Source: a virus. From it: DNA of 34,417 nucleotides. Positions 1 through 34,417 of this stretch are shown piece after piece. The notes beneath the pieces were generated by a model. The model saw only the letters and a program-made list of their open reading frames with translations, was not told the DNA's origin and made no database searches. The position numbers and the translations under genes were made by a program. The stretch lies in the IMG/VR virus record IMGVR_UViG_3300045999_003053, positions 1 to 34,417 of that record; one strand, 5' to 3'. The first letter of the stretch is position 1. Every line of letters begins with the position of its first letter.

Positions 1-248
1 AGCTTTACGCTGCCCTATGGGAAGAAGGCGTAATAGGCGTACCAGATCAGAACGGCAACAGGAAACGCAATGCAGCGGTCTTGCTGCGCCTTGCAGAGCA
101 TCGACTCGGTATGTCCCAGAAGATGCACCAAACCAATGAGCGGCAAGAGTTTAACATCGTAATAGGCCCGAAACCGAATACCATACCACTAGAAGCAGAT
201 GATACAAGTAACAACACCATTGCCGGCACAGACGGCCTTCTGGAATAG
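1..248 (+). CDS. terS: Terminase small subunit, 3' part (copy 1, truncated by window start)
   Basis: This is the C-terminal part of the same protein encoded complete at 32914-33387. The reading frame enters at base 3 and ends at TAG 246-248. Compared with the complete copy, two residues near the end differ (Ala to Gly, Ala to Thr). A C-to-T change turns the last Gln codon (CAG) into TAG, so this version stops one codon earlier. The gene overlaps the start of the large terminase at 199 in another frame, which is typical of terS/terL pairs. Because the contig closes on itself, this is not an independent gene but another haplotype of the terS at the right end. Confidence 0.8.
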   Translation, partial: LYAALWEEGVIGVPDQNGNRKRNAAVLLRLAEHRLGMSQKMHQTNERQEFNIVIGPKPNTIPLEADDTSNNTIAGTDGLLE

Positions 249-1281
249 TAGAGCACGGCATCGGCTTTTCGTGGGTGGTATCGGTAGCGGCAAGACGTTA
301 GCAGGATGCCTTGAGATACTACGGCAGCCGTCAGGGACATTTGGCACGGTCATAGCCCCTACCTATCCGATGCTGCGGGATGCTACGCTACTGACGTTCT
401 TCGAGAAGTTTGGGCAGGCCGTTGAGAGCCATAACAAGAGCGAAGGCGTGACGGTGCTGCGTAACGGTACTACCGTGTTCTGGCGATCAGCAGACAAGCC
501 CGACTCACTACGTGGCCCTAACCTGAACTGGTTCTACCTAGATGAAGCTGACTATATGGACGGCGCTACATGGGACGTTATGCTTGGTCGTATTCGCCGC
601 TATCCTACCGCATGCTGGCTTACAACATCGCCTAATGGTGATACCAACTGGGTATTCGAGCGGTTCTACCGTAAGTGGACAGAAGGCAACCCAGAGTATT
701 TCGTAGCGCAGGCAAAGACAAGGGACAACGTACACTTACCACCTGAATACGTCAGGACGCTCGAGGAAACGTATACCAGCGAGTTTGCGCGGCAGGAACT
801 GGAAGGCGAGTTTATCGGGCCAATGGGGCGCATCATGCGTAAGGAATGGCTGCAATACGCTTTGCTACCAGAAGATGACATAACGTACGTGATCGGCGTA
901 GACTTGGCAGTAGGTATGAAATCCAACGCAGACGATCGCGCTATTGTGGTAGTAGGCAAGCGAGGCACGACCTATTACGTCGCTGATGTGGTTTTCGGCA
1001 AGTGGTCATTCAACGAGACCAAAGACAAGATCAAGCAGACTGCCTACAACTGGAATGCGGTGCGCGTATGCGTTGAGAACGTGGCGTATCAAGAGGTGAT
1101 GGTGCAGCAGCTCCGAGCCGAGACAATGCTAAACATTCAAGGCGTCAATCCTCGCGGTCGCAATAAGCTCACCCGCTTTCTACCCATCGCAGGCAAGTAT
1201 GAGCACGGCTATATCAAACATGTGAATAGCGTACCTTTGGAATTTACCGAGCAACTGCTTATGTTCGACGGCAAAGATGGG
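1..1281. repeat. Left copy of diverged terminal repeat
   Basis: Positions 1-1281 align with 33137-34417 at a constant offset of 33136 with no insertion or deletion. The first 160 bases and the last 99 bases are identical. In between I count by hand about 90 substitutions, mostly at third codon positions of the terminase gene. The repeat shows that the contig is circular or terminally redundant with a unit of about 33,136 bases. A simple assembly overlap or a clean physical terminal repeat would be identical, so the two ends probably come from two co-occurring strains. Confidence 0.95.
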
Positions 1282-1359
1282 AAGCCCGACGATATGGTCG
1301 ATGCTCTTATCTACGCAGTAAACGGACACGAATCTAACACTTACGTTTACGAGATATAG
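199..1359 (+). CDS. terL: Terminase large subunit (DNA packaging ATPase/nuclease)
   Basis: This is the motor that cuts concatemeric phage DNA and pumps it into the prohead through the portal. At 386 aa it is on the short side for the family but appears complete. A Walker A motif (GGIGSGKT) lies at residues 26-33. Walker B (FYLDEAD) is at about 112-118, with the acidic pair D115/E116. A TTSPNG coupling motif follows at 142-147. The C-terminal RNase H-like nuclease begins at GVDLAVG with D235, and has further acidic positions in VENVAY (about 292) and DDMVDAL (about 365). The start overlaps terS by about 50 bases. The stop TAG overlaps the GTG start of the portal gene by one base. A second, 3'-truncated copy of different haplotype lies at 33335-34417; residues 135 (Tyr/Asp) and 153 (Phe/Tyr) differ between them. 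Confidence 0.96.
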   Translation: MIQVTTPLPAQTAFWNSRARHRLFVGGIGSGKTLAGCLEILRQPSGTFGTVIAPTYPMLRDATLLTFFEKFGQAVESHNKSEGVTVLRNGTTVFWRSADKPDSLRGPNLNWFYLDEADYMDGATWDVMLGRIRRYPTACWLTTSPNGDTNWVFERFYRKWTEGNPEYFVAQAKTRDNVHLPPEYVRTLEETYTSEFARQELEGEFIGPMGRIMRKEWLQYALLPEDDITYVIGVDLAVGMKSNADDRAIVVVGKRGTTYYVADVVFGKWSFNETKDKIKQTAYNWNAVRVCVENVAYQEVMVQQLRAETMLNIQGVNPRGRNKLTRFLPIAGKYEHGYIKHVNSVPLEFTEQLLMFDGKDGKPDDMVDALIYAVNGHESNTYVYEI

Positions 1360-3449
1360 TGGCAATAGCCGATTACTTCCAAAAGATCTTTGGTCGTAAC
1401 AATCAAGCACTACCAAGCCCAAACGGCACGCAAGTCGGTGGGCGAATTGGCTATCCCTCAAAAGCTGGTTACCTTGCCAACGTCGAACACGGATTTAATC
1501 GCAACCCTGTCGTAGCGGCTTGTGTAGGCGTTTACGCATCTACGCTTAATGAGCCGCCTTTAGCTGCTATGTACGACGATGGTACGATTAACAGGAACCA
1601 TCCCGTCAGTCTGCTGTTCCGCAAGCCCAATCCTCGGATGGGCCAAGCTGAATTCTGGCAGATCGTTTGGACATACCTAGCAATAGGCGGCAATGCTTAC
1701 ATTGTTAAGGTACGCTCGGCAATGGGTAATATCGTTGAGCTGTACCCTTACTCGGATGCTCACGTTGCGCCGCTGCTCAACGATTTGGGATGGGTATACG
1801 CTTACCGCTACCAGTCAGGCAACATAACGCAGGACTGGCCCGCTGATGATGTTATCCATATCCAGAATCCAGCGTACCGCGATCCGGTCAATATGCACAA
1901 GGGCGTAAGCCCTATTACCGTTGCATGGGATAAGATCAACACCTACAATGAGCTGCAAGCTACGATCTATTCGCTTGTAGCTTCTAATGCTATCCCGAGC
2001 GGTATCTTGTCTGCACCGGGCGATGTTCCTATCTCGCAGGTCGAATCTTTGCGGGCACAATTGCGTAAACGCAAGGATGCCAACGGCAAAGACCGTACAG
2101 ATGCGATCGTGCTAGGCAATGGCATGAGCTACCAGCAAATGGGACTAGATGCACAGAAGCTGCAAGCAATCGAGACAACGCAGGAACTTGAGACGGCTAT
2201 CTGCGGCGCATTCCGCATCCATCCAGCGGTAGTGCTTACGAGCGCAGGACTGGCTCGCAGTACCTACAACAACCTTGCTAGTGCCTACCAAGAATATACT
2301 ACTTTGACGCGCGTACCGTTCTGGAATGCGCTTGAAGAGCAGCTTGAATCTGGACTCCGCAAGGAATTCCCAGACGTTCAGCTCGCTTTTGATACGTCAG
2401 AAGTGCAGGCACTACAACCAGACGCTGCAACGATAGAAGCGCAGGCATTGCAGCAGTTTACGGCAAACATCATCACCCTTAACGAAGCACGCGCAACGCT
2501 TAAGTATGAAGATGTAGAGAACGGCGATGTATTCGCATATGAGCAGCAGCCAGCAGGCGGCTTTGGTGCGTTTACTGCTCCAGAGCCAGAGGCAAAGCAA
2601 TCGGTAGAAACCAACGCAGACCCAATCGAAAGCGTAGAGGGCCGCAAGGTAAAGTGGCACGAGCCGGAAGCTGTCAAATACTGGCAAGCGCAGGAAGATG
2701 TAGTTCTCAAGGCGCTGAGCGCTACACAGAAGGATGTAGCCGACCTGATGAAGCGCATAGAGCGTGCCGTCATGAAGCAAGTGAAGTCTGATCGTTTTGT
2801 TGGCGTCAACAAAATGGTAAAAGCCCCGCAGGATGCAATCAACATCGCAGAGCTGGTTAAGCAGTTTATGGTAGCTAACCGCGAGACGCAGGACGTACTA
2901 CGCACTCGCATAATAGAGCTTACACTCGAAAGCGTGGGTGGTGATCTTACACAGGTGCAGAGCTTTACCGATCAAATCCGCGATGAGCAAATCCGCAAGA
3001 TGACGGAGAACATGACCGAATCGCTCAAGACTACACGCAAAGACGTTGCAAAGGTTCTCGAAGCTAATGCAGGGCAGCCGGTCGATGTGGTGCAGGCGGC
3101 ATTGCAAAAGAAGTTCACAGAGCTTACCACATCGCGCGCGAAGATGATCGCTACGACAACCTGCAAAGCGCAGGCAAGCGTAGTGCAGCGTCAGACGGTT
3201 AAGCGTGTTAACCAGCGGGAAACTAATCCAAAGCGTAAGGTCGTGCAAGTGTGGCTATCCCAGCGCGATGCTGACGTACGCGAGACGCACGAAGAACTGG
3301 ATGGTAAGTGGATTGACGAAGGCGAAACGTTTGACCAGTACGTAGACGGTGCGGGCGAAGGCCCCGGACTAGGGGAGCCACAAGAAGCGATTAACTGCCG
3401 CTGCACATTACGACCTGTTCGCAAATCAAGAATAACTAGCGACGTATAA
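1359..3449 (+). CDS. Portal protein fused to Mu-F/SPP1 gp7-like head morphogenesis domain
   Basis: The first 390 or so residues read as an HK97-type portal: an N-terminal stretch with RNPVVAACVGVYAST, NAYIVKV, PADDVIHIQNP, and GAFRIHPAVVL near residue 290. The portal ring occupies one capsid vertex and is the docking site for the terminase. Residues of about 400-600 are charged and helical. The last 90 or so residues match the Mu gpF/SPP1 gp7 minor head protein family: WLSQRDADVRETHEELDG, then a Gly-rich turn and the terminal INCRCTLRP motif. At 696 aa it is far longer than a usual portal (400-500 aa), so I infer a portal-MuF fusion. The start is GTG, overlapping the terL stop by one base. 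Its stop TAA overlaps the ATG of the protease gene. Confidence 0.9.
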   Translation: MAIADYFQKIFGRNNQALPSPNGTQVGGRIGYPSKAGYLANVEHGFNRNPVVAACVGVYASTLNEPPLAAMYDDGTINRNHPVSLLFRKPNPRMGQAEFWQIVWTYLAIGGNAYIVKVRSAMGNIVELYPYSDAHVAPLLNDLGWVYAYRYQSGNITQDWPADDVIHIQNPAYRDPVNMHKGVSPITVAWDKINTYNELQATIYSLVASNAIPSGILSAPGDVPISQVESLRAQLRKRKDANGKDRTDAIVLGNGMSYQQMGLDAQKLQAIETTQELETAICGAFRIHPAVVLTSAGLARSTYNNLASAYQEYTTLTRVPFWNALEEQLESGLRKEFPDVQLAFDTSEVQALQPDAATIEAQALQQFTANIITLNEARATLKYEDVENGDVFAYEQQPAGGFGAFTAPEPEAKQSVETNADPIESVEGRKVKWHEPEAVKYWQAQEDVVLKALSATQKDVADLMKRIERAVMKQVKSDRFVGVNKMVKAPQDAINIAELVKQFMVANRETQDVLRTRIIELTLESVGGDLTQVQSFTDQIRDEQIRKMTENMTESLKTTRKDVAKVLEANAGQPVDVVQAALQKKFTELTTSRAKMIATTTCKAQASVVQRQTVKRVNQRETNPKRKVVQVWLSQRDADVRETHEELDGKWIDEGETFDQYVDGAGEGPGLGEPQEAINCRCTLRPVRKSRITSDV

Positions 3450-4210
3450 TGAAGTACAAGAACATACCAGTAGAATTCAAGGCCGATGAGCAGGGCAGCG
3501 TTGAAGCGTTTGTAAGCGTCTTCGGCAATGTCGACTCATACGGCGATCGCGTTATCTACGGCGCATTCAAGGAAAGCATAGAAGCCAAGCTGCCCAAGAT
3601 GGTGTGGCAGCACGATATGCAGCGACCGATAGGTAAAACTGTTTTAGCAGAAGAGATACCAGCGGGTGATGCGCGTCTGCCAGAGCGTCTACGCGATAAC
3701 GGCGCGCTATATGTGAAGGGCCTGTTCAACCTCAACACTACCGACGGCAAAGACGCATACGAGCATATCAAGTTTGGGAGCGTTGATGAGTACAGCTTTG
3801 GCTATGAAGAAGTAGAGACAACACCGCTCGCAGATGGTACAAAAGAACTTAACAAACTAAACATAATCGAATGGTCACCGGTTACGGTAGGGGCAAACCC
3901 AATGACCATGACAAGTAACGTTAAAGCTATGACACTCGAAGAAAAGCTGGATGTAGCGGCTACGCTTATCAAGCAATCAGAAGAGCACGCACTCGCATAC
4001 GCGGATATGCGTAGTAAAGCGGGCCGTGTGCTCAACTCTAGAATCCGAGGCATGATCCTTTCACTTGCCGATCAATTGAAAGATGTCTCAAAAAATCTGT
4101 ATCAGCTTCATGCCGAGACAGACCCAATACCAAAGGCAGACGATAAGGAGTTAAAGCGCAAGCAACTCCTATCGCTTATGCAAACAATAAACACAATGGA
4201 GATAATCTAA
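3449..4210 (+). CDS. HK97-family prohead protease (peptidase S78-like)
   Basis: This protease processes the capsid subunits after procapsid assembly. At 253 aa it has the family layout: an N-terminal beta core with AFVSVFGNVDSYGDRV (residues 20-35), the catalytic His in MVWQHD (H55), the catalytic Ser in EYSFGY (S116), and EWSPVTVGANPMT (E141) that usually closes the catalytic domain. The last 90 residues are helical and charged, as expected of the part that targets the protease into the prohead and is later removed. The gene lies between portal and major capsid gene with one-base TAATG overlaps on both sides, so translation is probably coupled. Confidence 0.95.
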   Translation: MKYKNIPVEFKADEQGSVEAFVSVFGNVDSYGDRVIYGAFKESIEAKLPKMVWQHDMQRPIGKTVLAEEIPAGDARLPERLRDNGALYVKGLFNLNTTDGKDAYEHIKFGSVDEYSFGYEEVETTPLADGTKELNKLNIIEWSPVTVGANPMTMTSNVKAMTLEEKLDVAATLIKQSEEHALAYADMRSKAGRVLNSRIRGMILSLADQLKDVSKNLYQLHAETDPIPKADDKELKRKQLLSLMQTINTMEII

Positions 4211-5670
4211 TGACGTGGGAAGAAATCCTCGCCGCTTTGGATGCCGTTCTCGCCGGTACGTTTGAGACACCGGAAGCAATGGCCGCCGAAGTAGCAACAA
4301 TCCGCGAGCAGATCGCGGCGCTTCTAGCAGAAGCATCTGAAGAAACAGCCGAAGTTGAAGAGGTATCGGCAGCCGTAGAGGGTGCAGCAAAGGCACAAGC
4401 CAAGCTCGCTCGTATTATGACAATCATTCAACAAAAGAAGGCGCTTAACGATATGAAGACAAAGAACGCTTCAGATCTTAACGCACTCAAGACAGCGGCC
4501 CCAGTACCTTCTGGATTCGTTGCAGAAGGCGCAAAGATCACAGGCCAGCACTACCGTGGCAAGGCATTTAAGCAGTTCGGCAGCGAAGCAGGAGCAGCGG
4601 CATACAAGGCAGGACGCCAGATTGCAGCTTGCCTCGGCGATGCTAGCTCGGCTCAATGGTGCAAAGAGAACGGCGTGCCAATGCAGAAGACAATGGCAAC
4701 TACCAACAACTCGCTTGGTGGTTTGACTGTTGTTGACGAACTGGATCAAGCTATCCTTTATTATCGTGAAGAGCGCGGCGTAGCTCGCGGTATCATGGAC
4801 GTAGTATCCATGAACAGCGAAACGCGCACAGTTAACCGTAACGTAGGCGGCACGGCTGTATACGCACTTGGCGAAGGCCAAACATATACAGAGTCAGATG
4901 TGCAGTTCAGCGGCGTTCAGCTTACAGCGAAGAAGTTCGGTGCTCTTACGCAGAACACGATTGAGCTCGGCGAAGATTCATACGCAGCAATCGCAGAAGA
5001 GATTGCAAAGGATCACGGCTATGCTCACGCTGTACAAGAAGATAAGGTTGCTTTCTTGGGCGATGGTACTTCAACATACAACGGCCTTGTAGGTTTGACC
5101 GAATCATTCAAGCAGCTTGTAACTGGAGTTGGTGGCACATGGGCTACTGACAACAACAAGGTATATGCAGCCGGCGTACAAGTAGCATCAGGTGCAACGC
5201 TTGCCACTATCACACTTGGCGATATCATCAAGACGCAAGCAAAGGTTGCTACATTCCCCGGAATGAATAACCGCTTCTACGTTCCATCGCAAGTATGGTA
5301 CGGCACGATTGTACCTCTTATCCAAACATCTGGCGGCAACACAACTACGCAGCTTGTAGACGGCGTAACACGTCAGTTCTTCAACGGTGCTGAAGTTGTC
5401 TTCACAGATGAGCTTTACACGCCGCTTCTTACAGCAGAGAACAGCCAGTTCGTACTGTTTTATGGTGATGCTGCTCAAGCTGGTTTGTTTGGCGATCGTC
5501 GCGGACTATCTATCACAAGCTCGCAAGAAGTTGGCTTCCTGACAGATACGCAATACAACAAGTCCACAGCTCGCTACGGCGTAAACTGGTGGAACATCGG
5601 TAACGCTTCAACAACAGCATCAGCACGTCAACGCGGCGCGCTTGCAGCTCTTGTAACAAAGAACTCATAA
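4210..5670 (+). CDS. Major capsid protein, HK97 fold, with N-terminal scaffold (delta) domain
   Basis: This is the shell protein. The 486-aa product starts with about 100 residues rich in Glu and Ala with coiled-coil character, which fits the delta domain that acts as internal scaffold and is cut off by the adjacent protease. The mature part probably begins somewhere after residue 95-105. It has typical HK97-family sequence: GGLTVVDELDQAILYYREER, then TRTVNRNVGG, GEGQTYTESDVQFSGVQLTAKKFGALTQNTIEL, and the C-terminal GDRRGLSI segment. The start codon overlaps the protease stop (TAATG). Many codons seem chosen from a narrow set (for example GTA and ACA), consistent with high expression. The cleavage site cannot be fixed from sequence alone. 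Confidence 0.95.
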   Translation: MTWEEILAALDAVLAGTFETPEAMAAEVATIREQIAALLAEASEETAEVEEVSAAVEGAAKAQAKLARIMTIIQQKKALNDMKTKNASDLNALKTAAPVPSGFVAEGAKITGQHYRGKAFKQFGSEAGAAAYKAGRQIAACLGDASSAQWCKENGVPMQKTMATTNNSLGGLTVVDELDQAILYYREERGVARGIMDVVSMNSETRTVNRNVGGTAVYALGEGQTYTESDVQFSGVQLTAKKFGALTQNTIELGEDSYAAIAEEIAKDHGYAHAVQEDKVAFLGDGTSTYNGLVGLTESFKQLVTGVGGTWATDNNKVYAAGVQVASGATLATITLGDIIKTQAKVATFPGMNNRFYVPSQVWYGTIVPLIQTSGGNTTTQLVDGVTRQFFNGAEVVFTDELYTPLLTAENSQFVLFYGDAAQAGLFGDRRGLSITSSQEVGFLTDTQYNKSTARYGVNWWNIGNASTTASARQRGALAALVTKNS

Positions 5671-5679
5671 GGTGACCCA

Positions 5680-6123
5680 ATGAATAACTTGCAAAACGTA
5701 AAGGTTGTAAACGTAACGCCGCCTGCCGCTATCAAGGATAACGCTTCGTTCGCTACAACAACAATCGACACCATCGGCTTCAACAAGGTAGCTGTATACT
5801 TTGCACTCGGCGCAACTGATATCGCTATGACTGCTCTTAAGATTCAAGAGTCAGACGATGCAGGCATGAGTGGAGCCGCTGATATTACAGGTGCTGTATA
5901 CGGCGCAACGGGTGCTCCGGCACTTCCAAGCGCAGATGATGACAACAAGATCTTTGGATTCTTCATCGATCTCAAAGGCCGCAAGCGTTATCTCGATGTA
6001 GTTGCTACGGCTGGCGATGGCTCTGCTGGTACATTCGGTGCTTGCACAGCTCATCTTTACAACAGCTTGACAACGGAAGATAACGCTACGCTACGTGGCC
6101 TTGCTGCTAATCTGATTGTCTAA
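5680..6123 (+). CDS. Probable capsid decoration/accessory protein
   Basis: The 147-aa protein follows the major capsid gene by 9 bases and has an AAGGTGA ribosome binding site. It begins KVVNVTPPAAIKDNASFATT and contains IDTIGFNKVAVYFALGATDIAMTALKIQESD. This beta-rich pattern is common in small uncharacterised proteins next to the capsid genes of tailed phages. There is no signal peptide, membrane segment or catalytic motif. Position and composition (Ala, Thr, Asp rich; few Cys) suggest a head decoration or cement protein, but this is inference from context. A stable hairpin follows immediately after the stop codon. Confidence 0.6.
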   Translation: MNNLQNVKVVNVTPPAAIKDNASFATTTIDTIGFNKVAVYFALGATDIAMTALKIQESDDAGMSGAADITGAVYGATGAPALPSADDDNKIFGFFIDLKGRKRYLDVVATAGDGSAGTFGACTAHLYNSLTTEDNATLRGLAANLIV

Positions 6124-6168
6124 AGTGACATGACTACGGGGCCTACGGGCCTCGTGGTGATCTCACTT
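6123..6168 (+). other. Stable RNA hairpin with UACG tetraloop between two structural genes
   Basis: ACGGGGCC (6136-6143) pairs with GGCCTCGT (6148-6155) around a TACG loop, giving C(UACG)G, one of the extra-stable UNCG tetraloops. AAGTGA (6123-6128) can also pair with TCACTT (6163-6168), closing an outer stem around a symmetrical 7/7 internal loop. No T-run follows, so this is not a standard intrinsic terminator. The weak GAAAG ribosome binding site for the gene at 6177 begins just after the structure. It could mark the 3' end of the abundant capsid message or protect it from nucleases, or set expression of the next gene. Confidence 0.6.
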
Positions 6169-6176
6169 GAAAGCAC

Positions 6177-6521
6177 ATGATAACACTATCCAACGCAGGC
6201 GCAAGAGTTGACTTGCAGATACGCAAGGGTGGGGCTTTTGCTCGCACACTTACCTACAAAGTCAACGGTGCTGTTCAGAATATCACGGGCTATACCTTCG
6301 CTGCTCAAGTGCGTACGGTATCGGGTACGCTTGCCGCTACGTTTACATGCACGATTGTGAGCGCATCGGCAGGCACGTTTAGCATTGTGCTTACCAGCGC
6401 AGAAACGGCGGCCCTTGTGACTACGACAGAGTATAAGTGGGATCTTGAAGTTACGATCAGCGGCGTTGTTACGGAGCTTTTGCGCGGCGATGTTACGGTA
6501 GTTGATGAGGTTACTTCTTGA
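6177..6521 (+). CDS. Small structural protein, beta-sandwich-like (fibre/baseplate-anchor type)
   Basis: A 114-aa protein with the pattern DLQIRKGGAFARTLTYK, then ITGYTFAAQVR, and a C-terminal YKWDLEVTISG. This series resembles the small beta-sandwich modules found at the N-terminus of phage baseplate-upper (BppU-like) and fibre proteins, where it anchors appendages to the virion. Here it stands alone, between the capsid genes and several fibre-like genes. No membrane segment is visible. The stop TGA overlaps the TTG start of the next gene. The exact role is not known; an appendage or head-associated structural protein is my inference. Confidence 0.5.
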   Translation: MITLSNAGARVDLQIRKGGAFARTLTYKVNGAVQNITGYTFAAQVRTVSGTLAATFTCTIVSASAGTFSIVLTSAETAALVTTTEYKWDLEVTISGVVTELLRGDVTVVDEVTS

Positions 6522-6994
6522 GCATAAGCGTAGTCAATATCAAGCAGGACACGTTAGTTGTTGATGTGAAGCAATCACAGCCAACTGTTAACGTTCAGAG
6601 CTACGACCTGACGCTTGACATTGCTAGCGGCGGAATCGTCCCTGCGGCGATTGATACCACGCTGGTAGCATCTACTAGCTTGTCCGCTTTGCGATGCATT
6701 ACAACGGACGGGAGCGGCCTTGCAAAGTACGCTACGCCAGACTCGCTTGCCAACGCGGTCGTAATTGGCATAAGCACGACGGCTGCTAGCACAGGCCAGA
6801 ACATCACGATAAAAACAAGCGGGCAGATTACAGATGCTTCGTGGAGCTGGACAAAGGGCGCAATCTATCTAGGGGCTAACGGCTCGCTAACGCAAACGGC
6901 TCCGACGGGTGGTAGCATCATCGTCCACGTAGCAAAAGCAATCACAGCGACAACGCTAATTATCGACATAGACACAATCATACAAACGGTGTAA
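6518..6994 (+). CDS. Hypothetical virion protein, head-fibre-like repeat
   Basis: The 158-aa product starts at TTG (TTGA overlap with the previous stop); I see no better ATG. The N-terminus has alternating beta strands (DTLVVDVKQSQPTVNVQSYD). The second half has the pattern AVVIGISTTAASTGQNITIKTSGQITD followed by GAIYLGANGSLTQTAPTGG. This turn-rich beta repeat is also present in the following gene (GTITGLTGLTPGAPYYLSG), so the two proteins share a fold. Such repeats are typical of phage head fibres and decoration proteins whose surface modules begin with a value-reset repeat. Role inferred from fold-like pattern and position. Confidence 0.5.
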   Translation: MSISVVNIKQDTLVVDVKQSQPTVNVQSYDLTLDIASGGIVPAAIDTTLVASTSLSALRCITTDGSGLAKYATPDSLANAVVIGISTTAASTGQNITIKTSGQITDASWSWTKGAIYLGANGSLTQTAPTGGSIIVHVAKAITATTLIIDIDTIIQTV

Positions 6995-6997
6995 ACA

Positions 6998-7507
6998 ATG
7001 GCAGAAAAGTACATTAAAAATAACGCGGGGCAATTGGCAGAAGTCGAAGCTACCGTATCATCTACAGGCGCAACGGAAGCGGGCAAGATTGTTGCTCTTG
7101 ATGGAGGCGGCAAGCTGGACAATTCAGTATTGCCATCAGGGATTGGTGCGACTGTAAAGGTTGCAGCAACAACCGAAAATTTATCTGCTGGTAACCTTGT
7201 AAACCTGTTTAACGATGGCGGCACTATCAAGGCACGCAAAGCAGACGCAAGCAACGGACGCCGCGCTATCGGGTTTGTTATTACAAACTCCACGTCCCCA
7301 AACAACGCAACTGTATACCTTGATGGTACAATCACAGGGCTCACAGGTTTAACGCCGGGTGCTCCTTACTATTTGAGCGGTTCAACAGCAGGCGCGGCAA
7401 CGGCAACGGCTCCGAGCACGGCGGGCTTTATTTCGCAGGAAATCGGAATAGCTTTGTCAGCAACTGAAATCAACTTTGAAGAACAGCAACCAATTACGCT
7501 AGCCTAA
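6998..7507 (+). CDS. Head-fibre/decoration-like protein
   Basis: A 169-aa protein beginning MAEKYIKNNAGQLAEVEATV, with the short linker GGGKLDNSVLPSGIG at about residues 37-51. This hydrophilic leader is frequently found in phage fibre and appendage proteins. The remainder is beta rich: LSAGNLVNLFNDGGTIKARK, RRAIGFVITNSTS, VYLDGTITGLTG, PGAPYYLSG. The last block parallels GAIYLGANGSL of the preceding protein. The stop TAA overlaps the start of the small gene at 7507. It belongs to the block of five adjacent genes that I interpret as capsid decoration and fibres. Confidence 0.55.
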   Translation: MAEKYIKNNAGQLAEVEATVSSTGATEAGKIVALDGGGKLDNSVLPSGIGATVKVAATTENLSAGNLVNLFNDGGTIKARKADASNGRRAIGFVITNSTSPNNATVYLDGTITGLTGLTPGAPYYLSGSTAGAATATAPSTAGFISQEIGIALSATEINFEEQQPITLA

Positions 7508-7523
7508 TGTCAAGTAAGAGACC
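7504..7523 (+). repeat. 20-bp direct repeat, first copy, at a fibre-module start
   Basis: CTAATGTCAAGTAAGAGACC occurs here and again at 7710-7729. Each copy spans the stop of the upstream gene and the first codons (MSSKRP) of the downstream one. The exact match in a region where the encoded proteins have diverged points to a recent duplication or a preserved recombination junction. Confidence 0.9.
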
Positions 7524-7713
7524 GTTGACGGGTAGGGGTGACATCGCCGAGCATATCGACGCTGATACGCTGATATGTGGCGAAGGAATCCTAATGTGCG
7601 AACAGGCAAGTTCGCTCGCTACGCCTCCATCTGGTTACGGTGTTTTGTACGTTAAAGCAGACGGTTTGCTGTACTTCAAAAACGATGCAGGCACGGAAAC
7701 ACTACTGAGCTAA
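7507..7713 (+). CDS. Short paralogue of the fibre N-terminal anchor module
   Basis: The 68-aa protein is homologous over its full length to the first 68 or so residues of the next gene: both start MSSKRP, share DTLI-GEG, SGYG-LYVK/VYAK, and end DG-LYFKNDAGTE. The module SGYG...YAK.DG.LYFKNDAGTE is widespread at the N-terminal end of phage fibre and appendage proteins, where it attaches the fibre to the particle. Here the module is alone with a normal stop codon and no distal fibre domain. It may be a capsid-bound cap without a fibre, or a remnant of a former fibre gene. It overlaps both neighbours by a TAATG. Confidence 0.7.
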   Translation: MSSKRPLTGRGDIAEHIDADTLICGEGILMCEQASSLATPPSGYGVLYVKADGLLYFKNDAGTETLLS

Positions 7714-7729
7714 TGTCAAGTAAGAGACC
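7710..7729 (+). repeat. 20-bp direct repeat, second copy
   Basis: This matches 7504-7523 exactly and covers the start of the glycine-rich fibre gene. Recombination between the copies would delete the 68-aa gene cleanly or create one from a full fibre gene. Confidence 0.9.
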
Positions 7730-8855
7730 TATAATAACTTCCGGCACGTTGTCTGAATTGCCAGACACGGACACCCTGATAGCAGGCGAAGGCACGATGG
7801 TAGCGGAGCAATCCGTATCACTCGGCACACCTGCATCTGGCTATGGTGTTGTATATGCGAAGACCGACGGCAAACTGTATTTCAAGAACGATGCAGGAAC
7901 TGAGTTTGACTTGACAGCTACCGGAGGCGGTGGAACAAACCCAGTCGTCCGCGAATACACTGCCAACGACACATGGACGAAGCCCACGGCGGCTAACTTC
8001 TGGGGCATATTGGTTCTGGCATATGGTGCTGGTGGTGGTGGTGCTAGCGGGAGACGTGGTGCGTCTTCAAGTGCTAGATATGGGGGCGGTGCTGGTGGTA
8101 GTGGTACATATGCCTATCGAATAATTCGATCGGCTACGCTAGCACAATCTACATACGATATTGTTGTTGGCAGCGGTGGTGCAGGCGGTGCAGGTCAAAC
8201 AGTAAACGACACTAACGGGAATAATGCAACAGCAGGCGGATCGAGCAGTTTTGGCAATGCTACTGTAGGCAATTTAGTTCTTGGTGCTGCTGGCAATCCT
8301 GGGCAAGGGGGAACAACGACCAATGGCACGGGTGGCGCTGCTGCTAACACTACAAACTGCGTACCTGCTCGTGGCCCTTACTCAATGAATGGATCATCAG
8401 GTGCAAGCGGTTCAATTACAACAGGAGCAGGTGCTGGTGGCATTGGACTTAGCGGCACGTCCGCAGGTGCAGGTGGTGGTGGAGGTGGCGGTATATCTAC
8501 GGCTAACAATGCACAAAATGGCGGTAACGGAGGCGCTGTTTACGACGTCGGTGTTCTAAGCAGCGCACCATTAGGCGGCACAACTACAGGGACGCGCAAC
8601 GGTGGAAATGGCGTAGATGTTGCGAACAATATCTTGCTAGATATAAACAATTCTACAACAGCTGCTGTAGGTACTGCTGGCGGCGGCGGGGCCGGTGGTG
8701 ATACCGCAGGCACTATTGCAGGCGGTAACGGGGGTAATGGCGGCAAATGTGCAGGTGGTGGCGGCGGCGGGGCGTCTACAAATGGTGCTAACTCTGGCGC
8801 TGGTGGTAACGGCGGCGATGGTCTTGTTTTTGTAGTCGAATACTACGGAGCATAA
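7713..8855 (+). CDS. Glycine-rich fibre/adhesin
   Basis: The 380-aa protein has two parts. Residues 1-68 form the anchor module shared with the gene just upstream. After a GGGG linker, a short segment (PVVREYTANDTWTKPT) leads into a domain of about 270 residues dominated by glycine: GAGGGGASGR, GSGGAGGAGQTV, GAGGGGGGGI, GGGGAGGDTAG, GGNGGNGGKCAGGGGGGAS, closing with DGLVFVVEYYGA. The TWTKP start and the glycine-block architecture are typical of glycine-rich fibre tips, such as the gp38-type adhesins of T-even phages, where loops between polyglycine blocks form the receptor-binding surface. I infer a surface adhesin. Its location among head genes suggests a capsid-attached fibre rather than a tail fibre, but this is unproven. 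Confidence 0.75.
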   Translation: MSSKRPIITSGTLSELPDTDTLIAGEGTMVAEQSVSLGTPASGYGVVYAKTDGKLYFKNDAGTEFDLTATGGGGTNPVVREYTANDTWTKPTAANFWGILVLAYGAGGGGASGRRGASSSARYGGGAGGSGTYAYRIIRSATLAQSTYDIVVGSGGAGGAGQTVNDTNGNNATAGGSSSFGNATVGNLVLGAAGNPGQGGTTTNGTGGAAANTTNCVPARGPYSMNGSSGASGSITTGAGAGGIGLSGTSAGAGGGGGGGISTANNAQNGGNGGAVYDVGVLSSAPLGGTTTGTRNGGNGVDVANNILLDINNSTTAAVGTAGGGGAGGDTAGTIAGGNGGNGGKCAGGGGGGASTNGANSGAGGNGGDGLVFVVEYYGA

Positions 8856-8858
8856 ACG

Positions 8859-9062
8859 ATGGAACCTAAACGATACGCAATGGTCAAAGACAACGTAGTG
8901 TATAATACTTGTCTCTGGGATGGTTTGCTGGAAACATGGCAGCCGCCGAATGACGGGACGATTATGATCGCTAACGACTGGGCAGGCATTGGCGACTGGT
9001 GGGAAGAAAGCGAAGGGCGTTTCTATCGTGCGATCCCTAACAACGAGGACGTAGCATCATGA
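8859..9062 (+). CDS. Small fibre-associated hypothetical protein
   Basis: A 67-aa protein with a run of Trp residues (LWDGLLETWQPPNDG, NDWAGIGDWWEESEGRFYRA). Small W-rich proteins of this type, with a pattern like W.PP followed by a G-D...G.FY ending, are often coded right after phage fibre genes and may help fibre folding or sit on it. The gene starts 3 bases after the fibre stop. A GGAG sequence in the end of the fibre gene serves as ribosome binding site. Its end overlaps the next gene by ATGA. Confidence 0.5.
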   Translation: MEPKRYAMVKDNVVYNTCLWDGLLETWQPPNDGTIMIANDWAGIGDWWEESEGRFYRAIPNNEDVAS

Positions 9063-9343
9063 CCGTAGAGACTATGTTCGGCATCATCATGAGCACCATG
9101 CTGGCTATCATCGGCTTCTGGGTGAAGTCGCTTGTTAATGACTTCCGCGAAACACGCGACAACGTAATCGCTATGCACGAAGTCATGAGCAATACGACCA
9201 ACGAAATTATCGCACTGAAGAAGTCAGATGAGCTAATCACACAGCGCATCGTTGAGATTATCGAGCGGCTCGTAAGATTAGAAGAGCGCACAGGCAACAC
9301 AGACCCAAAACCACGTAAGGCGTACAAGCGTGCTGTCAGATGA
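9059..9343 (+). CDS. Small membrane-anchored coiled-coil protein (XhlA-like?)
   Basis: The 94-aa protein has one N-terminal hydrophobic segment (MFGIIMSTMLAIIGFWV, about residues 6-22). A long charged heptad-type helix follows (LVNDFRETRDNVIAMHEVM to IVEIIERLVRLEERTG, 25-80), then a basic C-terminus. This plan matches small phage lysis accessory proteins such as XhlA-like hemolysin/holin partners, and some spanin or tail-assembly factors. It lies directly before a probable holin, which supports a lysis role. ATGA overlap with the previous gene and a 14-base overlap with the next. Confidence 0.45.
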   Translation: MTVETMFGIIMSTMLAIIGFWVKSLVNDFRETRDNVIAMHEVMSNTTNEIIALKKSDELITQRIVEIIERLVRLEERTGNTDPKPRKAYKRAVR

Positions 9344-9686
9344 CCCAATCATATCGAAGGTTGTACTGCGTTACAAGTTCTGGCCTAAACGTCAGGACTA
9401 CGTACCACCTATTGAGCGTGTGCCGTTAGCAGATGAGTTGCAGCCGCACGTTCCACGTGAAACAAAGCTAGGATTTACGGGATATGTTAAACTTATCCCA
9501 AACATTTTTACAATTATAAAAGGCGTTGCAATGAGCAACTGGAAGACAACGGTCACAGGCATTGTTGGTGCGTTGGCTGTACTAGTCAACTCCCTGACAG
9601 GTGTTGCGCTACCACAAGACGCGATTATCGCAGTAACACTTTTCGCACTCGGATTCTTTGCAAAGGATGGAAAGAGCAATGATTGA
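9330..9686 (+). CDS. Holin-like membrane protein, with a possible internal start
   Basis: The long form is 118 aa from GTG 9330. Its last 51 residues (from ATG 9531, MSNWKTTVTGIVGALAVLV) look like a complete small phage holin-like protein. That stretch has a WKTT N-terminal cap, a hydrophobic helix, a second helix (DAIIAVTLFALGFF) and the terminal FAKDGK. The first 67 residues are soluble and unlike holins. Either the real holin starts at 9531, where AAAGGCG lies 5 bases upstream, or a long and a short form are both made. Dual starts are known for holins, but their two products usually differ by only a few residues. Holins make the inner membrane pore that releases endolysin; here the endolysin is 13 kb away. 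Confidence 0.55.
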   Translation: MLSDDPIISKVVLRYKFWPKRQDYVPPIERVPLADELQPHVPRETKLGFTGYVKLIPNIFTIIKGVAMSNWKTTVTGIVGALAVLVNSLTGVALPQDAIIAVTLFALGFFAKDGKSND

Positions 9687-9879
9687 TTTTAGCAAGATCA
9701 AGAACAAGGCAATCGTGACAATCAATCACGGTGCAAAAGACATCGAAGTAGAAGTAGTAAACGATACTCCGAGCGCATGCGTAGTCAAGCTGCCAGACGG
9801 CTCGATTATGACAGTAGGCAAGATGCACGTTAAGGCAATCAAGCCAGAGACTCCCGTACCTTCTGCTATCAAGGAATAA
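9679..9879 (+). CDS. Small hypothetical protein
   Basis: A 66-aa protein starting at ATG 9679, preceded by GGAAAGAG, and overlapping the previous stop by 8 bases. A TTG farther upstream at 9658 would add seven residues but has no better signal. The sequence is beta rich and charged: KNKAIVTINHGAKDIEVEVV, ACVVKLPDGSIMTVGKMHVKAI. No recognisable domain. It ends 3 bases before the connector gene, whose AAGGAA ribosome site lies in its last codons. Confidence 0.6.
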   Translation: MIDFSKIKNKAIVTINHGAKDIEVEVVNDTPSACVVKLPDGSIMTVGKMHVKAIKPETPVPSAIKE

Positions 9880-9882
9880 GCA

Positions 9883-10458
9883 ATGCCCCTAGTATCGCGC
9901 GCAGTAATCAAGCAGGACTGGTTAAACATCGCAGCAATCGACACAAGCCGCGACGGTCTTATAGATCGTCTTATCGGCTATGTTGATAATGAGATCAAAG
10001 ACATCTGCAATCAGCCCATCATTCAGGAAAGCGTAACAGCTTACTACGAAGGCACGCGCGATACGTTGCTTCTAACAGGTTATACCGTGCCGGTGACGTT
10101 GACTACGCTTAAATATAGAGATAGCTACGGAGATACATTTGCTTCCGTCACCGGCACTACTAATCTTGTGGACATACGCGGCGTTAAATACTTGTACCTT
10201 GAAGATGGTTTCATCAACAAGCAGTACGAAGCGGTGATGAGCGTAGGATATACAACCATCCCTAGCGTGATAGAGATATGCGCTGCGGAGATGGTAACCG
10301 AGCTGTATATGGAGACACCATTCGCACCGCAGGCAAACCGATTTGGCGTAACAGCTATTACCGAAAGCGAAGCTGGTATGAGCATCTCCAAGACATTGCA
10401 GGCAATGCGTACGCGCGTTAAGCCACGGCTCGCACCATATACTCGCGTAACAATATGA
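9883..10458 (+). CDS. Head-tail connector (HK97 gp6-like adaptor)
   Basis: The 191-aa protein has the layout of the gp6/gp15-like adaptor that forms a ring under the portal. A helical N-terminus resembles the usual ...LID.LI..V...I...CN...: DTSRDGLIDRLIGYVDNEIKDICNQPI. A beta domain follows (YYEGTRDTLLLTGYTVPVTLTTLKYR, then LYLEDGFINKQYEAVMSVGYT) and a closing helix with IEICAAEMVTELYME. The gene starts a standard connector-completion-terminator set, but this set is displaced from the capsid gene by the 4-kb fibre/holin cassette. AAGGAA ribosome site; overlap of 4 bases with the next gene. Confidence 0.8.
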   Translation: MPLVSRAVIKQDWLNIAAIDTSRDGLIDRLIGYVDNEIKDICNQPIIQESVTAYYEGTRDTLLLTGYTVPVTLTTLKYRDSYGDTFASVTGTTNLVDIRGVKYLYLEDGFINKQYEAVMSVGYTTIPSVIEICAAEMVTELYMETPFAPQANRFGVTAITESEAGMSISKTLQAMRTRVKPRLAPYTRVTI

Positions 10459-10964
10459 GCGACATCTCACAAAGATTAGCACGGCTTGAGCGTGGGATAT
10501 TAGCAGCGGTAAAAGATACTGCACAAAGAATCCCGCAAGAGCTGTCTATTTATGTGGGGGATTATATGCAAGGCCCGCAGATGAAGACGGGCATGGTAAC
10601 TGCGAAATCAGGTAATAGATATTTCAAGCCGCTTAACAATACCGATAGACTCAGAACATTGTACGGGAATATACAGCGTGCTATTACGCCGGGTGATAAG
10701 GGTAACGTTTCACGAGTCGAATTGCGTAACGGCAAGTTCCAAATAGAGTTTGGTTACGACCCGCAGACGATGGTAAAATCAGGCACACGAAACCAGTCGC
10801 TTATGTATGCTGTTTACAATGAGATGGGAACCGCTAGGGCAAAGGCAAGGCCATTTTTAAGGCCCGGCTTTTTGGACTATATGCGCGACGCTAACGGATT
10901 CAAGGCCCTTATTAAAGAGCTTGAAACTACGATTGTAGATGAGTTTATGCAGGAGTTCGGATAA
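10455..10964 (+). CDS. HK97 gp10-like head closure/tail completion protein
   Basis: A 169-aa protein whose C-terminal part contains MYAVYNEMGTARAKARPFLR, the hallmark pattern (Y...EFGT....ARPFLRP) of the HK97 gp10 family. These proteins join the tail to the connector. The N-terminal 60 residues are a charged helix followed by SGNRYFKPLN. Start ATG overlaps the connector stop (ATGA), and the stop TAA overlaps the next start. Confidence 0.85.
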   Translation: MSDISQRLARLERGILAAVKDTAQRIPQELSIYVGDYMQGPQMKTGMVTAKSGNRYFKPLNNTDRLRTLYGNIQRAITPGDKGNVSRVELRNGKFQIEFGYDPQTMVKSGTRNQSLMYAVYNEMGTARAKARPFLRPGFLDYMRDANGFKALIKELETTIVDEFMQEFG

Positions 10965-11428
10965 TGGCTAGCAATTCGATGCAGTACATCGTAGACACAA
11001 TCATCGATGCTCTAAACAGCGACGGCAATCTTACGCCGCGTCGTATTTGGAGGCCAGATGCTTATGAGTCAAAGACTACTATCTGCTATCCATACATTAG
11101 CCAGATGCAGTACGACACGGACTCCGAGACGGGCTTGAGCTTGGGGCTTGGTCGTGCATTGGTCGAGATCATGTGCAACGCCATGATAGAAGCAGACCCT
11201 AGCGAGTTAGGCATAGCCAATGAGCGGGCGGGCGATATTGCCAGCCGTATCAAGTACGCACTAGAGACGTACGATCTCGACGCGATAGGCAGCAATAACG
11301 ATGGAAGATTTTACACGGCTATCACGTCAATGCACGTTGACGGCAACGTAGGCGAATTCAACACAGGCAGCAATAAGATCCAGATGGGCGTTGCTGCTAC
11401 TGTCACTTTTGTTATACGACCGGTATAG
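10964..11428 (+). CDS. Probable tail terminator protein
   Basis: The 154-aa protein follows the gp10-like gene with a one-base overlap and precedes the tail tube gene, the usual place of the tail terminator that caps the tube and joins it to the head. It starts with a helix (QYIVDTIIDALNSD), has a beta core (LGRALVEIMCNAM), a further helix with AGDIASRIKYALETY and an ending beta pair (NKIQMGVAATVTFVIRPV). This order fits the family, although sequence identity in it is always low. Assigned mainly from position. Confidence 0.6.
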   Translation: MASNSMQYIVDTIIDALNSDGNLTPRRIWRPDAYESKTTICYPYISQMQYDTDSETGLSLGLGRALVEIMCNAMIEADPSELGIANERAGDIASRIKYALETYDLDAIGSNNDGRFYTAITSMHVDGNVGEFNTGSNKIQMGVAATVTFVIRPV

Positions 11429-11433
11429 GACAC

Positions 11434-12183
11434 ATGGACACACAGGACACACAATTAGATACCTTCCCCGTCAGCTTCTGCGTTATCGCATCGCATGACG
11501 ACATGCACAAGAGTATGCAGGGGATGCTCCGTTCACTACCAAAGAATGCGGAGGTTTGCATCCTGCTAAATAAGCAGGGGCGCGAACATCACGTTAGCGA
11601 AGTAACAGAGCATACCGACGAGTACCACACGATCCGCTCGCGCGAGTGGACGTACGAAAAGGGGAAATTCAGCTTTGCACAAGCTCGCAATCTATGCGGT
11701 CAAATGGCTACGAAGGAATGGATATTCTGGATGGACTGCGACGAATACCTTTGCGAGCAGCAGCACGAAGGCATAGCAGAGGCAACACAAAGGCACGGCG
11801 GCGGCGTAGGTGGTTTTATGGCGGGGCAAGCGTCGCTATCGTGCTATAAGAAGCTAATCGGCGAAGCTAACGAAAACGAATACTTTAACATCGGGCAATT
11901 GCGGATGTACCGTAACACTCCAGAATTCTATTGGGAAGGTTACGCACACGAGCAGATTGCACACACTATTCGCGGTGCTGGATACAGCATCGTTGATACA
12001 ACTATCACAATCGCACACAATGGTTACAGCGGCGAAAGTGAAGTGCTCAAGAAGAAGCTCATACGCAATACCACTCTGATCGGCAGATGGTTAGCAGAGA
12101 ACAACGAAGAGCACGGACTGCATACATTCTATCGCGACACATATGTTCGCGATTTAACAGCACTAATTAAAATGGAGAAATGA
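11434..12183 (+). CDS. Glycosyltransferase family 2-like protein
   Basis: The 249-aa protein begins with SFCVIASHDDMHKSMQGML, a GT-A type nucleotide-binding start. FSFAQARNLCGQMATKEWIFWMDCDEYL follows at about residues 72-100, with the acidic DCDEYL acting as the metal-binding DxD. MYRNTPEFYWEGYAHEQI (about 160) resembles the acceptor-side segment of family 2 enzymes such as lipopolysaccharide core glucosyltransferases. There is no signal peptide or membrane helix, so it should act in the cytoplasm, transferring a sugar from a nucleotide sugar to an unknown acceptor. It sits alone between the tail terminator and the probable major tail protein, which makes a virion protein a plausible acceptor. 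AGGA ribosome site; 1-base gap to the next gene. Confidence 0.8.
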   Translation: MDTQDTQLDTFPVSFCVIASHDDMHKSMQGMLRSLPKNAEVCILLNKQGREHHVSEVTEHTDEYHTIRSREWTYEKGKFSFAQARNLCGQMATKEWIFWMDCDEYLCEQQHEGIAEATQRHGGGVGGFMAGQASLSCYKKLIGEANENEYFNIGQLRMYRNTPEFYWEGYAHEQIAHTIRGAGYSIVDTTITIAHNGYSGESEVLKKKLIRNTTLIGRWLAENNEEHGLHTFYRDTYVRDLTALIKMEK

Positions 12184-12184
12184 A

Positions 12185-12775
12185 ATGGCACTATCTGGTT
12201 ATGTAATCAATGGTGGTCGTAAAGCAGAGTTCTTTACGATTACTGTTGGTACAACACAGACAACCTTCGCATCGACTACTCCTGTCTATACGTGTAACTC
12301 ACAAATCACGTCAGACGGCGCAAACGATGACAACGGTATTCGCACATGGACTCTCGACCAAGTACAGGCGGATGCTCTCTACTGGTCTTTTGTTCAGACA
12401 TACGCACCGGCTTCTACATCATCAGCAACAACAGAAGAGTTAACGATGGAAGACGGCGAAATTATCAGCGGCGCATCTGCTGGCAGCACAACTCTTGCTA
12501 TGCTTGTACGTGGAGCTGCTATCTCTGGCGGCGCAAGCGATGGTCACCGCCTCGCATGGGCTGGACTTGTTAAAGTTGCAAAGTCGTCTGGCTCTGTAAA
12601 CTTTGCCGGTACAGCTTATGTTAAGCCAACGCTTACGGCTATTGCAACAAGCATCACAACTGACTTGCTCGTACCTTCTGCTGTTCTTACGTCGTACACA
12701 TCGACAACGGCAACATCAGTAACGGTCGCAGCAACATCTTATCCATACGGCAAGATGCTTGTAAACCTTGCGTAA
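12185..12775 (+). CDS. Probable major tail (tube) protein
   Basis: A 196-aa protein rich in Thr, Ser and Ala, with beta strands throughout (FFTITVGTTQTTF, GIRTWTLDQVQADALYWSFV, TTSVTVAATSYPYGKMLVNLA) and few charges. A GGAG ribosome site precedes it. Its position between the tail terminator and the chaperone/tape-measure genes, and the strong terminator-like hairpin right behind it, fit an abundant tube subunit. TWT.D..QADALYWSF resembles the tube-protein motif in which a W..D residue pair precedes a long helix. I cannot exclude another tail structural role. Confidence 0.75.
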   Translation: MALSGYVINGGRKAEFFTITVGTTQTTFASTTPVYTCNSQITSDGANDDNGIRTWTLDQVQADALYWSFVQTYAPASTSSATTEELTMEDGEIISGASAGSTTLAMLVRGAAISGGASDGHRLAWAGLVKVAKSSGSVNFAGTAYVKPTLTAIATSITTDLLVPSAVLTSYTSTTATSVTVAATSYPYGKMLVNLA

Positions 12776-12798
12776 TCTAGCGTAGGAATACGCATACT

Positions 12799-12850
12799 GG
12801 GGGCTGGTGCTGGCGATCTGTGTCCCGTCAGTTATCAGCCCCCTATTTTT
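12799..12850 (+). terminator. Intrinsic terminator/attenuator abutting the next ribosome site
   Basis: GGGGGCTGGT (12799-12808) pairs with ATCAGCCCCC (12834-12843) over 10 bp with one G-T wobble. TATTTTT (12844-12850) follows. The loop is 25 bases, longer than usual. The T-run is followed directly by AAGGG (12851-12855), the ribosome site of the gene at 12862. Partial termination here would give more major tail message than distal tail message, and readthrough RNA carries a hairpin next to the ribosome site. Confidence 0.8.
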
Positions 12851-12861
12851 AAGGGCACACA

Positions 12862-13473
12862 ATGAAACTTAACGGCATAGAAATAGACCATCTACCGGTT
12901 ACGCTTCGCAATCAACAGATCTGCAAAGACTGGTATCAGCGCATCAGCAATCACGTACAGCAAAGAAGCGTCGAGTATATGCTCCGCACGATTGCACGAT
13001 TGCGGCACGGTAGCGAAGAGTTAGCCGAGCTTATCGACGAAGTAGGCATGGTCAACAATGTAACTCTTCAGGCGCGAATTGTGGCCCTAATAGAAGCACA
13101 CAAAGCGCAGCACGAATATGAGAACGAACAGCGCAAAGCAGCAAAGCAAGCCGAGCTGGAATACGAACCGATAACGGCAGAAGCAGCAAAGGCCATAGCA
13201 GAGCAGGAAATCAAAGATTCGCTAGTAGTGCTGCTAAAAGACAACCCCGAAATAGGTCGTCAAATGTACTTTAACTTGGACGCTTTCCCGCAGACGATGG
13301 AGTCTATGTTATTGGGCATTGACTGCATACGCGCTACGGTCGATTATAGCAAGCTATCAGAGCATGAATCGGGTGCTATCAAGAGCGCAAACGATAGCGA
13401 ATTCTGGCAGGACGTGACGGCCTCGGAGGTGGCTCAATACGTCGATCGATTTCGCAGCTCGCACAAGCAATGA
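12862..13473 (+). CDS. Tail assembly chaperone-like protein, paralogue 1
   Basis: The 203-aa protein lies between the tube and tape measure genes, the place of the gpG-type tail assembly chaperone that coats the tape measure. It is mostly helical with a charged centre (about residues 70-115). Its C-terminal segment MLLGIDCIRATVDYSKLSE, followed by FWQDVTASEVAQYVDRF, recurs in the gene at 13827 (MLGIDCIKATADKSKLSE, FWHHVTITDVQKYC). The N-termini also match (L-NQQICKDWYQRIS against ANAKLLQEWQGKIS). So these are paralogues, and this copy has an extra charged insert. AAGGG ribosome site with 6-base spacing. The stop TGA is one base before the TTG of the next frame. Confidence 0.6.
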   Translation: MKLNGIEIDHLPVTLRNQQICKDWYQRISNHVQQRSVEYMLRTIARLRHGSEELAELIDEVGMVNNVTLQARIVALIEAHKAQHEYENEQRKAAKQAELEYEPITAEAAKAIAEQEIKDSLVVLLKDNPEIGRQMYFNLDAFPQTMESMLLGIDCIRATVDYSKLSEHESGAIKSANDSEFWQDVTASEVAQYVDRFRSSHKQ

Positions 13474-13474
13474 G

Positions 13475-13837
13475 TTGTACGAAGTTTGGCGTGTCACTAT
13501 GTGGAAAATTCACGAAGTGAAGCTGTTAGACAAGTACGGATTCTCGCAAGAGCATCCTAACTTTACAATGGACATAGACGATAACTACACCGACACGTTA
13601 CCAGCTACCGCATCATCTATGGCAATGGCTCTGCAATACGCTCCAGAATGGGGATTGAGTTACTACGAAGTGATGGATATGGCGTATGCGGAATTCTACA
13701 AGCTGGTAAACATCCAAAAAGCAATTAACTACAAGAAGCCGTGGTGGACTGGAGATGTAGGCGAGCAAGCATACATGTACGAGAAAGCCAGCGGCAAGCG
13801 ATTAAACAAACCTCGAAGGACACACAATGAATTTTGA
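13475..13837 (+). CDS. Tail assembly protein (gpT-like position), start uncertain
   Basis: 120 aa from TTG 13475, one base after the previous stop; an internal ATG at 13499 gives 112 aa (MWKIHEVKLLDKYGFSQEHP). Neither start has a good ribosome site. The frame is open upstream to 13418, inside the preceding gene, so a +1 or -2 ribosomal frameshift could make a fusion, as in the gpG/gpGT pair of many long-tailed phages. I see no convincing slippery sequence. Contents: acidic PNFTMDIDDNYTDTL, then WGLSYYEVMDMAYAEFYKL, which is like a short helical T domain. Overlaps the next gene by 11 bases. Confidence 0.6.
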   Translation: MYEVWRVTMWKIHEVKLLDKYGFSQEHPNFTMDIDDNYTDTLPATASSMAMALQYAPEWGLSYYEVMDMAYAEFYKLVNIQKAINYKKPWWTGDVGEQAYMYEKASGKRLNKPRRTHNEF

Positions 13838-14264
13838 ACCTATCCCGCTATCGGTAGCGAACGCGAAGCTATTGCAGGAATGGCAAGGTAAGATCAGCGC
13901 ATACATTGAAGAGCACAGCAAAGACCGCATCATGTCGGGCGTGTCGAAGATGTACGCAGAAGATGCAGAGTTTGCCGCACTTGTGGACAAAGCAATCAGC
14001 AACGGCGGAACTTTTACCGAGCTTGACTTGACCGAATGGGCAAAAAGCAATATGATAAAGGCAGCCGCATTGCATCGGCAAATGCAGGAGCTACCGCACA
14101 CAATGAGCGCGCTTATGCTCGGTATTGACTGCATCAAAGCGACCGCAGACAAGAGCAAGCTATCGGAACAGGACGCAGCACAGTTTGACGATGAAGGATT
14201 CTGGCATCACGTAACAATCACGGATGTGCAGAAGTATTGCAGCACCCTACTTGAAATGAAGTAA
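13827..14264 (+). CDS. Tail assembly chaperone-like protein, paralogue 2
   Basis: The 145-aa protein is homologous along its length to the gene at 12862 but lacks the charged central insert. Shared features include EWQ-KIS near residue 20 and the LGIDCI-KAT-D-SKLSE block near residue 110, followed by a W-containing helix and a V-QKY/V-QYV segment. AAGGA ribosome site with the spacer CACACA. The stop overlaps the ATG of the tape measure gene (TAATG), so its synthesis is coupled to the tape measure. That is the expected arrangement for a tape measure chaperone. Confidence 0.6.
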   Translation: MNFEPIPLSVANAKLLQEWQGKISAYIEEHSKDRIMSGVSKMYAEDAEFAALVDKAISNGGTFTELDLTEWAKSNMIKAAALHRQMQELPHTMSALMLGIDCIKATADKSKLSEQDAAQFDDEGFWHHVTITDVQKYCSTLLEMK

Positions 14265-17200
14265 TGGCAGAAAAAGCTACCGTTAGTATTGGTTTAGATT
14301 TAACCACGCTCAAGAAGTCGCTAGCGGATGCGCTCGCACAGATTAACAAGCTAGGCAATGCCAAACCGAGCGTTAAGGTTGACGTCAACGATAACGAAGT
14401 TGATGCAGCCGATAAGAAGATTGACGGTTTAAGCAGAACGGAAAACGTAAAAGTAAACGTTGACACCAAAGGTGCGGACGCTGCCGCTGGTGGGCTAGGG
14501 AAAAAGCTCGGTGGTCTTGGCGCTCTAGCAGGCGGTGCGCTTGGTGGAGCAGCCGTGCAGGCACTCGGTGGACTAGCCGGTAGCTTAAAAGAAGGTGCTC
14601 TCGCAGCCGATGAGTTTGGAGATTCGCTCGAAGTAGCTTTCAACGCGCAGGGCGTGGCTGACGTAGACGCAGAGATAGAAAAGGTATCAAAATCATCGCT
14701 CGATCTTGCCAACAATCTAGGTCTGCCAGTAGCTCGCACGCGAGAGCTTGCCGTATCGGTCGCATCATTGGGCGGCTTTACAGGTGAGAGCGCGCAGGAT
14801 TTGACGAAGCTTGCGGCTGGACTTGAGACGTTCACGAATGGAGCGGTTAAAGGTGAAGCAGTAGCAAAGGCATTTGCGCGGGGCATCAACGATCCCGAAG
14901 GCGCGGCGGCTATTGAGAACTTGAGCAAGAAATACCCGCAGCTTGCGGAGGTGCTCAAGTCCAATATCTCGCCCGCTGAAAAGTTAAAGGCAGCTAACGA
15001 GCAGCTCGGGGAATCATTCAAGACGGTAGCAGAACAGCAGGGCGATGTAGGCGGTATTCTTAACAAGCTGCAAAATCAGCTCGGTGAAGTATTCGAGAAA
15101 ATCGGCTCGCAGTTATTGGAGGCGCTGATACCATTGGCGCAAACCTTGCTGCCAATTCTTGAGTCATTGCTCCCGGTATTGCAGGGTATCTTGACGCCGC
15201 TCGCTCCTATCCTTCAACAGATCGGCGGGGCTATTAGCACGCTTGTATCTTCGTTGTCGGGGCCGTTGCTATCTCTTATATCAGCGGTGCTTGAACCGTT
15301 GTTAGGATTGATACAGCAGCTTGTGCCGGTGATATTGCAAGTAGTCAATACGGCAATGCAGCCACTGACGCAAATCATCAACATTTTAGCGGACACTTTC
15401 CGCCAGTTATTCCCTGCGCTTCAGCCCATCTTTGATGTGATATTGGCGTTACTTCCCACTATCGGGCAGTTAGTCGGTCAAATTGCAACGGCTCTCGTGC
15501 CTGTTATTGGTGTTCTTGCAAAGCTGTTTATCTCATTAGTTAAGCTCATTACCGAAAACAAGGTGGTAATGGGTGCGCTTAACCTAATTTTGAGCGCAGC
15601 GATTGGGATTATTCAGGGTGTTGCTAACGTCCTACAATTCTTTGCGGGTGTTGCAACGTCAGTCATCACGGTTATTGACGATGTAGTCAAGTACATTACA
15701 CGGCTCATCAATGCAATAGCATCGTTTGATTTAACGGCTATCAAAAATGCCCTGCTAGGCATTGACGATACTAGCACTAAAACTACCGGTGCATTAAAGG
15801 AACAGACAAAAGCAACGGAAGATTTGAATGAAGCATCAAAGGATTTAGGCGACACTAACAAAAAGTTAAAAAAAGACCCGCCCCCAGTAGACCCAGAGAA
15901 AGCCAAAGCAGCAGCCGAAGCATTACGCAAAGCAAAAGAAGAGCTAGCAGGATTGACCGCAGAGCAGGCAAAAGCGCGGGAACTGGCAGCGACGGACACG
16001 ATAGCAAGCGATGAAGAGCGTGCAAAGAAGCGTATTGAGATTGAGCAGAAGTACGCAATAGCTGCAATCGAGGAACAACGCAAACAGCTAAAGAGTACAG
16101 GCGAACTTCGTACGGCAGAAGAGGCAGTAATCAACAAGCGCATTGAGATATTGCGCGAAGAGAACGGTCGTAAGATTGCAGAGATAGAAGCAAAGGCCAG
16201 AGCGCAGCAGTTAAAGGCAGAAGAGGAACAGCAGAAGAAGCTGGACGATATTACAGCCAAGTTTGCAGCGCAGCGTGTGGAGAGATTAAAAGCACAGCTA
16301 GCAGCAGGCAATGCCGGCGTAGCTAACGAGCTGCTATCAGCGCAGCGTGCGGTCATCGAGGGCAGCTTGAGCGAAGGCATTGACGCCATTATAGAGCAGA
16401 CGCCAGCGTACAAGGAAGCAATCGAGAAGCTAGCACAGCAGTTGCAGCTTGGTTTGATTGATCCAGCTACGTTCAAGGCAAGTGCAGCGGAAGCACGGCA
16501 GCGCATCTTTCAAGAGCTACAATCGTTGCCTAGCGATACGTCCAATGTCTACGCTTTGCAGATTCGCGCTGCATACCAGCAAAGCGCAGACGAGATTGCA
16601 AAGGGCACGGCGGATATTGTAGCGCAGATCAGGCAGCAACAGGTAAAGCAGGCAGGCGAGATATTTGCAGACTCATTGCGGGGCATTGGTGAAGCTCTGC
16701 GCTCGGTAGATTTTGCGACTATCTACGGCGAAGCTGCGGACAAAGCGGCGGCCTTGAATGAAGAGCAAGAGAAGTTAATCGAAAACTTGCAGGATGGTAC
16801 GGCGACGTACCAAGATTCGGTGGATCAGCTTGCTAACTTGCAGGCACAACAGGAACAGACGGCTAGCGCGACGGCTACGGCTATCTCGCAGGCATTCCAA
16901 GCTATCGCAGATCAGCAGGCAAAGGCAGCGCAGGACGGTATCAATACGGTAAACGCTGCATTGGAACGTAGAAAAGAGATAGCCAAACAAGAGATCGACC
17001 TTGAAAAACTAAAGGCGGCAGAGGTTAAAGCTCTTCAAGATCAGGGTATCAAAGACAAGGAAGTTTACGAAGCAGCGCTCAAGGCGATAGAAGAAAAGTA
17101 CACGCAGGATCGCGCTAATCTTAAGAAGGAAGATGAGAAGTTAGCCAAAGAATCAGCAGAGGTACAGGACGCTGCACTTAACCAAATAGCCGTATCAGCG

Positions 17201-17782
17201 GGTGCTGCTTTTGCATCGCTTGTAGCGGGCGGTGAAAGCGCAGGGGAGGCACTCAAAAAGGTAGTCGGTTCGACTGTTAGCGCATTGCTTGACTTGTATA
17301 CACCATCTATTGTGGCCTTGTTTAGCTCGGTTATCCCTCCACCATTCGGACAAATCGCGGGCTTGGCAGCCGTGCAAGCGTTGAAGGCCCTGCTTAATTC
17401 CGCATTGTCGGGCTTTGAAGAGGGCGGTTACACAGGCAACGGCGGCACAAAGCAAGTAGCGGGTGTAGTCCACGGTCAAGAGTTCGTAATGACCGCAGAG
17501 ACTACACGCAAGAACAGGGCGCTGCTTGAGCACTTGCATAGCGGCAAATCGCTTGAGTCATTCCCTGCTTTGCAGAAAATGCTAGCGGATAATCAGATCA
17601 GCACGATACCAGTAACTGAATTGCAGCTTATGCGCTCCGAGCTATCGGCTATTCGTCAGCGTTTGGATTCAATGCCGAACGGCATACAAGGCAACATGGG
17701 CGTAGATGTGCAAGTAGGCATGGACACGTATCTTTACGAGCGCGACCGCTCACGAATGATAGCAAGAAAGTTGAGAGGATAA
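14264..17782 (+). CDS. Tape measure protein
   Basis: The 1172-aa protein spans the lumen of the tail tube and sets its length. By the known rule of about 0.15 nm per residue it would give a tail of roughly 170-180 nm. The N-terminal 290 residues include an Ala/Gly-rich region (GGALGGAAVQALGGLAG) and the family segment ELAVSVASLGGFTGESAQDL. Residues 285-480 are strongly hydrophobic, with several helices that may insert into the host membrane during DNA injection. Two long K/E/Q-rich coiled coils follow (about 520-680 and 860-990). The C-terminus has GFEEGGYTGNGGTKQVAGVV and HGQEFVM, a common tape measure ending. Confidence 0.95.
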   Translation: MAEKATVSIGLDLTTLKKSLADALAQINKLGNAKPSVKVDVNDNEVDAADKKIDGLSRTENVKVNVDTKGADAAAGGLGKKLGGLGALAGGALGGAAVQALGGLAGSLKEGALAADEFGDSLEVAFNAQGVADVDAEIEKVSKSSLDLANNLGLPVARTRELAVSVASLGGFTGESAQDLTKLAAGLETFTNGAVKGEAVAKAFARGINDPEGAAAIENLSKKYPQLAEVLKSNISPAEKLKAANEQLGESFKTVAEQQGDVGGILNKLQNQLGEVFEKIGSQLLEALIPLAQTLLPILESLLPVLQGILTPLAPILQQIGGAISTLVSSLSGPLLSLISAVLEPLLGLIQQLVPVILQVVNTAMQPLTQIINILADTFRQLFPALQPIFDVILALLPTIGQLVGQIATALVPVIGVLAKLFISLVKLITENKVVMGALNLILSAAIGIIQGVANVLQFFAGVATSVITVIDDVVKYITRLINAIASFDLTAIKNALLGIDDTSTKTTGALKEQTKATEDLNEASKDLGDTNKKLKKDPPPVDPEKAKAAAEALRKAKEELAGLTAEQAKARELAATDTIASDEERAKKRIEIEQKYAIAAIEEQRKQLKSTGELRTAEEAVINKRIEILREENGRKIAEIEAKARAQQLKAEEEQQKKLDDITAKFAAQRVERLKAQLAAGNAGVANELLSAQRAVIEGSLSEGIDAIIEQTPAYKEAIEKLAQQLQLGLIDPATFKASAAEARQRIFQELQSLPSDTSNVYALQIRAAYQQSADEIAKGTADIVAQIRQQQVKQAGEIFADSLRGIGEALRSVDFATIYGEAADKAAALNEEQEKLIENLQDGTATYQDSVDQLANLQAQQEQTASATATAISQAFQAIADQQAKAAQDGINTVNAALERRKEIAKQEIDLEKLKAAEVKALQDQGIKDKEVYEAALKAIEEKYTQDRANLKKEDEKLAKESAEVQDAALNQIAVSAGAAFASLVAGGESAGEALKKVVGSTVSALLDLYTPSIVALFSSVIPPPFGQIAGLAAVQALKALLNSALSGFEEGGYTGNGGTKQVAGVVHGQEFVMTAETTRKNRALLEHLHSGKSLESFPALQKMLADNQISTIPVTELQLMRSELSAIRQRLDSMPNGIQGNMGVDVQVGMDTYLYERDRSRMIARKLRG

Positions 17783-17783
17783 C

Positions 17784-18272
17784 ATGCCAGCAAAGAGTAA
17801 CTGGACAATGACGCTGTACGGCAGTAATACCGATACAGCTACGACAACAAGCGACGCGACCTATGGCGGGGCAATGATGCTTATATCAGCGTTGACTACC
17901 GCTACAAACAAAAGCGTTTACATACTTGCACCGCAATTCGATTACGTGTTTAACACAGGCACGCTAGAAGATGTGAGTGGAACGGTTATAGGATTTACGA
18001 CGCGGCGCATACAGTTTCAAATTGAGACCTATCCGTTTAGTTACAACGCAACGAGCGTATCGCTAGAACAGGATATGGAGGACATGATTACGCTGCTAAA
18101 CATCATCCGAGATTTCAAATATCTATACCTTCGCGTAGATGGTGGCTCGCGGGCTTATCCAGCGGCAACGTATGTCTATCCTGTGACGTTGACGTCCAAC
18201 AACACGGCAATCAATAAGCAGTTTGGCAATCGTACTTTAACGCTTACGTTTGAGCATAGGAAGCGCAGCTAA
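17784..18272 (+). CDS. Minor tail protein (distal tail position)
   Basis: A 162-aa beta-rich protein immediately after the tape measure gene, with an AGAGGA ribosome site. This is the usual place of the distal tail protein that forms the first ring of the tail tip. Visible segments are KSNWTMTLYGSNTD, IGFTTRRIQFQIETYPFSY and NRTLTLTFEHRKRS. At 162 aa it is shorter than typical Dit proteins, so it may be only their N-terminal domain or a different small tip protein. One-base TAATG overlap with the next gene. Confidence 0.55.
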   Translation: MPAKSNWTMTLYGSNTDTATTTSDATYGGAMMLISALTTATNKSVYILAPQFDYVFNTGTLEDVSGTVIGFTTRRIQFQIETYPFSYNATSVSLEQDMEDMITLLNIIRDFKYLYLRVDGGSRAYPAATYVYPVTLTSNNTAINKQFGNRTLTLTFEHRKRS

Positions 18273-20068
18273 TGGCACACTATCGCATTGCTCGCACTAT
18301 GCCGAACGGATGGCAAGTGCGGCTGGACATGATAAGCTACGACGGGGCATTTGGTGACACGATCGTACCGTTGCCAGAAGTGGTATTGCTTGAAATGGGC
18401 GCACTAACAGCAGAGTTTGATTCGCTGCCGTATGGCCTTATGAATCCTGCTACGTTCTCATTTCGGCTCGTATGGGATCAGCTTCCCGACGCAATGCAGA
18501 CATACCTAGAAGATTCTTTTACGGAAGACCCGTTACTGCTTTCAGGGTACAAGCGCAACACGTGGTATCTCTACACAGATCGCGGTACGAGCGGCGCAAC
18601 GTGGACGCTTGAGTTTGCAGGATGCGAAGACAACGTAGAAGCATTGGAATTGCAGCCGCTCGATAACGGCTTTTTCTCGTACAACGTAGAGCTGGTAGAC
18701 ATCGCATATTACTGGCTTAAGACGATGAATGGCAAGCAGTTTTTTAACGTGATAGGTTTGGGAATAGCCAAGATATTAAGTCAAGATATTGAATCAGGAC
18801 CGAATGCTTGGCAAATAAGACTAAACCCAAGCAATCTGAATAACCGAGAGCAAGTACACGAGTTCTGGAGCGTCAACGCACAAGGAACATTTTTGTCCAT
18901 TGGGAATTTAATGGACACGTTCTATAACTCGTCAAGCTATTTCGCCGAATCATTGACTCACGCCGCAAGCGGTACGTTTGATAGCACAAACGCTCTGCGT
19001 AACCTGATGAATCACGCCGTAGACTGGTATGCTCCTGCAAGTGTGCAGAGCTTGCCGCGCAATGCGGATAGTACCGCGCTAACAAATGCACAAATGTACG
19101 CGCTTGTAGAGATCACGCCGGTAGGTGATGCAACAGCCATAGGCGGCGTAATGGTGCAACAAGACAAGTACGGCATTGCTAATGCCAATACTACGGCATA
19201 CGATGTGCTGCGTACGCTATGCGAGCAATCAGGCGTACGTGTTGGCTATCGCTTTACTACAAGCGGAACAGGATCAGGCACGGCAATAAATGTAGTGTTT
19301 GACGTTAAGATGGTAACAGAAGGCCGCGATCATCCGAGTAACGTAGACGCTACGCTTTCTTTGTCTAGTGCGCTCACATACTCAAGCATTACAAAGCGTG
19401 GTGATAACATATTGAAAGCAGAAGTACGCTACGAAACGGAATCAAATCGCGATGCTACGGATATTGTCAAGGTGCAGCGCGGGGCTAGGGCATCTCGGAG
19501 CATGAACATAGAGCCGCTTTTGCATAACATGCCGGTGCATATTCAGGACAACAACCCAGATGATAGGTGGCCCAAGTTCAAAGCCCCAATAAAGCAGACT
19601 AACCAGCTATACGTGCGTGGTAGTTACTACGGCGGTTCGCCAAGCAACTTTATCAAGGTGCATGAAAAGACAAAAATCAGGTACAGCTCATCGCAATTTG
19701 TTGAAGTAGACCCGGACGGACTCAAGAACCCAGTGCCAGCTACTGATTTCAAGACGAACTCGCAAACTCAATCGACGTACTTCTTACAGATCAATGACTG
19801 CCAAGTGAACGGATGTATCACGGCTGCCTTGTGCAACCTGCTTTTGACCGTGTTTAGCAACGAAAACAACGCTATTGTAGAGGTGGAGTGGCCTTTGAGT
19901 ATAAGCAGTAAGGTAATGACGGACTACATAGCAGGCAAATTCGAGCTTACCAACGAAGCGGCAGACAATTTTGATAACATCGCATGGGATAAGGCAATGC
20001 CAGTATCAATATCCGTTGACTTGATAGGCGCAAAAGCTACGCACCGCTATTATATGGTGAGCGCATAA
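18272..20068 (+). CDS. Tail tip/baseplate hub-like protein
   Basis: The 598-aa protein follows the distal tail gene. The N-terminal 160 residues contain PNGWQVRLDMISYDGAFG and a pattern of paired strands (GATWTLEFAGCEDNVEALEL) resembling a gp27-like hub domain. Residues 320-400 (YDVLRTLCEQSGVRVGYRFT, then SITKRGDNILKAEVRYET) recall the second hub domain of tail-associated (Tal-like) proteins. No hydrolase motif is visible, so it probably works as tip structure rather than a lytic enzyme. Function inferred from order and pattern. Confidence 0.55.
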   Translation: MAHYRIARTMPNGWQVRLDMISYDGAFGDTIVPLPEVVLLEMGALTAEFDSLPYGLMNPATFSFRLVWDQLPDAMQTYLEDSFTEDPLLLSGYKRNTWYLYTDRGTSGATWTLEFAGCEDNVEALELQPLDNGFFSYNVELVDIAYYWLKTMNGKQFFNVIGLGIAKILSQDIESGPNAWQIRLNPSNLNNREQVHEFWSVNAQGTFLSIGNLMDTFYNSSSYFAESLTHAASGTFDSTNALRNLMNHAVDWYAPASVQSLPRNADSTALTNAQMYALVEITPVGDATAIGGVMVQQDKYGIANANTTAYDVLRTLCEQSGVRVGYRFTTSGTGSGTAINVVFDVKMVTEGRDHPSNVDATLSLSSALTYSSITKRGDNILKAEVRYETESNRDATDIVKVQRGARASRSMNIEPLLHNMPVHIQDNNPDDRWPKFKAPIKQTNQLYVRGSYYGGSPSNFIKVHEKTKIRYSSSQFVEVDPDGLKNPVPATDFKTNSQTQSTYFLQINDCQVNGCITAALCNLLLTVFSNENNAIVEVEWPLSISSKVMTDYIAGKFELTNEAADNFDNIAWDKAMPVSISVDLIGAKATHRYYMVSA

Positions 20069-20865
20069 TGCCAATCAATGACCCAATCAAGAATCGCAAG
20101 GTAGCTCCCGCATCGCTAGCGTTTGAACGTGACCAAATGCGTAACGGTGCGATCTTCCAAGTTGGTACAACGCCAACATCAGTGACGTACCAAGAGATTG
20201 TAAACATCCGCTACGGCGATATTACGCAGCTCTACATCACTAACCAGTATATTCAGACGGATAATGACAAGCTGATGAAGGCAATGCACGAATCTGAACA
20301 CAGATCGAAGCATTGGGTGTCGGATTACAAGCGTTCTTTCCAATGGGATATCAAGCAGAATCAGGCGTACCGTGTAAATGACTGGCAAATACTAGCATTT
20401 AACAACGAAGTGCTGCGGGCTATGGGCTGCTCCAATGGGGGCGTTGTAGCTGATGGTACGGCATACTGGCAATATCGCTGCCCTGAAGATGCGGCAGGTA
20501 TCTACTGGGTATATGCTTACCTCAATTTTCAGTTTGCCAACAATGCCAACGTTTCAAGCTCAAAGCTCGGATTGTTCCTTAACGGCTCGCTTTACCGATT
20601 GATTGATAACGTAGACAATAACATGATGGGCGCAAACAAGATCATTGATACGCGCATGGGCGGGGGTGCTCACATACCTATGCGTACAGGCGACGTACTA
20701 ACTATACGTATTTACGCCAAAGATAGCTTGGCTGGTTTGGACGTAGCTTTGTATCCTACATCTGTTTACGGCTATGTGACGGGGCATCGTGAGAACTGCG
20801 ACAATATCGAGATATACAACAACCCAGTAACAGGATTTCTTTACCAATTCGACCACAACCAATGA
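20068..20865 (+). CDS. Tail tip protein with C1q/TNF-like jelly-roll C-terminus (receptor-binding candidate)
   Basis: The 265-aa protein has a helical N-terminal part (MHESEHRSKHWVSDYKRSFQWD). After about residue 110 it has a run of beta strands whose order resembles C1q/TNF-type trimeric heads. These are AGIYWVYAYLNFQF, SKLGLFLNGSLYRLIDN, HIPMRTGDVLTIRIYA and the final VYGYVTGH. Such heads end many phage receptor-binding proteins. The family assignment comes from pattern only. Overlaps: TAATG with the hub gene, ATGA with the next. Confidence 0.55.
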   Translation: MPINDPIKNRKVAPASLAFERDQMRNGAIFQVGTTPTSVTYQEIVNIRYGDITQLYITNQYIQTDNDKLMKAMHESEHRSKHWVSDYKRSFQWDIKQNQAYRVNDWQILAFNNEVLRAMGCSNGGVVADGTAYWQYRCPEDAAGIYWVYAYLNFQFANNANVSSSKLGLFLNGSLYRLIDNVDNNMMGANKIIDTRMGGGAHIPMRTGDVLTIRIYAKDSLAGLDVALYPTSVYGYVTGHRENCDNIEIYNNPVTGFLYQFDHNQ

Positions 20866-21401
20866 GCTGCTTACCAAATACACCTATCGCGCCTAATCTT
20901 TTAAGCGCAACAAACTCTAGTGATCTCGGATGGATCGATCTAACCAGCGTATCAACGAGCTCGCTATCGCAATACTATCCCGTATCCAACACGGTGATAA
21001 CGTTTGAAGGTACGGCGAACACGACAAACCAGCACATGATCTTGCGGCAGCTTGAGATAGAAGAGACTGCAAGCAGTAGCGCCAATATCAAGAAAGCTCC
21101 GCTGCATGTTTACCTTTATACAAACAGTTCGCCGAGCACGCCAACGCTTGGAGCGGTCTTTAATGGCAGCGTAACTGATCTTGTGGCGGTCGTACCAGTA
21201 GCGCAGGCGGACTATGTGCGCGTAAGCGATACTAAATGGGTGGCGCGCGTTAATCCTGCTCGCTACTATCGTACGGGTGTGGGCTCTACGGCGGGCTTCT
21301 TGTACGGCATCGTAATATCCAACAACGGGGCGAGCTTGCAGTATGCAGCATCGGCAGCGTTGCGCTTGAAGGTGATAACGGAAGCAGGGACAGCACTATG
21401 A
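20862..21401 (+). CDS. Hypothetical tail-tip structural protein
   Basis: A 179-aa protein, Ser/Thr/Ala rich and beta structured (VITFEGTANTTNQHMILRQLEIEE, PLHVYLYTNSSPS, VRVSDTKWVARVNPARYY). No catalytic motif or membrane segment is visible. It sits in the tail-tip block in an uninterrupted chain of overlapping genes, so a virion component is likely. ATGA overlaps at both ends. Confidence 0.5.
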   Translation: MSCLPNTPIAPNLLSATNSSDLGWIDLTSVSTSSLSQYYPVSNTVITFEGTANTTNQHMILRQLEIEETASSSANIKKAPLHVYLYTNSSPSTPTLGAVFNGSVTDLVAVVPVAQADYVRVSDTKWVARVNPARYYRTGVGSTAGFLYGIVISNNGASLQYAASAALRLKVITEAGTAL

Positions 21402-21538
21402 TAGACGTTGAAGAACTGATCGAGCAGCTAAAAGTAATAGCATACGATGACATTCCACCGGTACGACGCGCGCAGCTATTGCATGTTATCGTCTATCTGG
21501 AGCAATGGGCGAAAGATCACAACGTAAGGGCTAACTGA
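21398..21538 (+). CDS. 46-aa hypothetical protein
   Basis: A small acidic helical protein (MIDVEELIEQLKVIAYDDIP, then a basic patch RRAQLLHVIVYLEQWAK). It is convincingly a gene because its ATG overlaps the previous stop (ATGA) and its TGA overlaps the next ATG (TGATG). This leaves no gap in the run between 20862 and 22509. Function unknown. Confidence 0.75.
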   Translation: MIDVEELIEQLKVIAYDDIPPVRRAQLLHVIVYLEQWAKDHNVRAN

Positions 21539-22509
21539 TGGGTAATAAAGCAGTCCGGCTAACTGACGAAGAATACGAAGCGGTCGCAGCTATGCGAGCC
21601 GAGCGGCTCAAAAAGATGAAAACCAACAACACCAACATCCAGCTTGGTATTGCTAGGGCAGAATCTAGCTATGCCGAGCAGGCCGTAACCGGTGCTGTAT
21701 TCGGTCAAGAACCGGAGCCAGTTGCTCCGCTTGCAGGAGAGCTGCGCGAAGATGAGATAACGGACTTGTCTACGTGCAACAAGATTGGCGTAATCTCGGA
21801 TGCTCATTGGCCCTTTCACGATCTGCGCAGGGAAGCAGACGGAACGTATAGCGGCGCATATTTAACCGCTATCGAATGGCTGCGCAACTGTGGAGTAGAT
21901 ACGCTGCTTTTAAATGGCGATATGATGGACTGCTATAACCTTTCTTCGCATGAAAAGGTAGAAAATAACAGGTCATGGAAGTGGGAATTGGACGCCGCGC
22001 GTACTATGGTTAAGCATCTGCGGCAATTTTTTGGCGATAAGGTGCGGATCGTCTACCGGGAGGGCAATCACGAGGAACGGCTCAAGCGTTACCTAGCACA
22101 GAAGGCAAAAGAGTTAGAAGGCACGATCATTCTAGAAGAGATGCTCGGATTGCACGAGCAGGGGATAGAGTGGGTAGACGAGCGGGCAAAGGTTAAAGCG
22201 GGCAAGCTATGGATAGATCACGGTCACGAATGGTTTGGAGGTGGTGGTGTCAATCCAGCGCGTAACTACCGCATGAAGGCAGTAGACAATGTGATGGTAG
22301 GGCACGTACATAAGACGTCCACAGACCTATTTAGAAGGCCGCTGGACGGTACTTTCATAGCGGGGTGGTCTGTTGGGTGCTTATGCGATCTAAACCCACG
22401 CTACGCGCCTCGCAACAACTGGAATCACGGCGTAGCTTTGGTGGAGTTAGAAGCGCAGGGTAATTTCACCGTTCACAACAAAGTAATCCTGCAAGGGGTG
22501 GTGCGATGA
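21538..22509 (+). CDS. Calcineurin-like metallophosphoesterase
   Basis: A 323-aa protein with all family motifs in order: SDAHWPFHD (the DxH motif, about residue 85), LLLNGDMMDCYN (GD, about 122), YREGNHEERLKRYL (GNHE, about 180), DHGHEWFGGG (about 230) and VGHVHKTS (GHxH, about 258). These residues bind a two-metal centre that hydrolyses phosphoester bonds; the substrate is unknown. The first 75 residues are a charged, probably flexible extension. It is placed between tail-tip and lysis genes. Phage members may act on nucleic acids, nucleotides or protein phosphates, and nothing here decides between these. Confidence 0.9.
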   Translation: MGNKAVRLTDEEYEAVAAMRAERLKKMKTNNTNIQLGIARAESSYAEQAVTGAVFGQEPEPVAPLAGELREDEITDLSTCNKIGVISDAHWPFHDLRREADGTYSGAYLTAIEWLRNCGVDTLLLNGDMMDCYNLSSHEKVENNRSWKWELDAARTMVKHLRQFFGDKVRIVYREGNHEERLKRYLAQKAKELEGTIILEEMLGLHEQGIEWVDERAKVKAGKLWIDHGHEWFGGGGVNPARNYRMKAVDNVMVGHVHKTSTDLFRRPLDGTFIAGWSVGCLCDLNPRYAPRNNWNHGVALVELEAQGNFTVHNKVILQGVVR

Positions 22510-22841
22510 CACCAACATCATTCAAGCTCGGCGGCAATACGTGGCGTGTCAAGCTGCAAAAGTCAATCGTTGTAGTGACACCTGCGGGCGAAGTACAGCA
22601 CTTGTACGGCGAATGCAACATAGACACCTACACGATCAGGATTGCTCGCACAGTCGAAGGCAAGCCCTGTACAGCGGACACGATGACGCAGACGTTTATC
22701 CATGAATTCATACATGCGGCACTTTACACGATAGGAAGGCGATTTGATGATGAGGAACTTGTTGTTGGGCTTGAAAACATGGTATGGCAATACTTTAAAA
22801 CAGCTAAACACTCCAAAGGCAGAGCAGCCGACCGAATATAG
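22506..22841 (+). CDS. Small HExxH zinc metallopeptidase-like protein
   Basis: The 111-aa protein has FIHEFIHAAL at about residues 64-73, with H66, E67 and H70 forming the HExxH zinc site. Acidic residues at E83/E84 and E90 (DDEELVVGLENMVWQ) lie where SprT-like or minimal gluzincin-type enzymes place the third ligand. Only a small beta part precedes the motif (WRVKLQKSIVVV). The substrate is unknown. The last 95 bases overlap the start of the endolysin gene in another frame, which links it to the lysis unit. ATGA overlap with the preceding gene. Confidence 0.7.
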   Translation: MTPTSFKLGGNTWRVKLQKSIVVVTPAGEVQHLYGECNIDTYTIRIARTVEGKPCTADTMTQTFIHEFIHAALYTIGRRFDDEELVVGLENMVWQYFKTAKHSKGRAADRI

Positions 22842-23277
22842 CTGGATGCAGATTGCGCAGAAGGAAAAAGGGCAGGCCGAAATAGCAGGGCCAAAGCATA
22901 ACAAGCGCATCGTTGAGTATCATCAGCGCACGACGTTGAAGGCGAAGGACGATGAGACGCCGTGGTGTTCTTCTTTTGTCAACTGGTGCGTAGGCAATGC
23001 CGGGTATAGCGTCACAGGATCAGCGGCAGCGCGGTCATGGGCTAAATATGGGCAGTCATGCAAGCCTCATTCGGGGTGCATTGTAGTAATGACACGTACC
23101 GGAGGCGGTCACGTTGGCTTTTACGTGCGCGAAACGGCGAAATACGTCTATGTGCTAGGCGGTAATCAGTCAAACAAGGTAAGCATAGCAGGATATGACA
23201 AGGGGCGCATTATTGCGTACCGTCTGCCTAGCGAGCTGAACGTGCCTGATGCGATGCTATACGACACCAAAGCGTAA
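22747..23277 (+). CDS. CHAP-type endolysin (TIGR02594-like)
   Basis: A 176-aa protein with the NlpC/P60-CHAP pattern: WMQIAQKEKGQAEIAGPKHN at residues 33-52, PWCSSFVNWCV with the nucleophile C74, GGGHVGFYV with the general base H122, and VLGGNQSNKVS near 140. This is the family of small phage and bacterial cell wall amidases/peptidases. I chose ATG 22747 because AGGAAGG (22733-22739) lies 7 bases upstream; TTG 22744 and ATG 22750 are neighbours. ATG 22846, just after the upstream stop, would give only the catalytic core. The first 30 residues include hydrophobic LLLGLKTWYG, possibly membrane-touching. There is no separate cell wall binding domain. Confidence 0.85.
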   Translation: MMRNLLLGLKTWYGNTLKQLNTPKAEQPTEYSWMQIAQKEKGQAEIAGPKHNKRIVEYHQRTTLKAKDDETPWCSSFVNWCVGNAGYSVTGSAAARSWAKYGQSCKPHSGCIVVMTRTGGGHVGFYVRETAKYVYVLGGNQSNKVSIAGYDKGRIIAYRLPSELNVPDAMLYDTKA

Positions 23278-23307
23278 AGAAAAGCCCGATATTTTTACCT
23301 ATCCGAG

Positions 23308-23344
23308 AAAAAGTTAAATTTTTTTTGACTTTTTTTCTTTTTTC
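23308..23344 (+). terminator. AT-rich terminator-like hairpin ending the late operon
   Basis: AAAAAGTTAAA (23308-23318) pairs with TTTGACTTTTT (23324-23334) around a five-T loop: 11 bp with one wobble pair. TTCTTTTTTC follows. The stem is weak in GC but long, and it stands in the longest non-coding stretch of the window, right after the endolysin. I take it as the end of the late transcript. The TTGAC within its right arm overlaps the putative promoter region. Confidence 0.55.
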
Positions 23345-23346
23345 TA

Positions 23347-23376
23347 TTGTGTAGACAAAATGTTTACGTATATTTG
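23347..23376 (+). promoter_or_regulatory. Promoter candidate for the early region
   Basis: TTG (TTGTGT, 23347-23352) is followed after 19 bases (16 from the hexamer) by TATATTTG (23369-23376). TATATT matches five of six bases of the sigma-70 -10 box. TTG-N19-TATATTTG also fits the TTG/TAnnTTTG pattern described for Bacteroidota. A second possible -35 box, TTGACT, lies at 23325-23330 without a good -10 partner at 17 bases. The first gene starts at 23414. Confidence 0.5.
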
Positions 23377-23413
23377 TGACGTAATCAAGTTCACACTTAA
23401 CAAGGGCACGGCA

Positions 23414-23617
23414 ATGACAAACGCAATCGAAACAACAAAGCTCAACAACCGCTACGGTACAACGGTTCTTGCAAAGACAGGCCGCTTCGGTCTTAACGCT
23501 TGCACATATGTAAACTATAAGCAAGCAACAAACGCTGTTGAGCGTCTAAAGGCAGCGGGCGTAGATGCCAAAATCTACAACTCTGGTTCTGTAAAGTTCA
23601 TAGAAATTTGCAAATAA
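23414..23617 (+). CDS. Small hypothetical protein, first early gene
   Basis: 67 aa from ATG 23414, chosen because AAGGG (23402-23406) lies 7 bases upstream. An ATG at 23360 would place the start within the promoter candidate. The protein has an N-terminal MTNAIETTKLNNRYGTTVLA and a compact alpha/beta part (NYKQATNAVERLKAAGVDAK). No known domain. As first gene after the promoter it is a candidate for an early host-takeover factor; that is inference from position. Confidence 0.6.
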   Translation: MTNAIETTKLNNRYGTTVLAKTGRFGLNACTYVNYKQATNAVERLKAAGVDAKIYNSGSVKFIEICK

Positions 23618-23676
23618 CTAACCACGGGGCGCAGCATCCTACACTGCAATCATTCACTTTTTACAAGGGTAGTATC

Positions 23677-23856
23677 ATGAACAAGCAAACAATCACTATC
23701 AGCATTGAGCAACAGCACTCTATGCAGCGCGGGATGCACAACGTCTATAAAGCGACGTATACGGCACGCAGCGGACGCAAAATATCAGCTATTGGATTGT
23801 CAGAGGTCAGCGCAATTCGTAATCTCAATCGTAAATCACCAATTGCACAAGGGTAA
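23677..23856 (+). CDS. Small basic hypothetical protein
   Basis: 59 aa from ATG 23677 with AAGGG 7 bases upstream (23665-23669). The upstream extension of the frame to 23608 has no start signal. The protein is basic (KATYTARSGRKISAIGLSEV, NLNRKSPIAQG), with a possible short beta hairpin. Function unknown. The AAGGG and 7-base spacing are the same as for both neighbouring small genes. Confidence 0.55.
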   Translation: MNKQTITISIEQQHSMQRGMHNVYKATYTARSGRKISAIGLSEVSAIRNLNRKSPIAQG

Positions 23857-23860
23857 CATC

Positions 23861-24082
23861 ATGAACATCGGCATAGAATTTACGACAACACGCAGCGCAG
23901 ACGGCAAGACCTACTGGCGCGTAGCTCCTTACTTGAGCGCGTCGTATCGGCAGAAGCTGTATATGGTTGGCGTTGGGCTTATCGCTCTGCTTGCTATCAC
24001 GCTGTCAGCATTGGCAGTAGCAGCAACACCTGATCCGATTATCAAGCCAGAACAAACAGTAACATTATGGGGTGCGAGATGA
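23861..24082 (+). CDS. Single-pass membrane protein
   Basis: 73 aa from ATG 23861, with AAGGG (23849-23853) 7 bases upstream. The frame is open farther upstream, but that part overlaps the previous gene. Residues 34-56 (LYMVGVGLIALLAITLSALA) form one clear membrane helix, preceded by a basic, polar N-terminus and followed by a short Pro-rich tail. Function unknown; early membrane proteins of phages often modify the host envelope or exclude other phages. Confidence 0.6.
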   Translation: MNIGIEFTTTRSADGKTYWRVAPYLSASYRQKLYMVGVGLIALLAITLSALAVAATPDPIIKPEQTVTLWGAR

Positions 24083-24318
24083 GCATTGAAAACATTAACT
24101 GGGATAAAACAGGCGGGCCAGCATTCCCAGCTACATTTGATGATTGTTCAAATGATGTATACATTCATGGGATGTCATTACGCGACTGGTTCGCAGGGCA
24201 ATTTTTAGCTGGGTGTGCGAGTTCGCCATACACACATGCATCTATTGCAAATGCTTGCTACGCTATGGCGGATGCTATGCTTGCAGAACGCGCCAAAGCC
24301 AAAGGAGAACAGCCATGA
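24079..24318 (+). CDS. Small phage protein with GM-LRDWFA motif
   Basis: 79 aa from ATG 24079 (ATGA overlap with the previous stop). TGGPAFPATFDD at the start, HGMSLRDWFAGQFLAGCAS in the middle and a closing helix ACYAMADAMLAERAKA form a pattern seen in many small uncharacterised proteins of phages (GGPAFP...GMTLRDWFAG...YA.ADAML). The function of the family is unknown. Confidence 0.65.
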   Translation: MSIENINWDKTGGPAFPATFDDCSNDVYIHGMSLRDWFAGQFLAGCASSPYTHASIANACYAMADAMLAERAKAKGEQP

Positions 24319-24551
24319 GCATGACCAAGCGCAAACTATTCTTGATTGAAGAAGACAGTAAACGTACCAAAAACAAATACGAATGGTGGGAAGATGAAGC
24401 ACATTACGCAGCACAAGATGATCCGTTTAGATTTGGAGTCACACAAAACCTTATTACAGGACGCAAAGAAGGACGGACGGAGCACGCAGAAGCAGCTCCA
24501 ACATTGGTGCAAGACGTACATACGAACATTTATACAGGGGAAGAAAAATGA
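24315..24551 (+). CDS. Small charged hypothetical protein
   Basis: 78 aa from ATG 24315, with a strong AAAGGAG 7 bases upstream and a four-base overlap with the previous gene. Highly charged, with EDSKRTKNKYEWWEDEAHYA near residues 13-32. No domain recognised. It precedes the Gp157-like gene with an ATGA overlap. Confidence 0.55.
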   Translation: MSMTKRKLFLIEEDSKRTKNKYEWWEDEAHYAAQDDPFRFGVTQNLITGRKEGRTEHAEAAPTLVQDVHTNIYTGEEK

Positions 24552-25072
24552 TTTTCCGAGAGACCAAGCAGACGTTCACGAGTAGCAGCGGCGCGGCATA
24601 CAAGCTCGCTGATCTCATGAATCAAATGATGCACACAGACGACCCGGAAGTTGTGGCAATGTTTGAAGATGCGATAGAAGAAGCGGGCGAGAACTTCCGT
24701 GAGTATATTGTGCAGGCAATGGACATTGCGGCTAATCTCAAGATGTCAGCGGAGGCAATCAAGCTAGAGCAGGAACGCTTGCAATTATTGCTAACTGAAC
24801 GTAATACAAGGGCAGAACGGCTTGAGAACGCTGTGAAGCGTTATATGGAGATGGTAGACGTAAAAGAAGTGGTTACCGATCTATACACGCTAAAGCTACG
24901 CAAGAACCCACCAAAGGTAGAGATACTTGAAGAGGTGGTAGTGCCTAGCGAGTACAAGGTAGAAAAGGTATCATTTACGATAGACAAGAAAGCAATTGCC
25001 GATGCGCTCAAGAACGGCGTACCGGTGGACGGGGCAAGGTTAATTAACACAACACGACTGGAGGTAAAATGA
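24548..25072 (+). CDS. Siphovirus Gp157-like protein
   Basis: 174 aa. A helical N-terminal half (about residues 20-95) contains KLADLMNQMM and EAIKLEQERLQLLLTERNTRAERLENAVKRYM. A beta half follows with YTLKLRKNPPKVEIL and PSEYKV, and it ends with the helix AIADALKNGVPVDGARL. This is the arrangement of the Gp157 family, described in Streptococcus thermophilus phages and linked there to resistance or recombination functions. The gene sits just before a putative annealing protein, as Gp157 often does. Confidence 0.85.
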   Translation: MIFRETKQTFTSSSGAAYKLADLMNQMMHTDDPEVVAMFEDAIEEAGENFREYIVQAMDIAANLKMSAEAIKLEQERLQLLLTERNTRAERLENAVKRYMEMVDVKEVVTDLYTLKLRKNPPKVEILEEVVVPSEYKVEKVSFTIDKKAIADALKNGVPVDGARLINTTRLEVK

Positions 25073-25467
25073 ACAACGCGATAATTGATGCATATCAAGC
25101 GCTCGAAAAATTGCAAAATGACCTGCTTATGCAATTAGATCAGGTCAAACACGCAATGGCAGCATTGAGACCGCCTACAAAGAGCAAGGCGAGCAAGGTT
25201 GCAATCGTAACAGACAACGCAGAGGCAAAGAAGATTATCGAGCAAGGCGGAGGATTGGCCTTGTGGGTTGATCTAAAGCGCAGGGCACGAGGTCGCGCGC
25301 TAATGAACTGCCAGACGGAAAAGTCACACTACTCGATTAGACTCTTTGACTATGGCAACTTGACACGCAAAAAGTATCCTAGTTCGCGCGAAGTTGCACG
25401 ATACAGCAACAAAGAAGAAGCGTACCAGATGCGCGATCAACTAACTGCTATAATGGAGGGACGATGA
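25069..25467 (+). CDS. Hypothetical protein of the recombination cluster
   Basis: 132 aa, GGAGG ribosome site and ATGA overlap. An N-terminal amphipathic helix (DAYQALEKLQNDLLMQLDQV) is followed by a basic region (DLKRRARGRALMNCQ) and a small alpha/beta tail. Not recognised. Located between Gp157-like and annealing-protein-like genes, so DNA metabolism is possible. Confidence 0.55.
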   Translation: MNNAIIDAYQALEKLQNDLLMQLDQVKHAMAALRPPTKSKASKVAIVTDNAEAKKIIEQGGGLALWVDLKRRARGRALMNCQTEKSHYSIRLFDYGNLTRKKYPSSREVARYSNKEEAYQMRDQLTAIMEGR

Positions 25468-26210
25468 CACAAGCAATTACAGCGACTAACACGGCGGTCG
25501 CAGCATCTATTAACGAGTCGCAGGCGGCAGCGTTGTTTGAGACGCTGGTAGTAAACGGCGATCTGTCTGCAATGTCGCAGGAACAGCGCATCCAATACTA
25601 TAAGCTGGTATGCGAGCGTGTGGGATTAGACCCATACCAGAAGCCGTTTGATCTAATCAAGCTATCTGGCAAGCTCACGTTGTACGCAAACAAGACCTGC
25701 ACAGCGCAGCTTACATCTATTCGCGGTCTTCGTGTGGCTATTGTAGCGCGTGAGGTCATCGGCGATCAATATGTAGTAACCGCGCGATGCGAGACACCGA
25801 CGGGCAGCTACTCCGAGGACATAGGGGCTGTTACGATTGGCGGTATGCGCGGCGATGCGGCAAGCAATGCCATGAAGAAGGCAGCAACGCAGGCAAAGCG
25901 ACGCGCTATTTTGAGCGCATGCGGTCTCGGTATGCTTGACGAAGAGGAAGTTGTGCAAGTGCAGGGCGCTGAACGTATCGAATTGCCGCCTATAAAGCCC
26001 GCTACGACGTCAGAGCAGGACGAAGCTATAACGGAGTGGTTATCGGCTATTGACGCCGCTACGGGGCCAGAAGAGCTAACGGCAATTGTGATGCAAATCA
26101 AGAGCGTAGATGAAGGTATCAAAGCACCTATCCGCGAATACGTGGCACGTCGTGCAAAAGAGCTGGATCTCGTATGGAGTAAGGGCGCATATACGGAGGT
26201 GCAGCGATGA
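25464..26210 (+). CDS. Putative single-strand annealing/recombination protein
   Basis: The 248-aa protein contains YYKLVCERVGLDPYQKPFDL at about residues 50-70, LTLYANKTCTAQL (about 78-90) and GDAASNAMKKAATQAKRRAI followed by LSACGLGMLDEEE (about 130-165). The last block, with its Lys/Arg-rich A-MKKAATQAKRR, is typical of phage annealing proteins of the RecT/Rad52-like group. These pair complementary strands during recombination-dependent replication. The C-terminal 75 residues are acidic and probably separate (DEAITEWLSAIDAATGPEEL). No partner exonuclease was seen. GGAGG ribosome site; overlap of 4 bases on each side. Confidence 0.6.
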   Translation: MTQAITATNTAVAASINESQAAALFETLVVNGDLSAMSQEQRIQYYKLVCERVGLDPYQKPFDLIKLSGKLTLYANKTCTAQLTSIRGLRVAIVAREVIGDQYVVTARCETPTGSYSEDIGAVTIGGMRGDAASNAMKKAATQAKRRAILSACGLGMLDEEEVVQVQGAERIELPPIKPATTSEQDEAITEWLSAIDAATGPEELTAIVMQIKSVDEGIKAPIREYVARRAKELDLVWSKGAYTEVQR

Positions 26211-26449
26211 GAAGATACTCAATGAGCGCAGTAGCGATATCTACTGTTGATTCAGAAGGCAAATATGTAGAGTATGAAGAATTACAAAAACTACTTATTG
26301 CATCTGATCAAGCACTTGAAGCATTGTATTACGTTGTGCAATGTGAAGAAATAATAGCAACGCAATCTGAAGCAATGCAAAAAGAATTGAGAGCAACATT
26401 TGCAAACCTGAATAGTGCGATGGTCGATATAAAAGGAGTCAAGCAATGA
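26207..26449 (+). CDS. AT-rich small hypothetical protein
   Basis: 80 aa with GGAGGTG ribosome site. Helical, acidic (EYEELQKLLIASDQALEALY, EMQKELRATFANLN). Codon use is visibly more AT-rich than in the neighbours (about 32% GC in 26281-26340), which suggests recent acquisition. No domain recognised. Confidence 0.6.
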   Translation: MRRYSMSAVAISTVDSEGKYVEYEELQKLLIASDQALEALYYVVQCEEIIATQSEAMQKELRATFANLNSAMVDIKGVKQ

Positions 26450-26664
26450 GAAAGCTAGGAACATGGAAGCAGCCCAGCGGATTCTATTCCGTTGTCGATC
26501 TTGATGCTGATTTCTGCGTAGCGGACTGCCTACCGACAATGCAGCTTGCAAACCAGATTATGCGATTGCTAAATGATGCTTACGAAGACTGTGAAGAAAA
26601 CAACCCAGCGCTTGTTATGCTGGAAAAACTAACCTATAAGCCAACGGAAGGGGCACAAGGATGA
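26446..26664 (+). CDS. Small hypothetical protein
   Basis: 72 aa with AAAGGAG ribosome site and ATGA overlaps on both sides. It starts with KQPSGFYSVVDLDADFCVAD and continues as an acidic helix (LLNDAYEDCEENNPALVMLE). No domain recognised. Confidence 0.6.
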   Translation: MRKLGTWKQPSGFYSVVDLDADFCVADCLPTMQLANQIMRLLNDAYEDCEENNPALVMLEKLTYKPTEGAQG

Positions 26665-27485
26665 GTAATATCAGTTCGGTTTTAATGACCATAACGCCAG
26701 AAGTTGCGAAAAGTTTTTATATACAATCAGCAGGCAATAGACCAATATCTCCACAAAGGGTAGATATGTTTGCAAAGTACATTCTGGAGAATAAGTGGGT
26801 AGTTGATGGAAGCCCGCTCAAATTTGATGAAAAAGGTAATTTTATTGATGGGCATCATAGAGTTTTAGGCATAGTAAAATCGGATCGTGCAGTACAAGCT
26901 ATGGTTACCTACGGTCTACCATCTCTAGCAATGCAGACGATTGATACAGGACGCGCACGAACTGTTGGAGATCAGCTTGCGATTGCCAATATCAGAGATG
27001 CTAATCTTAAAGCTGCGGTAGCTGGAGTTATTCTATCTTTAGAATCCAAAAATCCAGCTTATGATCAGCGCGTAGTTGACAAGATTGCACAGTTTGAAAT
27101 GGCTGCCAATCACGAGTTTTTTAATACAAAGATTACAAATACAAGATATAAGAAGTACAGAGATTTATTAGGTAACGCAAAGGCAATTTTTGCGGCTCAT
27201 TATCTAATTGATAAGCATTTCCCTACACAAGCCGATAGATTCTTTGACGTGTTACAAACTGGTATGCCAATTCTGACGCAAGATGAAACTATAATCAACA
27301 TTCGGGAAGCATTGATGCGTCTCAAGAATAACAGACACTTGGTTAGAAACTTTGCTATGGCTGCTGGGCTAACACGCGCATGGGATGCATGGCGGCAGGG
27401 TAAGATTATCAAGCGCGTTAACTTCTTGCACACAAAGGATCGGCCAGTTGATTGGGTGGATGTTAAGTTATTGCGCAAGTCATGA
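26661..27485 (+). CDS. ParB/Srx-like nuclease-fold domain protein
   Basis: The 274-aa protein has an N-terminal domain with ISPQRVDMFAKYILENKW (about residues 28-45), SPLKFDEKGNFIDGHHRVLG (52-71) and a following TIDTGRARTVGDQL (about 94). The GHHR part corresponds to the G-HR box of the ParB N-terminal fold. The remainder is helical. This type of protein is common in phages, often annotated as ParB-like, and its role there is not settled (DNA modification, nuclease or regulator). The AT-rich composition (about 35% GC in 26701-26760) sets it apart from its neighbours and suggests horizontal acquisition. Confidence 0.65.
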   Translation: MSNISSVLMTITPEVAKSFYIQSAGNRPISPQRVDMFAKYILENKWVVDGSPLKFDEKGNFIDGHHRVLGIVKSDRAVQAMVTYGLPSLAMQTIDTGRARTVGDQLAIANIRDANLKAAVAGVILSLESKNPAYDQRVVDKIAQFEMAANHEFFNTKITNTRYKKYRDLLGNAKAIFAAHYLIDKHFPTQADRFFDVLQTGMPILTQDETIINIREALMRLKNNRHLVRNFAMAAGLTRAWDAWRQGKIIKRVNFLHTKDRPVDWVDVKLLRKS

Positions 27486-27577
27486 AGCATAGATTGCAAA
27501 ATGCAGTCTTATTACAACTAACTGAGCAGGGAATGCCCCTGCGATGTCGGTTGTGCAAGTACCACGACGTGGTATAG
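27482..27577 (+). CDS. 31-aa ORF, possible leader peptide
   Basis: ATG 27482 overlaps the preceding stop (ATGA). The ORF encodes 31 residues and ends at TAG 27575-27577, with CRLCKYH near the end. Its second half is covered by two hairpins of the structured region 27526-27616. Coding status is uncertain; translation through it would disturb the RNA structures, as a leader peptide would. Confidence 0.35.
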   Translation: MKHRLQNAVLLQLTEQGMPLRCRLCKYHDVV

Positions 27578-27616
27578 GTTTGGAACAGGGGCGGAGGTCG
27601 GGAAGCCAAAGCCCCT
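27526..27616 (+). ncRNA. Structured RNA region with exclusive stems (attenuator-like)
   Basis: Three perfect stems occur in 91 bases: GCAGGG/CCCTGC (27526-27531 with 27537-27542), TACCAC/GTGGTA (27560-27565 with 27569-27574, loop GAC) and AGGGGC/GCCCCT (27587-27592 with 27611-27616), the last followed by ACTTTT. CAGGGGC (27586-27592) can instead pair with GCCCCTG (27535-27541), so the first and third stems compete with this long-range one. The GGAG of the gene at 27640 lies just behind. No known riboswitch class recognised. Confidence 0.4.
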
Positions 27617-27639
27617 ACTTTTAACACAAGGAGCTAACA

Positions 27640-27843
27640 ATGCACGACAATAACCACGGCACATGCAGAACATGCAGCCGATTAAAAGAATACGAGCGCG
27701 ATCAGTTGAGCTACGAAGGATTCTATACCATCTCGGTACCATACGCATTCTGCGACGTGTTAGAAATAGAGCTGGATGATCCAAACGGCTTTTACTGCGC
27801 TAACTACAAGCCGCACAAAGGGGGCAAGCATGAGCAAGCATAG
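27640..27843 (+). CDS. Small Cys-containing protein, possible zinc binder
   Basis: 67 aa with AAGGAG ribosome site (9 bases before ATG). CRTCSRL near residue 9 forms a CxxC pair. FCDV and FYCANYK supply further Cys residues near 40 and 54, and His occurs on both ends. A small metal-binding fold is possible. Function unknown. Confidence 0.6.
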   Translation: MHDNNHGTCRTCSRLKEYERDQLSYEGFYTISVPYAFCDVLEIELDDPNGFYCANYKPHKGGKHEQA

Positions 27844-27970
27844 CGACATCGACCTAGCACGCTTCGCGGCGGATGCTATGGTACTGATCCTGTTCTTTGT
27901 GGCTCTCACTTGTATCATAGCTTTTGCATGTATGCTATACTTTTTCCTTTGGCTGGTAGGTGTCGTATGA
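27830..27970 (+). CDS. 46-aa membrane peptide
   Basis: From ATG 27830 with AAGGGGG 5-11 bases upstream, overlapping the previous gene by 14 bases. Residues 17-44 are one long hydrophobic segment (MVLILFFVALTCIIAFACML and on). The N-terminus is polar. Function unknown. Confidence 0.6.
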   Translation: MSKHSDIDLARFAADAMVLILFFVALTCIIAFACMLYFFLWLVGVV

Positions 27971-28335
27971 AGCAGCGTATAGAGCGAGTGAGCATAAGCG
28001 GCAAGGTAGTAGCTATCAGAGCATCGGTACAGGCGCAACGCGGCGGCAGATACCGTAAGCAGTTTATAGTAAACGATGCTATCAACGAGCAGGATGCAAT
28101 AGCGGCAGCAAAGGATTATATTGCGCTTATAATGGAGCGGCTATCAAACATGCCGGCAGAACGTGAGATAGTCAAGATAGTAGAAGAGATAGTAGACCAA
28201 GCAAAGCTCAAAGATGCACACAACACAAAAGTGCGCGGGGCAGTAGGCAAAGACGTATCAGCGGTGCTTGAACGTTACCCGCTTTCTACGACCGTATTCG
28301 GCTATGAAAACAGCTTGGGCGAATGGGTAAAATAA
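27967..28335 (+). CDS. Hypothetical protein
   Basis: 122 aa from ATG 27967 (ATGA overlap). The first 60 residues read as a small beta-beta-alpha unit (RVSISGKVVAIRASVQAQRG, then QDAIAAAKDYIALIMERL). The centre is a charged helix (REIVKIVEEIVDQAKLK). No recognisable family. A hairpin that would terminate transcription coming from the opposite strand lies right behind it. Confidence 0.55.
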   Translation: MKQRIERVSISGKVVAIRASVQAQRGGRYRKQFIVNDAINEQDAIAAAKDYIALIMERLSNMPAEREIVKIVEEIVDQAKLKDAHNTKVRGAVGKDVSAVLERYPLSTTVFGYENSLGEWVK

Positions 28336-28338
28336 AAA

Positions 28339-28366
28339 GAGCCGCCAGATTTTCGTCCGACGGCTC
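28339..28366 (-). terminator. Intrinsic terminator-like hairpin on the minus strand
   Basis: GAGCCG (28339-28344) pairs with CGGCTC (28361-28366). Read on the minus strand the stem is followed by TTTTTATTTT, a canonical terminator tail; on the plus strand no T-run follows. As all genes are on the plus strand, it may block antisense transcripts, or the hairpin may act on the plus-strand RNA between two genes without terminating. Confidence 0.45.
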
Positions 28367-28426
28367 ACGGAGGGAGCAAGGAGTCACGCACTCACTTACA
28401 AGGGGTGAACGAATATAGGGCATAAC

Positions 28427-28627
28427 ATGTACCAAGAACAAACAGACCCGGATTTCGTTATCCACTTGATAAGCAAGTTCGATGACGATCAGCTTGTAGA
28501 ATGGCATGAACGTGCCGGTATCTACGAATACGAAGCAAACATGAGCAGAGATGCAGCGGAATACAAAGCCGCATTGGATGTATTAACAACTATCGCGCAA
28601 AGAATGCGCAAGAAGGGCACACGATGA
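28427..28627 (+). CDS. Small acidic hypothetical protein
   Basis: 66 aa, helical and acidic (DFVIHLISKFDDDQLVEWHE, YEANMSRDAAEYKAALDVL), with a basic end (RMRKKGTR). Ribosome site AGGG about 9 bases upstream. It precedes the SSB-like gene with a four-base overlap. Unknown function. Confidence 0.6.
   Translation: MYQEQTDPDFVIHLISKFDDDQLVEWHERAGIYEYEANMSRDAAEYKAALDVLTTIAQRMRKKGTR
28458..28466 (+). promoter_or_regulatory. DnaA-box-like site 1
   Basis: TTATCCACT matches eight of nine bases of the DnaA box TTATCCACA. It lies within a coding region. One of four TTATCCAC sites I found, all between 28.4 and 32.4 kb. Confidence 0.4.
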
Positions 28628-28971
28628 GTAATGACGCAATCAACATCACGGGCGAACTGATCCACATTGGACAGACGCAGCAGGTAAAAGACACATTCCA
28701 GAAACGTTCTTTTGTAGTAAAGACGCAATCAGAGTATCCGCAGGAACTGGAATGCCAGTTCACGCAAGACAAGTGCAAGGAGCTAGACCGTTTTAAGGTT
28801 GGCGATACCGTTACTGCTCGCGTAAACTTGCGTGGACGCGGCTATCAGAAGCGCGAAGGCGGCATGGGCTGGTTTACGTCGCTCGATTGCTGGAAGATCG
28901 ACAAGCTAGGCGAAGGCGCACCGGCAAGCAAGGCAGCGGTTATCGCAGAACCTACTGATCTTCCCTTTTGA
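28624..28971 (+). CDS. DUF3127-like, SSB-like protein
   Basis: The 115-aa protein runs INITGELIHIGQTQQVKDTF, then KRSFVVKT, a PQELECQFTQDKCKELDRF block, VGDTVTARVNLRGRGY, and TSLDCWKIDKL. This is the single OB-fold pattern of DUF3127, and it ends in the acidic tip TDLPF, as single-strand DNA-binding proteins do to recruit partners. I infer a single-strand binding protein of the replication module. DUF3127 is best known from Bacteroidota, a weak hint to the host. Ribosome site AAGGG with the spacer CACACG, almost the same as at 12862. Confidence 0.8.
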   Translation: MSNDAINITGELIHIGQTQQVKDTFQKRSFVVKTQSEYPQELECQFTQDKCKELDRFKVGDTVTARVNLRGRGYQKREGGMGWFTSLDCWKIDKLGEGAPASKAAVIAEPTDLPF

Positions 28972-29273
28972 GTATGAAGAGGGCTGCAAAGGTGGACATA
29001 AATCAGAAAGAGATAGTCACATATCTACGCAAGATTGGGGCGTCAGTCGCTGTTATGAGCGCAGTCGGTCAGGGCTTCCCCGATCTTGTGGTAGGATGGC
29101 GCGGGCGCAATTACATGATCGAAGTGAAACAGGCCAAAGGCAAGCTCACGGAAGATCAGTACGAGTTTGCAGCGCATTGGAGGGGCCAGTACGGCGTGGC
29201 ACGATCAATAGACGATGCGTGCAACATAATCGGAGCGGATTTACCACGAATTAACGTATTAAAGGAGGACTAA
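28968..29273 (+). CDS. VRR-NUC-like nuclease
   Basis: 101 aa from TTG 28968 (TTGA overlap); ATG 28974 is an alternative. The core reads VDINQKEIVTYLRKIGASV, GQGFPDLVVGWRGRNYMIEV and VKQAKGKLTEDQYEFAAHW. PDL-x-V...EVK supplies the D and E-x-K of the PD-(D/E)xK active site, and the Q of EDQ is conserved in VRR-NUC enzymes. These cut branched or flap DNA such as Holliday junctions. It stands between the SSB-like gene and a membrane peptide in the DNA metabolism block. Confidence 0.85.
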   Translation: MSMKRAAKVDINQKEIVTYLRKIGASVAVMSAVGQGFPDLVVGWRGRNYMIEVKQAKGKLTEDQYEFAAHWRGQYGVARSIDDACNIIGADLPRINVLKED

Positions 29274-29371
29274 TGGACGCAATCGACAGGGGGCTAGCGA
29301 TCAGCTTGGTGCTGCTAGTGATGTATATCGCACTTGAGATATACGTACATAATCGGAGGGTCGATGACTGA
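29273..29371 (+). CDS. 32-aa membrane peptide with perfect ribosome site
   Basis: ATG 29273 overlaps the nuclease stop (TAATG). It has the strongest ribosome site in the window, AAAGGAGG (29261-29268), with 4 bases of spacing. The product has a charged start (MDAIDRG), a hydrophobic stretch (LAISLVLLVMYIALEIYV) and a basic end (HNRRVDD). The TGA is inside the next gene, which starts 8 bases earlier. Genuine expression is likely; function unknown. Confidence 0.65.
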   Translation: MDAIDRGLAISLVLLVMYIALEIYVHNRRVDD

Positions 29372-29951
29372 TTACCCGAACTGGTTTGACTCGGTAGCAC
29401 GAGCAAACTTTACAGAGTTTTTGCTGCCAGAAGCGGGCCGCGATAACTACCAAGCATTGCAGATCGGCGCATTTGTAGGTCACGCAAGCGATTGGCTGCT
29501 ACGGTATGTGCTAACAGGTGATAAAGTGATGCTATATGACGTAGACACGTGGCAGGGCAGCGACGAAGCAGAGCACGAGCTGTTTGATTGGCAAGACGTT
29601 TTCGACACGTACCTATCGCGCATCGGGCTGCGGGCATACATGAAGTGCCGATACTTCCGTATGACGTCAGATAGGTTCTTCGATAGCTACACGAACATGC
29701 TAGATCGCAATCAGTTCGACTTTATCTACATCGATGGCGACCATACCGCAGATCAGGTATGGAAAGACGGCGCAAAGGGCTGGAAGTATCTCAAGCAGGG
29801 CGGCATACTTGCCTTTGATGACTACGAATGGGATGGGGGCAAGGGGACGGCACATAATCCAAAGCAGGGGATTGACACGTTTTTAGAAGTACACGACGGC
29901 GAATACGAGCTGCTAGCAAAGAACTGGCAAGTATGGCTGCGGAAGTTGTGA
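29364..29951 (+). CDS. SAM-dependent class I methyltransferase
   Basis: 195 aa from ATG 29364 with GGAGGG upstream. An NYQALQIGAFVGHASDWLL segment at about residues 28-46 is the SAM-binding loop with an unusual QIGAFVG in place of E-G...G. KVMLYDVDTW follows (D of motif II), then FDFIYIDGDHTADQVWKD at about 118-135 and LKQGGILAFDDYEW. This order is typical of Methyltransf_24-like enzymes, many of which act on sugars or small molecules. Together with the glycosyltransferase it could belong to glycan modification, but the two genes are 17 kb apart. Confidence 0.8.
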   Translation: MTDYPNWFDSVARANFTEFLLPEAGRDNYQALQIGAFVGHASDWLLRYVLTGDKVMLYDVDTWQGSDEAEHELFDWQDVFDTYLSRIGLRAYMKCRYFRMTSDRFFDSYTNMLDRNQFDFIYIDGDHTADQVWKDGAKGWKYLKQGGILAFDDYEWDGGKGTAHNPKQGIDTFLEVHDGEYELLAKNWQVWLRKL

Positions 29952-29953
29952 TA

Positions 29954-29962
29954 CGTGGATAA
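29954..29962 (-). promoter_or_regulatory. DnaA-box-like site 2 (non-coding)
   Basis: TTATCCACG on the minus strand, in the 72-base gap just upstream of the replication initiator gene. Eight of nine bases match the DnaA box. The only one of the four sites that is not in a coding region. Confidence 0.5.
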
Positions 29963-29987
29963 CGCGCGCAGAGAAATATCATCCAAT

Positions 29988-30005
29988 TATGGCGTAAGTG
30001 CCATA
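29988..30005. promoter_or_regulatory. Inverted repeat upstream of the initiator gene
   Basis: TATGGC (29988-29993) and GCCATA (30000-30005) form a perfect 6-bp inverted repeat around GTAAGT, 18 bases before the ATG at 30024. Together with the DnaA-like site it fills most of the 72-base gap. It may be an operator or RNA hairpin that controls the initiator. Confidence 0.4.
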
Positions 30006-30023
30006 GATTGCTAATTCCTAAAC

Positions 30024-30950
30024 ATGAACAACAACATAGACAATACGACCCAGATGCTAGAAGATTCCTTCACCGGAGACGGTGCGGGCGGTTCATTCAT
30101 GACCGAGGAAAATCAGCTAGCATCTGGGTTTCCTATTTATGGTATGGAAAACTCGTGGATTAAGCTCCATCGTAAGATATTAGAGAACTGGGTATTTAAG
30201 CAAAGGCCGGAATACTTAAAGATTTGGGTATACATATTGATCGCTGCAAACTGGAAACCAAGCAAGGCGTTGGTCAATGGTCAGTTTGTCACAATCGAGC
30301 GCGGCGAGATGCTCACAAGCTACCGATCACTAGCAGAAGGGGCCGGAACTACGGTGCAAATCGTGAAAACCTTTCTCAAGTACGCAGAAAACGATGGGAT
30401 GATTAGCGTCAAAAGCAACACAGCAGCAACACGCCTTAAGATATTGAATTACGAAGACTTACAAGGACGTGAAAACAACGATCAACACACGCCTAACACA
30501 CGGTTAACACACGATCAACACACGCCTAACACTATCATAAGAAGTAAAGAATATAAAGAAGGTAAGAAAGAAAGAATAGAAGAAGAAGATAAAGATAGTG
30601 TGAGTATGCGCTCGCGCGCATTTACGCGCCCAAGTTGTCAAGAAATCCTTGACTACTTCATTGAGCTAGGCAGTACGCAGGAAGAAGCAAACAAATTCTT
30701 CGACCATTACACGGCTAACGGCTGGAAAGTGGGCAAGAACGCGATGAAAGACTGGAAAGCAACAGCGCGGAATTGGAACAGGAACAAAGGCAAGTTTGGC
30801 AAAGAAGCTGATCAGCAGATTGCGATCCGCACAAAACCCGCAGGATTGCCGAAGCAGGTGGTCGAATTGTACCAAAAAGAGCTACCATCAGAAATTGAAA
30901 TAGAGCGCATGAAAGCTCTATACCTGTCCAAAGTATCAAACAACGAATAA
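30024..30950 (+). CDS. Replication initiator (winged-helix/DnaD-like)
   Basis: The 308-aa protein has an N-terminal winged-helix region: NSWIKLHRKILENWVFKQRP (about residues 43-62), YLKIWVYILIAANWKP, then VTIERGEMLTSYRSLAEGAG and VKTFLKYAENDGMI. A repeat-bearing, charged linker at 150-195 carries DQHTPNT twice. The C-terminal domain has EILDYFIELG and FDHYTANGWKVGKNAMKDWK, then ARNWNRNKGKFG, resembling the last domain of phage replication proteins of the DnaD/O type. It probably opens the origin and loads the host helicase. The origin itself seems to lie inside this gene. Start ATG 30024 has no clear ribosome site; ATG 30099 (MTEENQ) is possible. Confidence 0.8.
   Translation: MNNNIDNTTQMLEDSFTGDGAGGSFMTEENQLASGFPIYGMENSWIKLHRKILENWVFKQRPEYLKIWVYILIAANWKPSKALVNGQFVTIERGEMLTSYRSLAEGAGTTVQIVKTFLKYAENDGMISVKSNTAATRLKILNYEDLQGRENNDQHTPNTRLTHDQHTPNTIIRSKEYKEGKKERIEEEDKDSVSMRSRAFTRPSCQEILDYFIELGSTQEEANKFFDHYTANGWKVGKNAMKDWKATARNWNRNKGKFGKEADQQIAIRTKPAGLPKQVVELYQKELPSEIEIERMKALYLSKVSNNE
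30478..30532. repeat. Iterons of the putative replication origin
   Basis: A 22-base sequence (core GATCAACACACGCCTAACAC) occurs at 30478-30499 and 30511-30532, a period of 33 bases. A related 12-mer, GGTTAACACACG, lies in between at 30502-30513. In the protein the repeat gives DQHTPNT twice in the linker. Direct repeats within the initiator gene, next to an A-rich tract, are the arrangement of the lambda O origin. Confidence 0.75.
30537..30608. other. C-free, A-rich tract beside the iterons (unwinding element candidate)
   Basis: The 72 bases from 30537 to 30608 have no C on the + strand; in 30541-30600 A makes up 60% and G 27%. It directly follows the iterons. Such strand-asymmetric, easily melted tracts accompany the lambda O iterons. 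It encodes a Lys/Glu-rich linker (KEGKKERIEEEDKD), so the bias is partly due to the protein. Confidence 0.65.
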
Positions 30951-30965
30951 AAACGCGTCTACGGG

Positions 30966-31005
30966 GCTGGAAACGGCCAGCAAACAACTATTAAGCATTA
31001 CTTAA
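30966..31005. promoter_or_regulatory. Two short hairpins in the gap before the DnaA-like gene
   Basis: GCTGG/CCAGC (30966-30970 with 30977-30981) and TTAAG/CTTAA (30991-30995 with 31001-31005) are two perfect 5-bp inverted repeats. They lie in the 83-base non-coding gap 30951-31033. No T-run follows either. GGAGGG for the next gene is at 31022-31027. May be a control region; weak evidence. Confidence 0.3.
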
Positions 31006-31033
31006 CAACTCAAAAACAACACGGAGGGTAAAT

Positions 31034-31603
31034 ATGAGGCGGTATAGAAAGCTAAATGAGGTGCTCGCAATGTCCGACACCATCCTAAAATACTTTGACG
31101 TGCACCGGTCACGGTTCGTAACATGGGCTCTTAAACAGCCCGACCTATTCCCAGAAGTAGGCAAGCGCGCGATGCAGGACTACTTGTGCATAGCACTCAA
31201 TAGGCACATGATCCCTTCACACATAACAGACACCAGAAGAGCACTTAAAATTATCAAACAAAAACATACCATGAGACCAAACACGCAAAACCCAGCTATC
31301 CTAAACCTTATCGACCAATTTTGCAAGCTGTACAACTGCACATGGGAGCAGCTTGTAGCGCAATCCCGCTTTCATTGGGTCGTAGAATGCCGATACCTGC
31401 TCATGTACTTTCTGTTTACGAAGTACCGACTATCTAACTCATTGATAGCGCGGCTATTTAACAAGCACCATTCGTCGGTTATCCACGCTTTGCGGAACAT
31501 GCGTAACCAAATCGAAACAGATGCTAACTTCCGTGAATACGTGGAACGTATGGAAACGCTGCTAGATATTAACTTTACCGTGCAAGTGGAAGAGATACAA
31601 TGA
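31034..31603 (+). CDS. Stand-alone DnaA domain IV-like DNA-binding protein
   Basis: The 189-aa protein has in its second half the pattern of the DnaA C-terminal DNA-binding domain: LIDQFCKLYNCTWEQLVAQS (about residues 93-112), YLLMYFLFTKYRLSNSLIAR, and LFNKHHSSVIHALRNMRNQI. The last segment matches the DnaA signature (F..RDHTTVIHA..K), with KHHSSVIHA in its place. The AAA+ ATPase domain is absent. The N-terminal 85 residues are basic, helical and not recognised. It should bind DnaA boxes, several of which lie around it, and could compete with or recruit host DnaA. GGAGGG ribosome site. Confidence 0.85.
   Translation: MRRYRKLNEVLAMSDTILKYFDVHRSRFVTWALKQPDLFPEVGKRAMQDYLCIALNRHMIPSHITDTRRALKIIKQKHTMRPNTQNPAILNLIDQFCKLYNCTWEQLVAQSRFHWVVECRYLLMYFLFTKYRLSNSLIARLFNKHHSSVIHALRNMRNQIETDANFREYVERMETLLDINFTVQVEEIQ
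31479..31487 (+). promoter_or_regulatory. DnaA-box-like site 3
   Basis: TTATCCACG inside the DnaA-like gene. It encodes part of the VIHAL signature, so codon constraint alone may explain it. Confidence 0.3.
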
Positions 31604-32910
31604 GCTTCGAGCTACATCTTGGCAACTGTTTAGACATACTTGCAACCATGCCAGACAACAGCGTGGATGCTATTGTCACAGATCCGCCCTATGGTCTGGC
31701 GTTTATGGGTAAGAAGTGGGACTATGACGTACCAAGCGAAGAGATCTGGCGTGAATGTCTCCGCGTGCTCAAACCGGGTGGTCATCTGTTAGCCTTTGCA
31801 GGAACACGGACGCAGCACCGTATGGCCGTGCGTATCGAGGATGCAGGGTTTGAGATACGGGACATGATCGCATGGGTCTATGGCTCGGGGTTTCCAAAGT
31901 CGCACGACATAAGCAAGGCGATTGATAAGGCCGCAGGGGTGGAACGCACTGAGGTGATTGGCACCAAGTTGGGCCTCCCTGGGATGGCCAAGGATGGCAG
32001 TAACCAGCGCAGCGGATTTGATGCCGCTTTTGGTGGTGATGCTTGCGGCCTTCTTTCGACTGACATCACCGCCCCCGCAACTTTAGCCGCCAAACAATGG
32101 CAAGGCTGGGGTACTGCGCTCAAACCTGCGCTGGAGCCTATTACCGTGGCACGCAAGCCGTTCACGGGAACGGTGGCGGCGAATGTACTGCAATGGGGAA
32201 CGGGTGGCGTGAATGTGGATGGGTGCAGGGTGGAAGGAAATGTGACAACTTGGCCTGCAATACGCACCAACAATAGAAACAATGCAAACGCATACGGCAC
32301 TTATGCGTCGCAAGAAACAACGGGCACACCGTCAACCCTCGGCCGCTTTCCCGCGAACCTTATCCACGACGGTAGTGATGAGGTGGTGGGGATGTTTCCG
32401 GAGACGAAGACGGGGAAGCCGACGTTGGGCAGTCAACCAACGACCGGCGAGGTGTTCGGCGCGTATGCGCAGCGCAGCACGGTAGGAGGTGTCGATTCCG
32501 GCTCCGCAGCCCGCTTCTTCTACTGCGCAAAGGCATCCAAGCGAGACAGGGACGAGGGATGCGAGGGGATGGAGGCGCAAAACCTTCGATATGGCGATGG
32601 TAGGGGGCGAAGTCATGAAATGTATAATACAACAAGCGATAATCGTCCAACGCCCACCAACCCTGCTCGCACCAACCACCACCCCACCGTCAAACCCACC
32701 GACCTCATGCGCTACCTGTGCAGGCTGGTAACACCACCGAACGGCACGGTTCTCGATCCGTTCATGGGCAGCGGCTCCACAGGCAAAGCAGCCATCTTGG
32801 AAGGGTTCCAGTTTATCGGAATTGACATGACACCCGAATATGTAGACATCGCACGTGCACGGATTGAGCACGCAGTAAAGTCAAAGCCGAATAAGCTGGA
32901 TTTGGAGTAA
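31600..32910 (+). CDS. DNA methyltransferase, beta class (N6-adenine or N4-cytosine)
   Basis: The 436-aa enzyme has the catalytic motif DPPY at residues 28-31 (DAIVTDPPYGLAFMGKKW) and the SAM-binding motif near the C-terminus (DPFMGSGSTGKAAILEGFQF, then IGIDMTPEYVDIARARI). Catalytic-before-SAM order is the beta class. Residues of about 110-370 hold the target recognition region. It methylates the phage DNA, presumably against restriction; no restriction gene accompanies it. From about 31,930 to 32,770 the DNA is about 60-65% GC in lines counted, against 42-47% just upstream, so the middle of the gene is probably of foreign origin. ATGA overlap with the DnaA-like gene. Confidence 0.9.
   Translation: MSFELHLGNCLDILATMPDNSVDAIVTDPPYGLAFMGKKWDYDVPSEEIWRECLRVLKPGGHLLAFAGTRTQHRMAVRIEDAGFEIRDMIAWVYGSGFPKSHDISKAIDKAAGVERTEVIGTKLGLPGMAKDGSNQRSGFDAAFGGDACGLLSTDITAPATLAAKQWQGWGTALKPALEPITVARKPFTGTVAANVLQWGTGGVNVDGCRVEGNVTTWPAIRTNNRNNANAYGTYASQETTGTPSTLGRFPANLIHDGSDEVVGMFPETKTGKPTLGSQPTTGEVFGAYAQRSTVGGVDSGSAARFFYCAKASKRDRDEGCEGMEAQNLRYGDGRGRSHEMYNTTSDNRPTPTNPARTNHHPTVKPTDLMRYLCRLVTPPNGTVLDPFMGSGSTGKAAILEGFQFIGIDMTPEYVDIARARIEHAVKSKPNKLDLE
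32360..32368 (+). promoter_or_regulatory. DnaA-box-like site 4
   Basis: TTATCCACG within the methyltransferase gene; eight of nine bases match the DnaA box. Confidence 0.35.
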
Positions 32911-32913
32911 ATA

Positions 32914-33387
32914 ATGCGGTTTTTTTCAACTAGATCAGAGCACCGCAAAATGGGACGTAAAAAGTTAGAACTTGATGAAGAGAAAATATGGGAAGCTGCA
33001 ACTAAAGGGGCGACCTATGAAGCTATTGCGAGAGCACTCGGCAAGGATGCAGACGGCAAACCGGTAGTCTCTAGCGATACCATACGCAGGCGCTACGCAG
33101 AGCTTATATCGCAGGCAAAGGCTAACGGCGATATTGAGCTTTACGCTGCCCTATGGGAAGAAGGCGTAATAGGCGTACCAGATCAGAACGGCAACAGGAA
33201 ACGCAATGCAGCGGTCTTGCTGCGCCTTGCAGAGCATCGACTCGGTATGTCCCAGAAGATGCACCAAACCAATGAGCGGCAAGAGTTTAACATCGTTATT
33301 GGCCCTAAACCAAATACCATACCACTAGAAGCAGATGATACAAGTAACAACACCATTGCCAGCGCAGACGGCCTTCTGGAACAGTAG
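32914..33387 (+). CDS. terS: Terminase small subunit (complete copy)
   Basis: The 157-aa protein recognises the packaging site and regulates the large subunit. KIWEAATKGATYEAIARALG (about residues 24-43) is a helix-turn-helix; VSSDTIRRRYAELISQAK follows as the second helix pair. The middle (LYAALWEEGV, NAAVLLRLAEHRLGM) is the oligomerising helical part. ATG 32914 has GGAG about 9 bases upstream; ATG 32950 (MGRKK) is a shorter choice. The 3' end overlaps terL. Identification rests on the HTH and on its place directly before terL. Confidence 0.8.
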   Translation: MRFFSTRSEHRKMGRKKLELDEEKIWEAATKGATYEAIARALGKDADGKPVVSSDTIRRRYAELISQAKANGDIELYAALWEEGVIGVPDQNGNRKRNAAVLLRLAEHRLGMSQKMHQTNERQEFNIVIGPKPNTIPLEADDTSNNTIASADGLLEQ

Positions 33388-34417
33388 AGCACGGCATCGG
33401 CTTTTCGTGGGTGGTATCGGTAGCGGCAAGACGCTGGCAGGATGCCTTGAGATACTACGGCAGCCGTCAGGGACATTTGGCACGGTCATAGCTCCTACCT
33501 ATCCCATGCTGCGGGATGCTACGCTGCTCACGTTCTTCGAGAAGTTTGGGCAAGCAGTCGAGAGCCATAACAAGAGCGAAGGCGTCACCGTGCTGCGTAA
33601 TGGTACTACCGTGTTCTGGAGATCAGCAGACAAGCCAGATTCACTGCGAGGCCCTAACCTGAACTGGTTCTACCTAGATGAAGCGGACTATATGGACGGC
33701 GCGACGTGGGACGTTATGCTTGGTCGTATTCGCCGCGATCCTACCGCTTGCTGGCTTACCACATCCCCTAATGGAGATACCAACTGGGTATACGAGCGCT
33801 TCTACCGTAAGTGGACAGAAGGCAATCCAGAATACTTTGTAGCGCAGGCAAAGACAAGGGACAATGTCCACCTACCGCCTGAATACGTCAGGACGCTCGA
33901 AGAAACGTATACGAGCGAGTTTGCGCGGCAGGAACTGGAAGGGGAATTCATCGGGCCAATGGGGCGCATCATGCGGAAAGAGTGGCTGCAATACGCTCTG
34001 CTTCCAGAAGATGACATAACGTACGTGATCGGCGTGGACTTGGCTGTTGGCATGAAGTCCAATGCAGATGATCGCGCTATCGTGGTGGTGGGCAAGCGTG
34101 GCACGACCTATTACGTCGCTGATGTGGTGTTTGGCAAATGGTCATTTAACGAAACCAAGGACAAGATCAAGCAGACTGCCTACAACTGGAATGCCGTCAG
34201 GGTGTGCGTTGAGAACGTGGCTTACCAAGAAGTCATGGTTCAACAGCTACGAGCCGAAACAATGCTTAACATACAAGGTGTCAATCCACGGGGCCGCAAT
34301 AAGCTCACACGCTTTCTGCCCATCGCAGGCAAGTATGAGCACGGCTATATCAAACATGTGAATAGCGTACCTTTGGAATTTACCGAGCAACTGCTTATGT
34401 TCGACGGCAAAGATGGG
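33137..34417. repeat. Right copy of diverged terminal repeat
   Basis: Counterpart of 1-1281 at a fixed offset of 33136: identical for the first 160 and last 99 bases, about 90 substitutions in between (about 93% identity overall by hand count), no gap. Confidence 0.95.
33335..34417 (+). CDS. terL: Terminase large subunit, second haplotype, cut by window end
   Basis: The frame opens at ATG 33335 and runs to the window end (361 codons). The product matches the terL at 199-1359 except at two residues: Asp for Tyr at 135 and Tyr for Phe at 153. The roughly 80 nucleotide changes within the gene are otherwise silent. Walker A, Walker B and the nuclease Asp are all kept. It is another strain's version of the same gene exposed by the circular assembly, rather than a second terminase gene of the phage. 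Confidence 0.9.
   Translation, partial: MIQVTTPLPAQTAFWNSRARHRLFVGGIGSGKTLAGCLEILRQPSGTFGTVIAPTYPMLRDATLLTFFEKFGQAVESHNKSEGVTVLRNGTTVFWRSADKPDSLRGPNLNWFYLDEADYMDGATWDVMLGRIRRDPTACWLTTSPNGDTNWVYERFYRKWTEGNPEYFVAQAKTRDNVHLPPEYVRTLEETYTSEFARQELEGEFIGPMGRIMRKEWLQYALLPEDDITYVIGVDLAVGMKSNADDRAIVVVGKRGTTYYVADVVFGKWSFNETKDKIKQTAYNWNAVRVCVENVAYQEVMVQQLRAETMLNIQGVNPRGRNKLTRFLPIAGKYEHGYIKHVNSVPLEFTEQLLMFDGKDG

Follow-up and report, generated by a model that had tools for sequence, protein, structure and literature searches.

The longest internal gap among the genes picked in this phage (27486-27639, 154 bases; only the unassigned start of the record is longer) contains an element that, judging from a comparison of related contigs, is a conserved structured non-coding RNA of one uncultured phage group. 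The window analysed here is the complete virus record IMGVR_UViG_3300045999_003053 (34,417 bases), which represents an uncultured phage. The gap separates genes for proteins of 274 and 67 amino acids within a run of plus-strand genes that also includes a Rad52-like gene (Pfam E 0.0011; its score of 19.4 bits misses the cutoff of 20.3), a DUF3127 gene, and a gene resembling endonucleases and Holliday junction resolvases. Distant homologues of the 274-aa protein occur in 86 phage records, and the 67-aa protein matched neither a Pfam nor a PHROG family. The RNA, which is sense to the operon, consists of four consecutive hairpins, P0, P1/P2, P3, and P4 (Table 1). We tentatively favor the reading that it is a cis-acting intercistronic element at which the level or the half-life of the transcript steps, with P4 as a weak terminator or stability barrier.

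Table 1. Features of the RNA locus (positions are those of the window)
Feature	Position	Strand	Remarks
274-aa gene, upstream	26661..27485	+	phrog_5931, function unknown
31-codon ORF	27482..27577	+	ATG 27482, TAG 27575-27577; lineage-specific, 7 of 20 records
Whole conserved RNA element	27486..27615	+	130 nt in the window, 129-138 nt in relatives; cmsearch model R1, RNAalifold consensus
P0 hairpin	27491..27509	+	AGATTGC/GCAGTCT (27491-27497 with 27503-27509); AGGCCGC/GCGGTCT in relatives
P1, encloses P2	27514..27554	+	ACAACT.AC / GT.GGTTGT (27514-27519 and 27521-27522 with 27546-27547 and 27549-27554)
P2 hairpin	27526..27542	+	GCAGGG/CCCTGC (27526-27531 with 27537-27542); (A/G)CGGGG/CCCCGT in the second lineage
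P3 hairpin	27559..27575	+	GTACCAC/GTGGTAT (27559-27565 with 27569-27575); CCAATCGTAA/TTACTGATTGG instead in L043 and L049
P4 hairpin	27588..27615	+	GGGGC/GCCCC (27588-27592 with 27611-27615), upper stem, GGGA loop 27600-27603
Weak U-rich tail TACTTTTAA	27616..27624	+	3' of P4; tail score 1.9
Shine-Dalgarno AAGGAG of the 67-aa gene	27628..27633	+	ahead of ATG 27640; AAGGA mostly unpaired, sixth base (G) paired
67-aa gene, downstream	27640..27843	+	CxxC motifs

Repeated scans of the IMG/VR viral contigs returned the same 19 contigs (16 to 19 of them per scan), all of which encode both the 67-aa protein and a protein of 122 amino acids. The RNA is present in every one of them, complete in 18 and cut by the contig end in L046; together with the window this gives 20 records and 19 complete copies, 11 of them distinct. 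Outside these contigs nothing convincing was recovered, neither a phage record by blastn nor a contig in the scans of viral and genome contigs, and searches with the 122-aa protein and with the protein encoded upstream in most relatives (134-150 aa, see below) added no further phage. Several matches were set aside as due to chance: L044, L045, L047, L048, L050, and L051 (six of 22 in one pattern scan), L052 (one of 17 in another), the genome-contig matches L062 to L064 (three of three), and L065 to L067 (three of three), the last from a scan whose pattern has no match to the window itself and hence gives no evidence of absence. At E <= 1 model R1 recovered none of these except L067 (13.9 bits, E 0.22). 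None of the 4227 Rfam families matches the window at its gathering score, and none matches positions 27440-27680 even at E <= 10. The element was not described in the open-access papers that we searched; the searches were few, and this is weak evidence.

The stretch from 27482 to 27660 folds with a predicted energy of -57.5 kcal/mol, where its dinucleotide shuffles give -44.9 +/- 3.75 (z -3.37), and 27484-27622 reaches z -3.90; in both cases none of 200 shuffles was as stable, so a comparison proposed in the first-pass annotation of this sequence came out in favor of structure. Relative L043, whose stems have different sequences, gives z -5.10 (again 0 of 200). The 103-base core by itself is weaker (z -2.19; two of 200 shuffles as stable). 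As individual stems, the window's P2, P3, and P4 were matched in stability by 39, 125, and 249 of 3000 shuffles, respectively, and P3 of L049 by six of 3000; the rates for the window indicate that its single stems are unremarkable and that it is the element as a whole that is remarkable. A scan of the complete window (686 windows of 130 bases, step 50, 40 shuffles each), in which no window frames the element exactly, gave a best z of -2.67 for windows overlapping the element, and at least twelve other windows were lower. Fold energy alone leaves the element not unique within the record, and the case for it rests on comparison.

This comparison used an alignment (A3) of ten of the 11 distinct complete copies; L021 was omitted, and the truncated copy in L046 was unusable. 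From these ten sequences RNAalifold recovers P0, P1/P2, P3, and P4, and the same fold is predicted in both lineages. In P0 both partners differ in one pair and a single partner differs in two others, without loss of pairing; in P2 both partners differ in two pairs. The compensatory changes that the first-pass annotation had suggested looking for in relatives are therefore present in these two stems, although by our reading all covariation would reflect roughly two evolutionary events only, one parting the layout with the 274-aa gene from the rest and the other parting L043, L049, and L046 from the rest. P1 is invariant apart from one mismatch in L014, and the paired bases of P4 are invariant apart from a C.A at 27599/27604 in the window; since these stems hardly vary, covariation speaks neither for nor against them. 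Because its alignment by MAFFT is faulty, P3 was excluded from the counted structure. Assessed by separate folds, it is wholly replaced in L043 and L049 and still forms a hairpin; the P3 given by RNAalifold is broken at five of seven pairs in the two rows of the second lineage, and a fourth doubly changed pair located there was not counted.

Of 300 cells counted in the alignment, 99.3% hold a pair, a proportion that falls to 34-45% when the partners are slid against each other. The covariation score was reached in none of 500 shuffles, the count of three doubly changed pairs in 26, and the count of further pair types in 425; the covariation term contributes -0.53 of the -48.63 kcal/mol that RNAalifold assigns. 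Unpaired positions are also kept in both lineages, namely GAU, GCAA, GG-UUGGRACA, and the GGGA loop. In all ten sequences the plus strand folds more stably than the minus strand, and the cells without a Watson-Crick pair on the plus strand comprise 31 G.U against one A.C and one other mismatch. This indicates an RNA sense to the gene run, and the same figures dispose of an RNA made from the minus strand. A coding role for the element was also rejected, given that the reading frames differ among the records and that the P3 region is about 8 bases longer in the second lineage; L010 and L021 each carry a one-base deletion.

The genes that border the RNA are less constant. The 274-aa gene precedes it in eight of the 20 records, the window included, and in 11 others its place is taken by a gene of 134-150 codons ending in ...KAAKxGLNYN*, of which L021 retains just the end; the remaining record is cut off at this point. 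In the latter layout the last codons of the upstream gene pass through P0 into P1, so that its stop codon lies within P1, whereas in the 274-aa layout the stop codon is just 5' of the RNA. Among seven sequences of the 134-150-aa gene the final codons become nearly invariant on entering P0, synonymous sites included, and upstream of this region synonymous and amino-acid changes are dense. P0 is thus retained inside the upstream gene as well as after it. As a separate observation, the 134-150-aa proteins (L053, L054, L055, L058, L059, L060, and L020) are constant at their N and C termini and vary strongly in between, as if the middle had been exchanged by recombination; the one member tested had no Pfam match above the cutoff and no PHROG match.

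On the downstream side the 67-aa gene starts 24 bases 3' of P4 in 18 of the 20 records. In the other two an endonuclease-like gene is inserted between the RNA and the 67-aa gene: an HNH-like gene in L015 (PHROG E 7e-5; Pfam below the cutoff) and a gene with a MUG113 domain in L043 (Pfam E 8.6e-6; PHROG homing endonuclease E 0.011), a domain which we take to belong with the GIY-YIG endonucleases. HEARO RNAs are an RNA type associated with HNH genes, and the insert in L015 made this type a candidate; it was rejected, as no Rfam family matches and 18 of the 20 records have no insert ahead of the 67-aa gene.

Under the explanation that we tentatively prefer, the RNA would be a module in the intercistronic gap of a replication and recombination operon, carried presumably on the polycistronic mRNA, and would act in cis on this transcript independently of the position of ribosomes. 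P0 to P3 would fold the segment into a stable unit accessible to proteins, P4 and its weak U-rich tail would form a leaky terminator or a barrier to 3' exonucleases, and the transcript level or half-life would step from the exchangeable upstream gene to the downstream module encoding the 67-aa, 46-aa, and 122-aa proteins. We favor action in cis because of the weak tail of P4 and because of the gap at 12776-12861, whose layout (a GC hairpin, TATTTTTAAG, and a start codon) resembles the order P4-TACTTTTAAC-SD-ATG. The explanation also agrees with the retention of the RNA although the preceding gene differs and endonuclease-like genes have been inserted after it. Against the reading, P4 does not appear in the list from our terminator scan: the GC-rich hairpin is present, with a tail that is a poor one for intrinsic termination. 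Its score of 1.9 in the window (1.16-2.03 across five variants) compares with 4.78 for the minus-strand terminator at 28339.

Two further points weigh against this cis-acting barrier. If the element were no more than a barrier hairpin, there would be no need for invariant P1 and P4 sequences or for conserved unpaired bases; however, this phage also has two further well-conserved hairpins in gaps, which tempers any argument from conservation for a special function. Furthermore, the covariation amounts to about two events, and the element does not stand out in the z scan of the whole window.

The nearest published resemblance that we have seen is to an intercistronic untranslated sequence (IC-UTS) of gene 43 in Aeromonas phage 44RR and to a stable hairpin that precedes seg43 in phage 25 (PMC2988022). 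With the IC-UTS the element shares an untranslated intercistronic stretch and the occurrence of an endonuclease gene at the corresponding gene of a relative, and the seg43 hairpin, like the element, is situated ahead of a ribosome site and leaves it uncovered. However, these are other phages and other genes, and our element has four hairpins, with compensatory changes in P0 and P2, and no split gene that we recognise; the likeness is one of descriptions. The same source describes, for T-even phages, a weak intrinsic terminator inside mobE (PMC2988022), which has in common with P4 a hairpin and a short U tract between co-transcribed genes and is thought to limit read-through. The element differs in having three more conserved hairpins ahead and in lying outside coding sequence, and termination at P4 is a prediction. 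The manA and wcaG RNAs of cyanophages were likewise put forward by comparative genomics as conserved structured RNA candidates, in phages and metagenomes (PMC2864571), but no Rfam family matches our element up to E 10.

The main rival explanation is that the segment encodes a non-coding RNA that acts in trans or binds protein and to which the neighboring genes would not matter; it would be cut out of the operon transcript or have a promoter of its own. That the RNA stays one unit while the flanking genes differ would fit such an RNA, as would the conserved unpaired bases and the presence of a single clear copy in each of the nine records searched (an extra match in G002, with 9.7 bits and E 0.26, was taken as chance). 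Between the window and L020, moreover, the element is 92% identical and the three downstream genes only 65-80%. However, between the window and L039, where the stems are replaced, the element (77%) is no better conserved than the adjoining genes (73-91%), and in the scans made the RNA was never found away from the operon. The promoter scan gave no excess of sites (12 against 15.2 expected, the nearest on the plus strand at 27038-27065), and P4 has no strong terminator behind it. We consider a trans-acting RNA unlikely. A bolder version, which we regard as distinctly unlikely, is that the element represents a new class of phage RNA whose defined tertiary fold is built on the GGGA loop and the conserved joining strands. 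Such an RNA would act in trans after excision, or else bind a phage recombination protein or the host polymerase, and would be the hub of gene exchange at this locus.

One could also assume that conservation acts on the DNA, with the segment serving as an island of homology for gene exchange or as the target of homing endonucleases and being kept alike by recombination. The two kinds of upstream gene do join the element near P0, and two different endonuclease-like genes sit directly after P4. Recombination explains neither the compensated stem changes nor the fact that the non-Watson-Crick cells, read on the plus strand, are nearly all G.U, and we hold this explanation to be improbable. It is quite improbable that the element is a processive antiterminator similar to the put RNA of phage HK022, in which case the nascent RNA would bind RNA polymerase and cause read-through of the rest of the operon. 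The put RNA is about 70 nt long with two stem-loops, is located downstream of the early promoters, and acts on terminators without a phage protein (PMC9378689). Both are sense-strand RNAs with several hairpins in a phage operon, a long one in our case, but the element has 129-138 nt and four hairpins and occupies a mid-operon position, and no plus-strand candidate terminator that it could overcome appears past it in the scan list for 23000-34417.

Very improbable, finally, is an attenuator operating through alternative stems and a 31-codon leader peptide, at the level of translation or transcription. The first-pass annotation had offered this reading, alongside that of an uncharacterised structured RNA, on the basis of three perfect stems, a long-range alternative pairing, the short ORF, and the ribosome site. 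All of these lie where it had placed them, with the qualification that P4 contains an internal loop and an upper stem and is not fully perfect; P0 and P1 had been overlooked. The low fold energy, the shared fold, and the compensated stems support the structured RNA, whereas the attenuator is largely refuted by the comparison of relatives. The ORF with the same stop codon occurs in seven of the 20 records; in L010 the one-base deletion extends it to 55 codons, in 11 records the C-terminal end of an unrelated gene occupies its place, and one is cut off. We judge the ORF to be incidental, and the position of the upstream stop codon, before the RNA in one layout and within P1 in the other, also argues against a mechanism that depends on the position of ribosomes.

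The alternative pairing, for which GCCCCTG (27535-27541) is indeed able to pair with CAGGGGC (27586-27592), shrinks from 7 bp in the window to 5 bp in L015 (by eye) and 4 bp in L049, which stands for the lineage of L043 and L049. In the two sequences tested, the window and L049, forcing it costs 12.9 and 20.9 kcal/mol relative to the minimum free energy, and 6.0 and 13.9 kcal/mol in a nascent transcript ending just past the 5' strand of P4. A leader-peptide attenuator would be expected to conserve both its short ORF and its mutually exclusive stems, and neither is conserved here. Sequestration of the Shine-Dalgarno sequence finds no better support, because AAGGA is predicted to be unpaired with probabilities of 0.78-0.92 in the window and 0.68-0.94 in L039. 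In both sequences the final G is engaged in a pair (unpaired 0.09 and 0.04, respectively). In the window this base, together with the two that follow, is paired to the element's first three bases at about 0.6, which might be taken to favor attenuation, but its partner in L039 lies in the region of the start codon (0.91). The start codon itself is partially paired in the two sequences, with different predicted partners. The change of partners suggests that there is no conserved occlusion of the ribosome site.

An RNA that stays put amid differing upstream genes and incoming endonuclease-like genes looks like a self-contained regulatory part. Together with the other conserved gap hairpins, the element suggests that this phage group partly controls its long operons by intergenic RNA structures, which to our knowledge have been little described for small uncultured phages. 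One of these hairpins, at 28339-28366 on the minus strand (gap 28336-28426), resembles an intrinsic terminator with a TTTTTATTTT tail and is located within the run of plus-strand genes. Its minus strand is the more stable one in all eight sequences folded (of nine aligned), and some changes pair solely on that strand, as G.U; it may mark where a conserved antisense RNA ends. The conserved gap at 12776-12861 contains two hairpins, the second followed by TATTTTTAAG right before a start codon, and L096 is altered on both sides of the stem; this looks like a partial terminator among structural genes. A long conserved gap hairpin without a U tract lies at 6124-6176 (scan z -5.45), where the changes adjoining the loop appear compensatory by eye. 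A similarly low scan value (z -5.39) was obtained for 30001-30130, which reaches from the last part of a gap into the beginning of a 308-aa gene. The record also begins and ends (1-1281 and 33137-34417) with direct copies of one sequence that share 93% identity across 1281 bases; they represent either two strains joined during assembly or a genuine duplication of the terminase region.

Follow-up and report, generated by a model that had tools for sequence, protein, structure and literature searches.

The gene at 31034-31603 of the window, by which we mean the whole 34.4-kb virus record analyzed here, encodes a DNA-binding protein that has neither an ATPase nor a helicase-recruiting domain and whose C-terminal half is formed by a domain IV of the DnaA type. 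This protein (DnaA-IV) belongs to the replication module of the phage but seems not to be its initiator, a role that very probably falls to the DnaD-like protein encoded at 30024-30950. We tentatively rank first, at a probability of about 0.4, a reading in which DnaA-IV competes with host DnaA for DnaA boxes of the host.

A GGAGG ribosome-binding site precedes the open reading frame, and residues 92-154 of its 189-aa product match Bac_DnaA_C (Pfam PF08299) with an E value of 1.6e-9 and 38.1 bits, the curated cut-off being 31.5 bits. PF08299 is the sole Pfam family above cut-off in this protein, with no match to AAA+, and it is matched by all ten tested members of the protein group. An AlphaFold model built from 17 homologues, which replaced an earlier model from six sequences that was too poor, has a pLDDT of 86 and superposes on DNA-bound domain IV from M. 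tuberculosis (3pvp, 1.6 A) and E. coli (1j1v, 2.1 A), with TM values of 0.81-0.85 against isolated bacterial DnaA domains. The preliminary description of this DNA had recognized a phage-coded DnaA domain IV that lacks the AAA+ domain and had proposed structure prediction as a check; the domain IV fold was obtained, and Pfam, the fold model and the solved DnaA-box complexes bear out the domain assignment, and Pfam the missing AAA+ domain. The N-terminal module of about 80 aa has no informative family match. Features of the region are collected in Table 1.

Table 1. Features in and around the gene for the stand-alone DnaA domain IV.
Feature	Position	Strand	Basis or context
Stand-alone DnaA domain IV protein, 189 aa	31034..31603	+	ORF, PF08299, AlphaFold model, 43/43 terminase loci
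Domain IV core, recognition helix NKHHSSVIHALRNM	31274..31600	+	Pfam, alignment of relatives
Optional N-terminal helical module, about residues 1-80	31034..31273	+	Missing from several relatives
TTATCCAC then T	28458..28465	+	Val-Ile-His codons of ORF 28427-28627
TTATCCAC then G	29955..29962	-	Intergenic; in 10/27 records
TTATCCAC then G	31479..31486	+	Val-Ile-His codons of recognition helix
TTATCCAC then G	32360..32367	+	Leu-Ile-His codons in accessory methylase gene
DnaD-like helicase loader / putative replication initiator	30024..30950	+	phrog_2514 E 1.2e-30; tblastn to DnaD-domain proteins of named phages
Covarying three-way-junction RNA (or single-stranded DNA) structure	30047..30130	+	5' part of DnaD-like gene
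Five 11-bp iterons ACGNNYAACAC, probable replication origin	30478..30532	+	Inside DnaD-like gene
AT-rich purine tract, probable unwinding region	30533..30600	+	Adjoins iterons; same arrangement in relatives

Base-contacting residues of DnaA domain IV were assigned from published work (PMC7561715 and PMC5043019). The window protein has the domain IV fold and residues R399, R407, H434 and H439 (DnaA numbering) in common with bacterial DnaA (E. coli 1j1v, M. tuberculosis 3pvp, Aquifex 1l8q). It differs from bacterial DnaA in lacking domains I-III, and hence ATP binding, filament formation and helicase recruitment, and in four changed DNA-contact positions, two of them conservative replacements (R432K and T435S) and two of another kind (P423S and D433H). 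The preliminary claim that the box-binding signature is kept consequently holds only in part, with the four retained residues in its favor and, against it, the four changes together with the failure of the protein to match our rendering of the PROSITE DnaA signature pattern. Relatives of the protein exhibit three versions of the recognition helix: HHSSV in the window clade, DHTTV in loci L022-L024, L028 and L062, and DRTTV in L055-L061, with H434R in the L058 clade. Most DnaA contact residues are retained in the DHTTV versions and in those of unrelated phages. Recognition of standard boxes is uncertain because of D433H and T435S in the window helix and H434R in the L058 clade.

The relatives compared comprise 33 loci from a first scan and further, more distant loci. 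Domain IV is their constant part, and in L025, L026, L028 and L055-L062 the protein is about 110 aa long and consists of domain IV alone. DnaA-IV is a core gene of the phage group with an optional N-terminal part of about 80 aa, as it occurs in every one of the 43 terminase loci that have upstream sequence, usually as the last gene before that of the terminase small subunit (terS). In the window an inserted DNA methylase gene (31600-32910) lies between DnaA-IV and terS; it is absent from this place in most relatives, and some relatives carry other insertions of other sizes there. HHSSV and DHTTV are both found in phages with 99% identical terminase, so the helix alleles do not obviously track the host. 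Terminase and DnaD neighbors among named phages are less than 40% identical, and the searched genome contigs contained no relative of DnaA-IV or of the 4210-5670 product.

Similar proteins of several unrelated phages are located in replication modules. For example, the DnaA-like gene of Rhizobium phage RHph_N28_2 directly follows the gene for a DUF1376 protein, and that of Tenacibaculum phage Gundel_1 lies directly upstream of replication proteins. Given these proteins, and dozens already named 'DnaA C-terminal' in a fold search of viral proteins, the stand-alone phage domain IV is a known kind of protein that is already present in many phages. Those of Gundel_1 and RHph_N28_2, the 'chromosomal replication initiator, DnaA C-terminal' proteins of uncultured Caudovirales phages (BFVD) and the 'DNA replication initiation (DnaA)' proteins of pelagiphages are, like the window protein, small, made of domain IV without AAA+ and encoded in a replication module. 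They are about 25-35% identical to the window protein with unrelated N-terminal parts; the window protein differs from them by D433H and T435S, and it is paired with a DnaD-like initiator whose gene carries iterons. Records MT839132 and MT835965, filed as phage, were set aside, as they give a near full-length DnaA reading with the AAA+ part present. In the literature outside subscription journals we found no experimentally tested phage domain-IV protein.

The conserved domain of the neighboring DnaD-like protein begins near the ATG at 30144. An 11-bp iteron array followed by an AT-rich tract occurs at the same place in all 36 records examined, in six sequence types whose patterns were derived from the same sequences in which they were counted; the versions compared include those of L003, L012, L014, L028, L058 and L060. 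This layout, in which the initiator gene itself contains direct repeats and an AT-rich tract, is that of phage lambda, where gene O contains ori-lambda with its four iterons and AT-rich stretch (PMC3349717). The window differs from lambda in having 11-bp rather than 18-bp iterons, a DnaD-like rather than an O-type protein, an additional DnaA-IV gene and, toward the 5' end of the initiator gene, a structured RNA. In the DnaD-like protein the N-terminal part changes jointly with the repeat type, so that origin and initiator of this phage group appear as modules that are exchanged together. As we picture it, the DnaD-like protein would bind the iterons in its own gene in the manner of lambda, open the adjacent AT-rich tract and load the host helicase, steps that the arrangement strongly suggests. 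The helix type of DnaA-IV follows a different course: iteron type A is found with HHSSV, DHTTV and DRTTV and type B with two helix types, with no association between helix type and iteron types A and B (Fisher P = 1.0, with few DHTTV records). As helix type and iteron type assort independently, the iterons of the origin are probably not what DnaA-IV recognizes. The same test can be reused, in that independent assortment of a DNA-binding allele and an origin allele in recombining phages indicates that the protein is probably not the recognizer of that origin.

The DnaD-like gene also contains, in its 5' part, a probable mRNA element that would control the initiator. The sequence at 30047-30130 folds into a three-way junction with a 14-bp stem (z = -5.8; relatives down to -8.3) and ends 13-14 nt before the conserved internal ATG of the DnaD-like conserved domain. 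In the alignment of this element 99.1% of cells pair and 21 of the 31 pairs change on both sides (11 distinct sequences); every slid control is only 31-43% paired. There are 42 G-U cells versus 1 A-C cell, which indicates that it is the sense strand that folds, presumably as mRNA and less likely as single-stranded plus DNA. The reading frame is open through the structure in 13 of 13 sequences. Rfam 15 gives no match, and neither a pattern nor a model search found the element outside the phage group.

If DnaA-IV acts on the host, it would occupy DnaA-type host sites (oriC and other boxes) in competition with host DnaA; the preliminary description had likewise suggested that it might cover DnaA boxes of the host. 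Such a competitor could not form an initiation filament, so that host initiation would be limited and the host helicase thereby left to the phage loader. Several observations favor this reading: the domain IV comes without AAA+ and exists naturally in forms of about 110 aa that contain nothing else; a separate initiator candidate has its in-gene iterons in every record examined; the helix type is unlinked to the iteron type; the boxes are not maintained as a set among the phages, as described below; and the DHTTV and unrelated phage versions keep most contact residues. The main objection is the drift of contact residues described above. Also counted against host competition are the alleles that do not obviously track the host, and the location of the gene in replication modules of several unrelated phages, which fits a role in phage replication as well. 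If competition with host DnaA is nevertheless correct, these small domain-IV proteins, which are widespread, would act in nature as inhibitors of replication initiation in bacteria. We consider unlikely a more elaborate version in which the three helix alleles of a core, freely recombining, ATPase-less domain IV would occupy host initiation sites in an allele-specific manner while the phage would fire its DnaD/iteron origin, the initiator gene being controlled by the previously undescribed three-way-junction RNA that it carries.

A role in phage replication itself is possible, though we doubt it. DnaA-IV could be an accessory factor that binds a site close to the phage origin and assists the DnaD-like protein in initiation, for instance through an effect on DNA shape or through contacts of its own N-terminal module with DnaD or the helicase. 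The gene is a core gene that is always in the replication module and here adjoins the initiator, and its counterparts in RHph_N28_2 and Gundel_1 have the neighbors named above. However, both the helix type and the N-terminal module assort independently of origin type, the N-terminal module is missing from many relatives, and a conserved candidate site beside the origin was not found.

DnaA also regulates transcription. Domain IV might thus have been re-used as a helix-turn-helix protein that controls the downstream packaging and structural genes at the early/late boundary. The usual position of the gene immediately before terS and the drift of its recognition residues would suit such a regulator, as would a palindrome, TTAAG-N5-CTTAA, in its leader. 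We judge this reading improbable, since in insertion-free relatives there is hardly room for a promoter between DnaA-IV and terS, the sense strand has no sigma-70-like promoter in 29800-31100, and L023 lacks the palindrome, of which the window has just one exact copy. The palindrome (30991-31005) is also present in L028 and L062 and is a possible operator in its own right; an operator repeated elsewhere was rejected, as TTAAGCATTACTTAA has a single exact copy in the window.

There remains the question of whether the putative boxes around the gene form an origin served by the protein. The preliminary description had noted four sites within 28.4-32.4 kb, three of them identical 9-mers, and none elsewhere. 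An exact count of TTATCCAC on both strands of the window agrees, with four copies where 0.74 are expected, none in the rest of the window, and a 9-mer that reads TTATCCACG in three and TTATCCACT in one. Comparison with shuffled sequences, also proposed there, gives a split answer: 0 of 100 shuffles reach four, but a codon-preserving null (synonymous shuffling with the intergenic copy fixed) gives P(>=4)=0.13, so a genome-wide total of four is unremarkable. The confinement to 28.4-32.4 kb does stand out under the codon-preserving null (0/300), but 15 8-mers of the window genome are as tightly confined. The full 9-mer TTATNCACA has zero copies in the window, all four sites being without its final A.

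The individual sites have separate histories among the relatives. Site 31479 is the GTT ATC CAC that encodes Val-Ile-His of the helix HHSSVIHA; it is missing from relatives encoding DHTTVLHG, the canonical DHTTV helix, and is changed silently to TTATACAC in L012. Site 32360, inside the methylase gene, is not found in most relatives. At the intergenic site 29955, 15 of 27 records have CGTTGATAACG, counts that, like the others given for these sites, are not independent events since close relatives share ancestry. Site 28458 is retained in close relatives along with many other codons of its ORF and is lost in the divergent L058 clade; a special synonymous-site constraint was rejected here, as the other codons are equally invariant. 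Because the sites are lost, changed or explained by coding across relatives, a functional set of boxes in the phage is not supported and the sites around the gene appear mostly coincidental. Nor would phage-borne boxes be a general target, given that there is no conserved set and that the whole genomes (35-79 kb) of unrelated phages whose proteins are of the DHT type contain 0 to 2 copies of TTATNCACA; avoidance of full DnaA boxes by those phages was not visible relative to a reversed control pattern.

It is therefore very improbable that DnaA-IV is an initiator of the DnaA type for which the four sites serve as the phage origin, despite their confinement to 4 kb, since relatives have not kept them together, three of them are (Val/Leu)-Ile-His codons and one of these lies in an accessory gene, and a protein of 189 aa, with relatives of 110 aa, has neither AAA+ domain III nor domain I and stands beside another, probable initiator with iterons. 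The suggestion in the preliminary description that the protein loads helicase at the phage origin through these boxes thus gives way to the DnaD-like neighbor as the loader; the relatives that consist of domain IV alone have nothing left with which to load a helicase. A tempting annotation is hereby corrected, as a phage DnaA together with DnaA boxes does not necessarily denote a DnaA-type phage origin.

Apart from these genes, the ends of the record (1-1281 and 33137-34417) repeat each other with 93% identity (1191/1281). The genome is thus about 33.1 kb, and the two ends seem to derive from different strains of a mixed population.
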